NCBI RefSeq assembly: GCF_000981765.1
Contig: NZ_CP010975.1
Coordinates: 1,674,001 to 1,738,000 of the forward strand
Source: Kangiella geojedonensis
Lineage (GTDB): Bacteria > Pseudomonadota > Gammaproteobacteria > Enterobacterales > Kangiellaceae
Length of the DNA stretch: 64,000 bases
Direction: 5' to 3'
Positions 1-64,000 of the stretch are shown here, one piece after another. Below the pieces are notes generated by a model. It was not told the DNA's origin. It ran no database searches and saw only the letters and a program-made list of their open reading frames with translations. A program made the position numbers and the translations under genes. Every line of letters begins with the position of its first letter. Within the stretch, counting starts at the first letter, position 1.

Positions 1-1337
1 TCGTCAAAAGCACGCTTAAAGTCTTCAAACTTATCTTTGCGCAATGAAAGGCCTGCGGCCATGGCGTGACCGCCAAACTTATCAATAAGTCCGGGTTGCT
101 TCGCATCTACCAGCGCCAAAGCATCCCTAATGTGAACTTCTTTTACCGAACGCCCTGAACCTTTAATGTACGCTTCATCAGCATTAGCAAACACAATACA
201 GGGGCGATAGGTTCTTTCTTTTAAACGTGAAGCCACTAACCCGACTACCCCTTGATGCCAGTGAGGTTCATACAAACACAAAGAGACTGATTGCTCTTGG
301 TTATCAAATGACATCGATTCAATTTGGGCCAAAGCCTCATCCTGCATTTCTTGCTCAACCTGTTGTCTGTCCGTATTCAAACTATGCAAAATCTGTGCAT
401 ACTCTATCGACTTTTCCTTCGACTCGCTTAGCAAGCATTCGATCCCTAATCCCATATCATCAAGACGTCCAGCAGCATTAAGTCTTGGGCCAACCGCAAA
501 ACCCAGATCGGTCGATTTAATTTTTGACGGATCTCGCTTAGCCACTTTAAGTAACTCTAAAATTCCTGGGCGGCACTTCATTGCACGAATAAGCTTTAAT
601 CCATGTTCAACCAAAATTCGGTTATTTTTGTCTAAAGGGACAACGTCTGCAACGGTACCTAAGGCGACTAAATCTAAGTAATGAGCTAGATTGGGCTCTG
701 TAACACCAGAAGAGTCAAACCATTGTTTTTCCCGCAGTAAAGCACGAAACGCCAGTAACACATAAAACACCACACCAACACCCGCTAAGTTTTTGCTGGG
801 AAATTCATCGCCGGGCTGGTTGGGGTTAACAATAGCATCGGCCTGTGGCAGTTCATCACCCGCTAAATGGTGATCCGTTACCAACACTTTTATTCCAGCC
901 TCTTTGGCCGCTTCGACTCCCGCTATACTGGAGATACCGTTATCGACTGTGATAATCAAATCTGGCGACATCTCTTTTGCCACCTCGACCAACTCGGGCG
1001 ACAAACCATAACCATAATCAAAACGGTTAGGAACCAAGTAATCCACCGTCATGCCTAGGCGAGACAAGACCAGCTTGGCTAAAGCACTGCTGGTGGCTCC
1101 ATCTGCATCAAAATCACCAACGATTAAAACTTTTTCCTTACCAACTAAGCTTTGCCACAGCAACTCGGTCGCTGAATCAATGCCGGTAAGGCTATGAAAA
1201 GACTCAAGCTTTGATAATTGATAATCGAGTTCCTCAGCACTTGAAATACCGCGATTGGAGTAGATTCTATTGAGTAAACTAGAATCGGTAAGTGCGTGTT
1301 CAGTATTAGAAGCTCTACGACGGATGTTTAATGGCAT
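1..1337 (-). CDS. recJ: Single-stranded-DNA-specific exonuclease RecJ (C-terminal part outside window)
   Basis: RecJ is a 5'-3' exonuclease on single-stranded DNA that acts in recombinational and mismatch repair. I translated the minus strand by hand. The ATG at 1337 gives an N-terminus beginning MPLNIRRRAS. The metal-binding motifs follow: DFDADGATSS (phosphoesterase motif I) and then VTDHHLAGDE (the DHH motif). The frame stays open to base 1, giving about 445 codons of a family protein normally near 575, so the C-terminus lies beyond the window. The order xerD-dsbC-recJ is the same as in E. coli. It diverges from the Mth938-like gene on the plus strand. Confidence 0.95.
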   Translation of the reverse strand, partial: MPLNIRRRASNTEHALTDSSLLNRIYSNRGISSAEELDYQLSKLESFHSLTGIDSATELLWQSLVGKEKVLIVGDFDADGATSSALAKLVLSRLGMTVDYLVPNRFDYGYGLSPELVEVAKEMSPDLIITVDNGISSIAGVEAAKEAGIKVLVTDHHLAGDELPQADAIVNPNQPGDEFPSKNLAGVGVVFYVLLAFRALLREKQWFDSSGVTEPNLAHYLDLVALGTVADVVPLDKNNRILVEHGLKLIRAMKCRPGILELLKVAKRDPSKIKSTDLGFAVGPRLNAAGRLDDMGLGIECLLSESKEKSIEYAQILHSLNTDRQQVEQEMQDEALAQIESMSFDNQEQSVSLCLYEPHWHQGVVGLVASRLKERTYRPCIVFANADEAYIKGSGRSVKEVHIRDALALVDAKQPGLIDKFGGHAMAAGLSLRKDKFEDFKRAFD

Positions 1338-1372
1338 AAACTCAGGATCTGTTACATTTCTGGTTGCCCAAC

Positions 1373-1401
1373 GTTATACTGTAAATAACACTTTGGTGCA
1401 A
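1373..1401 (-). promoter_or_regulatory. Candidate sigma-70 promoter for recJ
   Basis: On the minus strand TTGCAC (1396-1401) and TATAAC (1373-1378) are separated by 17 bases, about 36 bases upstream of the recJ ATG. The -10 is good and the -35 is weak. Found by eye only. Confidence 0.4.
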
Positions 1402-1429
1402 AATAAACCCCAAACCACTTCTGGACATT

Positions 1430-1798
1430 ATGGATATTTCTTTAGACACAAACGCTGGTGATTTTCAGATTCGCTCTTACAGGGATCGAGCTATCTTGAT
1501 TAATGCTCGTGAATACAGAGAGCCTTTGACGCTATCACTCAACAAACTCGATCAGCACTCGTTACCTGAGACGGTGGAAGCCATAACCGTTAGTGCGCTA
1601 AAAGAACTTAAGATACAAGACTATGAAGCGGTATTGCTAGGAACAGGTCCTGAGCTCATTCAGCCGTCGTGGGAAATTATCGAAGCGGCGCAGATGATGG
1701 GAGCGCCTTTAGAGGTCATGTCGACAGGAGCTGCATGCCGTACCTTCACCATTTTATCCAGTGAAGGTCGACAAGTTCTAGCTATCTTGTATCCCTAA
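1430..1798 (+). CDS. Mth938-like domain protein (DUF498/Xcc1710 family)
   Basis: A 122-residue protein of the small Mth938/DUF498 fold. The recognisable pattern is a central VLLGTGPELIQP segment, followed by a helix and the LEVMSTGAACRTFTIL segment near residues 90-107, ending in LAILYP. Length is normal for the family. Bacterial members have no settled biochemical role; a eukaryotic relative, NDUFAF3, helps assemble respiratory complex I, which does not by itself establish a role here. It stands alone, divergent from recJ and convergent with dsbC. The start at 1430 is the first Met and fits the family N-terminus. Confidence 0.85.
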   Translation: MDISLDTNAGDFQIRSYRDRAILINAREYREPLTLSLNKLDQHSLPETVEAITVSALKELKIQDYEAVLLGTGPELIQPSWEIIEAAQMMGAPLEVMSTGAACRTFTILSSEGRQVLAILYP

Positions 1799-1846
1799 CG
1801 TAACGTAAAGCTACACGCGAATAAGCTAGGTGTTGTGAGAGCAGAA

Positions 1847-2680
1847 TTACTTATTGGCAACGGTTGACGGATTACCCAATTCATTTAAGCGACGATTCAA
1901 AACTTGCGCTGGCAGATAGCCACCAATCAAGTCGCCATTCTCTAAAATGATTCCAGGTGTACCGTTGAGACCAAACTTTCTCACTAGAGCCATATGCTCT
2001 TTAAAAGGCGTCTTGCAGTTGCCATTACGGTACTTGTTACGGATTTTTGCATCAGTCATTGCCGTTTGCTGATCACTAGCACACCAAATTCCACGTAACT
2101 TATCCGCAGACTTAGAGTCTAGACCCGCTCGAGGAAATGCTAAATAACGTAGCGTGATACCTAAGTCGAGGTAATCTTGGCGCTCTCTATGGAGCTTTTG
2201 GCAAAAGCCGCAGTCCACATCGGTAAAGATGGTAATAACGTGCTGCTCATTAGGCGCTTTATAGACCACCATACTACTTTCGTCTAACTTATTGATCTCT
2301 GCCATACGCATCGGCGATTCTTTCTTTTGAATTTCCGCCATGCGCTCGGACGACAAGTTGCGAACTTTGGGCGTTGAGATATCAAGCATCTGACCTTTTA
2401 ATAGGTACTTACCATTATTAGCAATGTAATAAAGGTCACCCTGAAGGACAAATGAGTATAGGCCATCAATTTCAGAGGGCGCGATATGTTGAATACTGGC
2501 CGATGGGAATTTAGCCTGCAATAACTGTTTAATCTGAGCTTTGTTAAGAGTGTCGACCTGCTTAAGGCTTTTAACATTCGGCATTGCTTTAGTAGCTTCT
2601 TTAGTCGCAGCTTGGGAGCCAGCAGCTAATAACAATGAACCTAACAGTCCGATAAATAGCAATTTGCTAAGATTTTGCAT
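1847..2680 (-). CDS. dsbC: Periplasmic thiol:disulfide interchange protein DsbC
   Basis: DsbC is the periplasmic disulfide isomerase that reshuffles wrong disulfides and is kept reduced by DsbD. The frame is open to 2746, but the likely start is the Met at 2680, which begins a signal peptide (MQNLSKLLFIGLLGSLLLAA, then GSQA). That gives 277 residues. An N-terminal dimerisation region is followed by a thioredoxin fold with the active site FTDVDCGFCQKLH (CGFC) near residue 155, and a cis-Pro loop in LNGTPGIILENG. The proline preceded by Thr is typical of DsbC/G. It sits between xerD and recJ as in E. coli. Confidence 0.93.
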   Translation of the reverse strand: MQNLSKLLFIGLLGSLLLAAGSQAATKEATKAMPNVKSLKQVDTLNKAQIKQLLQAKFPSASIQHIAPSEIDGLYSFVLQGDLYYIANNGKYLLKGQMLDISTPKVRNLSSERMAEIQKKESPMRMAEINKLDESSMVVYKAPNEQHVITIFTDVDCGFCQKLHRERQDYLDLGITLRYLAFPRAGLDSKSADKLRGIWCASDQQTAMTDAKIRNKYRNGNCKTPFKEHMALVRKFGLNGTPGIILENGDLIGGYLPAQVLNRRLNELGNPSTVANK

Positions 2681-2835
2681 AAGTCTGGAGTTTCTTCTTT
2701 GAAGGATTAATAACCATAGCATGCGATTGTAGCTTATCCTAATCAACCGCTTCTATCCCGTATAGCATGTATTTTAGCCATGCCAATCAGTCAAAAGTAA
2801 GCCGATTTACAAAGATTTACATGCTTTTGTAATGT

Positions 2836-3762
2836 TCAACCTCGTGGGTGATGCTCCGAGTGTAACTGCTTTAAACGTTCTCGAGCAACATAAGTATAGA
2901 TTTGTGTAGTCGATAAGTCGCTGTGCCCAAGCAACATTTGCAAAGTCCTCAAGTCGGCTCCATGATTCAATAAATGTGTCGCAAAAGCATGGCGTAAAGT
3001 ATGTGGCGACAAATGCGTTCGTATTCCAGCGGTTTTCGCATAGTGCTTAATTCGGTACCAGAACGTTTGTCGAGTCATTTTTGAACCTCGGGTACTGAGA
3101 AATAGCCAATCATTGGTGTCCTCGGTGGCAAGCTCAGGCCGACCATGCTTCAAATAAAGTTGTATCGAAGACAAAGCCTCTTCACCGATTGGCACTAGCC
3201 TTTCTTTGTCTCCTTTACCGATAACTCGCATCACCCCTTGAACAAAACCGATTTGGTTGACCTCAACGCTAATCAACTCAGTAATACGCAACCCACTGCT
3301 GTATAACAACTCAAGCATAGCCTTATCACGAAGCCCAAGTGGCGTCTCAACGTCAGGCTGCTCTATCAGTATTTCGACATCCTTCTCACTCAGCGACTTA
3401 GGGACAGGAGGTTGTATTTTGGGATTTTCAATCTGCTGAGTTGGATCGACTTTTAAACGGTGCTGCTGACACAAGTAACCATAAAATTTACGGAGAGACG
3501 ATAATAATCGTGCTGTTGAACGGCCGCTGTACTGTTGCTGGAAGCGGTAAGCTAAATAAGCTTGAATATGAGTTTGCTCAACACTGAATAAACCTGAGTT
3601 TTGCTCCTTTAACCATCCAGCGAATATTTTAAGATCAGTTCGATAGCTGGATAACGTTGCGTCAGACAACCCCTGCTCCATCCACACGTGATCGCAGAAC
3701 AGTTCAATTTCTCTGATGTCCTGTTCAGAAGCCTTGCTTTTTTTTCGTCGTTTATCAGCCAA
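2836..3762 (-). CDS. xerD: Site-specific tyrosine recombinase XerD
   Basis: XerD works with XerC at the dif site to resolve chromosome dimers at division, activated by FtsK. All catalytic residues can be placed: Arg in SSGLRITEL (near 159), Lys in GKGDKERLVP (near 185), HTLRHAFATH (HxxR, near 255), His in LLGHSDLSTTQIY and the nucleophilic Tyr in the same block. The N-terminal SAM-like core-binding domain spans roughly residues 15-105. The frame starts with TTG at 3762. The next Met (residue 28) falls inside a helix the family needs, so TTG is preferred, although the ribosome site is weak. Length 308 against about 298 in E. coli. Confidence 0.94.
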   Translation of the reverse strand: MADKRRKKSKASEQDIREIELFCDHVWMEQGLSDATLSSYRTDLKIFAGWLKEQNSGLFSVEQTHIQAYLAYRFQQQYSGRSTARLLSSLRKFYGYLCQQHRLKVDPTQQIENPKIQPPVPKSLSEKDVEILIEQPDVETPLGLRDKAMLELLYSSGLRITELISVEVNQIGFVQGVMRVIGKGDKERLVPIGEEALSSIQLYLKHGRPELATEDTNDWLFLSTRGSKMTRQTFWYRIKHYAKTAGIRTHLSPHTLRHAFATHLLNHGADLRTLQMLLGHSDLSTTQIYTYVARERLKQLHSEHHPRG

Positions 3763-3892
3763 TAATATATACCCGCAATCAAGTTATTTACAGATTACCT
3801 GAAGCGTGAATGTTGCGAAAGCAGAATCACTGTCGTACCTCACTTTGATTATACTGACTCCTTTATTTTAGCCACAAAAAAAGTCTAGCCAC

Positions 3893-3920
3893 AAAAAAAA
3901 GCAGCCCGAAGGCTGCTTTT
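3893..3920 (-). terminator. Rho-independent terminator of the rpsP-rimM-trmD-rplS operon
   Basis: On the minus strand GCAGCC-TTCG-GGCTGC (3901-3916), a six-pair stem with a UUCG-type tetraloop, is followed by eight T residues (3900-3893). It lies just after the rplS stop. Confidence 0.92.
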
Positions 3921-3939
3921 TAGTTCTGCAATAAAAAAC

Positions 3940-4296
3940 TTACTTTTTAACGTCAAGTCTTTCTTTAATACGTGCAGATTTACCACTACGCTCACGCAAG
4001 TAGTAGATTTTAGCTTTACGAACGTCACCACGACGCTTGATTTCAATGCTTTCTACTAATGGGCTGTAGGTTTGGAATGTACGCTCAACGCCAACACCTG
4101 AAGAAATTTTACGAACAGTAAAAGCAGAGTTTAAACCGCGGTTACGCTTAGCGATAACAACGCCTTCAAAAGCCTGTAGACGCTCACGGTCGCCTTCTTT
4201 TACTTTAACTTGCACAATTACTGTGTCACCAGCACCAAAAGTTGGCACTTCTTTATTCATTTGTTCAGCTTCTAGCTGTTGGATGATGTTACTCAT
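3940..4296 (-). CDS. rplS: 50S ribosomal protein L19
   Basis: L19 sits at the 30S-50S interface near the A site. The 118-residue protein matches the family end to end: N-terminal [20 protein letters not shown], the [32 protein letters not shown] core (here cited only as the central block, residues 43-75), and the C-terminal [20 protein letters not shown]-type tail. It is the last gene of the operon with rpsP, rimM and trmD, directly followed by a strong terminator. Confidence 0.97.
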
Positions 4297-4351
4297 GGCT
4301 GTTGCTCCTCATTTGAGCGTTTGCTCTGTCAAAATTAATCGTTGCGAAAAG

Positions 4352-5107
4352 CTAGTTATCACTATGCTCTTCAATAAATTCTTGCAAAAGTTGCTGTTGC
4401 TCGTCGTTAAGTTTAACTTGCTCCAACAAATCTTTGCGTCTTAGCCAGGTTCTCCCCAGAGATTGCTTCAGCCTCCAGCGACGAATTTTCTCGTGGTCGC
4501 CAGTTAGCAATATGGGCGGGACCTGCTGACCTTCGTAAACTTCAGGTCTTGTATAATGTGGGTGGTCTAATAAACCCTCCACGAATGAATCTTGCTCCGC
4601 GGAATCTTGATGTCCAAGAACTCCCGGCAAAGTTCGAATCACTGAGTCCATCACAGCCATAGCTGCGACTTCCCCACCGCTAAGAACGAAATCTCCTAGG
4701 GAAATTTCTAAATCGATTTCCGAGTCTATAACGCGTTCATCGATGCCTTCATAACGGCCCGCGACAAGAAGCAAATGTTGCTTCTGCGCTAAACTTTTAA
4801 CCAGTTGATGGTCTAGCTTTTTCCCTTGCGGTGATAAGTACACCTTAAAAACAGGTTCGTTTTCGCTTATAGCCATAGTGCTTTCAGCGTAACGAATGGC
4901 TTCCGTGAGTGGTGCAGTCATCATTAACATGCCTGGGCCACCACCATACGGCCTATCATCAACAGTTCTGTGCTTATCCTGAGTAAAGTCACGCGGATTC
5001 GTTACCGCCACATTGACTTTCCCCTGTTTTATCGCACGCCCTACGACACCTTGCTCGCAAATTGCTTCGAACATTTGCGGAAAAAGGCTGATGACTTGAA
5101 TATTCAT
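4352..5107 (-). CDS. trmD: tRNA (guanine37-N1)-methyltransferase TrmD
   Basis: TrmD methylates G37 of tRNAs reading CNN codons and prevents +1 frameshifting. The frame is open upstream to 5203, but the family N-terminus [13 protein letters not shown] starts at 5107, giving 251 residues. SPOUT knot motifs are visible: [14 protein letters not shown] (about 50-63), [15 protein letters not shown] (about 108-122) and the [12 protein letters not shown] block with ALPG-like TLPGVLG. The C-terminal helical domain ends in EEHSDN. The gene lies between rimM and rplS in the conserved operon. Confidence 0.96.
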
Positions 5108-5126
5108 CAATGCCTTTGCATCAGTG

Positions 5127-5645
5127 TTAATAGTCGGACTCCCAATCCACGAGCATTTTACCCGCTTTGAGATCAACGCTGATAACGCTATAATCCAGTA
5201 CATAAGGAATCAGTAGTTCTTCACCTTTCGGTTGCTTCACTACCAACACATCATTTGCACCGGTTTCCATCAACTTTTTCACTTGCCCTAACTGCTCTCC
5301 GGCTTGATTTACGACGGTTAATCCAATCAGATCCCGCCAGTAAAACTCACCATCATCCAGCTCAGGCAGTTGCGATTTTGCAATCGCAATGTCTACACCG
5401 TGGTAACTTTCGGCTTGGTTTCGATCATCACAGCCTTGCAGCTGAACCACCAAAGTTTTGCCTTGCTCACGACCATTTAAGATAGCAGTTTCCTGCCACT
5501 GACCATTAAGCTTTATATACCACGGCTTATAATTAAGAATATTCTCTTTAGGCGACGTAAAAGAGTACACTTTTACCCAGCCTTTAATGCCATAAGCTCC
5601 ATTTAATTTACCGACGATAAGCGGTTCAAAAGCTTCAGACATCAA
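5127..5645 (-). CDS. rimM: 16S rRNA processing / ribosome maturation factor RimM
   Basis: RimM binds S19 and helps mature the 30S head. The 172-residue protein starts [20 protein letters not shown], the classic RimM N-terminal beta-barrel ([18 protein letters not shown]). The C-terminal PRC barrel includes [12 protein letters not shown] and [12 protein letters not shown], followed by LLIPYV. Two adjacent Met codons make the start ambiguous by one residue. Only about 20 bases separate it from rpsP upstream and from trmD downstream, so the genes are cotranscribed. Confidence 0.96.
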
Positions 5646-5665
5646 TCGTATTCTTAATTAATCGC

Positions 5666-5917
5666 TTACTCAGCTTTAGCTGCAGCTTCTTTAATCAATG
5701 CTGCTGCGCGTGGCGTTGCTTTTGCGCCTTCACCGATCCAGTGCTGGATACGGTCGTTGTCCACACGTAAACGCTCTTCGTTGCCACGAGCAACTGGGTT
5801 AAAGAAACCTACGCGCTCAATGAAACGACCATCGCGACGTGCGCGAATATCAGCAATTACCAAGTGGTAAAAAGGACGCTTTTTAGAACCACCACGTGCT
5901 AAACGGATGCTAACCAT
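5666..5917 (-). CDS. rpsP: 30S ribosomal protein S16
   Basis: S16 is an early-assembly protein of the 30S body. The 83-residue protein begins [20 protein letters not shown] and carries [19 protein letters not shown], all diagnostic for S16. The tail [12 protein letters not shown] is short and helical. It is the first gene of the four-gene operon; a GC-rich leader hairpin lies just upstream. Confidence 0.97.
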
Positions 5918-5950
5918 ACGTTTGAATCCTCTAATATTAAATACAAAGTA

Positions 5951-5984
5951 CCCCGAAGCCCCCTGCTTTAAGGCGCTTTCGAGG
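5951..5984 (-). promoter_or_regulatory. Imperfect hairpin in the rpsP 5' leader
   Basis: On the minus strand CCTCGAAAGCGCC (5984-5972) can fold back on GGGGGCTTCGGGG (5963-5951) with bulges, starting about 35 bases upstream of the rpsP ATG. A -10-like TAAAAT lies a little further upstream (near 6010). The fold could be autoregulatory or merely structured RNA; no known motif was recognised. Confidence 0.35.
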
Positions 5985-6192
5985 TTTACAAATTTTTAAG
6001 AGCGCGAATTTTACATGAAATCACGCCCATTTGGAAACCGTTTTTGCCAATATATCCAATTATTTCGGGCTTTTCGCCTGAATTTCCGTTTTTTAACGAG
6101 TCAAGGGTATCAAATAGCAAAACGAGCCTAATTATAGCAAACTCTATAGCTCTAATTATAGAGACAACGCCTAGCAGCCATACTATAAACAC

Positions 6193-6224
6193 AAAAAAAG
6201 CGACTAAGGCGTGGCCTTAACCGC
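6193..6224 (-). terminator. Rho-independent terminator of the Met/Cys-rich exported-protein gene
   Basis: On the minus strand GCGGTTAAGGC (6224-6214) pairs with GCCTTAGTCGC (6210-6200) across a three-base loop with two internal mismatches. Seven T residues follow (6199-6193). It lies about 24 bases past the stop at 6248. Confidence 0.75.
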
Positions 6225-6247
6225 TTATAAAATCAATAAGTTAGATT

Positions 6248-6646
6248 TTATTGCTGGTTTGGAGAGCAGCTCTTGGCTTTTTCAGGATCGATACCATGCT
6301 TTTCAGAAATACCGTTCGCACAGTTTTCCATTTCAGTATTTAAAGCATCACGTTCTTCTTCGCTCATACCTTGTGCAGCCATCAGCTGACTGAAATTTGG
6401 GGCCATGCATTTGTTAAGTATGCCATCCATCATCTCGTTACATTCAGCTTGAGTTACTTCCATGCACGATAGCATTTCTTTATCTTCGCATGCCTTTGCC
6501 ATTTGCTGCTTCATCATCTGCATCATCATAGCTTCCATACCAGCAGCCTGTTGTGCTTGTGCACTTTCAGTGCCCTTGTCTTCAGCTTGTGCCGTAACCG
6601 ACATAGCCAGTAGAGCAGTACCAGCAAATAGTCCAAGTAATTTCAT
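6248..6646 (-). CDS. Small exported protein rich in methionine and cysteine, function unknown
   Basis: I do not recognise this 132-residue protein. It begins with a clear signal peptide (MKLLGLFAGTALLAMSVTAQ, cleavage probably after AQA). The start at 6646 is chosen over 6658 because GGAGA lies 7 bases before it. The mature part has a Met-rich stretch (EAMMMQMMKQQMAK, about 37-50) and six spaced Cys residues (CEDKEMLSC, AECNEMM, NKC, ENC, KSC), which suggests a disulfide-bonded helical periplasmic protein; metal binding is possible but unproven. It lies between ffh and rpsP on the same strand and has its own terminator. Confidence 0.7.
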   Translation of the reverse strand: MKLLGLFAGTALLAMSVTAQAEDKGTESAQAQQAAGMEAMMMQMMKQQMAKACEDKEMLSCMEVTQAECNEMMDGILNKCMAPNFSQLMAAQGMSEEERDALNTEMENCANGISEKHGIDPEKAKSCSPNQQ

Positions 6647-6708
6647 AGAATTCTCCAATATTGAAAGTTTAGTCGCCAGATTCTAACTAAATTAACTTCA
6701 AGTACAAC

Positions 6709-8103
6709 CTATTTCCGGCCAAAAGGAGGCATGCCTCCCATTCCACCACCGCCAGGAGGTGTCATTCCTTGCATGCTGCGCATCATTTTCATCATGCCTC
6801 CCTTGCCTTTCATCTTTTTCATCATTTTCTGCATCTGGTTAAATTGCTTCAACATGCGGTTAACGTCTTGAATTTGTGTCCCAGAGCCGTTGGCTATACG
6901 CTTCTTGCGTGAACCTTTAATCAGTTCGGGGCGAGCTCGTTCTTTCGGCGTCATCGAGTTAATCATAGCCACCATACGCCCGGTCGATTTGTCATTCATG
7001 ACCTTTTGCTTCGCCGCTTCAGGAATTTGTCCCATGCCAGGCAGTTTATCCATTAAGCCAGCCATGCCGCCCATATTGCTCATCTGTAATAACTGTTCAC
7101 GAAAGTCTTGCAGGTCAAAACCTTTGCCTTTCATGATTTTCTTAGCAACTTTCTCAGCTTTAGTTTTATCGACTTTACGCTCGACCTCTTCAATCAAGCT
7201 TAAAACGTCGCCCATGCCAAGAATACGAGACGCGACGCGCTCAGGGTGGAATGGCTCTAACTGATCCAGCTTTTCGCCCATACCGATAAACTTAATCGGC
7301 TTACCGGTAATTTGGCGGATCGACAGAGCCGCACCACCTCGAGCATCACCATCGGCTTTGGTTAAGATAACACCGGTTAAATCCAAAGCATCATTAAATG
7401 CTTTAGCCGTATTCGCAGCATCTTGACCTGTCATCGAGTCGACTACAAACAAAGTTTCTGTTGGCTCAACCGTTTGCTGTAATTCGCTGATTTCGCTCAT
7501 CATCGCTTCATCAACCGCTAGTCGACCTGCCGTATCGATGATGATGACATCCATAAACTGCTTACGTGCTTCTTCGATTGCATTTTTTGCAATATCGACT
7601 GGCTTTTGCTCAGTGCTACTCGGGAAGAAGGTCGCCCCCACTTCTCCGGCGACTGTTTCCAACTGTTTAATCGCTGCAGGACGATAGACATCGGCGCTGG
7701 CGACCATCACCGACTTCTTCTCACGATTAATTAATAAGTGAGACAATTTACCAGCACTGGTAGTTTTACCCGCACCTTGTAAACCTGCTAATAGAATGAC
7801 CACTGGTGGTTTAGCGTTCAGGTCGAGTGCATCATTTTCAGCACCCATAGCCTTAACGAGCTCATCATTGACCACTTTAATGAAGGCTTGGCCTGGATCG
7901 AGCGCCTTACCAACTTCAGTGCCGACGGCACGCGTTTTAACGGCAGCAATAAAATCTTTAACAACCGGTAACGCTACGTCAGCCTCTAATAAGGCCATAC
8001 GGACTTCGCGCAGGGTTTCTTTAACGTTATCTTCGGTAATCTTGCCCTTACCAGTCAGGTTTTTCAGGGCTCCAGAAAGGCGATCACTTAAATTATCAAA
8101 CAT
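6709..8103 (-). CDS. ffh: Signal recognition particle protein Ffh (SRP54)
   Basis: Ffh binds 4.5S RNA and hydrophobic nascent chains and delivers ribosomes to FtsY at the membrane. The 464 residues show the N domain, the G domain with GLQGAGKTTSAGKL (P-loop, about 107-120), DVYRPAAIKQL, DTAGRL and TKADGDARGGAAL, and a methionine-rich M domain. The M domain holds the RNA-binding SGTQIQDVNRMLKQF block and a Met/Gly-rich tail (MKMMRSMQGM, then GGGGMGGMPP). Same length as usual. It diverges from ypjD, as in E. coli. Confidence 0.97.
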   Translation of the reverse strand: MFDNLSDRLSGALKNLTGKGKITEDNVKETLREVRMALLEADVALPVVKDFIAAVKTRAVGTEVGKALDPGQAFIKVVNDELVKAMGAENDALDLNAKPPVVILLAGLQGAGKTTSAGKLSHLLINREKKSVMVASADVYRPAAIKQLETVAGEVGATFFPSSTEQKPVDIAKNAIEEARKQFMDVIIIDTAGRLAVDEAMMSEISELQQTVEPTETLFVVDSMTGQDAANTAKAFNDALDLTGVILTKADGDARGGAALSIRQITGKPIKFIGMGEKLDQLEPFHPERVASRILGMGDVLSLIEEVERKVDKTKAEKVAKKIMKGKGFDLQDFREQLLQMSNMGGMAGLMDKLPGMGQIPEAAKQKVMNDKSTGRMVAMINSMTPKERARPELIKGSRKKRIANGSGTQIQDVNRMLKQFNQMQKMMKKMKGKGGMMKMMRSMQGMTPPGGGGMGGMPPFGRK

Positions 8104-8326
8104 TCGCTATAACTCACTCATAAGTTTTAAGTCAGTGGTCTTTATTGTATTTAGCCTCTATCGAGGCCTTAGAACCCACTTGAAATTTGACGATATTTAA
8201 AATTATGAGGCATTATAACGAATAAACAAGAGGCATGTGCCACTATTTATCGTTAGAACCGCTTGTTAACGCGCTGTTTTCCTCTAAAATAGCCCTTAGA
8301 ATCGACTGATAATTATTTACAATAAC

Positions 8327-9121
8327 GTGACTCTCATTTTTCAAGTTATAACTGGACTCGCCTATCTTGGTCTCGCACTTTTTTTAATGCGTCGCATCAA
8401 GCATCCTGAGCAACAGGTTCCTGACTGGGGAAAATGGTTACCATTGATTCCTGCCGCCCTACACTTATTCACGGTTTACCTACTGATTGACAATAGCAGC
8501 GAGTCGGGACAGAACTTGTCTTTGCTTAACCTTGTATCCTTGATTACTTTAATCTTAGTGTTACTGGTGGCGATCTATCGCTTTAGCAAACAAACGCCTC
8601 ACTTAATGCTATATACCGCCGTGATTGCTGGAATAATCAACTGGTTATCCATCATTCCTGAAGAGCCTAATATCGTTAACTTCAGTAATAATGGATTGGG
8701 CGTGTTGCATGTATGGCTATCGATTATCGGTTTTAGTTTATTATTAGCGGCAACATTACAAAGTATTCTGGTGTTAGTTTTGCACAGTAAACTTCGCCAT
8801 AAACCTTCAAGTATTCATCCTTTACTTCCTCCATTGCTAGAGATGGAAGGCTTCTTATCCACTCTAGTGCTATCCGGCATCATTAGTCTTGGTATCGCGT
8901 TCGGCTTGGGCTTTGGCCTTCCTGAGTCCGTGATTAAAGCCCAACCGCTCCATAAAATCATTTTATCGCTACTGGCTTGGTTCAGCTTCTGTACATTTTA
9001 CTTGGGGTATAAGAGCTCAAAGCTAAGCGGTATACGTTTTGCCCGACTTTGCATCATTGCTTTTGTTATTTTAAGTGTAGGGTTCATTGGTACCAAGCTG
9101 GTTATCCAGTACATTTTATAA
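8327..9121 (+). CDS. ypjD: YpjD/CcsA-like inner-membrane protein
   Basis: A 264-residue protein with about eight predicted membrane helices, of the cytochrome c assembly (CcsA/YpjD) family. Family members next to ffh and a CorB-like gene have the same layout; here the conserved sections are NNGLGVLHVWLSIIGFSLLLAA, cut for length at residues 121-142, and the C-terminal HKIILSLLAWFSF...YLGYK helices with the family His. E. coli YpjD has been linked to the CorC/CorB magnesium pathway rather than heme ligation, so the role is uncertain. The start is GTG at 8327, the best fit to the family N-terminus. Confidence 0.85.
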   Translation: MTLIFQVITGLAYLGLALFLMRRIKHPEQQVPDWGKWLPLIPAALHLFTVYLLIDNSSESGQNLSLLNLVSLITLILVLLVAIYRFSKQTPHLMLYTAVIAGIINWLSIIPEEPNIVNFSNNGLGVLHVWLSIIGFSLLLAATLQSILVLVLHSKLRHKPSSIHPLLPPLLEMEGFLSTLVLSGIISLGIAFGLGFGLPESVIKAQPLHKIILSLLAWFSFCTFYLGYKSSKLSGIRFARLCIIAFVILSVGFIGTKLVIQYIL

Positions 9122-9141
9122 GAACAATACGGAGTTAATTC

Positions 9142-10425
9142 TTGGAATCATTGTCAACTGGGACCTTATTCTTAATACTGGGTTTACTGATTCTTTTGTC
9201 AGCGTTTTTCTCCAGTTCAGAAACCGGCATGATGTCGCTCAATCGTTATCGCTTAAAACACCGAGCTCGGAGTGGTGATAAAAGTGCTAAGCGAGTCTAT
9301 GAGATGTTAAAAAGGCCGGATAAGTTACTAGGGCTCATTCTGCTCGGCAATAATATTGTCAATATTCTTGCCTCAGCCATTGCTACCGTTATTGCAATTC
9401 GCTTTTGGGGCGAAGGTGGCATTTTTGCAGCAACATTAATGCTCACTGTGGTGATACTCATATTTGCTGAAGTCACTCCTAAGACACTGGCTGCGCTGAA
9501 TCCAGAAAAGATTTCATTCTTCGCTGCGCCAACATTGAAGTTGTTATCAACCCTATTCCACCCTGCCATTAAATTAATCAGTATTTTAGCCAATGGTTTA
9601 CTGAGGTTGTTTGGCGTGAACTCAAACTCTAGCCAAGATGACCACTTAAGCCAAGAAGAACTCCGTACTGTGGTCAATGAAGCGGGAACCATGATACCGC
9701 GCCGTCACCAGAAGATGTTGCTCAGCATTCTGGACTTAGAAACGGTTACCGTGGATGACATCATGGTGCCTCGAAACGAAATCATAGGCATCGATTTGAA
9801 TGATGATATGGATTATATCCTCGAGCAAATCCGTAACAGTATCCATACCCGGCTACTGGTCTTTCGAAGTGAAATCGATAATGTTGAAGGTTTTCTACAT
9901 GCGAGGAATTTTGGACGAGTATTGGAAATGGAGTCCAACTCATCAGAAGGTATCTTGGACCATTTAGACCCAATTTACTACGTACCAGAAGGCACGCCGT
10001 TACATACTCAACTGATGAAGTTTCAACGTAAGCGTGACCGTATCGGTTTAGTTGTTGACGAGTATGGCGACATTGAAGGTTTAGTCACACTGGACGATAT
10101 TCTTGAAGAAATCGTGGGTGACTTCACGACTGAGATGTCGAGTATTAATAGAGATATTCAAAAAGATGGCGAAGATGCTTACTTAATTGATGCCACGGTG
10201 ACCATTCGCGATCTCAATAAAACCCTTGAGTGGGAGTTGCCGACGGAAGGGCCTAAGACACTCAATGGTTTAATCACTGAATACCTCGAAACGATCCCGC
10301 AGTCTGGAACCTGTTTGCGGCTTTATGGTTACCCCATAGAAATTCTACAAATTAAAGATAATATCGTTAAAAGCGTACGCGCTATGCCAAAACTCTATGC
10401 GCCGCCTAGCGATGAACAAAACTAG
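9142..10425 (+). CDS. CorB/YfjD-type transporter (DUF21, CBS pair, CorC_HlyC domain)
   Basis: Members of this family (CorB, YfjD, CNNM) transport or regulate Mg2+ at the inner membrane. The 427 residues read: DUF21 with four membrane segments (about 10-190, including FSSSETGMMSLNRYRLKHRA), two CBS domains (about 205-330, from VDDIMVPRNEI to DIEGLVTLDDILEEIVGD) and a CorC_HlyC C-terminal domain. The start is TTG at 9142 preceded by a good GGAG site. It follows ypjD by 20 bases and precedes the RND gene by 8, so all three are likely one operon. Confidence 0.9.
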   Translation: MESLSTGTLFLILGLLILLSAFFSSSETGMMSLNRYRLKHRARSGDKSAKRVYEMLKRPDKLLGLILLGNNIVNILASAIATVIAIRFWGEGGIFAATLMLTVVILIFAEVTPKTLAALNPEKISFFAAPTLKLLSTLFHPAIKLISILANGLLRLFGVNSNSSQDDHLSQEELRTVVNEAGTMIPRRHQKMLLSILDLETVTVDDIMVPRNEIIGIDLNDDMDYILEQIRNSIHTRLLVFRSEIDNVEGFLHARNFGRVLEMESNSSEGILDHLDPIYYVPEGTPLHTQLMKFQRKRDRIGLVVDEYGDIEGLVTLDDILEEIVGDFTTEMSSINRDIQKDGEDAYLIDATVTIRDLNKTLEWELPTEGPKTLNGLITEYLETIPQSGTCLRLYGYPIEILQIKDNIVKSVRAMPKLYAPPSDEQN

Positions 10426-10433
10426 GACCAATA

Positions 10434-12923
10434 ATGACCCAACACAAAGAAAACCTTTTCTTTACACTGTATAAGAAAACTGTCCTTGACCACCCTTTGG
10501 TCAGTCTCATTATTGTTATATTGCTTACTGTATTAGCTGCCAGCCAGCTGCATAAATTCAGGCTAGACGCCTCAGGCGAATCGCTAGTCTTAGAGAGCGA
10601 CAAATCCCTAGATTATTACCGCCAAGTCAATAAACAGTATGGCTCAGATGACTTTCTCATTATCACCTGGCAACCCCACCAGGGGTTAATGAGCGATGAG
10701 TCAATTAACGGCTTAAAGTCATTAACTCAAGACCTTAAAAAAATAGATACCGTTTCAACTATCAACAGTATTTTAAATGTGCCGTTAATTGAAGGATTAA
10801 CCTTAGACACCGATGCTCTTGGTGAAGAAATACCAACCTTACAAAGTCCGGGCACCGATCGAGAAGAAGCATTAAACGAATTTACTTCAAGTCCCATCTA
10901 TCAAAACTTGCTGGTTGGCGAGGATGGGGAAACCAGTGCGGTTCAAATCAACTTTGAACGGGACGAAAAATACTTTTCTCTACTCGAGGCTCGTGACGAG
11001 CTTCGCGCTAAGGCAACTAACACGGAACTGTCTAACGAAGAGATTAAGCAGCTAGAGCGGTTAGAAAATCAATTTGATACTCATAGCAAGAAAGTCTCAG
11101 AACGCACGAGCGCTATTATTGCTGAAGTTCGAACCATCATGGAAGATTACCGTGATATAGCCGATATGCACTTAGGTGGTATATCGATGATCACTAACGA
11201 CATGCTAACGTTTATCCAACACGACATTACGGTTTTTGGTATCGGCATTCTACTCTTTATCATGCTGGCTTTGTTTGTGTTCTTTGGCAAAGTTCGCTGG
11301 GTTGTACTGCCACTATTCTCTTGTGTGGTGACTGTCATCATGTTGGCAGGTCTTCTCAGTTTTTTAGACTGGCGCATCACTGTAATCTCTTCAAACTTCC
11401 CGTCTATTCTGCTGATTGTGATTCTGGCTCTAAATGTGCACCTTGCGGTGTACTATCGTGATTTCATCTCAGCTAACCCAGAGTCATCGCAAGAGCTTCG
11501 AGTTTCGTCGACGCTAAAAACCATGTTCTGGCCTTGTTTTTATACAGCCTTAACCACCATTGTCGCCTTTATCTCTTTACTTATTAGCGGCATACGCCCT
11601 GTGATTGATTTTGGCTGGATCATGACTATAGGTATTGTATTGGGCTTTATCATTACCTTTGTCATATTCCCAAGCTTTATCCAATTACTTAAGCAAGATA
11701 CCCACACCAGTGGCACCAGCATTACTTACAAGATTACCAACTGGATCTATGGTTTTACCGTCAATTACCGAGTTGTCATTTTCTTTTTAACGGCTGGCAT
11801 TATTGCTTTCAGTGCTTACGGTATTACTCAACTAAAAGTCGAAAACCGTTTTATCGACTACTTCAAGCCAAGCACTGAAATCTATCAAGGCATGACGGTT
11901 ATCGATCAGAAACTCGGCGGCACAACACCTCTTGATATTGTGATTGATAAGGGTGAAGAGCAGTCTCTAGTAGCGGATGATGAATTTGAAGATGAATTCG
12001 GCGATGAATTTGATGCAGGCATTTATGATGCTGGCTACTGGTTTACAGGCGCGAAGTTAAAACAAGTCGAGCGCATTCACGACTTCATCGATAACCTAGA
12101 AGTTACAGGTAAGGTTCAATCCATTGCCACCTACTCAAAAGTCTTAGAGAAGATGAATAATGGTGAATACCCTGATGAACTGACACTAAGCTTAGTGCAC
12201 CAAAAGACGCCTGAAGAAGTTCGCTCAGTGTTGATGACGCCTTATCTATCGGAAGATGGTGATCAAACACGAATCAACATTCGTGTTCAAGAAACGAATC
12301 ACGACTTAAAGCGTGCAGAATTGATTAACACCATCAACGACTACATCGTAAACGAAGAAGGTATCGCACAAGACAAAGTGCACTTCACTGGAATGTTAGT
12401 GCTTTATAACAATATGTTAGAAAGCCTTTTTGATTCTCAAATCAAAACTATCGGGGCAGTATACCTCGCCATTTTGCTGATGTTCCTAGTCCTATTCCGC
12501 TCACTAATGCTAGCGATTTTAGCGACCATTCCTAACGCCCTTTCCGCCGCGCTGGTCTTAGGGATTATGGGCTGGATGGGCGTTCCTATGGATATGATGA
12601 CCATAACAATCGCTGCTATTGTTATTGGTATTGCGGTCGATAACTCGATTCACTATGTTCATCGCTTTAAAGCTGAGTTCCAGAAAGATTACAACTACCT
12701 AGATACCATGAAGCGTTGTCATGGCAGTATTGGTAAAGCCATTTATTATACTGGGGTCACTGTTATTTTTGGCTTCGCTATTTTAGCCTTGTCCGAATTC
12801 ATACCGTCTATTTACTTTGGATTACTCACAGGGCTGGCAATGGCTGTAGCACTCTTTTTAAACCTCACTCTGCTTCCATTGATGCTCATAACCATGAAAC
12901 CTCTTAAAGCTCCAAGAACTTAG
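10434..12923 (+). CDS. RND-superfamily (MMPL-type) exporter
   Basis: An 829-residue membrane protein with two repeats of one helix, a large periplasmic loop and five helices, typical of MMPL/RND transporters. The first membrane bundle covers about residues 265-420 and the second about 690-825. Visible signatures are a conserved acidic/polar block in helix 4 of the second half (GIAVDNSIHYVHRF) and an acidic insert in the second loop (DDEFEDEFGDEFD, about 515-527). The substrate is unknown; relatives export lipids, hopanoids or fatty-acid products. It is the last gene of the ypjD-corB cluster and is followed by a strong terminator. Confidence 0.9.
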   Translation: MTQHKENLFFTLYKKTVLDHPLVSLIIVILLTVLAASQLHKFRLDASGESLVLESDKSLDYYRQVNKQYGSDDFLIITWQPHQGLMSDESINGLKSLTQDLKKIDTVSTINSILNVPLIEGLTLDTDALGEEIPTLQSPGTDREEALNEFTSSPIYQNLLVGEDGETSAVQINFERDEKYFSLLEARDELRAKATNTELSNEEIKQLERLENQFDTHSKKVSERTSAIIAEVRTIMEDYRDIADMHLGGISMITNDMLTFIQHDITVFGIGILLFIMLALFVFFGKVRWVVLPLFSCVVTVIMLAGLLSFLDWRITVISSNFPSILLIVILALNVHLAVYYRDFISANPESSQELRVSSTLKTMFWPCFYTALTTIVAFISLLISGIRPVIDFGWIMTIGIVLGFIITFVIFPSFIQLLKQDTHTSGTSITYKITNWIYGFTVNYRVVIFFLTAGIIAFSAYGITQLKVENRFIDYFKPSTEIYQGMTVIDQKLGGTTPLDIVIDKGEEQSLVADDEFEDEFGDEFDAGIYDAGYWFTGAKLKQVERIHDFIDNLEVTGKVQSIATYSKVLEKMNNGEYPDELTLSLVHQKTPEEVRSVLMTPYLSEDGDQTRINIRVQETNHDLKRAELINTINDYIVNEEGIAQDKVHFTGMLVLYNNMLESLFDSQIKTIGAVYLAILLMFLVLFRSLMLAILATIPNALSAALVLGIMGWMGVPMDMMTITIAAIVIGIAVDNSIHYVHRFKAEFQKDYNYLDTMKRCHGSIGKAIYYTGVTVIFGFAILALSEFIPSIYFGLLTGLAMAVALFLNLTLLPLMLITMKPLKAPRT

Positions 12924-12940
12924 TTCATAATTTACCCATA

Positions 12941-12970
12941 AAAAAAGCCGCGAATATCGCGGCTTTTTTA
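12941..12970. terminator. Bidirectional intrinsic terminator between the exporter and the M6 protease
   Basis: GCCGCGA-ATA-TCGCGGC (12947-12963), a seven-pair stem, is flanked by a run of A on the left and of T on the right. It can therefore stop both the plus-strand exporter transcript and the convergent minus-strand protease transcript. Confidence 0.92.
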
Positions 12971-12982
12971 TTACATTTAGAA

Positions 12983-15900
12983 CTAACCCTTACGACGTAG
13001 CATAACACCCGATGCTAATAGCAAAAGTAATAGTAGATTTGTGCTACCACCACCGCCACTACTTGCTGACGACTTTTCTGCAACCGTAATAGATTTACTC
13101 ACAGTTATTTCAGCTCCTGTGCCGTCAGTTATCGTTAACTCAACATCATAACGTCCAGCTGAAGCAAAGGTATGGTTAGGGTTAGTGCCCGTAGCGCTGG
13201 AACCGTCACCAAAGTCCCATGAGTAAATATAACTGCCATCACCACCATTAACGCTGGAGCTGAAGTTAACGCTTAACCCATCTATAGAGGTGTTGATAGC
13301 CGCACTCATCGCAACTACCGCTTGGACTGTTTTAGTCACTTCAACTTGTTGTTTATCGCTACTGGTAACAAGCAAGGTAACAGTGTATTCACTCGTTAAA
13401 GCATAAGTATGCTCACCAGTATCGCCACTAGCGGTAGTTCCATCACCAAAATCCCAAGAGTAAGTATAGCTAGGAGAACCACCGACAACATTGGTTGATA
13501 CCGATAGTACCGCACCATCAACAGAGGTGACAATTTCAGCTGAAAGCTCATCAGCGATACTGACAGACTTTGATTCGCTATCTACCACAGCTTCACCATC
13601 CGTCACAGTTAACGTTACTGTGTAGACACCGCTTTGAGCATAGGTATGTGTAGGAGCTTCATCGGTTGAAATAACAGAGCCATCACCGAAATCCCACGCA
13701 TAAGTGTAATTATTGTCACCACCGCTGGTATTGTTGGTAAAGGTTACTTGTTGATAATCGATATCAAAATCAAAATTAGCTTTCAACTCAGTTCCAGCTT
13801 TAGAGATTTTTACTGTAGCAGTGCTATTGTCAGTAGCCTGAGCAGTTACTTCAATTGATAACCCATGAGTAGGCAACACAAGTCCTGATTCAGGTTGCTC
13901 AGGTAATGAGTAATCTAAACTGTCATCAAACTTAGCTGTTGGTGATAAGTGTGAATCACCACTATAGTTCTTCTGAGTATATAAGCCGAAAGCTGCATCA
14001 ATAACCTGTAACGTTGAGCTTGCTATTGTGCCATTACGCTTGACAGGATTTTGATCGGCATCTACAACCCCTAAGAAACCATGACCAGGATGCTCTTCAA
14101 CTTTATTGTCAGAGTAAGACTCATCTGCAAACCAGACTACAACGCCAGGTGTGTACACAGTCTTCTTTAAACCTTCGTCTTGTCCTGCCTCACTGCGTAA
14201 TTGAACCCAGTAATGTTGAGCTTTACCATCAGTTTTGTCGCTGACTCTCAAGAAACCTGCTAAGTTGAGACTGCCCTCAGTTTCGGCACCATCATTAAAG
14301 AAATCAGAACCATTGTTTAAGGCAATATCATCAATGACCAAGCCATAACCACCAACAGCAGGGTCTGTAACATAACGTACTTCGATAGATACTGACTGAC
14401 CTGCGTATGCTGACATATCAAACGTTAAATCAACCCAGCCCAATGAACCTTCAGCACCCGAAATGTTTTTTGACTTGCCAGTAATGAAGTTAGTCACACT
14501 GTTATGGTACTGATTGTTTACCTTAGTGTGGTTTCCTGCAATAGGCGTGCCATTCACAAGAACTTGCGCGTAATCGTAATCGACTTCAATATCCCAGCGA
14601 GCCTTCATGCCTAAAGTGCTGTTACCTGAAGCTGGAATGTTTGCATCAAAAGATAGCTTGTTGTTTAGATAATGCCCTTCATCAGAGTAGTATTGGTATG
14701 AACCTGAATAGGGTGCAGCAAAGTCTACCTGTGGCTTCGGCATATCAATTCTGATTTGATTTAAGCCGTTGTGGTTCACCGCTTCTACTAAATCGAATGA
14801 CTGAGCACCACTAGCCATAGTAGTGAAATCAATGGTTTGCTCATCAATCCAGTTACCACCAAATAAAGACTGGAAGTAGGCACGAGCATAAGGACTAAAG
14901 CCTGTCGGTTGAGTCCCAGCAACATCTCCAGCCCAGCTTCCGCCAGCCATCACTGACCAGTAAGCAACTGGGGAGCCTATTGCAGAACCCGCAATATCAT
15001 ATTCATCGGGCACACCTAAATCATGGCCGAACTCATGCACTACAACCCCTGTAGCGGCATCAATCGGTTGAATCGTGTAGCCAAATAGTTTCTTTCCAGT
15101 GCCAGGAACTGTATAGCCATTTGTATTAGTGTCTACAAAGAAACGGTGTGACCAAATCGCATCATCACCTAAATTGCCACCACCAGCTTCTTCCCCGATA
15201 CTAGAATGGTAAACCATCACATGGTCAATAATACCGTCTGCTTCATCTACGTTGCCATCACCGTCTAAATCATAAGGATCTTCGATATCATAGTCCGCTA
15301 GATTGATGCTATTGGCAGCAACGGCTTTAGTGACCGCCTCTTTAATCAAGGCAGGTACATTTTTATCGTTATCATTGTTGTCCGCATCATTTTCACCATA
15401 ATGCTTAGCATTATTATCAGCAGTAACCCAACCAAAAGTTTGGCCTGTAAAGCTGAAAGTCCCACCTGACTCATTTTGATAATACTGATACCCTGACGTG
15501 AAGTTTTGCCCGCTTGGCCCCGTAAATCCTGTCGTCGAGAACATTAAGTCCTGATAATGAGAAACAGGATATGTGCTGTAATACATATCAGTGTCAGAAG
15601 CAGTTAACCCATGAGCATCATGCTTTAGATCTGGAAAATCGATCAGTACTGCTAATACTTTAACGGTTTTATTATTGTCATTCTTTTGAGCGGCCAGCTT
15701 ATTATTCTTATAGTTTGTATGTTGCTTTTGTAAACGTGCCAACTCAATCTTAGGCAAAGCAACCTTATTGCTACTGTACAATCCTTCTAAATAATTCTCC
15801 AAAGCAGCCTTGCGCTCTAGCTCCGAGGCGTCTTGACCAAGCTCACCACGCTTTTCAAGCCAGTACAAAATACGCTCTTCATTAACCAGTGCAGGATCTT

Positions 15901-15997
15901 TAGGTGTTATTTCCACTTGATTCTCAACAACAGCCGCACTGACGCTGGGGAGGAGCGCAGCGGCAAGCAAGCCAGATAAAAGCTTTATTTTCATCAT
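12983..15997 (-). CDS. Secreted M6-family zinc metalloprotease with three PKD domains and GlyGly-CTERM tail
   Basis: A 1004-residue exported protease of the immune-inhibitor-A (M6) type. Order: signal peptide (MMKIKLLSGLLAAALLPSVS), propeptide, catalytic domain with HEFGHDLGVPDEYD (HExxHxxGxxD zinc site, near residue 320), an M6 beta-sandwich region, and three PKD repeats. The repeats are marked by YAWDFGDGS, YSWDFGDGT and YSWDFGDGS. The C-terminus has GGGGSTN, a run of Leu and a basic end (RRKG), the GlyGly-CTERM pattern that rhombosortase cleaves to place proteins at the surface via type II secretion. The start overlaps the stop of the upstream lipoprotein gene and has an AGGA site, so the two are translationally coupled. 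Likely role: digesting external protein. Confidence 0.92.
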   Translation of the reverse strand: MMKIKLLSGLLAAALLPSVSAAVVENQVEITPKDPALVNEERILYWLEKRGELGQDASELERKAALENYLEGLYSSNKVALPKIELARLQKQHTNYKNNKLAAQKNDNNKTVKVLAVLIDFPDLKHDAHGLTASDTDMYYSTYPVSHYQDLMFSTTGFTGPSGQNFTSGYQYYQNESGGTFSFTGQTFGWVTADNNAKHYGENDADNNDNDKNVPALIKEAVTKAVAANSINLADYDIEDPYDLDGDGNVDEADGIIDHVMVYHSSIGEEAGGGNLGDDAIWSHRFFVDTNTNGYTVPGTGKKLFGYTIQPIDAATGVVVHEFGHDLGVPDEYDIAGSAIGSPVAYWSVMAGGSWAGDVAGTQPTGFSPYARAYFQSLFGGNWIDEQTIDFTTMASGAQSFDLVEAVNHNGLNQIRIDMPKPQVDFAAPYSGSYQYYSDEGHYLNNKLSFDANIPASGNSTLGMKARWDIEVDYDYAQVLVNGTPIAGNHTKVNNQYHNSVTNFITGKSKNISGAEGSLGWVDLTFDMSAYAGQSVSIEVRYVTDPAVGGYGLVIDDIALNNGSDFFNDGAETEGSLNLAGFLRVSDKTDGKAQHYWVQLRSEAGQDEGLKKTVYTPGVVVWFADESYSDNKVEEHPGHGFLGVVDADQNPVKRNGTIASSTLQVIDAAFGLYTQKNYSGDSHLSPTAKFDDSLDYSLPEQPESGLVLPTHGLSIEVTAQATDNSTATVKISKAGTELKANFDFDIDYQQVTFTNNTSGGDNNYTYAWDFGDGSVISTDEAPTHTYAQSGVYTVTLTVTDGEAVVDSESKSVSIADELSAEIVTSVDGAVLSVSTNVVGGSPSYTYSWDFGDGTTASGDTGEHTYALTSEYTVTLLVTSSDKQQVEVTKTVQAVVAMSAAINTSIDGLSVNFSSSVNGGDGSYIYSWDFGDGSSATGTNPNHTFASAGRYDVELTITDGTGAEITVSKSITVAEKSSASSGGGGSTNLLLLLLLASGVMLRRKG

Positions 15998-16275
15998 TTC
16001 TTTCCTTTTACACATTTAATATAAGCAGAGTTCTTTTTATTAATATAGTCCCGAATAACCTGCTCTTTCTCAGGTCGGGTCATATCTTCAGTAATTAATC
16101 CTTTTTCCTTTAACACTGGCTCCAGCTTCCAAATATTCTGCGGAGGTGGAGGCGCGCTACATACAGGTTGAATCTTCTTGTCTTCTAATGACGGTGGGGG
16201 CGCCATCTGACTTTGTTGATTAGCACATGACATTACCGTCATAAAACTAATCATCAGCAATAACTTTCTATTCAT
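15994..16275 (-). CDS. Small putative lipoprotein upstream of the M6 protease
   Basis: A 93-residue protein I do not recognise. The N-terminus MNRKLLLMISFMTVMSCANQ looks like a lipoprotein signal with Cys17. It is followed by Pro-rich stretches (MAPPPSL, SAPPPPQNIW) and a lysine-rich C-terminal helix ending CVKGKK. Two further Cys residues may form a disulfide. Its TGA overlaps the ATG of the protease gene, so an accessory role for the protease (for example folding or inhibition before export) is a guess from position only. Confidence 0.6.
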   Translation of the reverse strand: MNRKLLLMISFMTVMSCANQQSQMAPPPSLEDKKIQPVCSAPPPPQNIWKLEPVLKEKGLITEDMTRPEKEQVIRDYINKKNSAYIKCVKGKK

Positions 16276-16473
16276 TTATTAAAATTTTTTTCTACACGGT
16301 AGAGTATTGCAATCGAAGTAAGTCATATCTGCAAGCAATTAATGCTCCAGAAACATTTAGTAACATTTTGCTAAATTGTACAGAATTAGTACAAATAATG
16401 GTTTTTTTATGAGAATAATTCCCAAACAAGAGGCTACAGCTCAATATATGACGTAACTCATTGAATAAATTAT

Positions 16474-16505
16474 AAAAAAAAGGAGAAGCATAAAAAGCTT
16501 CTCCT
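16474..16505 (-). terminator. Rho-independent terminator of the hydrolase/DUF4785 operon
   Basis: On the minus strand GGAGAAGC (16504-16497) pairs with GCTTCTCC (16489-16482) across a seven-base loop and is followed by eight T residues. It lies about 35 bases beyond the DUF4785-like stop. Confidence 0.9.
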
Positions 16506-16537
16506 ATTTACCATTAGGCTGTGTTATTTATCAATAA

Positions 16538-17737
16538 TTAACGACTCATTAACGCCATTTGGTTCTGATCACGAAGTTCTAGCTGCTCTATATGATACGG
16601 TGCTGATACCCCTGACTGTTTCAACAACTTGGGATCGAACTTCATTTGGATAGCACCCTCTCCCGCAGCTAAGTTAGCAGCGCTATGAGTCATCATAACC
16701 GGAACTAAATTTCCGCTAGTGTCAGTGCCATAAAGAACGGCTCTGACTTCATAACGACCATCAACTTTAGCGTTGACTGGAATTGTCGCTACAGGCTTTT
16801 GTTTTTGCCCCGAGATGACTGGCTGTGCTGAAACTTTTGCAGTTTGATGAGCAAAAGCAAAAGGCAGTTGGCCGTTACGCTGAACTAGCTGTTCGCCCAC
16901 TTTTACTTGAGCCTCTGTATGTAACTCCCACAGAGCTCCAGGTATTGAATGTGCAGACATATTCAATGGTTTGTTCAACGAGTACCCGTCTTTATCCTTT
17001 GTGAAATCAACCGCAAAAGTTTTACCTGTCGGAGAAACCAGCTGTCCTTTGATAGCAACGATACTCTCAACTTTACCTTGGTTGTAAACACGAGCATCTA
17101 CTTTTAGAACCTCGTCATTAAGGTAATTACTTTTGTTTGCTGTTAAGTGCATTTCAGTATCACTGTTTTTCTCAAACACATTGATACGATACTTAGCGTG
17201 GCTTGAAACGCCCTTTTCTGCCTTTAACGAGAAGCTTCCCGCACCAAGACTATCATCAAACTTAAAGCCTGTAGTACCTTGCTGAAACCCCATACCATTC
17301 TTTTGCATGGCGTTACTGCTGACCAGCGTATCAAAGGCTTTACCTTGATGGTACAGCTGCCCTTTTGGGCTTTTAACCGTTAACTGTTGAGGCTCAAGAG
17401 CACTTTTTCCGTCGAAAGCAGAAATTCGAACCAACGCACCTTTAGCTGATGTCGTCAGCTGTACGCCAGACTTCAACTGTGCACCAGTAACGTCTTTCAT
17501 GTACTGACGGCTTTGAATGTGCGACTGCTTCTGTGAAAAGTCTATCTCTTCAATGTTATTAACAGGAAAGCTATAGCTAACACTTTTTAACTCACGCTGG
17601 CTGCCTGGTTGCGCCGGCGTTGTATTTACAGGTACTCCTGTATATGAATTATCACGCTGTGACTTTGAGCTGGCATTATCTGCCCCTGCAACACCGCTCA
17701 AAGAAATGATCATAGAGGTTAATAATAAAGTCTTCAT
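16538..17737 (-). CDS. Exported DUF4785-like protein
   Basis: A 399-residue exported protein: signal peptide MKTLLLTSMIISLSGVAGAD, then a probable beta-sandwich protein. The middle (from about residue 170, INVFEKNSDTEMHLTANKSNYLNDE onward, positions 183-207) resembles bacterial Ig-like domains, and the C-terminal part (DGRYEVRAVLYGTD, then GAIQMKFDPKLL) resembles DUF4785 as I remember it. No catalytic motif was found. It starts 10 bases after the secreted hydrolase gene and shares its terminator, so the two are cotranscribed. A chaperone, inhibitor or adhesin role would be guesswork. Confidence 0.6.
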   Translation of the reverse strand: MKTLLLTSMIISLSGVAGADNASSKSQRDNSYTGVPVNTTPAQPGSQRELKSVSYSFPVNNIEEIDFSQKQSHIQSRQYMKDVTGAQLKSGVQLTTSAKGALVRISAFDGKSALEPQQLTVKSPKGQLYHQGKAFDTLVSSNAMQKNGMGFQQGTTGFKFDDSLGAGSFSLKAEKGVSSHAKYRINVFEKNSDTEMHLTANKSNYLNDEVLKVDARVYNQGKVESIVAIKGQLVSPTGKTFAVDFTKDKDGYSLNKPLNMSAHSIPGALWELHTEAQVKVGEQLVQRNGQLPFAFAHQTAKVSAQPVISGQKQKPVATIPVNAKVDGRYEVRAVLYGTDTSGNLVPVMMTHSAANLAAGEGAIQMKFDPKLLKQSGVSAPYHIEQLELRDQNQMALMSR

Positions 17738-17746
17738 ATCAGCTCC

Positions 17747-18601
17747 TTATATACGGTCGCGAAGGAATTTATCGAGACCAAAGCATTTGCGTCTACTTTG
17801 TGCGTGACTCAACGGCTCATCACCATACGTTTTACTGGTGTCATAAAACCATACAGACCCAGCGGCATTTTGAGAGCTGCAATTTAAGAACCCATCAGAA
17901 CAACTATCCAACCAGTTCTGAGTAAATTCCAAACCGACGTTTTGAGAATAGCCACCGCAATAACTGTCGCTATCCCAGATCGCGGACTCAACGTCTGTGC
18001 CCACGACACTTCGGAATGGCTTCGGTAGTCCAGGTCGACCAGAAGTGCCATATAACCAATTAGCGTTGTAGCTCGCCATCCAAGCTTCTTGTTGCATGCG
18101 AACGGCATCGTTCTTATAACCTAACAACCAACCTAAAGCCGATTCGAACACATTACCATCGATAACGGCGTCAGCGAGTGGTGTTCCAGCGCTTGACGGC
18201 GCTAAAGCAATCACTTCATCGATTCTGTTGATAATATTCGGATAACGGCTATCCCACGTCGGGTTCGACATTATCCAGCGTGCGACATTACCACCGTTAG
18301 AGTGTGTTATGAGCGTCAAGCTAGTAATATTTTTTTGGTTGATAAATGTCGTTAATTGACCTGCTAAGCAACCTGCAGCGCCAGACGTCCACATATATTG
18401 CTCAAAATCGCAGTTAATGACAGTGTAGTTACTTGAGTTAGGAAGACCTTGAACAACGGACTGAACAAAGCTCCCCGTCCAATAATCGTTATAGGCATCG
18501 CTTTGACTACCCGTACCATGAACAAAAGCCACGCCAGTATTAGCCTGGCTCAGTCCAGTAAAAGTGAGTGCTGCAGTTAACAGCAATAGTTTTTTAAACA
18601 T
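17747..18601 (-). CDS. Secreted alpha/beta-hydrolase (lipase/esterase-like)
   Basis: A 284-residue exported serine hydrolase. Signal peptide MFKKLLLLTAALTFTGLSQA; then GVAFVHGTGSQSDAY (oxyanion-type HG motif, about 23-37) and the nucleophile elbow LITHSNGGNVARW (GxSxG variant HSNGG, near 100). A catalytic His in the C-terminal EPLSHAQSRRKCFGLDKF segment is plausible. Several Cys residues suggest disulfides. The substrate is unknown; a lipase or esterase is likely. First gene of a two-gene operon with the DUF4785-like gene; a G-rich ribosome site precedes the ATG. Confidence 0.78.
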   Translation of the reverse strand: MFKKLLLLTAALTFTGLSQANTGVAFVHGTGSQSDAYNDYWTGSFVQSVVQGLPNSSNYTVINCDFEQYMWTSGAAGCLAGQLTTFINQKNITSLTLITHSNGGNVARWIMSNPTWDSRYPNIINRIDEVIALAPSSAGTPLADAVIDGNVFESALGWLLGYKNDAVRMQQEAWMASYNANWLYGTSGRPGLPKPFRSVVGTDVESAIWDSDSYCGGYSQNVGLEFTQNWLDSCSDGFLNCSSQNAAGSVWFYDTSKTYGDEPLSHAQSRRKCFGLDKFLRDRI

Positions 18602-19020
18602 CGACTACCCCCATCGGTGCTATTAAGTGTTTTTATGTTTGTTTTCAATCTAAGCTTAACTTAATCATTAGAATAACTAAGCCGAATAGATTTATAGCAT
18701 CAATATTTCTGAGTGTAAAAAACAGTAGTTTAAAACTAAAAACTATAAATCACACAGTAGAGTCAAACTGGAAAATGACTACAACTATTTGTTTTTATTA
18801 GTTAAATTTAAGAATTTCAAACGGATAGTTTTAAACGTTGATAAAGATTCAAACAGGGGTCAGTCTTATCAAGTTAAATATGACTTATTATTAAATGGAT
18901 TGATAAGGTTTTTGGATGGCTATACATCTGGTACAACCAGCTTTGATGAACAGCTGTGAACTGGTTAACAAAAATAATTAGGGACTAGATGATATTTGAA
19001 GCGTAATTGGGAAGAAGAAG
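18602..19020. other. AT-rich intergenic region with a GGGGTCA-type remnant
   Basis: No convincing gene. Near 18855 the text CAGGGGTCAGTCTTATCA recalls the TGGGGTCAGAGT repeats at the right end of the window. The CTTATCA (18865-18871) and TGATAAG (18901-18907) form a seven-pair inverted repeat around 29 bases. The rest is AT-rich and probably contains the promoter of the hydrolase operon. Confidence 0.5.
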
Positions 19021-19043
19021 TTTTGAAACTAGGGACTCCCTAG
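19021..19043 (-). terminator. Weak terminator downstream of tRNA-Leu
   Basis: On the minus strand CTAGGG-AGT-CCCTAG (19043-19029) is followed by TTTCAAAA, a poor T tract, seven bases past the tRNA CCA end. Confidence 0.5.
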
Positions 19044-19049
19044 AAAAGA

Positions 19050-19136
19050 TGGTACCGGAGGGCGGACTTGAACCGCCACGCTCGCAAGAGCAACGGATTT
19101 TGAATCCGTCATGTCTACCAATTCCATCACTCCGGC
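19050..19136 (-). tRNA. tRNA-Leu (anticodon CAA)
   Basis: The minus strand folds as a class II tRNA of 87 bases with an encoded CCA. Acceptor GCCGGAG (19136-19130) pairs with CTCCGGT, with one G-U at the top. The anticodon stem is ACGGA/TCCGT around the loop TTCAAAA (anticodon CAA, reads UUG). A variable arm (GCTCTTGCGAGC) and the T-loop GTTCAAGTC are clear. The leucine identity follows from the anticodon and the long variable arm. Confidence 0.96.
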
Positions 19137-19187
19137 ACTTTAGATTACGCACTTTTAAGAAGCGATAACTCCCTAAAAGTGCGGGGC

Positions 19188-19215
19188 ATTATAAACCAAT
19201 AAGCTGTTTTTGCAA
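19188..19215 (-). promoter_or_regulatory. Promoter of tRNA-Leu(CAA) with GC-rich discriminator
   Basis: On the minus strand TTGCAA (19215-19210), a 16-base spacer, then a consensus TATAAT (19193-19188), followed by GCCCCGC. A GC-rich discriminator directly after the -10 is typical of stable-RNA promoters repressed by ppGpp/DksA. Confidence 0.75.
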
Positions 19216-19241
19216 TACTGTTAAATAGCTTTTTAGGCCAT

Positions 19242-19457
19242 TTATTCTTCATCGTTGATCAGACTAAAAACATCTTCTACTGGGACATTAAAATAATTGG
19301 CAATTTTTAGTGCAATGATCGTAGAAGGTACAAACTTTCCGACTTCGATAGTACTGATGGTTTTTCTAGACACGCCAATCGCTTCTGCTAAATCACTTTG
19401 GCTCATTCTATGTTCCGCTCGAAAAACCCGAATACGATTATCAAGTTCAGGGTGCAT
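19242..19457 (-). CDS. XRE-family transcriptional regulator
   Basis: A 71-residue single-domain DNA-binding protein. The helix-turn-helix is MSQSDLAEAIGVSRKTISTI (about 18-37), followed by the standard EVGKFVPSTIIALKIANYFN helix and the VEDVFSL end. It lies 5 bases after a membrane-protein gene on the same strand, a common two-gene arrangement. It probably represses its own operon; two palindromes upstream of the operon are candidate operators. Confidence 0.88.
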   Translation of the reverse strand: MHPELDNRIRVFRAEHRMSQSDLAEAIGVSRKTISTIEVGKFVPSTIIALKIANYFNVPVEDVFSLINDEE

Positions 19458-19462
19458 CGTGT

Positions 19463-19933
19463 CTACTCCTCTAGTTCTTCGAGATCATCCTCACGCGTGA
19501 GCCAAAAAAAACTAATGCTGGCTGATAATACTGCTACGGCAAACAATAACACGAAATAAAATTTTAATGGCAGTCCCAAAGAGTCCAAATATTTTGCAGC
19601 GCCTAACAAAACAACCAGCGTTAAGGTTAAAGCAATCCAACCATTTTTAAAGCTGGCCAACATGGCCCCAGAAACAAAACTTTCAGGTTCATTCTTTACA
19701 AGAGTCTTGCCGGTTAACTTTTGCTTAATAACTGGCCATAAAGAGACAAAGGTTACTATTACGGTTAGTGCTGAGCCGATAATGGCTGCAAAGTCTAAAA
19801 TCTCGTTTAAACGCCCCTTCTCTGTTAATGCTTCCCATAACAAAATCAAGTACGTAATACCACACACGAGCATCCCACGAGCAACGCCGGTCTGAACTCT
19901 ATCCACTGTTTCTGCACAATTCTTTTGACTCAT
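19463..19933 (-). CDS. Membrane protein paired with the XRE regulator
   Basis: A 156-residue protein with four predicted membrane helices: around VARGMLVCGITYLILLW, IIGSALTVIVTFVSLW, WIALTLTLVVLLGAAKYL and FYFVLLFAVAVLSASISFFW. It ends with an acidic tail (EDDLEELEE). The start at 19933 is preferred to 19996 because GGAG lies 9 bases upstream. I do not recognise a family with certainty. Located directly ahead of the XRE gene, it may sense or be controlled in the same circuit. Confidence 0.7.
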   Translation of the reverse strand: MSQKNCAETVDRVQTGVARGMLVCGITYLILLWEALTEKGRLNEILDFAAIIGSALTVIVTFVSLWPVIKQKLTGKTLVKNEPESFVSGAMLASFKNGWIALTLTLVVLLGAAKYLDSLGLPLKFYFVLLFAVAVLSASISFFWLTREDDLEELEE

Positions 19934-19971
19934 AACTGTCACTCCGTTTCGTTGAATCCAACATATAAGGA

Positions 19972-19990
19972 AAGTATCAAAAAGATACTT
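19972..19990. promoter_or_regulatory. Inverted repeat in the leader of the membrane-protein/XRE operon
   Basis: AAGTATC-AAAAA-GATACTT, perfect 7-base arms with a 5-base spacer, lies between the promoter and the start codon at 19933. It is a possible binding site for the operon's own XRE regulator. Confidence 0.45.
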
Positions 19991-20020
19991 AAACATCTCT
20001 TTTTGACACCTTAGAGTTTC

Positions 20021-20048
20021 ATTATGATAACTTTTGATATCAAGTCAA
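20021..20048 (-). promoter_or_regulatory. Promoter of the membrane-protein/XRE operon with embedded palindrome
   Basis: On the minus strand TTGACT (20048-20043), a 16-base spacer and CATAAT (20026-20021). The spacer contains most of the perfect palindrome TTGATATCAA (20034-20043), which would be a natural repressor site. Confidence 0.6.
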
Positions 20049-20065
20049 GTTTTTAATTAGATCAT

Positions 20066-20093
20066 AAAAAAGCCCGGTCTTAATGCCGGGCTT
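20066..20093 (-). terminator. Rho-independent terminator of the DUF885 gene
   Basis: On the minus strand AGCCCGG (20092-20086) pairs with CCGGGCT (20077-20071), followed by a T run. It lies about 37 bases after the stop. Confidence 0.9.
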
Positions 20094-20129
20094 GTTAATA
20101 AGAGCAGTTGAACTTCTAATACCTTGATC

Positions 20130-21911
20130 TTATGAGTTTTTTTCCATAACTGACTGCTTTTCCTGAGAAATAAATTGGTTGATTTGATCTTCCAGTACGC
20201 TCAACGGAATCGAGCCATTGCTCAACACAGCATCATGAAACTTACGAATATCAAAGTCTTCGCCCAGCTCTTTCTCCGCTTTTTCGCGCAGTTCCAATAT
20301 CTTTAACTCTCCAAGCTTGTAAGAAAGTGCCTGTGCTGGCCAGCTAATATAGCGATCAATTTCGGTGCGCACATTATGTGTGGATAAGGCTGTATTACTG
20401 GCCATCATGTTAATTGCCTTCTCTCGACTCCAGCCTTTCGCATGCATACCGGTATCGACCACTAAACGCATTGCTCGCCACATCTCGTAAGTCAAACGCC
20501 CAAAGTTACTGTAAGGGTCTTCATAGAACCCAGCTTCTAACCCCAGCTTCTCACTGTATAAGCCCCAACCTTCACCAAACGCCGAAATATAAGTATTCTG
20601 ACGGAACTTAGGGAGATCCGTCAGCTCTTGAGCCAACGCAGTTTGTAAGTGGTGGCCAGGCACCGCTTCATGCAACGTTAATGCCTCAAGGTTGTATAAA
20701 GGGCGCTTTTCCAAAGCATAGGTATTGACCCAATATTCACCGGCTCTATCACTATCAATTGGAGCGCCTGAATAGCGTCCTGTAGTGTATTTAGGGGCAA
20801 TTTCCTCTGGCACAGGCACCACACCGTATGGCTGGCGAGGTAACTTACCGAAGAACTTAGGCAGCTGGTGATCCATCTTCTTGGACATATATGCCGCTTC
20901 TTTCAACAGCTCCTCTGGAGTTTTGGCATAGAACTGTTCATCGGTTCGTAAGAAATGTAAAAACTCGTCGAAAGAACCCTCAAAGCCAGTCGTTTCAATA
21001 ACCTGCTCCATCTCTTTGCGAATCCGAGCCACTTCCTTCAGCCCAATCTCATGAATCTCGTCGGGCGTTAAGTCTAAGGTTGTGTAGTGCTTGATTTGAT
21101 TCTGATAAAAAGCTTCACCATCAGGGTAATCGTAAGCTGCAATGGTCTTTTTGGCAGCAGGTAAATACTCTTGCTCAAAGAATGTTAAGTAAGCTTGGTA
21201 TTGAGGAACCACACTTGAAGCAATAACCTCTGCCGCTTCCTGTTGCAGTGCCTCTTTATCTTCAGCACTAATAGACTCTGGCAATGATTTGAACGGGCGA
21301 TACCAAACTGTCTCTGTCGGATCTTCTTTGATATAGACCTTAATACTGTCTGAGTAACCATCCAACACCGCTCTTGGTACCGTGAAGCCTCGCTCCATAC
21401 CAGCACGCATATTAGAAACATTTTGTTCGAAGAATGTCGGTATGGCGCCTAACAAAGCAATATAATCTTTATAGTCTTCAGCGGTTCTAAAGCGAAATGC
21501 ATTCGATAGGTTGGTCGTTTGCGCATGGAAACCATACTCTGCCGTTAGTGGCATTTCGTAGGTTTTATAATCAATTTCAGCCACTTCCTGTTTAAGCTGA
21601 GTCATCATCATATCGTAACTTATCTGCTCATCCGCTAATAAGTGTTCACGCTTAATGCTTTCCAGCTCATCAATCAGCTTTAACAAAGCATCTTTGCGTT
21701 TGGCATAAGCTTCTGGACTAACATCACGCAGTTTCCCTTTGGCGCTTTCATCGCCTTCGCGGGCAGCCCAGACTGGGTTTTGTGATTGACGATACTCCTG
21801 AACATCCTGAAAGAAATCATTTAACCACTGACTATAATCTTCACCAGCCAAAGCACTTAAGCTACTCGCCAATAAAGCTCCTGATATCATTAATTTTTTT
21901 GTGAATTTCAT
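20130..21911 (-). CDS. DUF885 family metallopeptidase-like exported protein
   Basis: A 593-residue protein of the DUF885 family, related to zinc metallocarboxypeptidases. Start chosen at the Met of the signal peptide MKFTKKLMISGALLASSLSA (21911), with an AGGA-like site upstream. Key motif: ALTLHEAVPGHHLQTALAQE (HExxxGHH, near residue 415), with the downstream acidic motif FGEGWGLYSEKLG as the likely third zinc ligand region. Its length is normal for the family. It is probably a periplasmic or secreted peptidase. It stands alone with its own terminator. Confidence 0.85.
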   Translation of the reverse strand: MKFTKKLMISGALLASSLSALAGEDYSQWLNDFFQDVQEYRQSQNPVWAAREGDESAKGKLRDVSPEAYAKRKDALLKLIDELESIKREHLLADEQISYDMMMTQLKQEVAEIDYKTYEMPLTAEYGFHAQTTNLSNAFRFRTAEDYKDYIALLGAIPTFFEQNVSNMRAGMERGFTVPRAVLDGYSDSIKVYIKEDPTETVWYRPFKSLPESISAEDKEALQQEAAEVIASSVVPQYQAYLTFFEQEYLPAAKKTIAAYDYPDGEAFYQNQIKHYTTLDLTPDEIHEIGLKEVARIRKEMEQVIETTGFEGSFDEFLHFLRTDEQFYAKTPEELLKEAAYMSKKMDHQLPKFFGKLPRQPYGVVPVPEEIAPKYTTGRYSGAPIDSDRAGEYWVNTYALEKRPLYNLEALTLHEAVPGHHLQTALAQELTDLPKFRQNTYISAFGEGWGLYSEKLGLEAGFYEDPYSNFGRLTYEMWRAMRLVVDTGMHAKGWSREKAINMMASNTALSTHNVRTEIDRYISWPAQALSYKLGELKILELREKAEKELGEDFDIRKFHDAVLSNGSIPLSVLEDQINQFISQEKQSVMEKNS

Positions 21912-22068
21912 TATAAGATCCTGCTCAACATACAATTGACCTTTTATAGCAGGAATGACTTTATGATGAAAGTGAAGCACTTGAAATGCTACAAAAGAAT
22001 CTTTCAGCTAGTCTCTACAGGCCTGTTTTGCTAGACTAGCGCCAGTTTTACACAAGCATTTAAGCGCT

Positions 22069-22548
22069 ATGGCTCAAGACACACAGCAAACCCTTATCAC
22101 AACCCCAGCTTCGCTCACCAAGAAAATGGGCGCCTGGCTATATGACATCTTAATTAGCATTGCTATTTGGTTCTTATGGGGTTTATTTACGTTCCCACTA
22201 ATTCGCTGGATGTTGGGTGTCGATGACATGAGTACTGAAACAGGCTGGCAAGATACGATAACCTACCAAGTCTATTCCTTATTCCCGACCTTACTACTGC
22301 TACTCTACTTCGTTGGCTCGCACGTTCGCTATGGGCAAACCGTGGGTATGAGTGCTTGGAAAATTATGGTGGTTCAAGATAATGGCAAAGCTGTCACTTT
22401 CGGTCCGGCATTGATTCGAAGCATTATTTCAATACTAGGCATTGGAATGTTAGTCAGCCCCTTCACCAAAAAGAAACTCGGCTGGCACGATATGCTCACA
22501 AAGACTCGAGTGGTAGCGCTGCCAGATAAAGAGAAGAAGAAAAAGTAG
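22069..22548 (+). CDS. RDD family membrane protein
   Basis: A 159-residue protein with three hydrophobic segments: ISIAIWFLWGLFTFPL (about 27-42), LFPTLLLLLYFVGSH (about 66-82) and IRSIISILGIGMLV (near 122-136). The RDD signature is seen as KKMGAWLYDILI and the GQTVGMSAWKIMVVQDNGK block; the end KKLGWHDMLTKTRVV is typical of the domain. The function of this family is largely unknown (ion or osmolyte transport has been suggested for some). Convergent with lptG. Confidence 0.85.
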   Translation: MAQDTQQTLITTPASLTKKMGAWLYDILISIAIWFLWGLFTFPLIRWMLGVDDMSTETGWQDTITYQVYSLFPTLLLLLYFVGSHVRYGQTVGMSAWKIMVVQDNGKAVTFGPALIRSIISILGIGMLVSPFTKKKLGWHDMLTKTRVVALPDKEKKKK

Positions 22549-22568
22549 CTCCCACTTTTTCTTTTTTT
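22539..22568 (+). terminator. Weak A/T-rich terminator at the end of the RDD gene
   Basis: GAAAAAGT (22539-22546) can pair with ACTTTTTC (22554-22561), followed by seven T residues. The stem overlaps the stop codon and is AT-rich, so termination is plausible rather than certain. Confidence 0.4.
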
Positions 22569-23673
22569 AACCAGCTCTTCTCAATAAATACCAAGCCGCT
22601 ACTGTAAAAATCAGTGGCGGCATTAATGCGCCTAAAAATGCTGGAACGCCAGCAACCAAGCTGACTGGGCCAAAAGAACGAACTGCAAAGAAGTAGACCA
22701 TTCCAGTTAACACGCCAACTAAGACCCGAGCGCCCATAGAAACACTACGCATGGGCCCAAAAATAAACGATGCCGCTAAAATAATCATCACGGCGGTACT
22801 GATCGGTTGGAACACTTTTTGCCAAAAAGCCAGATCATAATTTTTAGTGTCTAGGCCATTACTGTCCAGATAGGTACGGTATTGATATAGGCTCACAATA
22901 TTCATATTCTCAGGCTCAATACTCAGAGCTGATAAATTATCCAAGCTAATACCCGTGTTCCATGGCTGCTGAGTAAAAGGTAATCGTTCAACTTTATCAA
23001 AACGTTGAATAGACTCGTCCTCACCCGCGCTACTGATATCGGAGCCCAGTTGAGTGACTACCCCTTTATTCAATTGCCATGAGCCTCGAATAAGCTCCGC
23101 TGTGTCAGCATGAATCATTTTGGTCAACTCATTCTCACGGTTGAATTCGTAAACGGTCACATCACTAAGCCGTGATGACCCCATGACCTCTCCAACGTGA
23201 ACCATATTTGCGCCGTCTTTTAACCACAGTCCTTGATTACTATCCACAAATTGCTCGCCATACAAAGCTCGGTTGCGAAGATTTTCCGCCATTAAGCTTG
23301 TTTTCGGAGCAACATACTCACCGAGGAATACGGAGAATGCGATCAACACCAAACCGTAAGATAATGCTGCACCTATGATTTGCCAGGTGGTTTTGCCCGC
23401 AGCTCGCATCACAGTCAACTCACTACGCGAAGCTAAAACACCTAATCCAGCTATTGAGCCGATCAGAATTGCCATCGGGAAAAATTCGTAAATATATTGA
23501 GGGGACAGCAATAACGAATAGGACAATCCATCAATAAAGGAATAGCTCCCTTTATCAAAATCACCGCTTTCATCAATCAAAGCAAACAGTACACGGATGA
23601 TCGCAAGCGTGAATAGCGTCATAAGCGAGGTGGCTAGAATAGTTTTACCAATATAAAACCTTAATATATTCAC
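22567..23673 (-). CDS. lptG: LPS export ABC transporter permease LptG
   Basis: LptG pairs with LptF and the ATPase LptB to pull lipopolysaccharide from the inner membrane into the LptC/A bridge. The 368 residues have the YjgP/YjgQ plan: three N-terminal helices, a periplasmic beta-jellyroll (about 130-255) and three C-terminal helices. The N-terminus MNILRFYIGKTILATSL and the ELTVMRAAGKT coupling helix are typical. The start is GTG, overlapping the lptF stop by four bases (GTGA), which implies translational coupling. Confidence 0.95.
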   Translation of the reverse strand: MNILRFYIGKTILATSLMTLFTLAIIRVLFALIDESGDFDKGSYSFIDGLSYSLLLSPQYIYEFFPMAILIGSIAGLGVLASRSELTVMRAAGKTTWQIIGAALSYGLVLIAFSVFLGEYVAPKTSLMAENLRNRALYGEQFVDSNQGLWLKDGANMVHVGEVMGSSRLSDVTVYEFNRENELTKMIHADTAELIRGSWQLNKGVVTQLGSDISSAGEDESIQRFDKVERLPFTQQPWNTGISLDNLSALSIEPENMNIVSLYQYRTYLDSNGLDTKNYDLAFWQKVFQPISTAVMIILAASFIFGPMRSVSMGARVLVGVLTGMVYFFAVRSFGPVSLVAGVPAFLGALMPPLIFTVAAWYLLRRAG

Positions 23674-24779
23674 GCGCCACCTCCTTCTGTCGACGGTGAG
23701 CCTGTATTTTTAGTATTGGCACGACCATGAGCATACAACAGTCTCGACGCTAACAGCCCCATGACTATATAAATAGGGATAAAGCCTAACCATCCTGGGA
23801 TTTTCTCAGCCTCAACCCATTTCCTGAATACCACGATCAAAATGATATAAATAATATAGACCATCAATGCTGGAAGCATTTTTGCGAACTTACCCTCTCG
23901 AGGCCGAACTCGACTGAGTGGAATCGCCAAGAACAAAAGAAACGGAACCGACAAAGGAACCGCTAAACGCCAATGAAGCTCTCCCCAACTTGCACCGTCC
24001 GCAGTTTGAATGAGCTCCATGGTCGGTGTCGCCGATATTTTACGACGAGAGACTATTGAGCGCTCTGCTTCAAGTCTCGCGTAGTAATGTTCAAACTCGG
24101 TAATTTTGCGAACATTCTTATCGGCATCTAACTCGTACACCAGTCCATCGTTTAACTGCAGAAAGTTTTTATCCAGCTCTTCGTCATAATAGCGCTCGGC
24201 AGATTTAGCTGAAATAATTCGAGTGTAGGGGTTATTTCCTGCCGGTAGCTCAGCTAGGAAAAAATTACCTAAGTGACTGGAGCTTTCAGAGGAGTCGGCA
24301 TAAACCACGCCCTCTCCTTCTTGGAAAATTTGGAAACGGCCCGGCTCCAACATGCTGAGTTCAAGCTTACTCGCATGCTCGTCTCGGATTTGATAGGTCG
24401 TTTCGTTCGCAACTGGCGCTAACCATAGCGCAACAGCACCACCGATGAGAGCGACAATTACTGCAATAGGAATCAATAAACTGATCAATTTTCGTTCACT
24501 CACACCAACCGAGCGCAGCACCGCCATTTCACTATCGACATACAATCGGCTGAAAGCCAACAAACAACCTAAGAAAAATGCCAAAGGCAGTAGAAAGCCA
24601 AGCAGAACCGGAGAGTACAGTAAAACCATCTGCCACACCATGGTGCCAGAAATATCTCCCGAAGCAGCTTGTGCCAAATATTTAACAATACGCTGGCTAA
24701 TAAAAATAGCGAATAACACGCCCAGAATGGCAAGTGTACTGGTAAAGACTTCGCGATTTAGGTAACGACTTAGTATCAA
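23670..24779 (-). CDS. lptF: LPS export ABC transporter permease LptF
   Basis: LptF is the partner permease of LptG. The 369 residues begin MILSRYLNREVFTSTLAIL and show the coupling-helix region DSEMAVLRSVGVSERKL (about 84-100), a periplasmic jellyroll (about 140-250), and the C-terminal helices with PLSRVRPREGKFAKMLPALM (about 285-304). Both length and order match E. coli lptF-lptG. It is divergent from pepA, also as in E. coli, where pepA and lptFG share the same control region. Confidence 0.95.
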   Translation of the reverse strand: MILSRYLNREVFTSTLAILGVLFAIFISQRIVKYLAQAASGDISGTMVWQMVLLYSPVLLGFLLPLAFFLGCLLAFSRLYVDSEMAVLRSVGVSERKLISLLIPIAVIVALIGGAVALWLAPVANETTYQIRDEHASKLELSMLEPGRFQIFQEGEGVVYADSSESSSHLGNFFLAELPAGNNPYTRIISAKSAERYYDEELDKNFLQLNDGLVYELDADKNVRKITEFEHYYARLEAERSIVSRRKISATPTMELIQTADGASWGELHWRLAVPLSVPFLLFLAIPLSRVRPREGKFAKMLPALMVYIIYIILIVVFRKWVEAEKIPGWLGFIPIYIVMGLLASRLLYAHGRANTKNTGSPSTEGGGA

Positions 24780-24900
24780 GATTTTCTCAGTCTGTTGACT
24801 GCCCCGAAACTGGTATTTATGGCAATATCAGTTAAACTATGGGCACGGTTTATGCCAATAACGGCATTATAAACGAAAATTAACAATTTGCAGGTGATCT

Positions 24901-26391
24901 ATGGAATTCTTTGTAAAGAGTGGTAGCCCAGAAAAACAAAAAACAGGTTGCTTAATCGTAGGTGTATTTGAATCTCGTAAACTGTCTGCTCCAGCGCAGC
25001 AGATTGATGATATTAGCGAAGGCTATATCAACTCTATCGTCAAGCGTGGCGATATGGAAGGTAAGTTTGGACAAACCTTGTTACTTCATAGCGTTCCTGG
25101 TACTAGCTGTGATCGTGTTTTATTGGTCGGCTGTGGTAAAGAACGTGAGTTTGATGCCATAAAATATAAAAAGATCTGCGGTAAAGTAATTAAGCTATTG
25201 AATGAAACTGGCGCAACTGATGCCATCAACTCATTGCCGCTTTTAAATGTTAAAGGCCAAGAACTTTACTCGAAAGTACGCTTCGCGGTAGAAGCCGCTA
25301 ACGATAGCCTTTATGTCTTCGATCAATTAAAAAGTGAGAAGCCAGAGACACGCCGTCCGCTACGCAAAATGACGTTATTCATTGAGTCTCGTGGCGATTT
25401 GCCGGAAGGTGAAAAAGCCATTAAGCACGCGACTTCAATCACGGCAGGTCAATCATTAACTCGTGATCTTGCAAACCTACCGGGCAATATCTGCAACCCA
25501 ACTTACTTGGCTAATAAAGCTGAAGAGTTGGCGAAAGAGTACTCGTCTATCACCACTAATATTCTTGATGAGTCTGAACTCAAAGAGATGGGTGCTGGCG
25601 CATTCGTCTCTGTGTCGCAAGGCTCGGACGAACCTGGCAAATTAATTTGCATGGAATACAACGGCGGTACAAAAGGTGATAAACCTCTTGTATTCGTGGG
25701 CAAAGGTATTACGTTTGATACTGGCGGTATTTCTCTTAAGCCTGGCGCTAAGATGGACGAGATGAAATTTGATATGGGTGGCGCAGCCTCGGTATTTGGT
25801 TTAATCAAGTCAGTGGCTGAAATGGGCTTACCAATCAATGTGATCGGTGTTGTTGCGGCGGCTGAAAATATGCCAAGTGGTAACGCGAGTCGTCCTGGAG
25901 ATGTGGTAACATCTCTATCAGGCCAGACTATCGAAATCTTAAACACTGATGCTGAAGGCCGTTTGGTGCTTTGTGATGCGCTAACCTATATCGATAAGTA
26001 CGATCCTGAGATTGTCATTGATGTCGCAACGCTTACTGGTGCAGTTATCGTGGCGCTAGGTCACGAAGCTTCAGGCGTTATGAGTAATAATAACGCTTTA
26101 GCCAACGAAATCGAAACAGCCAGTGAGATGGCGACTGATCGCGTTTGGCGTTTACCGATTTGGGATGAGTATCACGAACAACTTAAAAGTAACGTAGCAG
26201 ACTTCACCAACCTAGGCGGTATGCCAGCGGGAAGTATCACAGCGGGTTGTTTCTTAGCAAAGTTCACCAAGAAATATCGCTGGGCGCATATTGATATTGC
26301 AGGTACTGCTTGGAAGTCTGGTGCAGAAAAAGGTGCGACAGGCCGCCCTGTGCCATTGCTATCACAGATCGTGATCAACCGCGCTAAATAA
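24901..26391 (+). CDS. pepA: Cytosol leucyl aminopeptidase PepA
   Basis: A dimetal (Zn/Mn) M17 aminopeptidase that removes N-terminal residues; in E. coli it also binds DNA. The 496 residues carry the M17 signature NTDAEGRLVL (near 350) and the metal-ligand blocks FVGKGITFDTGGISLKPG (about 265-282) and MKFDMGGAASVFG. Length is normal. A GGTG-type ribosome site precedes the ATG. It is followed by holC after 10 bases, as in E. coli (pepA-holC-valS). Confidence 0.97.
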   Translation: MEFFVKSGSPEKQKTGCLIVGVFESRKLSAPAQQIDDISEGYINSIVKRGDMEGKFGQTLLLHSVPGTSCDRVLLVGCGKEREFDAIKYKKICGKVIKLLNETGATDAINSLPLLNVKGQELYSKVRFAVEAANDSLYVFDQLKSEKPETRRPLRKMTLFIESRGDLPEGEKAIKHATSITAGQSLTRDLANLPGNICNPTYLANKAEELAKEYSSITTNILDESELKEMGAGAFVSVSQGSDEPGKLICMEYNGGTKGDKPLVFVGKGITFDTGGISLKPGAKMDEMKFDMGGAASVFGLIKSVAEMGLPINVIGVVAAAENMPSGNASRPGDVVTSLSGQTIEILNTDAEGRLVLCDALTYIDKYDPEIVIDVATLTGAVIVALGHEASGVMSNNNALANEIETASEMATDRVWRLPIWDEYHEQLKSNVADFTNLGGMPAGSITAGCFLAKFTKKYRWAHIDIAGTAWKSGAEKGATGRPVPLLSQIVINRAK

Positions 26392-26401
26392 GGCTAAACT
26401 C

Positions 26402-26842
26402 ATGACCCAAGTAGGTTTTCACTTACTGGAAAGTCAATCAGGCGTAGAGGCTTATCTACGCCTGATTGGTAAGTGCGTACAAAGTTTGTACAAGCAAGGG
26501 CGTAAGGTCTATATCCACGCTAAAGATGAAGAACAAGCCCACGCTGTTGACGAGTGGCTTTGGACACAAGAGCTTAATGAATTTGTGCCTCACAACATCG
26601 TTGGTGAAGGCCCCAATAAGCCACCGCCGGTACAAATTGGCTTTGCCACGTCTGAGCAAAAACCTCCCGAAAACCAACATGATTGCTTAATTAACTTAAG
26701 TGGCGAAGTACAACCCTTCTTTAGTTATTTCTTAAAATGCTTTGAAATCGTTCCCAACGTAGAAGCGGAAAAAGAGTCTGCTCGTGAGCGATACAAATTT
26801 TATCGTGGACGCGGCTACCCTCTCGACCATAAAAAATATTAG
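26402..26842 (+). CDS. holC: DNA polymerase III chi subunit HolC
   Basis: HolC links the clamp loader to single-strand-binding protein. The 146 residues show the family pattern: FHLLESQSGVEAYLRLIGKC, KVYIHAKDEEQAHAVDEWLW, FVPHNIVGEG and, near the end, CLINLSGEVQPFF and RERYKFYRGRGYPL. The pepA-holC order with valS downstream is conserved, although here two other genes intervene before valS. Confidence 0.93.
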   Translation: MTQVGFHLLESQSGVEAYLRLIGKCVQSLYKQGRKVYIHAKDEEQAHAVDEWLWTQELNEFVPHNIVGEGPNKPPPVQIGFATSEQKPPENQHDCLINLSGEVQPFFSYFLKCFEIVPNVEAEKESARERYKFYRGRGYPLDHKKY

Positions 26843-26844
26843 GT

Positions 26845-27759
26845 ATGAAGGCAACGCTTACTCAAGAGAGAAGTATTACTCCCGGGAGTATCGCCCTTGC
26901 GTTAGCTAATATTGTACCCCTTATCGGTGTTCTACTCGGATACTGGAATGCTTTTGATATCATATTTTTGTACTGGTTCGAGAACATCATTATTGGTTTA
27001 TTCACTGTCTGCAGAATGACCATTCGCCCAGACACGCCGGCGTTCTTTAAGTTTGGCGGCTTATTTCTAGGTGCTTTCTTTTGTGTGCATTACGGTTTCT
27101 TTACTTATGGACACGGCAGCTTCATAGCCAGTTTCTTCGATGAGCAGTTGCTGGGCACCGACTCCGGCATAAACAGCAATATTCTCAACGTCGCTGGCTA
27201 TATGCTTTCCCAGCGTGGCATTCAAATCACTATAGCAGCAATGTTCCTTGCCCATATAGTGGAGTACATCATTGCATATAGACACCGCGATATTGAGACA
27301 GCTCCTAAAGAAATGTTCAAACCTTACAAGAGAATTATCGTACTTCACATTGCGATAATTTTCGGAGGCTTCATAGCAACCATGCTTGATAACTCTATTG
27401 GCGTAGCACTGGTGATGATTGCTCTGAAAACTTACTTCGATTTAAAACCGCCCCAATTTGCCACTAGCGCCAACAAATCCTTTGATAAAAGCATCAGTGA
27501 CGAAGAGGCTCGTGAAAAAATTAGACAAAGCCTTCTTAACCCTGAAATAAAGATTAACGGCAAAACCCACCAGTTCAGCAGTGTCGAAGAAATGGTGAAC
27601 TCTGAAGTATACAAAAAGCACTCTAAGTGGATTCGCTGGCTTCTACCCAAAAAGCACCGAGCTCTTTATGAAGAAGTGTTAAACGAGTGCTTAGAAAAAG
27701 AACAGCAATCAACACTTTCTATAGAACCAAAGGACATAAAGCCCCCTTCAAGTTTGTAA
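26845..27759 (+). CDS. DUF6498-like membrane protein
   Basis: A 304-residue inner-membrane protein with about six helices. The stretch WNAFDIIFLYWFENIIIGLF (about 34-53) matches my memory of DUF6498. Other hydrophobic segments cover about residues 70-90, 110-130, 160-200. The C-terminal third is soluble and charged, with SVEEMVNSEVYKKHSKW. No catalytic signature is visible. The ATG lies two bases after the holC stop, so it is probably cotranscribed. Confidence 0.65.
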   Translation: MKATLTQERSITPGSIALALANIVPLIGVLLGYWNAFDIIFLYWFENIIIGLFTVCRMTIRPDTPAFFKFGGLFLGAFFCVHYGFFTYGHGSFIASFFDEQLLGTDSGINSNILNVAGYMLSQRGIQITIAAMFLAHIVEYIIAYRHRDIETAPKEMFKPYKRIIVLHIAIIFGGFIATMLDNSIGVALVMIALKTYFDLKPPQFATSANKSFDKSISDEEAREKIRQSLLNPEIKINGKTHQFSSVEEMVNSEVYKKHSKWIRWLLPKKHRALYEEVLNECLEKEQQSTLSIEPKDIKPPSSL

Positions 27760-27856
27760 TATTTCATCTATACTGATATTTCTTATGGTAATAACATCAT
27801 AAAAACGTCACACTATTTAGAACTTAATATTTTAAAACTTAATAGTTAGGAAACGC

Positions 27857-28411
27857 ATGAAGGGTTTTACGCGCTACGCATTAAAAAACTTAAAAAGTAC
27901 CGGCAGCATAGCCCGTAGTTCAAAATTTTTAGCTCGCAATTTAGCCAAGCAAATCCCCTCCGATGCACGAACAATTATCGAGCTTGGGGCTGGCGATGGT
28001 ATCATCACTAAAGAGCTGTTGAAGTACATGCCACAACAAGCCCACCTCACCGCCTATGAGATATCCGAAGAGCTACTGCCACTGCTACTAAAAATTGAGC
28101 ATCCCCAATTTTCGCTAAAACACAGTTCAGCTTTAGATATTATTCAAGATTTTGCCATTGATAGTGTCGACTGCCTGGTTTCATGTCTTCCTTTGGCTCT
28201 GTTCCCCCTAGAAATGAAGCATGAGCTTTTAACGCATATCCGCTCTGTTTTGAAGCCAAACGGGGTGTTCTTGCAATACCAGTACTGGCTAAGCGACAAG
28301 GCATTGATAAAAGAATACTTCCCGCATCTTAAAACAAACTGGGTGCCTTTAAATCTACCGCCATCCTTTGTTTATAGTGGAAAAAAACCATCACACAAAG
28401 AAAACGTTTAA
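27857..28411 (+). CDS. Class I SAM-dependent methyltransferase, PmtA-like
   Basis: A 184-residue methyltransferase. Motif I is IIELGAGDGIITKELLKY (about 38-55), followed by AYEISEELLP (motif II, acidic residue) and the CLVSCLPLALFPLEM segment (about 108-122), which resembles the region after motif IV in phospholipid N-methyltransferases (PmtA type). The N-terminal basic FTRYALKNLKSTGSIARSS is also typical of that group, where it contacts membranes. The substrate is a lipid or similar, by resemblance only. Confidence 0.75.
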   Translation: MKGFTRYALKNLKSTGSIARSSKFLARNLAKQIPSDARTIIELGAGDGIITKELLKYMPQQAHLTAYEISEELLPLLLKIEHPQFSLKHSSALDIIQDFAIDSVDCLVSCLPLALFPLEMKHELLTHIRSVLKPNGVFLQYQYWLSDKALIKEYFPHLKTNWVPLNLPPSFVYSGKKPSHKENV

Positions 28412-28519
28412 TTCCTTACTAATCAGTACGTTACAAGACAACTTATTAGAACATCACTTAACCGGTGTCAATGTGTCTGGTTTTGGCGCAAGGATTTAAG
28501 AATAAATATCCTGCAAATA

Positions 28520-28547
28520 TAGATATCTCGCTCACAAGCGTTATAAT
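28520..28547 (+). promoter_or_regulatory. Candidate promoter of valS
   Basis: TAGATA (28520-28525), 16 bases, TATAAT (28542-28547), giving a 5' untranslated region of about 35 bases before the valS ATG. The -10 is consensus; the -35 matches four of six positions. Confidence 0.5.
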
Positions 28548-28589
28548 TCAAAGCTTTGTTACTGAAACTGCAGAAACCACGAAACGACC

Positions 28590-31373
28590 ATGGATAAAGC
28601 ATACAACCCGCAAGCAATCGAGCAAGAAACCTACAAGAAGTGGGAAGATAACGACTACTTCTCGCCAAAAGGCGGCGCAAAAGGTAATGACGACAGTTAT
28701 TGCATCATGATTCCCCCGCCGAATGTCACCGGCAGCTTGCACATGGGACACGCTTTCCAGCATACCATCATGGATGCCCTAACCCGTTACCACCGCATGA
28801 AAGGTGACAATACCTTATGGCAACCGGGCTCGGATCACGCTGGTATCGCTACACAGATGGTGGTAGAGCGCTTATTGGATCGTGAGGGCAAGAGCCGCCA
28901 TGATTTAGGTCGTGAAGCATTTGTAGACCGTATTTGGGACTGGAAAGAGCAATCAGGCGGTACTATCACCCAACAAATGCGCCGTATGGGTGACTCTTGT
29001 GATTGGTCACGCGAAGCCTTTACCATGGATGATGATTTATCAGAAGCAGTCTTAGAAACCTTTGTCCGTCTTCATGATGAAGGCTTAATTTACCGTGGCG
29101 ATAGACTGGTTAACTGGGATCCGAAACTTCTTACCGCGGTTTCTGACTTAGAAGTTGAGTCGCACGAAGAAAACGGTCATATGTGGCACATGCGCTACCC
29201 GCTTAGCGACGGTTCTGGCCACGTAATTATTGCCACTACTCGTCCAGAAACTATGCTGGGCGACAGCGCTGTAGCAGTCCATCCTGACGATGAGCGTTAT
29301 CAAGATTTGATCGGCAAAACTATCGACTTACCACTAACCGGACGTCAAATCCCTATCATTGCCGATGATTATGTGGAGAAAGACTTTGGTAGCGGCTGTG
29401 TCAAGATTACTCCGGCTCATGACTTTAATGACTACGAAATGGGTCAGCGTCATGATCTGGAAATGATTAATATTCTCACGCCTACGGCTCATATTAACGA
29501 CAACGCTCCCGAAGCATACCGCGGTCTCGACCGTTATGATGCTCGTAAGAAAATCGTCGAAGACTTTGAAGCATTAGGCTTGATGGAAAAGATTGAACCA
29601 CACAAATTAAAAGTGCCTCGCGGTGATCGTAGTGGCGTGGTTATTGAGCCGTACTTAACACCTCAATGGTACGTTAAAATCGCTCCCCTTGCTGAGCCAG
29701 CACTAAAAGCCGTCAAAGATGGCGATATTAAGTTTGTCCCAGAAAATTGGTCAAACACCTACTACCACTGGATGGAAAACATTCAAGACTGGTGCATCAG
29801 TCGTCAGCTGTGGTGGGGACACCAAATTCCTGCCTGGTATGACAACAAAGGTGGTGTCTACGTTGGCCGTTCTGAAGAAGAAGTCCGTGAAAAATACAAT
29901 TTAGGTGATATCGAGTTACGTCGTGATGAAGACGTGCTAGATACCTGGTTCTCCTCTGCCCTTTGGCCATTTGCTACACTAGGCTGGCCAGAAAAAACAC
30001 CTGAACTAGAAACCTTCTTACCAACGAGTGTTTTGGTGACTGGTTTCGACATTATCTTCTTCTGGGTCGCCAGAATGATCATGATGGGTTTAAAGTTCAC
30101 GGGCAAAATTCCGTTCAAAGAGATTTATATCACTGGCCTGATTCGAGACGAGCAGGGTCAGAAAATGTCTAAGTCGAAAGGCAACGTTTTAGATCCTATC
30201 GACATCATTGATGGCATCGAGCTTGAAACCTTAGTCGAAAAGCGTACGACGGGCATGATGAATCCGAAAGCGGCGGAAAAGATTGCGAAGCGTACGCGCA
30301 AGCAATTCCCTGATGGTATCGAAGCCTATGGTACTGACGCCATGCGCTTTACTTTCTGTGCGATGGCATCAACCTCCCGCGACATTAACTTCGACTTAAA
30401 TCGTGTTGAAGGTTACCGTAATTTCTGTAACAAAATTTGGAATGCAGCACGTTATGTGCTGATGAATACTGAAGACCAAGACACAGGTTTAAACGGCGGC
30501 GACATGGAGTTCAGCCTTGCCGATCGCTGGATCAAAAGCGAGTTACAGAAAACCGTCACTGAATTTGAAAAGGCAGTTGATACATACCGCTTTGACTTGG
30601 CCTCAAACGCCCTCTATGAATTTACATGGAACACCTATTGTGACTGGTACTTAGAGCTATCTAAACCGGTACTTTACAGCGACGAGTATTCCGACGCCGC
30701 GAAGCGTGGCACACGCCATACCTTGGTTACCGTGCTTGAATCGCTAATGCGCTTATTGCACCCTTTCATGCCATTTATCACTGAAGAAATCTGGCAGAAA
30801 GTCGCTCCGCTAGCAGGCAAGAGAACTGATGAGCGCCCGAGCATCATGCTTCAAGACTTCCCACAAGTGGATGACGCACTGATTGACACACAAGCTGAGC
30901 AAGATATTGAATGGCTTAAAAAAGTCATCGTTGGCGTTCGTAATATCAGAGGTGAGATGAACATTGCTCCGGGCAAGCCGCTCGACGTGTTATTTAGAAA
31001 TGGCTCTGACAGCGACAAAGAACGACTTGAGGGAAATAAAACCTTCTTATCAAAGCTTGCTAAACTAGAATCCATTCAATGGTTAGAGTCTGGGGATGAA
31101 GCGCCTATGTCGGCTACAGCCTTAGCAGGAAACATGGAAATCTTAATTCCAATGGCTGGCTTGATTGATGTTGAGCAGGAGCTTGCTCGATTGGATAAAG
31201 AAGCTGAAAAGCTGAACAAGGATTTACAACGCATTTCTGGTAAGCTCAATAATCCTAACTTTACCGACAAGGCGCCGGAAGCCGTTGTTGAAAAAGAAAA
31301 AGGAAAGTTGGCTGACGTTGAATCGACCTTGAAAAAAATCGAGGAACAGCGCCAGCAATTGAAAGAACTATAA
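28590..31373 (+). CDS. valS: Valyl-tRNA synthetase
   Basis: Charges tRNA-Val. The 927 residues show the class I signatures: HIGH as [15 protein letters not shown] (near 45) and KMSKS as [10 protein letters not shown] (near 527). The editing domain includes [11 protein letters not shown] and the C-terminal coiled coil is present ([20 protein letters not shown], about residues 850-869). The anticodon-binding domain is the usual length. Its position after holC matches E. coli apart from the two inserted genes. Confidence 0.98.
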
Positions 31374-31403
31374 CGACACCAACAAAAAGAAAGCGAGGGT
31401 AGA

Positions 31404-31760
31404 ATGAAAACGTTAGCAATAAGTAATTTACTGTTATTGGCTGGCTCAATGACAGCATCGGCCGATAGTTTAACCAATAAACATTTCATCCTCGTGACAA
31501 CTCATCAGAATGAGATCGGTGAAATTTGCCCAGAGATGGACGCTGGGCAAACTTTAAGCTTCGACTTTCAATCAAACCATGACGTCGAGTTCAACCTTCA
31601 TTTCCACGAAGGTGAAAAAGTCAGCTACCCTATCGAGCCTCACAAAGTATCAACTTTAGAGCAGTCTTTTGAAGCGCCAATAAAGCAAACCTATTGCTTA
31701 ATGTGGAAAGGGTTAAATCAAGATCCTTCAAAAATTAAAGTTAACTATACAATCGATTAA
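31404..31760 (+). CDS. Small exported protein of unknown function
   Basis: A 118-residue protein not recognised. It has a signal peptide (MKTLAISNLLLLAGSMTASA) and a mature part that reads as a small beta-sandwich: QTLSFDFQSNHDVEFNLHFH, then EGEKVSYPIEP and QTYCLMWKGLN. Two Cys residues (ICPEM and TYCLM) may form a disulfide. The beta-strand pattern vaguely recalls GOLD-type domains, but this is weak. A clear GAGG ribosome site precedes the ATG; the next gene follows after 9 bases. Confidence 0.55.
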   Translation: MKTLAISNLLLLAGSMTASADSLTNKHFILVTTHQNEIGEICPEMDAGQTLSFDFQSNHDVEFNLHFHEGEKVSYPIEPHKVSTLEQSFEAPIKQTYCLMWKGLNQDPSKIKVNYTID

Positions 31761-31769
31761 GGAGCTAGA

Positions 31770-32552
31770 ATGAAAGGGAGAATAACTATACTTCTCATGG
31801 CAGCAGTTACTTGCATAACTAGTATTAAAGTTATCGCAAGTAATGATATAGAACACGTTTTTTTCGGTGCTCCAGAAAAGAAAGACTGGAAGCTAGGCGA
31901 AGTAGATAATTACACCTTTCAACAGCTCAATGGCTACTTAGCATTTGCCATTATTCAAAACTTGGAGCATGAATTTGAAGTAGTGCTTAATGAAATAAGT
32001 AAGCGACAATATAACCAGTTTTATATAGTCAGTAATATTATGTTATCAGGGGAAATGGGCAAAGATAAATATGCTATCAAGCTAATCGAGACCTTGAAGG
32101 ATGTAGACGCTAATATTGCAGCAAATGGAAAAGACACACTACTCCACTACTTTAGCCAACATGGTTCTATAGAAATAGTTAAGAAGTTATTAGAAAGTGG
32201 AGCTAACGCGGATATCAGAGACTCTTTTAATAACAAGCCTTTAGATAAAGCAGCGATGAATGACGACATTGCAATGTATCGATTAATATTCCCTTATACT
32301 GATCTTACAACAAGCATAAAAACACCTCACGGTGACTGGTACTATTACGATAGCCTTAGTGGACAGTTATTATTTGGTGACAAGATGAACCGCAAAGATA
32401 TGTTTAGTCTTCTCATCAATGATGATGACTTTCCAAAAGACTATTTTACTTTAGCTAATCTACGTATGAAACTATATAAGAAAGATTATAAAGATATTCT
32501 ACCAATCATTGATCCATACATAAAAGCACTAGGGTATACACCCGTACCTTAA
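31770..32552 (+). CDS. Exported ankyrin-repeat protein
   Basis: A 260-residue protein with a signal peptide (MKGRITILLMAAVTCITSIK). Ankyrin-type repeats are visible around residues 108-165: DTLLHYFSQHGSIEIVKKLL, ESGANADIRDSFNNKPLDKA and AMNDDIAMYRLIFPY. Such repeats usually bind other proteins; several periplasmic ankyrin proteins serve as immunity or stress partners, but no partner is obvious. An AGGAG site precedes the ATG, just after the 118-residue exported protein, so the two form an operon downstream of valS. It is more AT-rich than valS. Confidence 0.65.
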   Translation: MKGRITILLMAAVTCITSIKVIASNDIEHVFFGAPEKKDWKLGEVDNYTFQQLNGYLAFAIIQNLEHEFEVVLNEISKRQYNQFYIVSNIMLSGEMGKDKYAIKLIETLKDVDANIAANGKDTLLHYFSQHGSIEIVKKLLESGANADIRDSFNNKPLDKAAMNDDIAMYRLIFPYTDLTTSIKTPHGDWYYYDSLSGQLLFGDKMNRKDMFSLLINDDDFPKDYFTLANLRMKLYKKDYKDILPIIDPYIKALGYTPVP

Positions 32553-32558
32553 TTATAA

Positions 32559-32580
32559 TAGGGAGAATGTCCTCTCCCTA
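32559..32580. terminator. Hairpin between the ankyrin gene and lysAC
   Basis: TAGGGAGA-ATGTCC-TCTCCCTA (32559-32580), eight pairs with a six-base loop, overlaps the lysAC stop codon. The flanks are AT-rich but not pure T runs. It probably terminates both convergent transcripts, with moderate confidence. Confidence 0.5.
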
Positions 32581-35136
32581 AATACAAACCTCTTCAGCTG
32601 GCTGGCGCATATTGTATTGAGTCGCCATCACACGTCCGTAAGCCCCTGCGTTTTCGATTAGAATTAAGTCCCCTTCTTTTGTTTCTGGGAAAGGAATTTC
32701 AACGCCTAACTTATCTGTGCTTTCACAAATAGGCCCTACGACTGTCGCTAGATGTTCTTTTTCTGCGTAAAGTCGAGTCAGGTTAACGATGTTATGGAAA
32801 GAGCCGTACAGGGCTGGGCGCATCAGCGAGTTCATGCCAGTATTAAGACCGACATAATAATAGTTTTGCTTTTGCTTAACCTGAGTCACTTTAGAAACCA
32901 GCACACCAATATTTGCAGAAATATAGCGCCCTGGCTCAATCCAAAGTGCGTACTGCGGAAACTCAGCTTTGACTTCTTGTAAACTGTGATCGATTTGACT
33001 CATGGTTAACTCAGTTTGCTGCGCTCGTTCTTTAATCCCGAAGCCACCGCCTAAGTTCAAGTACTTCACTCCAGGAAACATTGATGCAGTTTCAGCTAAT
33101 AAACGAGCATGTTCAGCCCAATGCTCATTGGTCAAAATACCACTCCCAGCATGGGCATGAAGCCCGACTACAGTGACATTATGCTTTTCAATAATTGGTT
33201 GTAAATCTTCTAGTTCATAAATAGGTATCCCGAACTTAGAAGTCGCCCCTGCGGTACGCACATTCTCATGATGCCCTTTTCCTATATTAGGATCGACACG
33301 CAAGAAAATTTCTTTACCCTCAAAAATCTCAGGCCAGTGCTTTAACGGGTAAGTACTATCCAAAGTCAGGCGAATACCTTTTTGTAGTATTTCGTCGTAC
33401 TCTCGCTTGTCAGCAAAATTCGGCGTAAAAAAGATCCTACTTTTATCAATGCTCGGGAATAAGTTTAAGATATGGTTCACTTCGCCACTTGAGACGGTTT
33501 CAAAGCCAACACCAGCATCGTAAGCTGTCTGTAGTACGTCACGATTATTGTTCGACTTTACGGCGAAGAATACGCGATCTATCGCACTAATGCTTTGTAG
33601 GTTTTGTATGTTCTGCCGTACCGAATCTAAGTGGTAAATATAAGCGCTATCCCGCTCCGCCAAGCATACCTCAATCGTATCTTTCTTATCTTGCCACCAC
33701 TTTTTAGCCTGTGAAACCGATTCAGTCTGCTTCAACTCTTTCGCCGTAGGACCTAAAATTTCACTATTGGGGTTATTCGTAATCAATAATTCATGCAGCG
33801 CTGAAATCACTTTACTGCTATGTTCATCATCAATAACAAAGGTTAAGTTAAGATCTGATGCTGCTTGCGATAACAAGTACACTTTGTAGGTTTCGAAAAT
33901 TGAAAAGGCAGGTGCAATTTTATGCAAAATAGCACGTACATTTTTGCCCACAATAGAAACCGCAGAACAGTTATGCATCACGTTGACACGACACATCTGA
34001 GACAACTCCTGTACTAATCCTTTCAGCTGCTTTTCGCTCACCACTTGAGTTAAGCTGTCCAAACTAACCGTAATATTGGTCTCAGACGTCGATACTAAGT
34101 CTACAGATACATTGTGTTGCTTAAAAATAGCAAAAATATCGGCTAAGAAGCCAGCCTGTTGCCACATGCCCTGACTTTCCATCGAAATCAAGGTAATGTG
34201 TTCTTTCGCTGTAATGGCCTTAACCATTCCCCAGCTATTTTCTATGCTACTGATAACGGTTCCATCAATATCAGGATCAATCGTCGAGCGGATATACACC
34301 GGAATTTGACTAATTTGAGCAGGACGAATCGCTCGTGGGTGCAGTACTTTGGCGCCAGCTGAAGCCATCTCTTGCGCTTCTTCATAATTAAGTTGCTTTA
34401 ACAGTCGAGCACTCGCCACTTGGTTCGGATTTGCAGTAAAAATACCAGGTACATCGGTCCATATTTCCAATCGTTCCGCTTCTATTTTAGCTGCAAAGTA
34501 AGCTGCAGAAGTATCAGAACCACCACGCCCTAGTAACACAGTTTCCTCATCACTGGTATTGGCTATAAAGCCCTGTGTGATCACAATGGAAGTATCACTG
34601 ACATCCCTCAATAAGTTTTCATCACGTTCAAAGTGACAGCTCGCACAAAGGTAATCCATATTTCGACTTTCGCGAGCATATAAGTATTCACGTGCATCTA
34701 GCCAGCTGACGTTTTCCTCAAAAACTCTACTCAAATAGGTTTGGCCTATTGTCGTTGACCAAAGCTCGCCTTGTGACATGACTAATGCTCTAACGCGGTC
34801 ACTCACCTCGCCAAGTAAATGAATCCCATCAATTAAACGCTTGAGGTAACTGTAGCGCTCCGCCAGTAAATCACTCGGCAATTCCATGTCAGCCAATAAG
34901 TTTTGATGAATATCCACCAGCTCTTTGTAAGCCACATGATATTCCCCTTGTTGCGCTAGCTCGATCAATGCTTCTAGACGGTTAGAAACAGCACTCACCG
35001 CAGAATGGACAACAAAAACGCTTTTCCCTTTGGCACGTTTTCGCTTAATAATACTCGCAATATTGTTCCAATTTTGTCGAGTGGAGACACTAGTCCCCCC
35101 AAATTTAAGCAAATGCCATGAATCGTTTGTTGTCAT
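32578..35136 (-). CDS. lysAC: Bifunctional aspartate kinase / diaminopimelate decarboxylase
   Basis: One 852-residue polypeptide joins the first and last steps of lysine synthesis. Residues 1-440: aspartokinase, with KFGGTSVSTRQNW at the start, GFIANTSDEETVLLGRGGSD and two ACT domains (the first with ISMESQGMWQQAG). Residues about 480-852: a PLP diaminopimelate decarboxylase with the Lys in FFAVKSNNNRDVL, HAHAGSGI, LNLGGGFGI, and the active-site Cys in GPICESTDKLG. The start at 35136 has a GAGG site; the frame runs upstream through a TTG only. The upstream leader holds a promoter, a lysine-rich reading frame and a terminator. A similar fusion is known in Xanthomonas. Confidence 0.94.
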   Translation of the reverse strand: MTTNDSWHLLKFGGTSVSTRQNWNNIASIIKRKRAKGKSVFVVHSAVSAVSNRLEALIELAQQGEYHVAYKELVDIHQNLLADMELPSDLLAERYSYLKRLIDGIHLLGEVSDRVRALVMSQGELWSTTIGQTYLSRVFEENVSWLDAREYLYARESRNMDYLCASCHFERDENLLRDVSDTSIVITQGFIANTSDEETVLLGRGGSDTSAAYFAAKIEAERLEIWTDVPGIFTANPNQVASARLLKQLNYEEAQEMASAGAKVLHPRAIRPAQISQIPVYIRSTIDPDIDGTVISSIENSWGMVKAITAKEHITLISMESQGMWQQAGFLADIFAIFKQHNVSVDLVSTSETNITVSLDSLTQVVSEKQLKGLVQELSQMCRVNVMHNCSAVSIVGKNVRAILHKIAPAFSIFETYKVYLLSQAASDLNLTFVIDDEHSSKVISALHELLITNNPNSEILGPTAKELKQTESVSQAKKWWQDKKDTIEVCLAERDSAYIYHLDSVRQNIQNLQSISAIDRVFFAVKSNNNRDVLQTAYDAGVGFETVSSGEVNHILNLFPSIDKSRIFFTPNFADKREYDEILQKGIRLTLDSTYPLKHWPEIFEGKEIFLRVDPNIGKGHHENVRTAGATSKFGIPIYELEDLQPIIEKHNVTVVGLHAHAGSGILTNEHWAEHARLLAETASMFPGVKYLNLGGGFGIKERAQQTELTMSQIDHSLQEVKAEFPQYALWIEPGRYISANIGVLVSKVTQVKQKQNYYYVGLNTGMNSLMRPALYGSFHNIVNLTRLYAEKEHLATVVGPICESTDKLGVEIPFPETKEGDLILIENAGAYGRVMATQYNMRQPAEEVCI

Positions 35137-35187
35137 CCTCTTATTCCTCAATAGGTATTGTTCAAATTTTTAGTAGTTAATAGGCAT

Positions 35188-35220
35188 AAAAAAACCCGCA
35201 AAGGCTGTCCTGTGCGGGTT
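35188..35220 (-). terminator. Intrinsic terminator in the lysAC leader (attenuator terminator)
   Basis: On the minus strand AACCCGCA (35220-35213) pairs with TGCGGGTT (35200-35193) across a 12-base loop, followed by a run of T to 35188. It lies between the promoter and the lysAC ATG, 52 bases before the gene, so it must act as a regulated terminator for lysAC rather than as the end of an operon. Confidence 0.88.
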
Positions 35221-35248
35221 TTGATATTGGTTTAACTTATCGTTTCAA

Positions 35249-35323
35249 TCACCCACAGCAGAATAGGGCACGTTTTTTAAGTGCCTTTTTGCTGTGTTTT
35301 TTAACGATAAGCTGTATGTTCAT
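35249..35323 (-). CDS. Lysine-rich leader peptide of lysAC (24 codons)
   Basis: ATG at 35323, TGA at 35251-35249. The peptide starts MNIQLIV, then KKHSKKALKKR, and ends ALFCCG. Six Lys codons (five AAA, one AAG) fall in positions 8-17. No Shine-Dalgarno sequence is visible, but the predicted transcription start is at or next to the A of the ATG, so leaderless initiation is possible. Short length and lack of a ribosome site keep confidence moderate; the lysine codons could also come from A-rich loops in a structured RNA. Confidence 0.55.
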   Translation of the reverse strand: MNIQLIVKKHSKKALKKRALFCCG

Positions 35324-35330
35324 GATGTTG

Positions 35331-35358
35331 AATATAGTAAAAATAGAAACTTTGTCAA
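35331..35358 (-). promoter_or_regulatory. Promoter of the lysAC leader
   Basis: On the minus strand consensus TTGACA (35358-35353), a 16-base spacer and TATATT (35336-35331). Seven bases separate the -10 from the leader ATG. It lies immediately after the tadA stop, so lysAC has its own promoter. Confidence 0.8.
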
Positions 35359-35369
35359 ATATAATTTAG

Positions 35370-35849
35370 TTATTTGGTACGGTTGTTATCACGCTTAGCT
35401 TTGAAGAAAGTCTTAAGTTGCTCTGAGCATTGCTCTTGTAACAGGCCTGAACTCACCTCACAACGGTGATTAAACGACGCATGGTCAAGAAGATTCAACA
35501 CGCTACCACCCGCGCCAGTACGAGGGTCCTCAGTTGCATAAACTACCCGAGACACTCTGGCATGCACTAAAGCCATAGCACACATAGCGCATGGCTCTAA
35601 CGTTACATATAAAGTCGTATCAACTAGGCGATAGTTCTCAAGCTTTGAGCCAGCCTCTCGTAAAGCAACGATTTCAGCATGTGCCGTGGGGTCACTGTTT
35701 AGTATCGGTTGATTAAAGCCTTCACCAACGACTTCACCATCTTTCACCAAAACAGCACCCACAGGAACCTCGCCCTTCTCCTTAGCGGTTTCCGCTAACT
35801 CAAAAGCGCGTTGCATGAATTGACGGTCTTGTTCAGTGAAATTGGTCAT
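35370..35849 (-). CDS. tadA: tRNA-specific adenosine deaminase TadA
   Basis: TadA converts A34 to inosine in tRNA-Arg(ACG). The 159 residues carry the deaminase zinc motifs: TAHAEIVALREA (HAE, near 57) and EPCAMCAMALVHARV (PCxxC, near 86), followed by VYATEDPRTGAGGSV, a block typical of TadA. The tail (TFFKAKRDNNRTK) is basic. Length is normal. It sits between guaA and lysAC on the same strand; hairpins precede it and a separate promoter for lysAC follows it. Confidence 0.95.
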   Translation of the reverse strand: MTNFTEQDRQFMQRAFELAETAKEKGEVPVGAVLVKDGEVVGEGFNQPILNSDPTAHAEIVALREAGSKLENYRLVDTTLYVTLEPCAMCAMALVHARVSRVVYATEDPRTGAGGSVLNLLDHASFNHRCEVSSGLLQEQCSEQLKTFFKAKRDNNRTK

Positions 35850-35875
35850 TATTCTTGAGTAACGATGGTTAAGTG

Positions 35876-35916
35876 ATGGGTTACGCTAATCGCTAACCCA
35901 TACTATACGCTATAGT
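35876..35916. repeat. Two adjacent perfect inverted repeats upstream of tadA
   Basis: ATGGGTTA (35876-35883) pairs with TAACCCAT (35894-35901), and immediately beside it ACTATA (35902-35907) with TATAGT (35911-35916). No T run follows either, so they are not ordinary terminators. They would lie in the leader of tadA or in the tail of guaA RNA. Confidence 0.6.
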
Positions 35917-36032
35917 TTGTGGGGAAAGGCTTCTTTCATAAACCACAAAGTATTTATTAGTGAAAAGAAGCATTAGCTTTTTCGATTTATGCTAAGCGGA
36001 AACTCGCGCAAAGAAGGCGTGTACTCATTGTG

Positions 36033-36063
36033 CATGACTGATTGAGCAAGTTTCCAACACCGC
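36033..36063. repeat. Third, weaker copy of the CATGATTGAG repeat
   Basis: CATGACTGATTGAGCAAG followed by TTTCCAACACCGC, downstream of guaA, resembles the second half of the repeat at 37866-37912 (CATGATTGAGTAAAATTC, then TAACAATGC). The resemblance is clear but gapped. Confidence 0.4.
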
Positions 36064-36095
36064 AGAAAATAAAAAAGATATGTTTATTCCGCTAA

Positions 36096-37673
36096 TTATT
36101 CCCACTCAATAGTTGCTGGAGGCTTCGACGAAATATCATAAGTAACCCTCGAAATACCATCAACTTCATTGATAATTCTGCCTGAAACCAGCTCTAGGAA
36201 CTCATATGGTAAGTGCGCCCAGCGAGCAGTCATAAAGTCGATAGTTTCAACCGCACGAAGTGCTACGACGTAGTCATACTTACGGCCGTCGCCCATCACA
36301 CCCACAGAGCGCACCGGCAAGAACACCGTAAACGACTGACTGGTTTTATGGTACAAGTCATGCTTGTACAGCTCTTCGATGAAGATGGCATCTGCGCGAC
36401 GTAATAAGTCAGCATATTCTTTCTTCACTTCACCCAAAATGCGCACACCTAGGCCTGGGCCTGGGAATGGATGACGGTACAACATGTCATAAGGAAGCCC
36501 TAGCTCTAAACCAATTTTGCGCACTTCGTCTTTAAACAATTCGCGTAGTGGTTCGACAAGCTTAAGCTCCATCGTTTCTGGTAAGCCGCCTACATTGTGA
36601 TGAGACTTGATGACGTGAGCTTTACCGGTTTTAGCACCTGCAGACTCAATCACGTCAGGGTAAATGGTACCTTGAGCAAGCCACTTAGCATTCGTTAATT
36701 TTTTCGATTCTTCATCAAAAATATCAACGAAAACTTTGCCAATAATTTTACGCTTAGCTTCTGGCTCATCAACGCCTTTCAGTTCGTCCAAGAAGCGATC
36801 TTCCGCGTCAATACGAATAATGTTTAGACCAAAGTTATCGCCAAACATCGCCATCACTTGATCCGCTTCATTTAGACGCAATAAACCGTTATCAACAAAA
36901 ACACAGGTTAGCTTGTCGCCAATGGCACGGTGTAACAGCATTGCAGTTACTGATGAGTCAACGCCACCAGATAAACCTAGAACAACTTCATCATCACCGA
37001 CTTGTTCTTTAATCTGCTCAATAGCATCATCAATAATATTTTCAGCAGTCCATAAGCGCTCACAACCACAAATCTCGGTGACGAAACGCTCTAACATACG
37101 GCCACCCTGCTTAGTGTGAGTCACTTCTGCGTGAAACTGGATGCCGTAAAACGGTTTTTCTTTATGGGCCATTGCCGCGATAGGCGCATTATCGCTAGAA
37201 GCGATTACTTCAAAGCTCTCAGGAACTTCAAGAACTTTATCACCATGACTCATCCAGACGTCGAGCAATGCTTTACCTTCAGTATTGAATCGATCTTCGA
37301 TACCATCCAACAGTGCGTTAGGGGTATTGATGAACACTTCCGCGTAACCAAACTCGCGCTTATCGGAGCCACCAACTTTACCGCCAAACTGATAGGCCAT
37401 AGTCTGCATACCGTAACAAATACCCAACACAGGAATATTCAATTCAAATACTAGCTCCGGTGCTCTTGGTGTACCTTCGCCTGATACAGACTCAGGCCCA
37501 CCGGATAGGATAATGCCCTGAGGGTTAAACTCACGGATGTACTCGTCGCTAACATCAAAAGGCACCAACTCACAGTAAACGCCAATTTCACGTACTCGAC
37601 GTGCAATAAGCTGTGTGTACTGAGAACCAAAGTCCAAAATCAATATACGATGATCATGAATATCTGTTTGCAT
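36096..37673 (-). CDS. guaA: GMP synthase (glutamine-hydrolysing)
   Basis: GuaA makes GMP from XMP, ATP and glutamine. The 525 residues show the class I glutamine amidotransferase domain with nucleophile Cys in [16 protein letters not shown] (near 86) and the His-Glu pair in [11 protein letters not shown]; the ATP pyrophosphatase P-loop [14 protein letters not shown] (near 235); and the dimerisation domain ending [15 protein letters not shown]. Length is normal. It follows guaB on the same strand with an intervening hairpin terminator, so guaA expression may depend on read-through or a separate promoter. Confidence 0.97.
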
Positions 37674-37729
37674 CTTCTTACCTTTCTAGGTTAGCTAGCT
37701 ACAACACGCTACACGCGTATCGTTTAAAA

Positions 37730-37763
37730 AATCAAAAAGCCGCAGGCTTAAAATCTGCGGCTT
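37730..37763 (-). terminator. Intrinsic terminator between guaB and guaA
   Basis: On the minus strand AGCCGCAG (37762-37755) pairs with CTGCGGCT (37745-37738) across a nine-base loop, followed by TTTTTGATTTTTT. It sits about 60 bases before the guaA ATG, so it either ends guaB mRNA or acts as an attenuator for guaA. Confidence 0.85.
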
Positions 37764-37865
37764 CGTTCACCTGTCTTTATTAAGGTCGAACAACTTGTAG
37801 TTTCAAACCACACCTCTTGCAAACTAAAGTTTTCGAGAGCGAGGTAGAACTTTACGGAACTGCGC

Positions 37866-37912
37866 AGTTTACTGAAGTAAGTGAGCATGATTGAGTAAAA
37901 TTCTAACAATGC
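37866..37912. repeat. Intergenic repeat (copy B) between guaB and guaA
   Basis: AGTTTACTGAAGTAAGTGAG (then CAT), followed by GATTGAGTAAAATTC and TAACAATGC. It aligns in the first 23 bases with 52937-52959 (19 of 23 identical by eye), and the remainder is also similar. Confidence 0.5.
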
Positions 37913-37936
37913 TATCGGACACTTTAGGCAGCAAAG

Positions 37937-39397
37937 TTATACGCGGTAGTTTGGCGCCTCTTTTGTGATCGACACATCATGCACATGACTCTCGCTCATA
38001 CCGGCACTGGTCACTCGAACAAACTGTGCTTTAGTACGAACATCTTCAATAGTCTTGCAACCGGTTAAACCCATGCTTGAGCGTAAGCCACCCATCATTT
38101 GATGGACAATCTGCGTCATGCTTCCTTTGTAAGGAACACGGCCTTCAATACCTTCAGGAACAAGTTTATCCGCTGCATTTGAGCTTTGGAAGTAACGATC
38201 CGCAGAGCTGTTTTTCTGTGACATAGCGCCCAAAGAGCCCATACCACGGTACGACTTGTATGAACGGCCTTGGTATAACTCAACTTCACCAGGCGCTTCT
38301 TCTGTGCCAGCTAACATTGAGCCGACCATAACGCTATAAGCACCAGCTGCAATCGCTTTACACATATCACCAGAGAAGCGGATACCGCCATCAGCGATGA
38401 ACGGAATACCTGTGCCTTCAAGTTCTTTAGCAACACTCGATATCGCAGAGATTTGCGGTACGCCAACACCCGTTACGATACGTGTTGTACAAATAGAGCC
38501 TGGGCCGATACCAACTTTCACACCATCAGCGCCAGCATCAACGAGTGCACGAGCACCAGCGCCGGTAGCCACGTTACCGCCGATGACTTGTTTGTCTGGA
38601 TAATTGTCTTTAACCCACTTAACGCGGTCGAGCACACCTTGTGAGTGCCCATGAGACGTATCAACAAGAATGATATCTACCCCAGCTTCTACGATAGCCG
38701 ATACACGATCAGGGGTTTCAGCGCCCGTTCCAACTGCGGCACCGACACGTAAATGACCATAGCGATCTTTACAAGCATTGGGTTTGGTTTCTGCGTTGTT
38801 AATATCTTTGACCGTGATTAGACCTTTCAAATCAAAGTTATCATTAACAACCAGTAGTTTTTCAATTCGGTTGGTGTGCAACTTGTCCAAGATTTCCTCT
38901 TGGCTTGCACCTTCCTGAACGGTGACTAAGCGCTCTTTTGGCGTCATGACAGACGATACAGGTTGTCCATCACGAGTTTCAAAGCGAATATCACGGTTCG
39001 TCACAATACCAACAAGCTGATCGCCTTCTACTACAGGCATACCTGAAATACCATGCTGCGCAGTCATATGTTTTAACTGGCCAATGGTTGTATCAGGAGT
39101 CACAGTAATGGGATCGCTAACGATACCGCTTTCGTATTTTTTCACGCGGCGAACATGTTCAGCCTGTTGCTCGATAGACATATTCTTGTGAATGAAGCCC
39201 ATCCCACCTTCTTGCGCTAACGCAATAGCAAGACTTGATTCTGTCACAGTATCCATCGCGGCGGAAACAAGTGGAATATTTAGAGCGAACTCACGGGTGA
39301 TTTTAGTACGCAAATCAGCATCAGCTGGAAGGACGGTAGAATGTCCTGGTACTAATAAAACATCGTCAAAGGTTAGAGCTTCCTCTATAATGCGCAT
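37937..39397 (-). CDS. guaB: Inosine-5'-monophosphate dehydrogenase
   Basis: GuaB oxidises IMP to XMP, the first step towards GMP. The frame is open from GTG at 39409, but the family N-terminus [20 protein letters not shown] starts at 39397, giving 486 residues. The catalytic loop [18 protein letters not shown] (near 300, Cys nucleophile) and two CBS domains (about 95-200, with [12 protein letters not shown] and [10 protein letters not shown]) are clear. The C-terminus has the [11 protein letters not shown] flap. The gene diverges from xseA. Confidence 0.97.
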
Positions 39398-39458
39398 AGG
39401 GTGTACCACGTATTATTTAAGCGCCAGAGCGACAGGCACTGGCTAGATGAAGCGCGTT

Positions 39459-39488
39459 ATTATAACGTGTCTGTACAGCACAGGTAAA
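39459..39488 (-). promoter_or_regulatory. Candidate promoter of guaB
   Basis: On the minus strand TTTACC (39488-39483), 18 bases, TATAAT (39464-39459), within the symmetric context CGTTATAATAACG. The mRNA leader would be about 55 bases. No PurR-type operator was seen. Confidence 0.5.
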
Positions 39489-39527
39489 TAGAAAAACAAC
39501 TAAATAACCAATTTCGACGTCCACATT

Positions 39528-40877
39528 ATGATTAAACCGCTTTTAGAACCGCAAGAACCGACAGAACAACGTAAAATTTACAGCGTCACCGAACTTGCGC
39601 TGAACGTTCGACGACAACTTGAAAAAGAAATTGGTCAAATATGGATCACTGGAGAAATCTCGAACTTAGCGACACCTCGCTCAGGTCATTGGTATTTTAC
39701 ACTAAAAGACGCAGACTCTCAGCTTCGGTGCGCCATGTTCAAAAACCGGAATCGCAGCGCACGCTTCACTCCTGAAGACGGCCAACAAGTGCTGATGCGC
39801 GCCAAAATTAGTCTGTATGAGCCGCGTGGCGATCTACAGCTTATTGGCGAGTATATGGAGCCTGCTGGTGAAGGCGCTTTGCAAATTGCCTTCAATCGCC
39901 TCAAAGAAAAGCTGAATAATGAAGGATTGTTTGCCGAAGAGCTCAAGCGTTCGATTCCAAGCTTGCCACGTAAGATTGGTATCATCACCTCACCAACTGG
40001 CGCAGCGATACGAGACGTTCTAACGGTACTAAATCGCCGCATGCCTCAAGTACCAGTGATCGTATACCCGACACAAGTCCAAGGTGAAAAAGCGGCAAAA
40101 AGTATCGTCGAACAGTTACATGTTGCTAACCAACGCGCTGAATGCGATGTGCTGTTAGTGACTCGTGGCGGTGGCTCGCTCGAAGACATGTGGTGCTTCA
40201 ATGATGAAAAGTTGGCTCGAGAAATCCGTGCCAGCCATATTCCAGTGGTATCAGCTGTTGGCCATGAGGTAGACACCTCTATCAGCGACTTAGTTGCCGA
40301 CCTCAGAGCACCAACACCCTCTGCAGCAGCAGAACTACTGGTGCCGAACCGTATGGACATTAGGCACAAGTTTCAAAGCTTAGAGCGACGGTTAGTGAAT
40401 GAATTTCAACATAAACTTCAAATTCAACAAGCCCGTTTGGATAGACTCAGCGCCAAAATTGTTCACCCGAAACAGCGACTGGCTCAGAGCAAAACTGACT
40501 TGGAGCGCTTAACGAAGCTACTCAACAACGCTCAAAAGCGCTACTTAGAGAACAAATCTGTCAGCCTACAAAGCGCAACAACTCGTTTAGCAGGCTATAA
40601 ACCTCAAAAGCACTTACAAGAGTCAAAAGAAAAACTACATGCGAGGCAGAAACAGCTTCAGCAAGCCATTAATCAACAATTAAAAGAGTTCCGCCAAGAT
40701 TTTGTTTTGACTGCACAAAAACTCAATAATATCAGTCCTTTAGCTACATTAGAACGGGGTTACACTCTAACCACTGACGACAATGGTAAAGCTATAAGAA
40801 ATGCTGAGTCTGCAAAAAAAGCAAAGGTGTTGGTGACGAGATTTAGCGATGGTGAAGTAAGAAGTAAGCCTGAATAA
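39528..40877 (+). CDS. xseA: Exodeoxyribonuclease VII large subunit
   Basis: XseA with XseB degrades single-stranded DNA to oligonucleotides. The 449 residues start with the OB-fold domain (IWITGEISNLATPRSGHWYF, about 38-57, then LKDADSQLRCAMF), followed by the catalytic core with RKIGIITSPTGAAIRDVL and VTRGGGSLEDMWCFNDEKLA (about 205-224), then a long coiled coil. Length is normal. It is divergent from guaBA as in E. coli and convergent with der. Confidence 0.96.
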   Translation: MIKPLLEPQEPTEQRKIYSVTELALNVRRQLEKEIGQIWITGEISNLATPRSGHWYFTLKDADSQLRCAMFKNRNRSARFTPEDGQQVLMRAKISLYEPRGDLQLIGEYMEPAGEGALQIAFNRLKEKLNNEGLFAEELKRSIPSLPRKIGIITSPTGAAIRDVLTVLNRRMPQVPVIVYPTQVQGEKAAKSIVEQLHVANQRAECDVLLVTRGGGSLEDMWCFNDEKLAREIRASHIPVVSAVGHEVDTSISDLVADLRAPTPSAAAELLVPNRMDIRHKFQSLERRLVNEFQHKLQIQQARLDRLSAKIVHPKQRLAQSKTDLERLTKLLNNAQKRYLENKSVSLQSATTRLAGYKPQKHLQESKEKLHARQKQLQQAINQQLKEFRQDFVLTAQKLNNISPLATLERGYTLTTDDNGKAIRNAESAKKAKVLVTRFSDGEVRSKPE

Positions 40878-40892
40878 AGCTTACTTCTTAGT
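40860..40892 (+). terminator. Hairpin at the end of xseA
   Basis: AGAAGTAAGC (40860-40869) pairs with GCTTACTTCT (40879-40888), ten pairs around the stop codon, followed by TAGTAGTTATTT. The T tract is weak; probably shared with the convergent der transcript. Confidence 0.5.
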
Positions 40893-40894
40893 AG

Positions 40895-42310
40895 TTATTT
40901 CTTACCGAACTTCTTAATGGCCCGTTTCTTTTTCAAACGTTGACGACGAGACAGTTCACGGCTCTTATTGGTTTTATCGGCGAAGGGATTATCACCCTCT
41001 TTTGTTTCAAGACGAATTGGAGTGCCGATAAGGTTTAATTTCTTGCGGAAGAAGTTAATCAAATAGCGTTTATAGCTTTCTTGTAACTTACTGACCTGTT
41101 TACCATGAATAACGATCAACGGCGGATTGTGACCACCTGGGTGCGCATAACGCAATTTGATACGTCGACCCTTAATAGCAGGAGGCTGATGGCGATCATA
41201 GGCCTGCTCTAACAAACGCGTTAGTTGAGATGCTGACATTTCGACTAATGCGCTTTCCCACGCTTCATCAACAGACTCCCAAAGGTGCCCAACATTAGAG
41301 CCATGCAAAGCTGAAATAAAGTGAATTCGAGCAAAGTCTACAAAGCCTAATCGTCGGTCAATCTCTTGCTTAACCTCATCACGCTCCTCTTCAGTCATGC
41401 CATCCCACTTGTTAATGGCAATCACCATTGAGCGCCCCGCATCAATAATATGGCTGACTAAGCTAAGGTCCTGATCTGTAATAGGCTCACGGGCGTCCAT
41501 CACCATCACCACAACGTTAGCATCACCGATAGCTTGCAACGTTTTGAGTACAGAAAACTTTTCGACGGTTTCTTTAACTTTACCACGACGGCGAACACCC
41601 GCTGTATCAATTAAGGTGTAAGGCTTGCCTCGTCGCTCCATCTCAATATAAATACTGTCACGTGTTGTTCCTGGCATATCAAACACCACCACGCGCTCTT
41701 CACCCAGAAAACGATTAATCAGGGTCGATTTGCCCACGTTTGGTCGGCCTACCACAGCCAACTTCAGGCCACGAGCTTGCAGCTCTTCGATGGTTTGCTC
41801 GTCTTCATTAGCAGGAACAATCTCTAGACAATCTAGGACTTGATCAATCAAGGTAGAAACGCCACGGCCATGCTCAGCGGCAATACCCAAAATATTGCCA
41901 TAGCCAAAGCTATAGTATTCAGCGAGTGCGGCATCCGCATGGACGCCATCTACTTTGTTTACCACCAAAATCACAGGCTTTTGTTGACGGCGCAATTGCT
42001 CAGCGACATATTCGTCGGCCGCTGTCATGCCAGTTCTGGCATCAACCATGAACAACACAATATCAGCTTCTTCAACCGCTTGAAGCGATTGTTTCGCCAT
42101 GAGGTCATCAATCCCCTCTTCATCACCAGCGATACCGCCAGTATCCACCACGATAAAGGGCTGCCCTTTTAACTTGGCTTGGCCGTATTGACGATCTCGG
42201 GTTAATCCAGGAAGGTTAGCTACAAGGGCATCGCGCGACTTAGTCAGTCGATTGAATAACGTAGATTTGCCAACGTTGGGACGACCAACGAGCGCGATAA
42301 CAGGAAGCAT
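40895..42310 (-). CDS. der: Ribosome-assembly GTPase Der (EngA)
   Basis: Der has two tandem GTPase domains and is needed for 50S assembly. G1 motifs [14 protein letters not shown] (near 8) and [14 protein letters not shown] (near 185), each with its DTGG/DTAG and NKVD/NKWD partners, are visible, followed by the KH-like domain ending [11 protein letters not shown]. 471 residues, normal length. It is the last gene of the cluster ispG-hisS-yfgM-bamB-der, in the same order as E. coli. Confidence 0.97.
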
Positions 42311-42315
42311 AAAAA

Positions 42316-43479
42316 TTACTCTTCAGAATCTTCTTCAACTTTGTTGAAGACATACATAAAACCAAAACGGCTGGTTAGAATCACTTCATCATCAGTGACG
42401 ATTGGCTTGTGAGCAAACCCATAATCATCTAAGTGATCACGCGCCACAATTTCACCTGTCGACTTATCTAAAAAGTGTACATAACCTTCAAAGTCGCCAA
42501 GTACCAAATCATCACCCAACTCTGCTGCTGCAGTAGGGCTACGATATTTTAACCCTTCTTGCTTCCAAGCAACGTCACCAGTGGTGCGGTTAATCGCAAC
42601 AACGGTACCATCGGTAGTGACGGCGTAAACTCTTAAAGTATCAACCAACAAGTCTTTTACCGTAGATAACTCTTCGCGCCATAAATAACGACCATTGCTT
42701 AAATCCATCGCAATAGCGTACCCATTATAACCAGCACCGTATAAAGTATCTCCGTATAAAACGGGAGTAGTATCCACGTCTACGATGCGAGAAATATCGG
42801 AGCTACCCCTTGGCGATGAAACTCGTTGCTCCCACAACAAATCACCAGAGTCTAAATTGAATGCCGCTAACTTACCGTTAGCAAACCCTGTTAAGACAAT
42901 GCCATTAGCAGTAAGCGGTGCCGATGTACCACGAATCGTTAAACTCGGTATAACACGATCATAAAACCACTCTTGGTCGCCATCCGTGCTGTCTAAAGCA
43001 AAGATTCTACCGTCAGCCGTTCTTACAACAACTTTAGTGCCTTCAATAGCTGGTTTTGCTAACACCTCACTAGACACGTCAGCACGCCACAGCTCAGAGC
43101 CGTCTTCAACATTTAAGACGATAACTTTAGCCTTTTTAGAACCGATAGCAACCAAACCAGCGTTAGCACTGATGCCGCCAGAAAGTGGCTCATTAAGCTC
43201 AACTTCCCAAGCAATATCGCCTGACTCACGATCGAATGCCGTTACCAGCCCTTTAATATCAGCCGTTATGATGTAATCATTCCAAACAGCTGGTGTTAAA
43301 TCATTAAACTTATCATCAGCGCCTTCGCCCACAGATTCAAACCAACGGACATCGATCTCAAACTGAGACTCCACATCTTGAAGTTCTGTCGGTTCATTGA
43401 CGACTTCGTCTGAACAGGCTGCAAGCAGTACGCAAGCTGCTAATGAAGTTAGTAATTTAGACTTAACGTTTAGTGTCAT
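42316..43479 (-). CDS. bamB: Outer-membrane assembly lipoprotein BamB
   Basis: BamB is the beta-propeller lipoprotein of the BAM complex that inserts beta-barrels into the outer membrane. The N-terminus [20 protein letters not shown] then ACSDE gives a lipobox with Cys22. The rest shows repeated PQQ-type blades such as [34 protein letters not shown] and GDVAWKQEG. 387 residues, normal length. It stands directly before der and after yfgM, 5 bases from der. Confidence 0.95.
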
Positions 43480-43518
43480 ATTTTATCCCGTTGTAGAATA
43501 CTCGATTCGTTTTATTAA

Positions 43519-44151
43519 TTATTTCTCGATTCCAAACTCAGATAGTCGCAATGCTAACAAAGGATGCGGCGCAGTCTGCGAAGCATCTCGGGCTTGAATA
43601 AAGGTGTTTTTAGCCGCCTCACGGTCGCCTTTTGCCAGTTGAGCTTCGCCCTTGACCATCAAAGCACTGGCTTTATAGGCTTCAGAAGTAACCGCATCAA
43701 CTTCAGCAATAGCTGCATCATACTGTTCTTGAGCTAACAAGATTCGAGCTAAACGAACCTGTGCTACAGGAGCAAAGGTCTTGTTACCTTGGTCAACAAC
43801 CCAACGTAATTGTTCCATAGCTGCATCAAAATTATCGCTAGAGACCTCTAGTTCAGCTAACTTTAATGCTGCTAATGCTGCATAGGTTGAGCTACTAAAG
43901 TCTTGTTTTAGTGTCTCAGCTTTTTCGACAAATTCAGTTTGATCATCACTGCCCGCCACAATGTTGTTAAAAGCTTCTGCATATTGCGCAGAGGCAGCTT
44001 CAGCTTGTGCGACTTTATGATCTTTGTAGTAATCCCAACCGAAAATACCACCAAAACCGATAACCGCCCCCAAGATAATGGCTTTACCGTTTTCTTTCCA
44101 AAAGGTTTTTATCGCTTCGACCTGTTGTTCTTCTGTTTCATACTGAGCCAT
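43519..44151 (-). CDS. yfgM: YfgM family periplasmic TPR protein
   Basis: YfgM is a membrane-anchored periplasmic TPR protein at the Sec translocon, linked with PpiD and with stress control in E. coli. The 210 residues have a cytoplasmic N-terminus, one helix (AIILGAVIGFGGIFGWDYY, about 24-42) and TPR-like helices (FDAAMEQLRWVV, then QVRLARILLAQEQYDAAIAE). Length and position next to bamB-der and hisS are as in E. coli. Confidence 0.92.
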   Translation of the reverse strand: MAQYETEEQQVEAIKTFWKENGKAIILGAVIGFGGIFGWDYYKDHKVAQAEAASAQYAEAFNNIVAGSDDQTEFVEKAETLKQDFSSSTYAALAALKLAELEVSSDNFDAAMEQLRWVVDQGNKTFAPVAQVRLARILLAQEQYDAAIAEVDAVTSEAYKASALMVKGEAQLAKGDREAAKNTFIQARDASQTAPHPLLALRLSEFGIEK

Positions 44152-44170
44152 TACTGGTCTCCTAACTCTA

Positions 44171-45445
44171 TTACTGTTTAATTAATGATTTCAGCTGCTC
44201 TGCCACGTCCGACTGAGCTAACTGCAATTGATCTTTTTGCTCACGCAAGAATTTAACGCCAACCGTTTGTTCTTGCACTTCTTCCTCACCGATAACAAGC
44301 GCAATATCTGCACCACTTTTATCCGCGCGCTTAAATTGCTTTTTGAAATTACCTCCACCAAAGTTATTTCGCACTTTTAGTGTTGGTAACTCATCTCTTA
44401 GCTTTTCAGCTAACTGGATAGCATTAATTTCGGCAGCTTCACCTAACGCTACTATATAAACATCCGCTAACCTTGGTTTTATCGGCTCAATCTCTTCCAA
44501 CAAAGCAACAATTCGTTCGATACCCATCGCAAAGCCACTGGCCGTAGTTGCATGACCACCAAGCTGTTCAGTTAATCCATCATAACGACCGCCAGCACAT
44601 ATAGTCCCTTGCGCGCCTAGCTTATCAGTAATCCATTCAAAAACCGTGCGATTATAATAATCCAGACCTCGAACCAAATTCGTATTCACCTCATAGCAAA
44701 CACCATTAGCATCGAGTATGTCGCATAGCACCTTAAAGTGTTGCTCTGACTCTTCGTCTAAATGCTCCGAAAGCTTCGGCGCATCTTTAACTAACGCTTG
44801 CACCTCTGGATTCTTGCTATCCAAAATTCGTAGAGGGTTAGTAGTTAAACGACGCTGGCTGTCTTCATCAAGCTGCTCTTTAATCGGCTCTAAAAAGGCC
44901 ACTAACTTATCACGATATGCTGCTCGCGCCTCATTTGAACCTAAGGAATTAATCTCTAACCTTACTGAGTCAGCTAATCCCAACTCTTTCCATAAGCGCG
45001 CCGTCATCAAAATAAGTTCAGCATCAACATCAGCGCTCGCGATACCAAAGGTTTCTACACCTAACTGATGGAACTGTCTGTAACGCCCCTTTTGTGGACG
45101 TTCATGACGAAACATCGGCCCCATATACCACAAACGCTGTTCTTGGTTATAGAGCAGCCCGTGCTCAATGCCCGCACGCACACAGCTTGCCGTACCTTCT
45201 GGTCTTAAGCTTAAACTGTCGCCATTTCTATCCTCGAAGGTATACATCTCTTTTTCGACGATATCGGTCACTTCACCAACCGCTCGCTTAAACAGCTGGG
45301 TCTTCTCCACAATTGGCATACGAATTTCAGAGTAGCCATAACTCCCCATCAGACGACGGAGAATTGCCTCTAACTTCTGCCAATATGGAGTCTGTTCCGG
45401 CAAGGTATCATTCATGCCGCGAATTGCTTGAATTTTTTGCGCCAA
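44171..45445 (-). CDS. hisS: Histidyl-tRNA synthetase
   Basis: A class II synthetase of 424 residues. Motif 1 is near [19 protein letters not shown], motif 2 is [20 protein letters not shown] (about 110-129), and the histidine-specific signatures [15 protein letters not shown] and CAGGRYDGL follow; motif 3 is GFAMGIERI. The C-terminal anticodon domain includes [18 protein letters not shown]. It lies in the cluster between ispG and yfgM. Confidence 0.97.
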
Positions 45446-45577
45446 AATCTATCCCTATCCGTTCAAGTGATATTTTTTGTGAAAGTGCGAAATTATAGCG
45501 AATTTGGCGAAAAACAGTAGTTATTTCGCCGTTTTTTCAGAAATTATAGAGCCAGACAGCCTCTATCCAGACAATAA

Positions 45578-46717
45578 TTATTTAACTTCTTCGATAGGTA
45601 GCTGTTCAGCACCCTTAGTTTTTTCGTCTGTCCGCTCTTTTTTAGCGGCAATTTGAGCACGAATTCGGGCTTCTAATTCATCAACCAGGTCCTCATTCGC
45701 TACTTTGTGGCTTTTTTCACCGTCTTGGTACAGCATGCTCTTTTTAAAGCCGCCAGTTAAGCCCACTGACACTTCTTTCGCTTCACCTGGGCCGTTTACA
45801 ACACAACCAATAACGGCAACATCTAAGTGCTCATTAACGTCTTCAAGACGCTCCTCAAGCGCATTGACGGTCTTAATCACGTCAAATTGCTGGCGAGAAC
45901 AAGAAGGACAAGCAATAAGGTTAATACCACGTTGACGTAAACCCAAGCTTTTTAAAATATCAAAGCCCACTTTAACTTCTTCCACAGGATCCGCTGCTAA
46001 AGATATGCGAATGGTATCACCAATACCTTCCGCCAAAAGCATTCCCAACCCAACCGATGATTTCACCGTACCGGAGCGGAAGCTACCAGCCTCCGTAATA
46101 CCTAAATGCAGGGGATTATCGATTTCTTTGGCTAAGATTCTATAGGCCGCCACGGTCATGTAAACGTCCGATGCTTTAAGGCTGATTTTGTAATCTTTAA
46201 AGTTATAACGCTCTAAGATATCGATATGACGATAAGCAGACTCAACCAAAGCTTCTGGCGTTGGCTCACCGTATTTTTCCTGAAGGTCTTTCTCCAAGGA
46301 GCCAGCGTTGACACCAATACGGATCGGAATATTACGAGCTTTCGCCGCATCAACCACTGCCTTCACACGCTCTTCAGCGCCGATATTACCCGGGTTAATT
46401 CGTAAGCAATCCACTCCGTATTCAGCAACTTTTAACGCTATGCGATAATCGAAATGAATGTCTGCAACCAAAGGAACTGGAGATTGCTTTTTAATCTCTT
46501 TAAAGGCTTCAGCAGCTTTCATGGTTGGCACTGACACTCGAACGATGTCAGCTCCAGTATTGGCTAGAGCCTGTATTTGCTTCACCGTAGCTTCAACGTC
46601 ATTTGTGTCAGTATTGGTCATGCTTTGTACTGCGATGGGCGCATCACCGCCCACTGGTACGTTACCAACCATAATTTGACGGGATTTACGACGTTGAATC
46701 CAAGAAGGGTTATTCAT
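45578..46717 (-). CDS. ispG: 4-hydroxy-3-methylbut-2-enyl-diphosphate synthase
   Basis: IspG (GcpE) catalyses the penultimate step of the MEP isoprenoid pathway with a 4Fe-4S cluster. The 379 residues carry the TIM-barrel start [20 protein letters not shown], and the cluster Cys residues in [14 protein letters not shown] (CPSC) and [13 protein letters not shown] (third Cys). Slightly longer than E. coli at the C-terminus ([15 protein letters not shown]). Cotranscribed with rodZ, pilF and rlmN upstream. Confidence 0.96.
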
Positions 46718-46781
46718 ATTACTCGGTTCTCACTTGCCACAACCATCAGTGGCGAAAGACATTGATAAAAAATATAAAACG

Positions 46782-47792
46782 TTAAGCGTCATCGCCTAAT
46801 GTTAGTTTGGCTGCACGACTATCAGGATAACTGGACAAATCCACCGCACCACCGTTATAGGTCAATTGTACCGCTGAAGCCTTACCTAGGGTCAAGTTAA
46901 ATGGTGCTTTTCCTGACAGTTGCAAGCTAGTTCCCGCGGACTTTATCCCTAACGCAAGCACTTTGCCGCTGGCGTCTTGAATACGAACCCAACAGTCTCC
47001 TGAAAAACTTAGAGACAAAGCTCCACTAACCGATGACTCCACTGCTGCTGAGGTCTGATTATCGCTCACCAAACTGCTCTGAGACGCTTCTTGGTTCTCG
47101 CTTGAAGACGCAGCATTATTGTCGCCTTGGCTACTCTCTCCTAGATTATCGCCTCCTAGGCTTAGGCTACCCTCGGTATCGATGTTATCCGTGGCTGACT
47201 CATTAGTTGGAGCAGACTCGGACTCTACCGTTAAACTACCTGCGCTTTGATCAGGGCTGGTTGATTCACCCATCGTTAAGCCACCACCGCTTGAAGGGTC
47301 AAGCTCTAGGCCATCATTGCCAGTATTTATGGTTTGAGATGGACTGTCACTAGGAACAAACTTTTTCCACAGTTCTTTTTCCACAACCACATAATAAATA
47401 GCAAACAATAAAGCGAGAATAATAATGGTTGTAGCAGCCTTAAAAATCCAGTTACCAGAGTTTATCGGCTTATCAAGCTCTAAACCTTCCAGTCTTTGAG
47501 GTGGCGTACTAAATAAGTTGTTTTTCTGGCAATACTCTTGAAAGTTTGCACAAACATCAACGCCTTCTATTTTCAGTAATTCTGCGTAGTTCTTTAAATA
47601 ACCTCTATAAAACGTCACTGGCAGATCACCTTCGTAATCATCAGCTTCGATTTTCTTTAAAACGGACTGTGTTAACTTTAAACGAGTAGACACGTCCTCT
47701 AAAGATAACCCTTGCTGTTCACGAGTCTGCTTTAATAAAGCCCCAGGACCAAAACTGTGCTCCTGAGACTGCTGTTCGGTTTCTTCAGTCAT
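46782..47792 (-). CDS. rodZ: Cell-shape protein RodZ
   Basis: RodZ links MreB filaments to the wall-synthesis machine. The 336 residues have an N-terminal helix-turn-helix (GALLKQTREQQGLSLEDVST, about 17-36), a membrane helix (AATTIIILALLFAIYYVVV, near 119-137), a Ser/Asn/Gly-rich periplasmic linker (about 150-250) and a C-terminal DUF4115 beta domain (LSLSFSGDCWVRIQDASGKV). It is between pilF and ispG, as in E. coli (rlmN-pilF-rodZ-ispG). Confidence 0.94.
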   Translation of the reverse strand: MTEETEQQSQEHSFGPGALLKQTREQQGLSLEDVSTRLKLTQSVLKKIEADDYEGDLPVTFYRGYLKNYAELLKIEGVDVCANFQEYCQKNNLFSTPPQRLEGLELDKPINSGNWIFKAATTIIILALLFAIYYVVVEKELWKKFVPSDSPSQTINTGNDGLELDPSSGGGLTMGESTSPDQSAGSLTVESESAPTNESATDNIDTEGSLSLGGDNLGESSQGDNNAASSSENQEASQSSLVSDNQTSAAVESSVSGALSLSFSGDCWVRIQDASGKVLALGIKSAGTSLQLSGKAPFNLTLGKASAVQLTYNGGAVDLSSYPDSRAAKLTLGDDA

Positions 47793-47797
47793 ATAAT

Positions 47798-48589
47798 TTA
47801 TCGAATATTAAGGTATTCAGTTGCTTGTGGTGAATTAGGAAATAGTTGCATTAATTTTTCACCATAACTTTGCATACTACCTCTACGGTTAGTTTCTTTA
47901 GCCACTTTATAACCTAGTAGTAAAGAGTTTGCCGTAGGTTTTGTGCGACCTTCGAACCTGTACAAATAATCTTCAGCCCGTTTAGCATTACCCTTTTGAT
48001 AATGCACCTGAGCCAAACCATACAGCGACTTATTTAAATTTGGATTAAGTGTAAGCGCTTTTTCGAAATACTCTTCTGCTTGCGTAAACTGCTTAGCATT
48101 TAGGCTGCAAAAACCCGCATTTTCATAAGTCTCACCAACCGACGTATAGTCTGGTTCCGCAATAGCTTTTAAAAAGTACTTAATCCCTTCTGCGTACTCT
48201 TTTTTAGACTCGCACAAGAATGCCCCATAAGCATTGAGGTAGTCAGGATTATCCGGCGCCTTTTTTAACGCGCGGCGATAGTAACCATCAGCTTTATCAT
48301 ACTCATAGACTGCTTGGTAGTAGTAGCCTAAGCCATACAAAACATCAGGCATGTCGGGATCATGCTCATAAGCTTTAACTAAGTTCTGCTTAGCTCGCTC
48401 CATATAGCCTCTTTCAATGTACTTTAGGCCGAGCGCCAACCTGGATTGTGCAGCTTTCTTTGCATTATAGTCAGTGTCTGAAACTTCTATTCGATCATTA
48501 GTAGCTGCTTTTGTAGTGGTTCGGCTAGTCGTTTGACAGCCACTCACAGCAATTACTGCTCCAAGCACAATCCAGTTAATATGTTTCAT
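47798..48589 (-). CDS. pilF: Type IV pilus biogenesis/stability lipoprotein PilF (PilW)
   Basis: PilF (PilW) helps PilQ secretin assemble in the outer membrane. The 263 residues start with a lipoprotein signal (MKHINWIVLGAVIAVSGCQT, Cys18) followed by about six TPR motifs such as ALGLKYIERGYMERAKQNLV, PDVLYGLGYYYQAVYEYDKA and KSLYGLAQVHYQKGNAKRAE. The gene starts just upstream of rodZ (6 bases), the usual arrangement. Confidence 0.93.
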   Translation of the reverse strand: MKHINWIVLGAVIAVSGCQTTSRTTTKAATNDRIEVSDTDYNAKKAAQSRLALGLKYIERGYMERAKQNLVKAYEHDPDMPDVLYGLGYYYQAVYEYDKADGYYRRALKKAPDNPDYLNAYGAFLCESKKEYAEGIKYFLKAIAEPDYTSVGETYENAGFCSLNAKQFTQAEEYFEKALTLNPNLNKSLYGLAQVHYQKGNAKRAEDYLYRFEGRTKPTANSLLLGYKVAKETNRRGSMQSYGEKLMQLFPNSPQATEYLNIR

Positions 48590-48625
48590 CGATACCTACC
48601 TGTTTATCGTTATATCTAACTAATC

Positions 48626-49762
48626 TTATACTAGCGCCCTTACATCAATGTCACCAGAGTACTGAGTACGTCTTTGTTGGCGCTTCGTTTTATCATTAAT
48701 TTTACCCGCGAGCTGGCCACACGCAGCATCGATATCATCACCACGCGTACGTCGAACTACAACCACAAAGCCATTTCGATGTAAGTAATCACTAAAAGCA
48801 TCTATCGCTTTCGGAGTCGAGGTTTCGTAATGAGTCTGTGGAAACGGGTTGAAAGGAATTAGATTAATCTTACAGGGCGTATTTTTCAATAGCTTAGCTA
48901 ACTGTTTCGCGTGTTCTATGCTGTCGTTAACATCTTTCAGCATCACGTACTCAACGGTTACCTTACGCGCAGCGTTCGATTTCTCCATATAGCGATGCAC
49001 ACTCGCCATAAACTCTTTAATAGGATACTTTTTATTAATCGGTACTAAAACATCTCGCAATTCGTCATTCGGGGCATGTAAAGAAATCGCCAAAGCCACA
49101 TCAATATCATCACCCATACGGTCCAACTGCGGTACCATGCCAGAGGTGCTTAGGGTCACACGACGCTTAGAAAGACCATATGCAAAATCATCCAGCATCA
49201 ATTCCATGGAGTTAATCACTGGCTGGTAATTCGCCAACGGCTCGCCCATGCCCATCATCACCACATTAGTCACCGCGCGATCATCGCTTTTATGTTTACC
49301 ATTTAAGTAACGAGCCGCATGCCAGACTTGGCCAATGATTTCAGCTGTGGTTAGGTTTCGGTTAAAGCCCTGATATCCTGTTGAACAGAAGCTGCACTCT
49401 AGGGCACAACCAACTTGTGATGAAACACACAAGGTTCCACGGTGACGTTCTGGAATAAATACCGTTTCAATCGCTTGACCGCCCGGAATCTTCAAAGCCC
49501 ACTTAATGGTGCCATCACTGGATTCCTGAATGTTTAACACTTCAGGACCTTCGATCACAGCTACATCTGCTAACTTTTGGCGACATGCCTTACTGATATT
49601 GGTCATATCGTCGAAATTATCGACGCCAAATTGATGAATCCACTTCATGACCTGTTGAGCACGAAATGGTTTTTCACCAAGTTCAACAAAGAACTCGACC
49701 ATTTCATCGCGCGTCAGGTTGAGTAGGTTGGTTTTTTCGTTAACCGGTTGAGAATTACTCAT
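48626..49762 (-). CDS. rlmN: Dual-specificity RNA methyltransferase RlmN
   Basis: RlmN methylates C2 of A2503 in 23S rRNA and A37 of some tRNAs by radical SAM chemistry. The 378 residues carry the cluster motif [20 protein letters not shown] (CxxxCxxC, near 120), [14 protein letters not shown], and the second catalytic Cys region near the C-terminus in [15 protein letters not shown] (near 350). First gene of the rlmN-pilF-rodZ-ispG-hisS-yfgM-bamB-der run. Confidence 0.97.
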
Positions 49763-50006
49763 TAGGAATACCTTTTTGCGATTAAAATGTCTTTGATTTC
49801 ACCTTAAATGTGTTCAAGGCTTCAAAAACATTGAAGGTTTGCAGTAATAAATCACCCGCAAACCTGTACAAATTTTACGCTATTCTAGGCTTTTACAGCG
49901 TCAATAGCAAAATAACTAAGCTCCATTCCTCTAAGCCAATACCTAACTTGAGGAAAGAGCTCTTCTACCCCGTAATATTAAGCCGAAAAACAATGAAGCC
50001 ATAGCA

Positions 50007-50175
50007 AATCAAATCTTGGATGATTTGATTAGTGAAATTCAGCCCATGGAAGGACTGTATTTCACGATGCGTAAAATGGATGAATTGTTATGAGGGAAGT
50101 CATGCTTGCATGACCTTAATATTGGGGTGGCCTTCTCTTTGGCTACTTTCTCTTGGCCACGCAAGAGAAAGTAGC
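50007..50175. repeat. Four consecutive inverted repeats between ndk and rlmN
   Basis: In order: AATCAAAT/ATTTGATT (50007-50030), GTGAAAT/ATTTCAC (50032-50065), GTCATGC-TT-GCATGAC (50099-50114), and GCTACTTTCTCTTG/CAAGAGAAAGTAGC (50142-50175, 14 perfect pairs, six-base loop). An outer CTTCTC/GAGAAG pair (50132-50137, 50181-50186) extends the last. No convincing gene lies in 49763-50202. The composition resembles dispersed intergenic elements that I recall from other marine gammaproteobacteria. Confidence 0.7.
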
Positions 50176-50202
50176 TCGCTGAGAAGCGAAATAAAAACTA
50201 AA

Positions 50203-50634
50203 TTAGCGAGTGCGAGGGCAGATTTCTTCAGTAGAGAAGAAGTAGCTGATCTCACGCTCAGCTGATTCTGGGCTATCAGAACCGTGTGCTGCGTTTTCGT
50301 CTACTGATACAGCGTAGTCTGCACGGATTGTACCGCGAAGTGCTTCTGCAGGGTTAGTAGCACCCATGATTTCACGGTTTGCTTTGATAGCGTTCTCGCC
50401 TTCTAGCACTTGAACCATTACAGGGCCAGACGTCATGAAGTCTACCAATGCGCCGAAGAAAGGACGCTCTTTGTGCTCAGCGTAGAAACCTTCTGCTTTT
50501 TCACGAGACAAGTGAATCATTTTTGACGCAACAATGCGAAGACCTGCACGCTCGAAACGCGAGTAGATTTCACCAATAACGTTTTTTGCTACTGCGTCAG
50601 GTTTTACGATAGAAAAAGTACGTTCAACAGCCAT
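50203..50634 (-). CDS. ndk: Nucleoside-diphosphate kinase
   Basis: Ndk transfers the gamma-phosphate between nucleoside triphosphates and diphosphates through a phospho-His. The start is placed at 50634 ([15 protein letters not shown]), giving the standard 143 residues; the open frame begins four codons earlier. The active-site His is in the [17 protein letters not shown] block (near 117), and the [19 protein letters not shown] motif is complete. Upstream is rlmN, separated by repeat-rich DNA on the downstream side of ndk. Confidence 0.97.
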
Positions 50635-50763
50635 TTTAGACTCCAATAATAGTTTAAAAGCAATAAAATCAATAAGTTGCTAAGAGGCTCTCTTAGCAAA
50701 GCCCGCGCTTAAGCAGACTTGAAAATTCGTGTCTCCGATATCGCGTAAGCCATAACCGGTGTT

Positions 50764-50796
50764 AAAAAAGGGGATAGCTTTAGCTAACCCCTTTAA
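50764..50796 (-). terminator. Intrinsic terminator after the BsuPI-domain gene
   Basis: On the minus strand AAAGGGG...CCCCTTTTTT with an inner TAGCT/AGCTA stem (one T-T mismatch) ends in a T run (50769-50764). It lies about 57 bases past the stop at 50853. Confidence 0.8.
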
Positions 50797-50852
50797 AATC
50801 GCGCGTATTATACTGAATGTGTATTATTTGGGCAATGCTCCCCGCCCGCAAA

Positions 50853-51830
50853 TTAGTAATGAGTCATCATATTATCTAAATGCAGTACTGACTCTGAGCT
50901 AAGCGGTATGTGGCTAAAGCTACTAGCCTCTGGAGAAAGGTTCCCTTTTATCTCAATTTTAATCTTGTAAGAACCGATATCTAAAGGTTGTCCATCAAGG
51001 TCTTTTAGCTCCAACTCACCGCCAAATCGTTCTGCTGCTCCTGGCTTTATATCCATAGAATGCAATGCCTGGGTGAACATCATATCTGATGACCATAGGC
51101 TTACTAACTCACCCTGATCATCGTATAAATAGATTTCAAAGGTTTGACCCGATGTGAAGTCCAGAGTCAGAGTCTGATCGGAATGATTAATTAAGGTGAT
51201 AGAAGTTTCTACGTTTTTTTGTTGATTCAGCATCACTGTTTCTGCAGGAAACTGTGCGGAAAGTTCAATGCCGTTTTGATTCGGTAATGTCATGCGGTCC
51301 ACCTTAGCATGCTCTAACTCAAATTCAACCACCCCTAGCACCGAGTCTTGAGCCCACTTAACCAATCCAATGCCTGGAGCAAACCATGCGCTCTTTAGTC
51401 CTGCATCAAAACAGTAACCTGTGAAATCCAGTTTGACCAGATCATTAAAGTCACCCGCTGAGGATGACAGGTTTGCTTCCTTGCCAGCTAACACCGCCCT
51501 ATCGGTGCAGCCGTCGATTCTAACTTGATACTCAGTACCCACTGGGTCATCACCATCAAACAACAAGTCCAGTTGCTGTGACTCATTCAGCCAATAAACT
51601 CGGTTACCATCATGTGAAACCCATAACCATTGGTTTTCCTGCCCAAAATAACTCGAGTACTGCTTCCAGTTCGCCCCCATGGTCTCCATCAACCCGACAC
51701 TAATTACTTCGCCCTGTGAGCTTTTATAGCTACGGTAATCGGTTGGTGAGGTCATGACAAAGTTATCTGCCGATACAGCCCCTGATAGCATAGTGGCCAA
51801 CCCCAGAGTGATTTTTTGGTAAACGTTCAT
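50853..51830 (-). CDS. Exported protein with C-terminal BsuPI-like inhibitor domain
   Basis: A 325-residue exported protein. Signal peptide MNVYQKITLGLATMLSGAVS. The N-terminal two thirds, with YCFDAGLKSAWFAPGIGLVK, is a beta-rich domain I do not recognise. From about residue 205 there is a clear BsuPI-type domain: VETSITLINHSDQTLTLDFT, then SGQTFEIYLYD, LVSLWSSDMMFTQALHSM and PGAAERFGGELEL. In Bacillus the family inhibits an intracellular protease; in Gram-negatives the role is unknown. The gene stands alone with its own terminator; the secreted protease and hydrolase genes are distant. Confidence 0.75.
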   Translation of the reverse strand: MNVYQKITLGLATMLSGAVSADNFVMTSPTDYRSYKSSQGEVISVGLMETMGANWKQYSSYFGQENQWLWVSHDGNRVYWLNESQQLDLLFDGDDPVGTEYQVRIDGCTDRAVLAGKEANLSSSAGDFNDLVKLDFTGYCFDAGLKSAWFAPGIGLVKWAQDSVLGVVEFELEHAKVDRMTLPNQNGIELSAQFPAETVMLNQQKNVETSITLINHSDQTLTLDFTSGQTFEIYLYDDQGELVSLWSSDMMFTQALHSMDIKPGAAERFGGELELKDLDGQPLDIGSYKIKIEIKGNLSPEASSFSHIPLSSESVLHLDNMMTHY

Positions 51831-52040
51831 AATATCTCCTTAAAATAATTGTGTAGTTGCTCATAGCGAGGCCAATTATTTACAAGGAGCCAGTGTTTTC
51901 CAGTGAACAAATCTTGACGTTTATGACAGATTTGTTTATCTGCGAATAAATCCTAGATATTACAATAACTTAGTAACGACTGCTAAGGGTCTAACGGACA
52001 TGACACTTTAATGACCGCTTAAAATCAGTAGGGGAATGGT

Positions 52041-52724
52041 TTACTGGTAGATAGTTGGATCTGAGAAACCTTGGCTTTTAAAACCTTGTCGACGCAAGAC
52101 ACAAGAATCACACTCACCACAAGCTTTCCCATCATTATCCGCGTCATAGCAAGATACTGTTTTAGCGTAATCAACGCCTAGCTCAATTCCTTTAGCAATA
52201 ATTTGTGCTTTTGTCATATCAATCAGCGGCGCATCTATATGCACCTTCTGCCCTTCAACGCCCGCTTTAGTCGCTAAGTTAGCCATGTTTTCGAAGGCCT
52301 CAATAAACTCAGGCCGGCAATCAGGATAACCTGAATAATCCACAGCATTGACACCAACAAAAATGTGGTGGGCTTGCAGAACTTCAGCCCAACCTAAAGC
52401 AATCGATAAAAAGACGGTGTTTCTGGCGGGTACGTAAGTCACTGGTATCGCCTCTTCTGCTGCAATTGCTTCACCAGTTGGCACATCAATCGAGTGGTCG
52501 GTCAAAGCTGAACCACCAATTTCCGACATATCCAAATTAACTTCAATATGCTTTGTCGCACCAAATTGAGCTGACACTTTGGCAGCAGCTTTTAACTCGG
52601 CTACTGTACGCTGACCGTAATTAAAGCTCATGGTGTAGCACTCGAAACCTCGCTCTTTGGCAATAGCCAAAGCAGTTGTTGAGTCTAATCCACCAGAAAG
52701 TAATATTACTGCTCTTTTTGTCAT
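52041..52724 (-). CDS. queC: 7-cyano-7-deazaguanine synthase QueC
   Basis: QueC converts CDG to preQ0 with ATP and ammonia in queuosine synthesis. The 227 residues show the PP-loop [20 protein letters not shown] (about 6-25), [14 protein letters not shown], and the C-terminal zinc-binding [14 protein letters not shown] with the preceding SCYDADNDG (four Cys). Length is normal. It is downstream of queE, with about 280 bases of repeat-bearing DNA between them. Confidence 0.96.
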
Positions 52725-52788
52725 GTTATTCGCTACCTAACTCAATTAACTTGTTAAGAAATAACAACTCTATCTATAAGACACTGGC

Positions 52789-52812
52789 CCCGCTATCAAG
52801 TAGCGGGATGAC
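52789..52812. repeat. Palindromic unit ending in ATGACA
   Basis: CCCGCTA-TCAAG-TAGCGGG (52789-52807) followed by ATGACA. The same layout, a short palindrome followed by TGACA, is seen at 60259 on the other strand. Such units are common in bacterial intergenic DNA. Confidence 0.5.
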
Positions 52813-52919
52813 AACCTCTCAGACTATCTAAAGCTGATAAAATTCTTTTTGACCCAAATAAAACCGAAATTTTATTAGATTATTGGAAGCAGGAAAAATG
52901 CTCAGCCTGCGCGGCATTC

Positions 52920-52985
52920 AATCAATTCAAACACGGAGTTTACTTAGGTAAGTAAGTATTTCGAATTGATTAGAATAACAAAGCA
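52920..52985. repeat. Intergenic repeat (copy A) between queE and queC, inside an inverted repeat
   Basis: AATCAATTC (52920-52928) and GAATTGATT (52963-52971) form a perfect nine-base inverted repeat. Inside, AGTTTACTTAGGTAAGTAAG (from 52937, then TAT) matches the copy at 37866. The stretch AATAACAAAGC follows. Confidence 0.5.
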
Positions 52986-53008
52986 GATGAGTATTTTAAC
53001 AATTCCAA

Positions 53009-53650
53009 TCAGACGCCTTGTTTCTCACCCCAGATAATTTTATGCAACTGCACCTGCATCCTAACCTTCAACCTATCCTTCAAAATCCACTCGGCTAAAT
53101 CCGCGTACTCAACCTGCCCATAACTCGGTGAAAACAGCACCTCACACTTATCGGTTAGATTGTACTTATCAACCGTCATTTTGCACCAGTCGTAGTCTTT
53201 CCGGCTGCAAATAACAAACTTCACCTGATCAGTCGGTTTCAGGTGCTCGATGTTTTCATAGAGATTGCGTGACATCTCACCTGAGTCAGGTGTTTTGAGG
53301 TCCATCACCACCATCACACGTTTATCAAGCACCGAGATATCGTGGGCCCCACCCGTTTCGGTCGAGACTTTATAACCTTTTTCACACAACAGTTGGTAAA
53401 ACTCATAAGCACGTTTCTGTGCTAACGGCTCGCCGCCTGTCATGCAGATGTGTTGGCAATTATACTGCTCGATATCGGCTAAAATTTCTTCATAGGTCAT
53501 CCATTCGCCACCACCAAACGCATAGTCCGTATCGCAATAAGTACAACGAAGCGGACAGCCTGTAAGGCGTACGAAAACTGTTGGCAGGCCAACCGTTAAA
53601 CTTTCGCCTTGTAAAGAGTGGAAAATCTCAGTGATTCTTAATTTGCTCAA
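53009..53650 (-). CDS. queE: 7-carboxy-7-deazaguanine synthase QueE
   Basis: QueE is the radical SAM enzyme that contracts the ring to form CDG in queuosine synthesis. The 213 residues start MSKLRITEIFHSLQGESLTV and carry the cluster motif RLTGCPLRCTYCDTDYAF (CxxxCxxC, near 32), then HICMTGGEPLAQ and VMDLKTPDSGE. It is close to cpoB on the same strand; the tol-pal cluster followed by queE-queC is a common gammaproteobacterial arrangement. Confidence 0.95.
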   Translation of the reverse strand: MSKLRITEIFHSLQGESLTVGLPTVFVRLTGCPLRCTYCDTDYAFGGGEWMTYEEILADIEQYNCQHICMTGGEPLAQKRAYEFYQLLCEKGYKVSTETGGAHDISVLDKRVMVVMDLKTPDSGEMSRNLYENIEHLKPTDQVKFVICSRKDYDWCKMTVDKYNLTDKCEVLFSPSYGQVEYADLAEWILKDRLKVRMQVQLHKIIWGEKQGV

Positions 53651-53697
53651 AATGAACCTAAATACAGGGAATAGACTAGAAATTGTGCGGATTGTAA

Positions 53698-53726
53698 CAA
53701 AAAAGCTGCCTAAATAGACAGCTTTT
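53698..53726 (-). terminator. Intrinsic terminator of the tol-pal-cpoB operon
   Basis: On the minus strand AAGCTGTC (53724-53717) pairs with GGCAGCTT (53710-53703), one G-U, followed by TTTTTTG. It lies about 30 bases beyond the cpoB stop. Confidence 0.85.
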
Positions 53727-53753
53727 CAATCGTTATCATGGTTAATTAGAGCT

Positions 53754-54500
53754 CTATAAAGAACCCAGTTTAACCTTAGCTAGCTTGCCAGCAGTGGTAT
53801 TCGGAAACGCTTTGACCAGTGCTTGATATGTTTTCTTGGCTTCTGCTTTATTACCACTTAACTCATGGGTTTGAGCAAGTTTCAGCATCGCCTTGTCTTT
53901 AATTTCCGTCTCCGGGAATTGACTATACACCGCTTCAAACTCGAACGCTGCTTGTTGATATTCTTTATCATTAGAGTGTAACTGTCCAAGAATATAATGC
54001 GCGTTAGCTGCTAAAGGATGCTTAGGGTAATCTTTAACAAAGCTCTTAAACGAGCTTTTAGCAAAGGCATATTCTTTGTTACTGAACTGAGAAAACGCTT
54101 TGTTGTAAGCTTGTTGTGCATCACTAAGGTTTTGGTCACTGGCGTCAGCGCCACCGGTAGACTCACCACCTTCAGTACCAGACAGTTCAGCGCCTGAAAG
54201 CCCACCCTGACTCGCTTCGGTTAAGCGACGGTCAAGATCAGCATATAATTCTTTTTGCTGACGTTGCAGCTTTTGGATTTGATAACCCTGCTCTTCAGAC
54301 TTGCCGCGTAAGTAACTCACTTCCTGCTGAAGCTGCATGACCTGACGCATAAGCTCGCCGACTAATTGATTTTGGTCATTTTCTTGATATTGTTGAATCG
54401 CTTCGACTGCTTTTCCATCAACCACTGGAGCGGCAGTATTGCCCACAGCAGATGCTGTGAGCAATGATAATGCGATTATCTTAGTGTAACGATAAGTCAT
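53754..54500 (-). CDS. cpoB: Cell-division coordinator CpoB (YbgF)
   Basis: CpoB binds TolA and coordinates peptidoglycan synthesis with outer-membrane constriction. The 248 residues have a signal peptide (to about 24), a trimeric coiled coil (LMRQVMQLQQEVSYLRGKSE, then QIQKLQRQQKELYADLDRRL), a Gly/Ser linker and C-terminal TPRs (AYNKAFSQFSNKEYAFAKSS, HYILGQLHSNDKEYQQAAFE). The ATG overlaps the pal stop by one base (TAATG), so they are coupled. Confidence 0.94.
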   Translation of the reverse strand: MTYRYTKIIALSLLTASAVGNTAAPVVDGKAVEAIQQYQENDQNQLVGELMRQVMQLQQEVSYLRGKSEEQGYQIQKLQRQQKELYADLDRRLTEASQGGLSGAELSGTEGGESTGGADASDQNLSDAQQAYNKAFSQFSNKEYAFAKSSFKSFVKDYPKHPLAANAHYILGQLHSNDKEYQQAAFEFEAVYSQFPETEIKDKAMLKLAQTHELSGNKAEAKKTYQALVKAFPNTTAGKLAKVKLGSL

Positions 54501-55018
54501 TATTGATATTTAATTTCCACACGACGGTTTTCTTGCCAAGCTTGTTCAGTGTGACCAGGGTTAGCTGGAGACTCTTCACCAAAGCTGATTACTTCGATTT
54601 GACTACCAGAAACACCATAAGTTCTCATTAACTGAGCCACTGACTTCGCACGACGCTCGCCTAGAGCCAAGTTGTACTCAGGAGTACCACGCTCGTCCGC
54701 GTGACCTTCAAGGATTACTTTCTTGCCAGTCGCTTGAATGTGCTTAGCATGAACTTCTAATAACTCCATATCGCCGCTACGAATAGCGTCGCTGTCGAAA
54801 TCGAAGTAGATTGTTGTGTTTTCCAACAATGCCGCGATACGTTGTCTTTCAGCTTCTTCAGCAGCACGTTGACGTGCTAACGCTTCAGCTTCAGCATCTG
54901 AACCATCGTCTTGTTGAACGGTTGTATCAGTAGTATCGTCTGCCGGCTCAGTTGTGCTACAGGCAGCTAACGCTAATGCTGCAAACAAAGCCAATAGTAA
55001 TTGTACCGAACGTTTCAT
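54500..55018 (-). CDS. pal: Peptidoglycan-associated lipoprotein Pal
   Basis: Pal anchors the outer membrane to peptidoglycan and interacts with TolB. Start at 55018 (MKRSVQLLLALFAALALAAC), chosen over the ATG two codons upstream because GGAGG lies six bases before it. The lipobox LAAC gives Cys20. The OmpA-like domain has TIYFDFDSDAIRSGDMELLE, ILEGHADERGTPEYNLALGE and RRAKSVAQLM, with NRRVEIKY at the end. 172 residues, normal length. Confidence 0.96.
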   Translation of the reverse strand: MKRSVQLLLALFAALALAACSTTEPADDTTDTTVQQDDGSDAEAEALARQRAAEEAERQRIAALLENTTIYFDFDSDAIRSGDMELLEVHAKHIQATGKKVILEGHADERGTPEYNLALGERRAKSVAQLMRTYGVSGSQIEVISFGEESPANPGHTEQAWQENRRVEIKYQ

Positions 55019-55055
55019 TGTCATCCTCCAGGATTGTTATTTAACTTATTACAAA

Positions 55056-56420
55056 TTACAAAATATACGGAGACCACGCCGGTGCTTTAACTTCACCAAC
55101 GTTGGCCGGTAGTCTTGCTTTAAATCGTCCATCCATTGATACCGCACTTAAAACTTTTTGTCGCCCGTCAACAGTAGAGAAAATAATCATGCTGCTGTTT
55201 GGAGCAACTGACAACGACTCATCTAAACTAGTCTTAGTTAAGACAGTTAGGTTCCCCGTGTCGATGTCTTGTGCGGCTACATGGAAATTACCATTGTTTT
55301 GATGAACCATCACAATAGTCTTTCCGTCTGGTGCAAATTCCGCACCAGCATTGTACCTTCCCTCGAAGGTTACCCTTTCTGCATCGCCTCCTGCAAGCGA
55401 AACACTATAAATTTGCGGTTTTCCTCCTCGATCTGAGGTGAATATCAAACTTTTGCCATCCGGATTCCACGATGGCTCGGTGTCAATCGCATAATGTCGC
55501 GTTAAACGGCTTAACTTTTTGCTCGCCAAATCCATCACATAAAGCTCTGGATTACCGTCTTTTGACAGTACCATCGCCATTTTTGTGCCGTCTGGTGACC
55601 ATGCTGGAGCACTGTTAAAGCCCTTATAACTCGCAATCAGCTCTCGCTGTCCTGTTGCGATAGTCTGAATAAAAATCTCCGAACGACCGTTTTCAAAACT
55701 GACGTAGGCTAACTTATTACCATCTGGCGACCAAGTTGGTGACATAATCGGTCTTTTCGACGAGAAAACGTTAGTTTGATTAAAACCATCGCTGTCAGCC
55801 ACGTTTAAGTTATAAGGCTTAGCCGCTAACCGATCGACTTGCACATAAGCAATTTGCGTGGCAAAAGCACCGCGTTCACCGGTTAAAGCCTCGTAGATTT
55901 CATCCGCTGCAATGTGTGCCGCCCAACGGAAGTTATCGCTATTGACTAACTTTGTTTTCAAGACCATCAGATGAAATGACTGGTCTACCAAGGGGTAACT
56001 TCCCGATGGGATGTTCGATTCCATTACGGCCTTATCGTTATAAGGATCAATCAAGTCATACGACACCATATACTTACCTGGTGCCGTCTCTTTAACGATA
56101 CCGTACACAACGCCATCAACGCCGAGCTCTTTCCAAGCATCAATATCGACTTCGGTAATTTGATTTGGCGACTGTGGTAACTCGGCGATTTCAACCGGCT
56201 TAAATTTACCGCTACGCTCCAAATCATTAGCAATAATTTGTGCAAAGTCATGTGGTGGTTCCACTTTAACTTCTGACGCACTTTCAAACTTGAAAGGCAC
56301 CACAGCCACAGGACGAGCGTCATCACGCCCTTCTGTAATGTAAATTTGCACCTCGGCATTCGCCGCATAGGCCATAACACCTAACCACAATACCACTAGT
56401 TTTTTACAAATATGTTTCAT
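55056..56420 (-). CDS. tolB: Tol-Pal system protein TolB
   Basis: Periplasmic beta-propeller protein that shuttles between Pal and TolA. The 454 residues show a signal peptide, an N-terminal alpha/beta domain and six WD40-like (PD40) blades with repeated motifs: [60 protein letters not shown] and [18 protein letters not shown]. Normal length. It is cotranscribed with tolA upstream and pal downstream. Confidence 0.96.
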
Positions 56421-56442
56421 AGAGTCTCTACTCTCGGTTTGT

Positions 56443-57402
56443 TTAATCTTTTAAACTTGGATCAAAAGTAAATGTAATGGTTCTCAGTTCCTCAATAACA
56501 TCAGGGTTCTCTGAGTACGGTAATGGCGATGCCCGATTAATTGCCGCGATACCTGTCTGACAATAAACATCATCACCACCAACAATAATTGTATCTAAGA
56601 CTACACCACCTGGTGCGGTTTTAATCGTAATGGTACACGAACCTTGCACTGAAGGTTTATTCCATAGCCTGACTAACTTACTTCTAATTTGAGCCTTTAA
56701 CTTCTCAAGTTCCGTCAAAGCCTGAGCTTTCTTAACATCACCTTCCATTGCATCAAAGAATTCGCCTTCTTGCGCTGCTAACTCCTCTAACAGGCGCTGC
56801 TCTTCTTCTTTACGTTTTCGCTCCGCTTCTTCACGCTTCTTACGTTCGGCTTCTTCTTTCTTACGCTTTTCTTCGGCTAAACGCTTCTTTTCAGCCTCTT
56901 CTTTCTTGCGCTTTTCTTCCGCCAAACGCTTTTTCTCAGCTTCTTCTTTGCGCTTACGCTCGGCTTCTTCTTTCTTACGCTTTTCTTCCGCTAAACGTTT
57001 CTTCTCAGCCTCTTCTTTCTTGCGCTTTTCTTCCTCAAGCTTTTTCTCAAGCGCTAGTTTTTTCTTACGCTCTAACTCCGCCTGCTCTTTAGCACGCTTC
57101 TCAGCTTCGGCTTTCTCTTGAGCTTTCTGCTCAGCGATTTTCTTTTCGCGCTCAAGTTTTTCTAACCGCTCTTGCTGTTGCTTTTTTAAACGTTCCTCTT
57201 CGCGCTTTTTTTCTTCATTAGCGCTTGGTGGCGGAGGATTCGTTTTGGGCGCTTGCGCAATACGAGCCTGAATCGGCGCATCAACATATTTATGCTCTGG
57301 AATATTAGGCTCCCAGATAAACTTCCATATAATAGCAGCGATTAGCGCTAGATGTAGCACAACCGATAGAATAATTGGTAACGTTTTTTTCTTATCAGAC
57401 AA
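56443..57402 (-). CDS. tolA: Tol-Pal system protein TolA
   Basis: TolA spans the periplasm and transmits the TolQR proton-driven force to TolB/Pal. The 319 residues have one membrane helix ([20 protein letters not shown], about 8-27), a long charged helix of tandem Lys/Glu repeats (about 60-210, units such as [15 protein letters not shown]), and a small C-terminal domain ([20 protein letters not shown]). It is shorter than the E. coli protein (421). The repeat units are also near-repeats at DNA level. Confidence 0.94.
56810..57090. repeat. In-frame DNA repeats encoding the TolA helix
   Basis: Imperfect tandem units of about 45-60 bases, recognised on the plus strand by TTTCTTGCGCTTTTCTTC and similar blocks. 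They encode [15 protein letters not shown]-type units. They are coding, not intergenic, and can vary in number between strains through replication slippage. Confidence 0.7.
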
Positions 57403-57412
57403 CTCAATTCAC

Positions 57413-57853
57413 CTAGTTAGACTGCTCAGTCATTAATCCAACGTTTTCTATCCCTGCAATCTTTCTTAGTTGATCCATAAACTCTATAACCTCACCGTAT
57501 GAAACAGATTTATCGCCATTAATATAAATAGGAGCATTTGGCGAATCCTCCAGCCCATTAACTACTTTATCTAAGAGCTCTTCTCTACTCATAGGCTCTG
57601 CACGACTTTCAGCAGAACTACCGATAGATAAGTAATACTGACCTTCGCTATCAAAGGAAACAATAAAAGGAGTCTCTTCATCTGAAGAAATAACTTCCGA
57701 GTCAGCGGTCGGCAAATCAACCTGAATACCCGCCGTAATTAATGGCGCGGTAATCATGAAGATCACCAACAACACTAGCATCACATCAATGTAAGGCACT
57801 ACATTAATTTCTGCGTTGAGTCGGCGTCTCTGTCTGCGTACAAGTTGCGGCAT
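57413..57853 (-). CDS. tolR: Tol-Pal system protein TolR
   Basis: TolR is the single-helix ExbD-like partner of TolQ. The 146 residues start with basic residues and then the helix NVVPYIDVMLVLLVIFMITA (about 16-35), which carries the functional Asp (near residue 23). The C-terminal periplasmic domain includes APIYINGDKSVSYGEVIEFM. Normal length. It follows tolQ after 11 bases. Confidence 0.95.
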   Translation of the reverse strand: MPQLVRRQRRRLNAEINVVPYIDVMLVLLVIFMITAPLITAGIQVDLPTADSEVISSDEETPFIVSFDSEGQYYLSIGSSAESRAEPMSREELLDKVVNGLEDSPNAPIYINGDKSVSYGEVIEFMDQLRKIAGIENVGLMTEQSN

Positions 57854-57864
57854 AATAGTCGACC

Positions 57865-58545
57865 TTAGCTGTGTGCCTTACGGTGCAAGATACCCGAGAA
57901 TTCTTCTAGGAAGTTTTCATAGCGGATTTCAATTCGCTGCAAACGATTAGTAAAACGGTTATAAGCAATCACCGCAGGAATCGCCGCGAAAAGACCCATC
58001 GCCGTCGCAATCAAGGCCTCCGCAATACCCGGCGCCACCATGGCTAATGTCGCCTGCTTAACGCTACCCAGCGCGATAAACGAGGTCATGATGCCCCATA
58101 CGGTACCGAATAAACCGATATAAGGCGTTACCGAACCAACTGTCGCTAAAAACGATAGGTTTTGCTCAAGCTTTTCCACTTCACGACTGTGCGCCACGCG
58201 CATGGCGCGATGCGTACCGTCCATCACCGCTTCAGGGCTGACGCCACTCTGCTGGCGAAGGCGCATAAATTCTTTGTAACCGGCTAAGAACAAAGACTCT
58301 AAGCCTTGTTTTTTCTGGTCGCTTTGAGACAGTTCGGTGGATAGTTTGCTCAGATCGATACCTGACCAAAATTTGTCCTCAAACTGTTTACTCTTTCTTG
58401 AAGCGGTATTAAGGACACCAGAACGTTGAAAAATCAACGCCCAAGACATAACGGAAATGATCAAAAGTAACAGCATAATTAGCTGTACTGGAATACTGGC
58501 TTCTAAAATCAAACCAGCAATGGACATGTCATTAGCACCACTCAC
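57865..58545 (-). CDS. tolQ: Tol-Pal system protein TolQ
   Basis: TolQ forms the proton channel with TolR. The 226-residue version starts at a GTG (58545), seven bases after AGGAG; the open frame begins six bases earlier with a TTG that is too close to the ribosome site, and an internal ATG lies at 58527. Three membrane helices are visible: about 15-35, then VGSVTPYIGLFGTVWGIMTS (about 133-152) and IAEALIATAMGLFAAIPAVI (about 168-187). It overlaps the end of ybgC. Confidence 0.92.
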   Translation of the reverse strand: MSGANDMSIAGLILEASIPVQLIMLLLLIISVMSWALIFQRSGVLNTASRKSKQFEDKFWSGIDLSKLSTELSQSDQKKQGLESLFLAGYKEFMRLRQQSGVSPEAVMDGTHRAMRVAHSREVEKLEQNLSFLATVGSVTPYIGLFGTVWGIMTSFIALGSVKQATLAMVAPGIAEALIATAMGLFAAIPAVIAYNRFTNRLQRIEIRYENFLEEFSGILHRKAHS

Positions 58546-58972
58546 GTGCAATCTCCTCTTGTAAATAATGTGGCATAGGAGCAGGCGTCATGGTGTCCAT
58601 ATCAACGCAAGCCACCCGAATTGTTGCCTTATTCACTAGTTGTTGTTTATTGTCATCAGATTCATCGCTGTTTTCATCAACCCGATAAATCTCTTGCTCA
58701 AAAATAACGCTCGCCTTTCGTACCGAGCTAATTCGTGTCTTAACAATCAGCTGATCATTAAAACGAGCTGGGCGAATGTATTTTGCATCGACATGAGCGA
58801 CCGCAAAGGCCAGCCCTTTATCAATCAATACATCCTGTTCCCAGCCCAATGAACGTAACCATTCCGTACGGCCACGCTCGTAAAACTTTAAATAGTTAGC
58901 GTAATAAACTACGCCAGCCACGTCAGTATCTTCGTAGTAGACCCTAACCGGCCAATTAAATTCACGCGCCAT
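58532..58972 (-). CDS. ybgC: Tol-Pal associated acyl-CoA thioesterase YbgC
   Basis: A hot-dog thioesterase of the tol operon, active on short-chain or acyl-ACP substrates in related bacteria. The 146 residues contain the family block RVYYEDTDVAGVVYYANYLK (about 10-29), with the catalytic Asp (the EDTD motif, near 17), followed by FYERGRTEWLRSLG. First gene of ybgC-tolQRAB-pal-cpoB; its end overlaps tolQ. Confidence 0.95.
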   Translation of the reverse strand: MAREFNWPVRVYYEDTDVAGVVYYANYLKFYERGRTEWLRSLGWEQDVLIDKGLAFAVAHVDAKYIRPARFNDQLIVKTRISSVRKASVIFEQEIYRVDENSDESDDNKQQLVNKATIRVACVDMDTMTPAPMPHYLQEEIAREWC

Positions 58973-59067
58973 TATATTTAAGCCCTATTATTATAACGTT
59001 TCAGGCTCGGAAAAGTGTTAAAGCAATCCCGAAAACCATTACTTAACGAAAATTTACTTATCACAGT

Positions 59068-60090
59068 CTACTTATCAAACAAGTCACCTGAAGAAGGGAT
59101 GATTCCAAAGTGCTCATAGGCATGCTTGGTTGCTACACGGCCTCTTGGCGTGCGCTGAATAAAGCCCTGCTGGATCAAAAATGGCTCCAACACATCATCA
59201 ATCGTATCGCGTTCTTCACCAATCGCCGCCGCTAATGTGTCTAAGCCCACGGGGCCACCGCTAAATTTTTCAATAATAGTTAACAGGAGCTTACGGTCCA
59301 TGGTATCGAAACCTTTGGCATCCACATCCAACATATCCAAAGCGCGGTCAGCAACTTTGTCAGTGATCAAACCATCCGACTTAATTTCTGCAAAATCACG
59401 AACACGGCGTAATAACCGGTTAGCAATACGTGGCGTGCCACGAGAACGGCGTGCAATCTCAAGCGCACCAGATTCTTCAATCTGCAAGCCGAGAATCTGG
59501 GCCGAACGCATAACGATCCCCGTCAGATCTTTAATATTGTAGAACTCAAGACGTTGCACAATACCAAAGCGATCGCGTAGAGGTGATGTTAATAGACCAG
59601 CACGAGTGGTCGCGCCGACTAAGGTAAAGGGTGGTAACTCGACTTTGATGGAACGTGCCGCTGGGCCTTCGCCAATCATGATATCCAGCTGATAATCCTC
59701 CATCGCCGGGTATAAGACTTCCTCGACGTGTGGGCTCAAACGGTGAATTTCATCAATGAACAAGACATCGTTCGGCTCTAGATTCGTCAACATCGCAGCC
59801 AAATCGCCCGCCTTTTCCAAAACAGGGCCGGAGGTATGCTTAATCCCAACGTTCATCTCATTAGCGATAATGTTCGATAGCGTGGTTTTACCGAGGCCAG
59901 GAGGGCCAAAGATAAGAACATGGTCCAACGCTTCTTTGCGCATTTGGGCCGCTTTAAGAAAAATCTCCATCTGCTCACGGACTTTTTCCTGCCCGACATA
60001 ATCCTGCAAGGTCGTCGGGCGAATAGCGCGGTCAAACTGCTCTTCGTCAGTGGTTTCGGTCGGATTTATTATTCTGTCATGTTCAATCAT
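59068..60090 (-). CDS. ruvB: Holliday junction branch-migration ATPase RuvB
   Basis: RuvB is the hexameric motor that drives branch migration with RuvA. The 340 residues start [23 protein letters not shown]+ motifs are Walker A ([15 protein letters not shown], near 61), Walker B ([13 protein letters not shown]), sensor 1 ([19 protein letters not shown]) and the winged-helix C-terminus ([17 protein letters not shown]). Normal length. It precedes ybgC, a common gammaproteobacterial arrangement. Confidence 0.97.
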
Positions 60091-60238
60091 GGATGTTTTG
60101 TGCTCGCAGCACCAAAGGCTTTAATGCGGTTAAGTCTACCAAGGCTCAGGCTTGGATGGAACCAAAACCAAGCCTTTTCCACATTTGGCCAGAATCCGCC
60201 TTTTTCTTGTTATTTAAGGGCTTAGGTGAACATTTACT

Positions 60239-60326
60239 AGGTCATTCAGATTGTGTCATTCCAAACTAGATTTGGAATCTTGCTAAAGGTAGCTCAATAT
60301 CTGCAAATAAAGAACCTGAATGACCT
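60239..60326. repeat. Nested palindromic element after the ABC-F gene
   Basis: Outer arms AGGTCATTCAG (60239-60249) and CTGAATGACCT (60316-60326), eleven perfect pairs, enclose ATTCCAAA-CTAGA-TTTGGAAT (eight pairs, near 60258-60278). The layout matches the short GTCATTCC...GGAATC palindromes common in bacterial intergenic DNA. It lies between the ABC-F stop and the ruvB start. Confidence 0.65.
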
Positions 60327-60335
60327 AAAGAGGTA

Positions 60336-62267
60336 TTATGCCCCTTCCAGCTCTTCGTTCAACATCAGCCAATCTTCTTCCAGCGTTTCGAGGCGTTGGT
60401 TAACTTCGCCATACTCGCCGCTGAGTTCCGCCAACTTGCCTTTGTTAGCATCGTCGTATAGGGATGGCTCAGCCATCAGCTCATCAAGCTCTTCCTTGCG
60501 CTTTTGCACCTTATCCATTTCCTGCTCAACTTTTCGCAGCTTGTTTTTCAAAGGCTGTAAAGCTTTGCGCTTCTCGGCATCAATTCGACGCTGCTCTTTG
60601 CGCGAAATTTCTTTACCAGACATGTCAGGCTGCGCATCAGACGGTGCATCATCAGCTTTTTCTTTATTCAAACGTCTTTCCATGGTCGATTGTTCTAGCG
60701 CCCACTTGGCATAATCGTCCAAATCACCTTGGAACGGTTTAACGCCTCCATCAGCCACTAAATACAAATCATCGGTCACGATACGTAGCATGTGCTTATC
60801 GTGCGACACCAACACCACCGCGCCTTCAAAACCCTGCAACGCCACGTTCATGGCATGGCGCATTTCCAAGTCTAAGTGGTTGGTCGGCTCATCCAGTAAC
60901 AGTACATTCGGCTTGGAATACACTAACAGAGCTAAGACCAAACGCGCCTTCTCGCCGCCGGAAAACGGCGCCACAGGCTCCAGCGCTTTGTCGCCATTAA
61001 AGTCAAAGCCACCTAAGAAATTTCGTAACTCTTGCTCAGTGGCGTCTGGATATTCACGCTGCAGGTGCTGGATCGGCGACATTTGCGGATGTAGTTGTTC
61101 GAGCTGATGCTGCGCGAAATAACCAATGTTTAAATGCTTTGCCTCAACACGCTCGCCCGCCTGAATCGCTAGTTCGCCCGCCAACACCTTAATTAAAGTC
61201 GATTTACCCGCGCCGTTTTTTCCCAAAAGACCAATTCGGTCGTTCGGTAGTAAGGTAAAGCCCACTTTATTGAGAATCGTTACTTGGCCTTCTTCTGTCT
61301 CGTAGCCAGCATTTGCTCCTTTAAGCTGTAACAAAGGACTCGGCACGTGGCCAAGCTCTGGAAAACTAAAGTTAAACGGCGAGTCGACGTGCGCGGCGGA
61401 AATCTTCTCCATACGCTCCAAGGCTTTAACGCGACTTTGCGCCTGCTTAGCCTTGCTCGCCTTTGCCTTAAAGCGATCGACGTAGGATTGCATGTGCGCA
61501 ATTTCTTTTTGCTGACGCTCGTAATTCGCTTGCTGCTGCGCCAACTGCTCCGCACGCTGAAGCTCAAAACTCGAATAATTACCGCTGTATAGCTTGATGT
61601 GCTGTTGCTCGATATGTGCCACACGATCAATCACGCGGTCGAGAAAATCCCTATCGTGCGAAATCAACAATACCGCGCCTTGATAAGACTCCAGCCATTT
61701 CTCTAGCCACACCACCGCCTCGAAATCCAAGTGGTTTGTCGGCTCATCGAGCAATAACAAATCCGAACGACACATTAACGCCTGCGCCAAGTTCAAGCGC
61801 ATGCGCCAACCGCCCGAAAAGCTCGAAACTGGCAGCTGCTCCTGATCGGCGTTAAAGCCCAAGCCATGCATCAATGCCCCAGCTCGCGCTCGTGCTGCAT
61901 AACCCTGAATCGTGTCTAGCTGCTGGTGAAGCTTACCAATCGCGTTGCCGTCTTCCTCAGCTTCCGCCTTCGCCAAAGCCGACTCAATCTCAACAAGTTC
62001 AACATCACCCTCAATCACATACTCCAGCGCCGACGTTTCCACCGCAGGCGTCTCCTGACGCACGCTCGAAATCGTCACATTCCCCGCCATCGAGAAATTG
62101 CCCGAATCCTCCTCCAGTTCCCCACGGATCAATGCGAACAACGACGACTTACCAGTGCCATTAGCCCCAGTTACACCAACCTTATCTCTCGGATTGATGA
62201 TAAAACTCGCGTCTTCAAATAAAACTTTTTTGCCACGGCGAAGCGCCATGTTCTCGAAAAACAGCAT
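60336..62267 (-). CDS. ABC-F family ATPase, YheS type
   Basis: A 643-residue cytosolic ATPase with two ABC domains and no membrane segments; ABC-F proteins act on ribosomes. Start at 62267 (MLFFENMALRRGKKVLFEDA); the frame is open upstream only from a TTG. Walker A motifs GANGTGKSS (near 40) and GKNGAGKST (near 345), signatures SFSGGWRMRLNLAQALMCRS and PFSGGEKARL, each followed by LLLDEPTNHLD. A P-site-tRNA-interaction-type linker sits between the domains (about 245-300), and the C-terminal coiled coil (about 545-640) is typical of YheS/Uup. Standing alone, it has a promoter at 62297. Confidence 0.93.
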   Translation of the reverse strand: MLFFENMALRRGKKVLFEDASFIINPRDKVGVTGANGTGKSSLFALIRGELEEDSGNFSMAGNVTISSVRQETPAVETSALEYVIEGDVELVEIESALAKAEAEEDGNAIGKLHQQLDTIQGYAARARAGALMHGLGFNADQEQLPVSSFSGGWRMRLNLAQALMCRSDLLLLDEPTNHLDFEAVVWLEKWLESYQGAVLLISHDRDFLDRVIDRVAHIEQQHIKLYSGNYSSFELQRAEQLAQQQANYERQQKEIAHMQSYVDRFKAKASKAKQAQSRVKALERMEKISAAHVDSPFNFSFPELGHVPSPLLQLKGANAGYETEEGQVTILNKVGFTLLPNDRIGLLGKNGAGKSTLIKVLAGELAIQAGERVEAKHLNIGYFAQHQLEQLHPQMSPIQHLQREYPDATEQELRNFLGGFDFNGDKALEPVAPFSGGEKARLVLALLVYSKPNVLLLDEPTNHLDLEMRHAMNVALQGFEGAVVLVSHDKHMLRIVTDDLYLVADGGVKPFQGDLDDYAKWALEQSTMERRLNKEKADDAPSDAQPDMSGKEISRKEQRRIDAEKRKALQPLKNKLRKVEQEMDKVQKRKEELDELMAEPSLYDDANKGKLAELSGEYGEVNQRLETLEEDWLMLNEELEGA

Positions 62268-62296
62268 GGAATTATGGATTGATAAAAGTTGCAAAC

Positions 62297-62324
62297 ATTA
62301 TAAAGAGAAGTCGTGCGAGTACAA
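62297..62324 (-). promoter_or_regulatory. Promoter of the ABC-F gene
   Basis: On the minus strand TTGTAC (62324-62319), a 16-base spacer and consensus TATAAT (62302-62297), about 30 bases upstream of the ATG at 62267. No strong ribosome site precedes that ATG. Confidence 0.6.
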
Positions 62325-62460
62325 TTAGTAATGTGGTTAATACACGGTTATCCACGTTAGAGAAAGATTTCACCTGTTAACAAGGCTTTGGTAGTATTAC
62401 CTAAATTACTGGAAGAACTAAAATAAGCACTATTAACAATATGATAATAGAAGGATAGAT

Positions 62461-63102
62461 ATGAGCCCCGAAATAGTTAATGGAATCTTTGTAGTCGTTG
62501 GAGCTTTTATAGGCGTCATAGGAACTGCCATAGTAACGAAAAAGAATAAAGACATATCAAAAATTACAATTTTCCGCTCATCCTCATCGAGACTTTTAGA
62601 TGTGGAAGATATGGCAAAGTCAGATATTGAAATTAAGTATAAAGGTAAAATTGTTTCAGAGCTATTTCATGGAGAGGTTGCTATACAAAATTCAGGCACT
62701 GAGCACCTTGAGCAAGTTGAAGTAACAATCATACCCGGAAAAAACTCACCTCTATTTGATGTAGAGATTTCATCAACCAACTTTTTTAACGACTTAGAAA
62801 CACTAAAGCTAGAAAAATCAGATACAGGTGAAGTAAAAGTATATGTTGACTTTCTTAACTCAAACGACCGGCTTATAGTCTCATATAGAAGCTCTGGAGA
62901 TGAAAAGCCTATTGTTGCATGTAGAAAGCTAGGGGTTGATGTCGAATTAAAAGACGAAGCTGTTAACTGGGTTCCAGATATCTATGCAAAGTTATTATTT
63001 GATATTTTTGATCAAGTTCCTTATATGCAATGGTACTTCAAACGTAACTCAAAGCCATACAAACTCTATTTAGAAGCAAAAGAAAAAAGAGAGAAAGACT
63101 AA
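62461..63102 (+). CDS. Membrane-anchored protein of unknown function
   Basis: A 213-residue protein not recognised. One N-terminal hydrophobic helix (GIFVVVGAFIGVIGTAIVTK, about 8-27) anchors it; the rest is a charged, beta-rich soluble part, with HGEVAIQNSGTEHLEQVEVT, SPLFDVEISSTNFFND and SDTGEVKVYVDFLNSNDRLI, ending in a basic helix (KAYLEAKEKREKD-like). It is strongly AT-rich compared with the genes to its left, and it is followed by two more unrelated AT-rich genes and repeats, suggesting recently acquired DNA. GAAGG before the ATG is a good ribosome site. Confidence 0.6.
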   Translation: MSPEIVNGIFVVVGAFIGVIGTAIVTKKNKDISKITIFRSSSSRLLDVEDMAKSDIEIKYKGKIVSELFHGEVAIQNSGTEHLEQVEVTIIPGKNSPLFDVEISSTNFFNDLETLKLEKSDTGEVKVYVDFLNSNDRLIVSYRSSGDEKPIVACRKLGVDVELKDEAVNWVPDIYAKLLFDIFDQVPYMQWYFKRNSKPYKLYLEAKEKREKD

Positions 63103-63103
63103 A

Positions 63104-63454
63104 ATGTACAAATATTTTTTAAGCTTAATACTTTGCATGCTTATGACAAACAGTGCAAATACGGCCATACTTTCCAATGACCTACAGAAAATGAAACGGG
63201 AAAATATAAGTATGTACAAGACTTACTTATACGGTGTTGGTGAGGGCATCTACTGGACAAATTCGAGACTGAGAGAATTTAATCGTGATCAGTTGTTTTG
63301 TCTACCCGGCTCTTTACCATTAACACAAGATTTGTTCGTAAGCATGTATGAAGCTGAGTATGAGCGGTTTACCAGGTCAAACAATGGCACAGCTTTTGTC
63401 GAAACAATTATGCTAGACTCATTTATTAGAACATTTCCTTGTGACTCAAAATAA
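63104..63454 (+). CDS. Small exported protein, Rap1a/Tai-like
   Basis: A 116-residue protein with a probable signal peptide (MYKYFLSLILCMLMTNSANT). The mature part contains YLYGVGEGIYWTNSRLREFN and FCLPGSLPLTQDLF, and ends MLDSFIRTFPC. This pattern (GV-EG, FC-P, ending FPC) resembles the Rap1a/Tai immunity-protein family that neutralises peptidoglycan amidase effectors. The resemblance is by eye; no effector gene is seen in the window. It starts one base after the preceding stop, so the two are cotranscribed. Confidence 0.5.
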   Translation: MYKYFLSLILCMLMTNSANTAILSNDLQKMKRENISMYKTYLYGVGEGIYWTNSRLREFNRDQLFCLPGSLPLTQDLFVSMYEAEYERFTRSNNGTAFVETIMLDSFIRTFPCDSK

Positions 63455-63557
63455 TAAAAATAAAGGAATTAATGGGGTCAGAGCAAGCGTAGCCTCGAAG
63501 GAACACAATAAATGGAATAAATGGGGTCAGAATAAATGGGGTCAGAGTGCTTAACCG
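63455..63557. repeat. TGGGGTCAGA repeats between the two small genes
   Basis: Three copies of TGGGGTCAGA lie at 63473, 63522 and 63537, two of them preceded by AATAAA. The third reaches within 10 bases of the next ATG. Confidence 0.7.
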
Positions 63558-63905
63558 ATGAATAAATACATCGCACTTTTTATAATAACTGCTTTAACTT
63601 CTGGCTGCTCTACTAGAATCATAAAGCAAAGTTGTGATTATTTTAAAGAATCTAATTGGTCATTAATTACTGAACGTTCAACAATGTTAAAGCAGTTAAG
63701 CAAAGCCTATGAATCCAGAAGCCCTAATAGAAAAGAAGCATGGTTTAGGAGTCAGAATCAAAAGCTTGGGCTTTGCAGATATACACAAAAGCCTCCCTCA
63801 AGCCCCTTTGCTAACAGTTGTAGCTCCTCATATATAGTCTTTATCAAAGAAAATGGTGAGTGGAAAATTGATAACGAAGCGATCACTTTGTGCTCATCGC
63901 ACTAA
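63558..63905 (+). CDS. Small putative lipoprotein
   Basis: A 115-residue protein not recognised. The N-terminus MNKYIALFIITALTSGCSTR is a lipoprotein signal with Cys17. The mature part has SKAYESRSPNRKEAWFRSQN and four more Cys residues (SCDYF, LCRYT, SCSSS and TLCSSH), which may form disulfides. AT-rich like its two neighbours. It may be a separate transcription unit because repeats separate it from the previous gene. Confidence 0.55.
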   Translation: MNKYIALFIITALTSGCSTRIIKQSCDYFKESNWSLITERSTMLKQLSKAYESRSPNRKEAWFRSQNQKLGLCRYTQKPPSSPFANSCSSSYIVFIKENGEWKIDNEAITLCSSH

Positions 63906-64000
63906 TTGGAAGAATAAATGGGAATAAATGGGGTCAGAGTAAATAAAATCAAAGTAGAATAAATGGGGTCAGAGTAAATAAAATCAAAGCGCTAAGATGT
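63906..64000. repeat. Two 33-base direct repeats with TGGGGTCAGAGT
   Basis: 63922-63954 and 63957-63989 are identical 33-base units beginning GAATAAATGGGGTCAGAG and ending AAATAAAATCAAAG, with two bases between them. Further copies of the core lie to the left. The run continues to the end of the window. Confidence 0.85.

Follow-up and report, generated by a model that had tools for sequence, protein, structure and literature searches.

Ribosome-mediated attenuation of amino acid operons is typified by the classical trp, his, thr, leu, ilv and phe leaders. In bacteria, the control of lysine is usually credited to riboswitches, T-boxes or regulator proteins, and the L-box lysine riboswitch controls lysine genes via the 5' leader. 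Several of the classical attenuator operons are named in PMC2659441. The region upstream of the lysAC gene of Kangiella geojedonensis, which is the subject of this analysis, resembles them in its leader codons for the product of the pathway, in its predicted 1:2, 2:3 and 3:4 alternatives and in a predicted terminator placed before the structural gene; it differs from them in that its effector codons are those for Lys. In another respect, it may resemble the Sinorhizobium trpL and Corynebacterium ilvL leaders: in these leaderless leader peptides, the AUG coincides with the transcription start or is one base removed from it (PMC10117765 and PMC11857589), and the Kangiella leader is probably leaderless too. 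The two are an alphaproteobacterial leader for Trp and an actinobacterial one for Val/Leu/Ile, both with known starts, whereas the Kangiella leader is gammaproteobacterial, is rich in Lys and has a predicted start. On the side of lysine, the nearest mention found is SEP5 of Sinorhizobium, suggested to be possibly a leader peptide (PMC10117765); it contains six Thr codons and three for Lys, and the gene that follows it is one for an aspartate dehydrogenase. It differs from the Kangiella leader in being mostly Thr, in preceding another gene and in being given no structures in the accessible part of that paper. The preliminary description of this DNA took lysine control by a leader peptide to be undescribed, and our own search of the open-access literature likewise turned up no lysine leader peptide; subscription papers were mostly outside its reach, such that an earlier prediction is possible. 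Our best reading is that the mechanism is that of known classical attenuation, with the lysine effector being the element not found in the open-access literature.

We propose, with a probability of roughly 0.86, that this region controls lysAC through ribosome-mediated transcription attenuation, with charged tRNA-Lys as the signal that it reads. If true, a conserved Lys-codon attenuator would fill a gap among the amino acids sensed by leader peptides and would show how the last step of lysine synthesis can be controlled in a genus where no L-box was found. Its parts and neighbors, given as positions in the window (the whole 64,000-nucleotide stretch of DNA that was analyzed), are the following:

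35370..35849, minus strand: tadA, the upstream neighbor, outside the switch (NCBIfam PRK10860, 219.5 bits, cut-off 150).
35331..35358, minus strand: putative sigma-70-type promoter, by consensus match only (TTGACA at 35358-35353, a 16-nt spacer and TATATT at 35336-35331).
35249..35323, minus strand: leader frame, MNIQLIVKKHSKKALKKRALFCCG and a stop codon, with six Lys codons (from the sequence and the list of open reading frames).
35303..35313, minus strand: predicted 5' strand of the outer stem, pairing with 35244-35234 (from the fold).
35290..35296, minus strand: segment 1, CACAGCA, the predicted 5' strand of the anti-antiterminator (from the fold, a swap test and covariation).
35267..35285, minus strand: predicted inner hairpin, GGCAC-9 nt-GTGCC, of 5 bp (35285-35281/35271-35267), with Lys codons 16-17 in its loop (from the fold).
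35251..35263, minus strand: segment 2, in which TGCTGTG (35260-35254) can pair with segment 1, or TTCTG.C.TGTGGGT (35263-35251) with segment 3.
35234..35244, minus strand: predicted 3' strand of the outer stem, past the stop codon (from the fold).
35208..35219, minus strand: segment 3, ACCCGCACAGGA, the predicted 3' strand of the antiterminator, overlapping the 5' arm of the terminator (from the fold).
35188..35222, minus strand: predicted intrinsic terminator, AAAACCCGCA.AGG....CCT.TGCGGGTTTT followed by a T tract (from folds).
32578..35136, minus strand: lysAC, for a bifunctional aspartate kinase/diaminopimelate decarboxylase (NCBIfam PRK08961 equivalog, 1221 bits, cut-off 802).

Between tadA and lysAC, the order on the minus strand is promoter, leader frame and terminator. 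The promoter had been noted before and is indeed present, with 11 of 12 consensus matches in TTGACA-16-TATATT; it is the top of eight promoter-like sites in 33000-37000, a number of sites that is itself the chance expectation (shuffle mean 8.1). Its -10 element lies 7 nt from the ATG of a 24-codon frame, which likewise stands where the preliminary description had placed it, with its six Lys codons at positions 8, 9, 12, 13, 16 and 17 and its stop codon (35251-35249) touching TGTGGGT as claimed. The four short complementary stretches proposed at the outset, CACAGCA (35296-35290), TGCTGTG (35260-35254), TGTGGGT (35257-35251) and ACCCGCA (35219-35213), are all at the correct coordinates. A simple terminator scan missed the terminator of the lysAC leader, but folding does give a hairpin with ACCCGCA in its 5' arm, followed by T's, in agreement with the original proposal. 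The leader together with the terminator folds at -47.2 kcal/mol, where dinucleotide shuffles come to -24.3 +/- 3.2 (z -7.2; 0/200 as good). The folds further add features beyond those first described: an 11-bp outer stem (35313-35303/35244-35234), the 5-bp inner hairpin and a longer antiterminator, in which TTCTG.C.TGTGGGT pairs with ACCCGCACAGGA over 12 bp with one bulged C. As to the gene downstream, when the genome of the window is searched with the decarboxylase half of LysAC, the sole match besides lysAC is an exosortase-A-associated decarboxylase (L005:1450-2676; TIGR03099, 546 bits); thus, judging by such matches, lysAC is probably its sole diaminopimelate decarboxylase.

Briefly, the following mechanism is envisaged. 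Transcription would start at the leader AUG or a few bases off. With lysine scarce, a ribosome would stall in the Lys block and cover segment 1, upon which segment 2 would pair with the 5' arm of the terminator and the polymerase would enter lysAC. With lysine ample, a ribosome at the stop codon would cover segment 2 and the terminator would form; and were there no translation, the 1:2 hairpin, lengthened by the outer stem, would form, with the terminator winning in this case too. Here, we infer the transcription start, the translation of the frame, the termination and the response to lysine alike.

This scheme was simulated with a mask in place of the ribosome, covering the 15 nt upstream of the A-site codon and 13 nt counted from the first base of that codon; the RNA was then folded as far as the terminator's 3' arm. 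The original contention, that a stall at Lys codons frees the antiterminator and a ribosome at the stop codon blocks it, holds in this simulation. With the ribosome at the stop codon, the antiterminator was prevented in 18 of 18 leaders (mean 0.02 pairs); with the ribosome at Lys codons, it formed a mean of 8.6 pairs, and at least five pairs at 89 of 108 codons. The remaining 19 of the 108 do not permit it, including the last of the window leader, in which the first five Lys codons permit the antiterminator and the sixth does not. Ribosome-free RNA gave a mean of 2.5 antiterminator pairs, the low figure being due to the formation of 1:2; the exceptions are L007, L021 and L022, where the free RNA already favors 2:3. 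In this model, lysine specificity rests on codon content rather than on geometry, since stalls at non-Lys codons within the first two thirds also permit the antiterminator in most leaders.

The comparison within the genus covered 20 Kangiella genomes, including K. taiwanensis, K. spongicola and K. aquimarina. The lysAC fusion is present in 19 of these (E 1e-150), and at all 19 loci, it is preceded by a short Lys-containing frame and then an intrinsic terminator, the latter judged between leader and gene by folding and sequence only; in one genome (G010), the leader is split, with the start on one contig and the rest on another. Relatives with a broken frame or lost Lys codons but persisting stems, which the preliminary description had named as evidence against itself, were not seen among the 19, with the frame open and Lys kept in each, while the stems differ in sequence and for the most part still pair. 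The leaders have 3-8 Lys codons, with 5-8 in 18 of 19 (the split one counted), and each of them ends 5 to 9 residues past its last Lys. Those of L009, L010 and L012 exceed that of the window by 24, 12 and 12 nt, all multiples of three. The exceptional leader with three Lys (L022:4073-4220, MNCIFVNAQIAMKQMMKMSKQDVPIVCAR) has four Met besides the start; it could have drifted toward methionine, another product of the aspartate family. The leader adjoins lysAC even in L019, L020 and L023, where the end of tadA is 651 nt (the first two) and ~1.2 kb away. In the terminator, seven of eight consensus pairs are kept in 18/18 aligned sequences and the innermost in 16, the other two having a gap.

Without exception, each of the 18 complete leaders has more Lys in its own frame than in either of the other two. 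For the window leader, finding six Lys in the 23 residues after Met has a P of 0.0017 if the 5.8% Lys of six window proteins is taken as background; under a stricter null, which preserves the A-rich dinucleotides, its count is reached in 25/1000. Against such a dinucleotide null, the enrichment is below the 5% level in only 8 of the 18 leaders, this weakness per species arising because the null inherits the A-rich codons.

The one Kangiella genome without lysAC (G016, L049) has no leader within the 800 nt read behind tadA, where another frame is found. We built a covariance model, R1, from the 18 leaders, which it matches by construction, whereas its match in G010 was not in the model; in G016, it gives only weak matches (best E 0.04). 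One single-domain aspartokinase-like match (35%) and one decarboxylase-domain match (24%) are what remain in the latter genome; hence, on the strength of these matches, this organism may need lysine. Eight weaker matches of R1 were read: four are a Trp leader (in the genome of the window, G000, at 1508518, and in G003, G017 and G012) and one is a WWW leader in G036; the G010 match is a contig-edge piece of the lysAC leader, and those in G000 (455380) and G038 are coding ends followed by a terminator.

In the best promoter match, the distance from the -10 to the ATG is 6-8 nt in 18 of 19 Kangiella loci (the exception being L018), with the -10 itself poor in L019 and L020; because the frame starts this close to the -10, the transcript of the lysAC leader is probably leaderless. 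No ribosome-binding site was seen by eye just before the leader ATG in the Kangiella loci. A single pattern search of the genome of the window for this layout returned 17 matches as against 11 for a reversed-pattern control; judged by eye, a short frame and then a terminator come after three of the 17, namely at the Lys leader, MIIFNTTTTTTTIFPREVDG and MKTLYVKNVWWWHVT. Because the Lys and Thr leaders had supplied the pattern and the Trp leader had already been recognized, the recovery of these three is no independent test. The Thr leader, MIIFNTTTTTTTIFPREVDG up to its stop codon (L003:1324-1386), and its terminator precede a thrA-type gene (PRK09436, 939 bits), and its promoter at G000:C1:2026390, read by eye as TTGACA-17-TAATCT-7 nt-ATG, makes it leaderless in layout too. 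Likewise leaderless in layout is the Trp leader, MKTLYVKNVWWWHVT up to its stop codon, with its terminator (L108/L126, G000:C1:1508518-1508672); counterparts of it occur in L109-L111, and L112, from another genus, has a WWW frame. What follows the Trp frame in relatives is a DAHP synthase-like gene: the fragment tested, from G003, matches PRK08673 at 203 bits, where the cut-off for the whole protein is 335. With Lys, Thr and Trp leaders of like build in one genome, leaderless leader peptides seem to be a general device in Kangiella, and this common build makes attenuation in the absence of a Shine-Dalgarno site open to testing in Gammaproteobacteria.

These sister leaders bear on the alternative that survives best, although we consider it unlikely: that the nascent basic peptide, or the slow decoding of A-runs, pauses the ribosome regardless of lysine, such that the attenuation would report the general speed of translation. 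Poly-Lys is known to slow ribosomes, AAA-AAA pairs recur among the leaders, and the masking simulation by itself makes no demand for lysine. However, Lys is not replaced by Arg: the Lys:Arg ratio is 108:15 in the 18 complete leaders as against 198:190 in the six window proteins. Further, AAA and AAG replace one another among the 108 Lys codons (74 and 34, respectively), and those of L019/L020 are scattered rather than bunched. The gene thought of as controlled makes lysine, and its genome also has the sister leaders with many codons for Thr, in front of the thrA-type gene, and for Trp.

The preliminary description had looked to covarying stems in related genomes as a check; this was borne out for the anti-antiterminator hairpin, which covaries, but not for the antiterminator, which is conserved without covariation. 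The anti-antiterminator helix differs by lineage, being CACAGCA/TGCTGTG in the window, CCAAGCA/TGCTTGG in L018 and CTTGTAAT/ATTGCGGG in L023. In a swap test of the hairpin including the inner stem, with 10 representatives, own partners did better, with 2/20,000 permutations as good; for segments 1:2 taken without the inner hairpin, the signal falls to 178/20,000. Across 12 alignable sequences, the structure has 16 double-change cells versus 7.6 in shuffles (0/500 as high) and 82% of its cells paired versus 33-48% when slid, two of the five measures being no better than shuffles (pairs with a double change, 117/500; pair types, 279/500). The double changes in these sequences lie in the outer stem and the inner hairpin, with none in the seven pairs of segments 1:2. 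The main helix of the outer stem has changes on both sides at 5 of 10 pairs and 74% of its cells paired in the 12, and the inner hairpin keeps its five pairs in 18/18 sequences, four of them with changes on both sides. For the antiterminator (2:3), the same 12 sequences gave no double changes and no excess over shuffles, though 88% of cells are paired; six of its twelve pairs are invariant, and its swap test is not significant (2775/20,000). The leader frame folds better than its synonymous recodings at no more than 50/1000 in 11 of 18 cases, and its pairing with segment 3 does so in 8 of 18, the window leader not being among the latter (229/1000).

A gene for a small, Lys-rich protein that ends at a terminator of its own, lysAC being reached by read-through with no control by lysine, would account for a conserved frame with its own promoter and terminator. 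Yet the peptide varies widely across the 18 complete leaders except in its block of Lys and at a Cys close to its end, the hairpin overlapping the frame covaries and no leader lies in the 800 nt read behind tadA where lysAC is absent, all of which make this highly improbable. More improbable still is that Rfam fails to recognize a strongly diverged lysine riboswitch or T-box. The function of the gene would fit it, and the L-box is alike in controlling a lysine gene through its 5' leader; but the L-box model (RF00168) has no match in the window or in any of the 20 Kangiella genomes, while 4 of 14 control genomes were positive, and among the Rfam amino acid leaders, T-box and other families, the only match in the window at gathering score is a tRNA. 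Further, the conserved parts are coding and complementary stretches. Least credible is chance, an A-rich stretch with a tadA terminator that happens to contain a frame: the Lys count by itself is only moderately unusual for the A-rich composition, but this explanation is contradicted by conservation at 19/19 loci, including the three with tadA 0.65-1.2 kb off, by the swap and covariation tests and by the z of -7.2.

LysAC loci beyond Kangiella were read as well. By eye, no Lys leader was seen within the final 420 nt at L036-L038 and L040-L042, six loci from the same family (the upstream part of L039 being too short), or at three lysAC loci of family f14. A class scan found the fusion in 14 of 369 genomes, that of the window included. 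One of the 13 class-level loci, L056, has a Lys-containing frame and then a terminator; the frames with at least three Lys in L054, L055 and L058 were rejected as leaders, as no terminator was seen after them. All three lysAC loci among the 19 genomes of the order of L056 belong to genus g342 (L056, L064 and L065) and have Lys-containing frames, with 5, 3 and 6 Lys, and GCCGG-type terminators, unlike the Kangiella leader; the masking simulation is less clear for them. In family f187, the fusion occurs in 65 of 101 genomes. It is tentatively possible, though we would not lean on it, that Gammaproteobacteria evolved Lys-codon attenuation of lysAC on more than one occasion, in the leaderless form of Kangiella and in the unrelated frames at 3/3 loci of g342, and that in f187, lysAC is run by a conserved, Lys-poor short peptide ending in MARQR.VG..G, maybe acting as a peptide. 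The f187 loci read were L053 and L066-L095 (30 of the 65, plus L053): 23 of these 31, or 24 with the variant of L071, have a frame with a MARQR.VG-like end and then a terminator, mostly with 1-4 Lys. The conservation of this peptide suggests a role for the peptide itself or for the RNA that overlaps it, and R1 matches some of the f187 loci only weakly (E 0.02 and worse).
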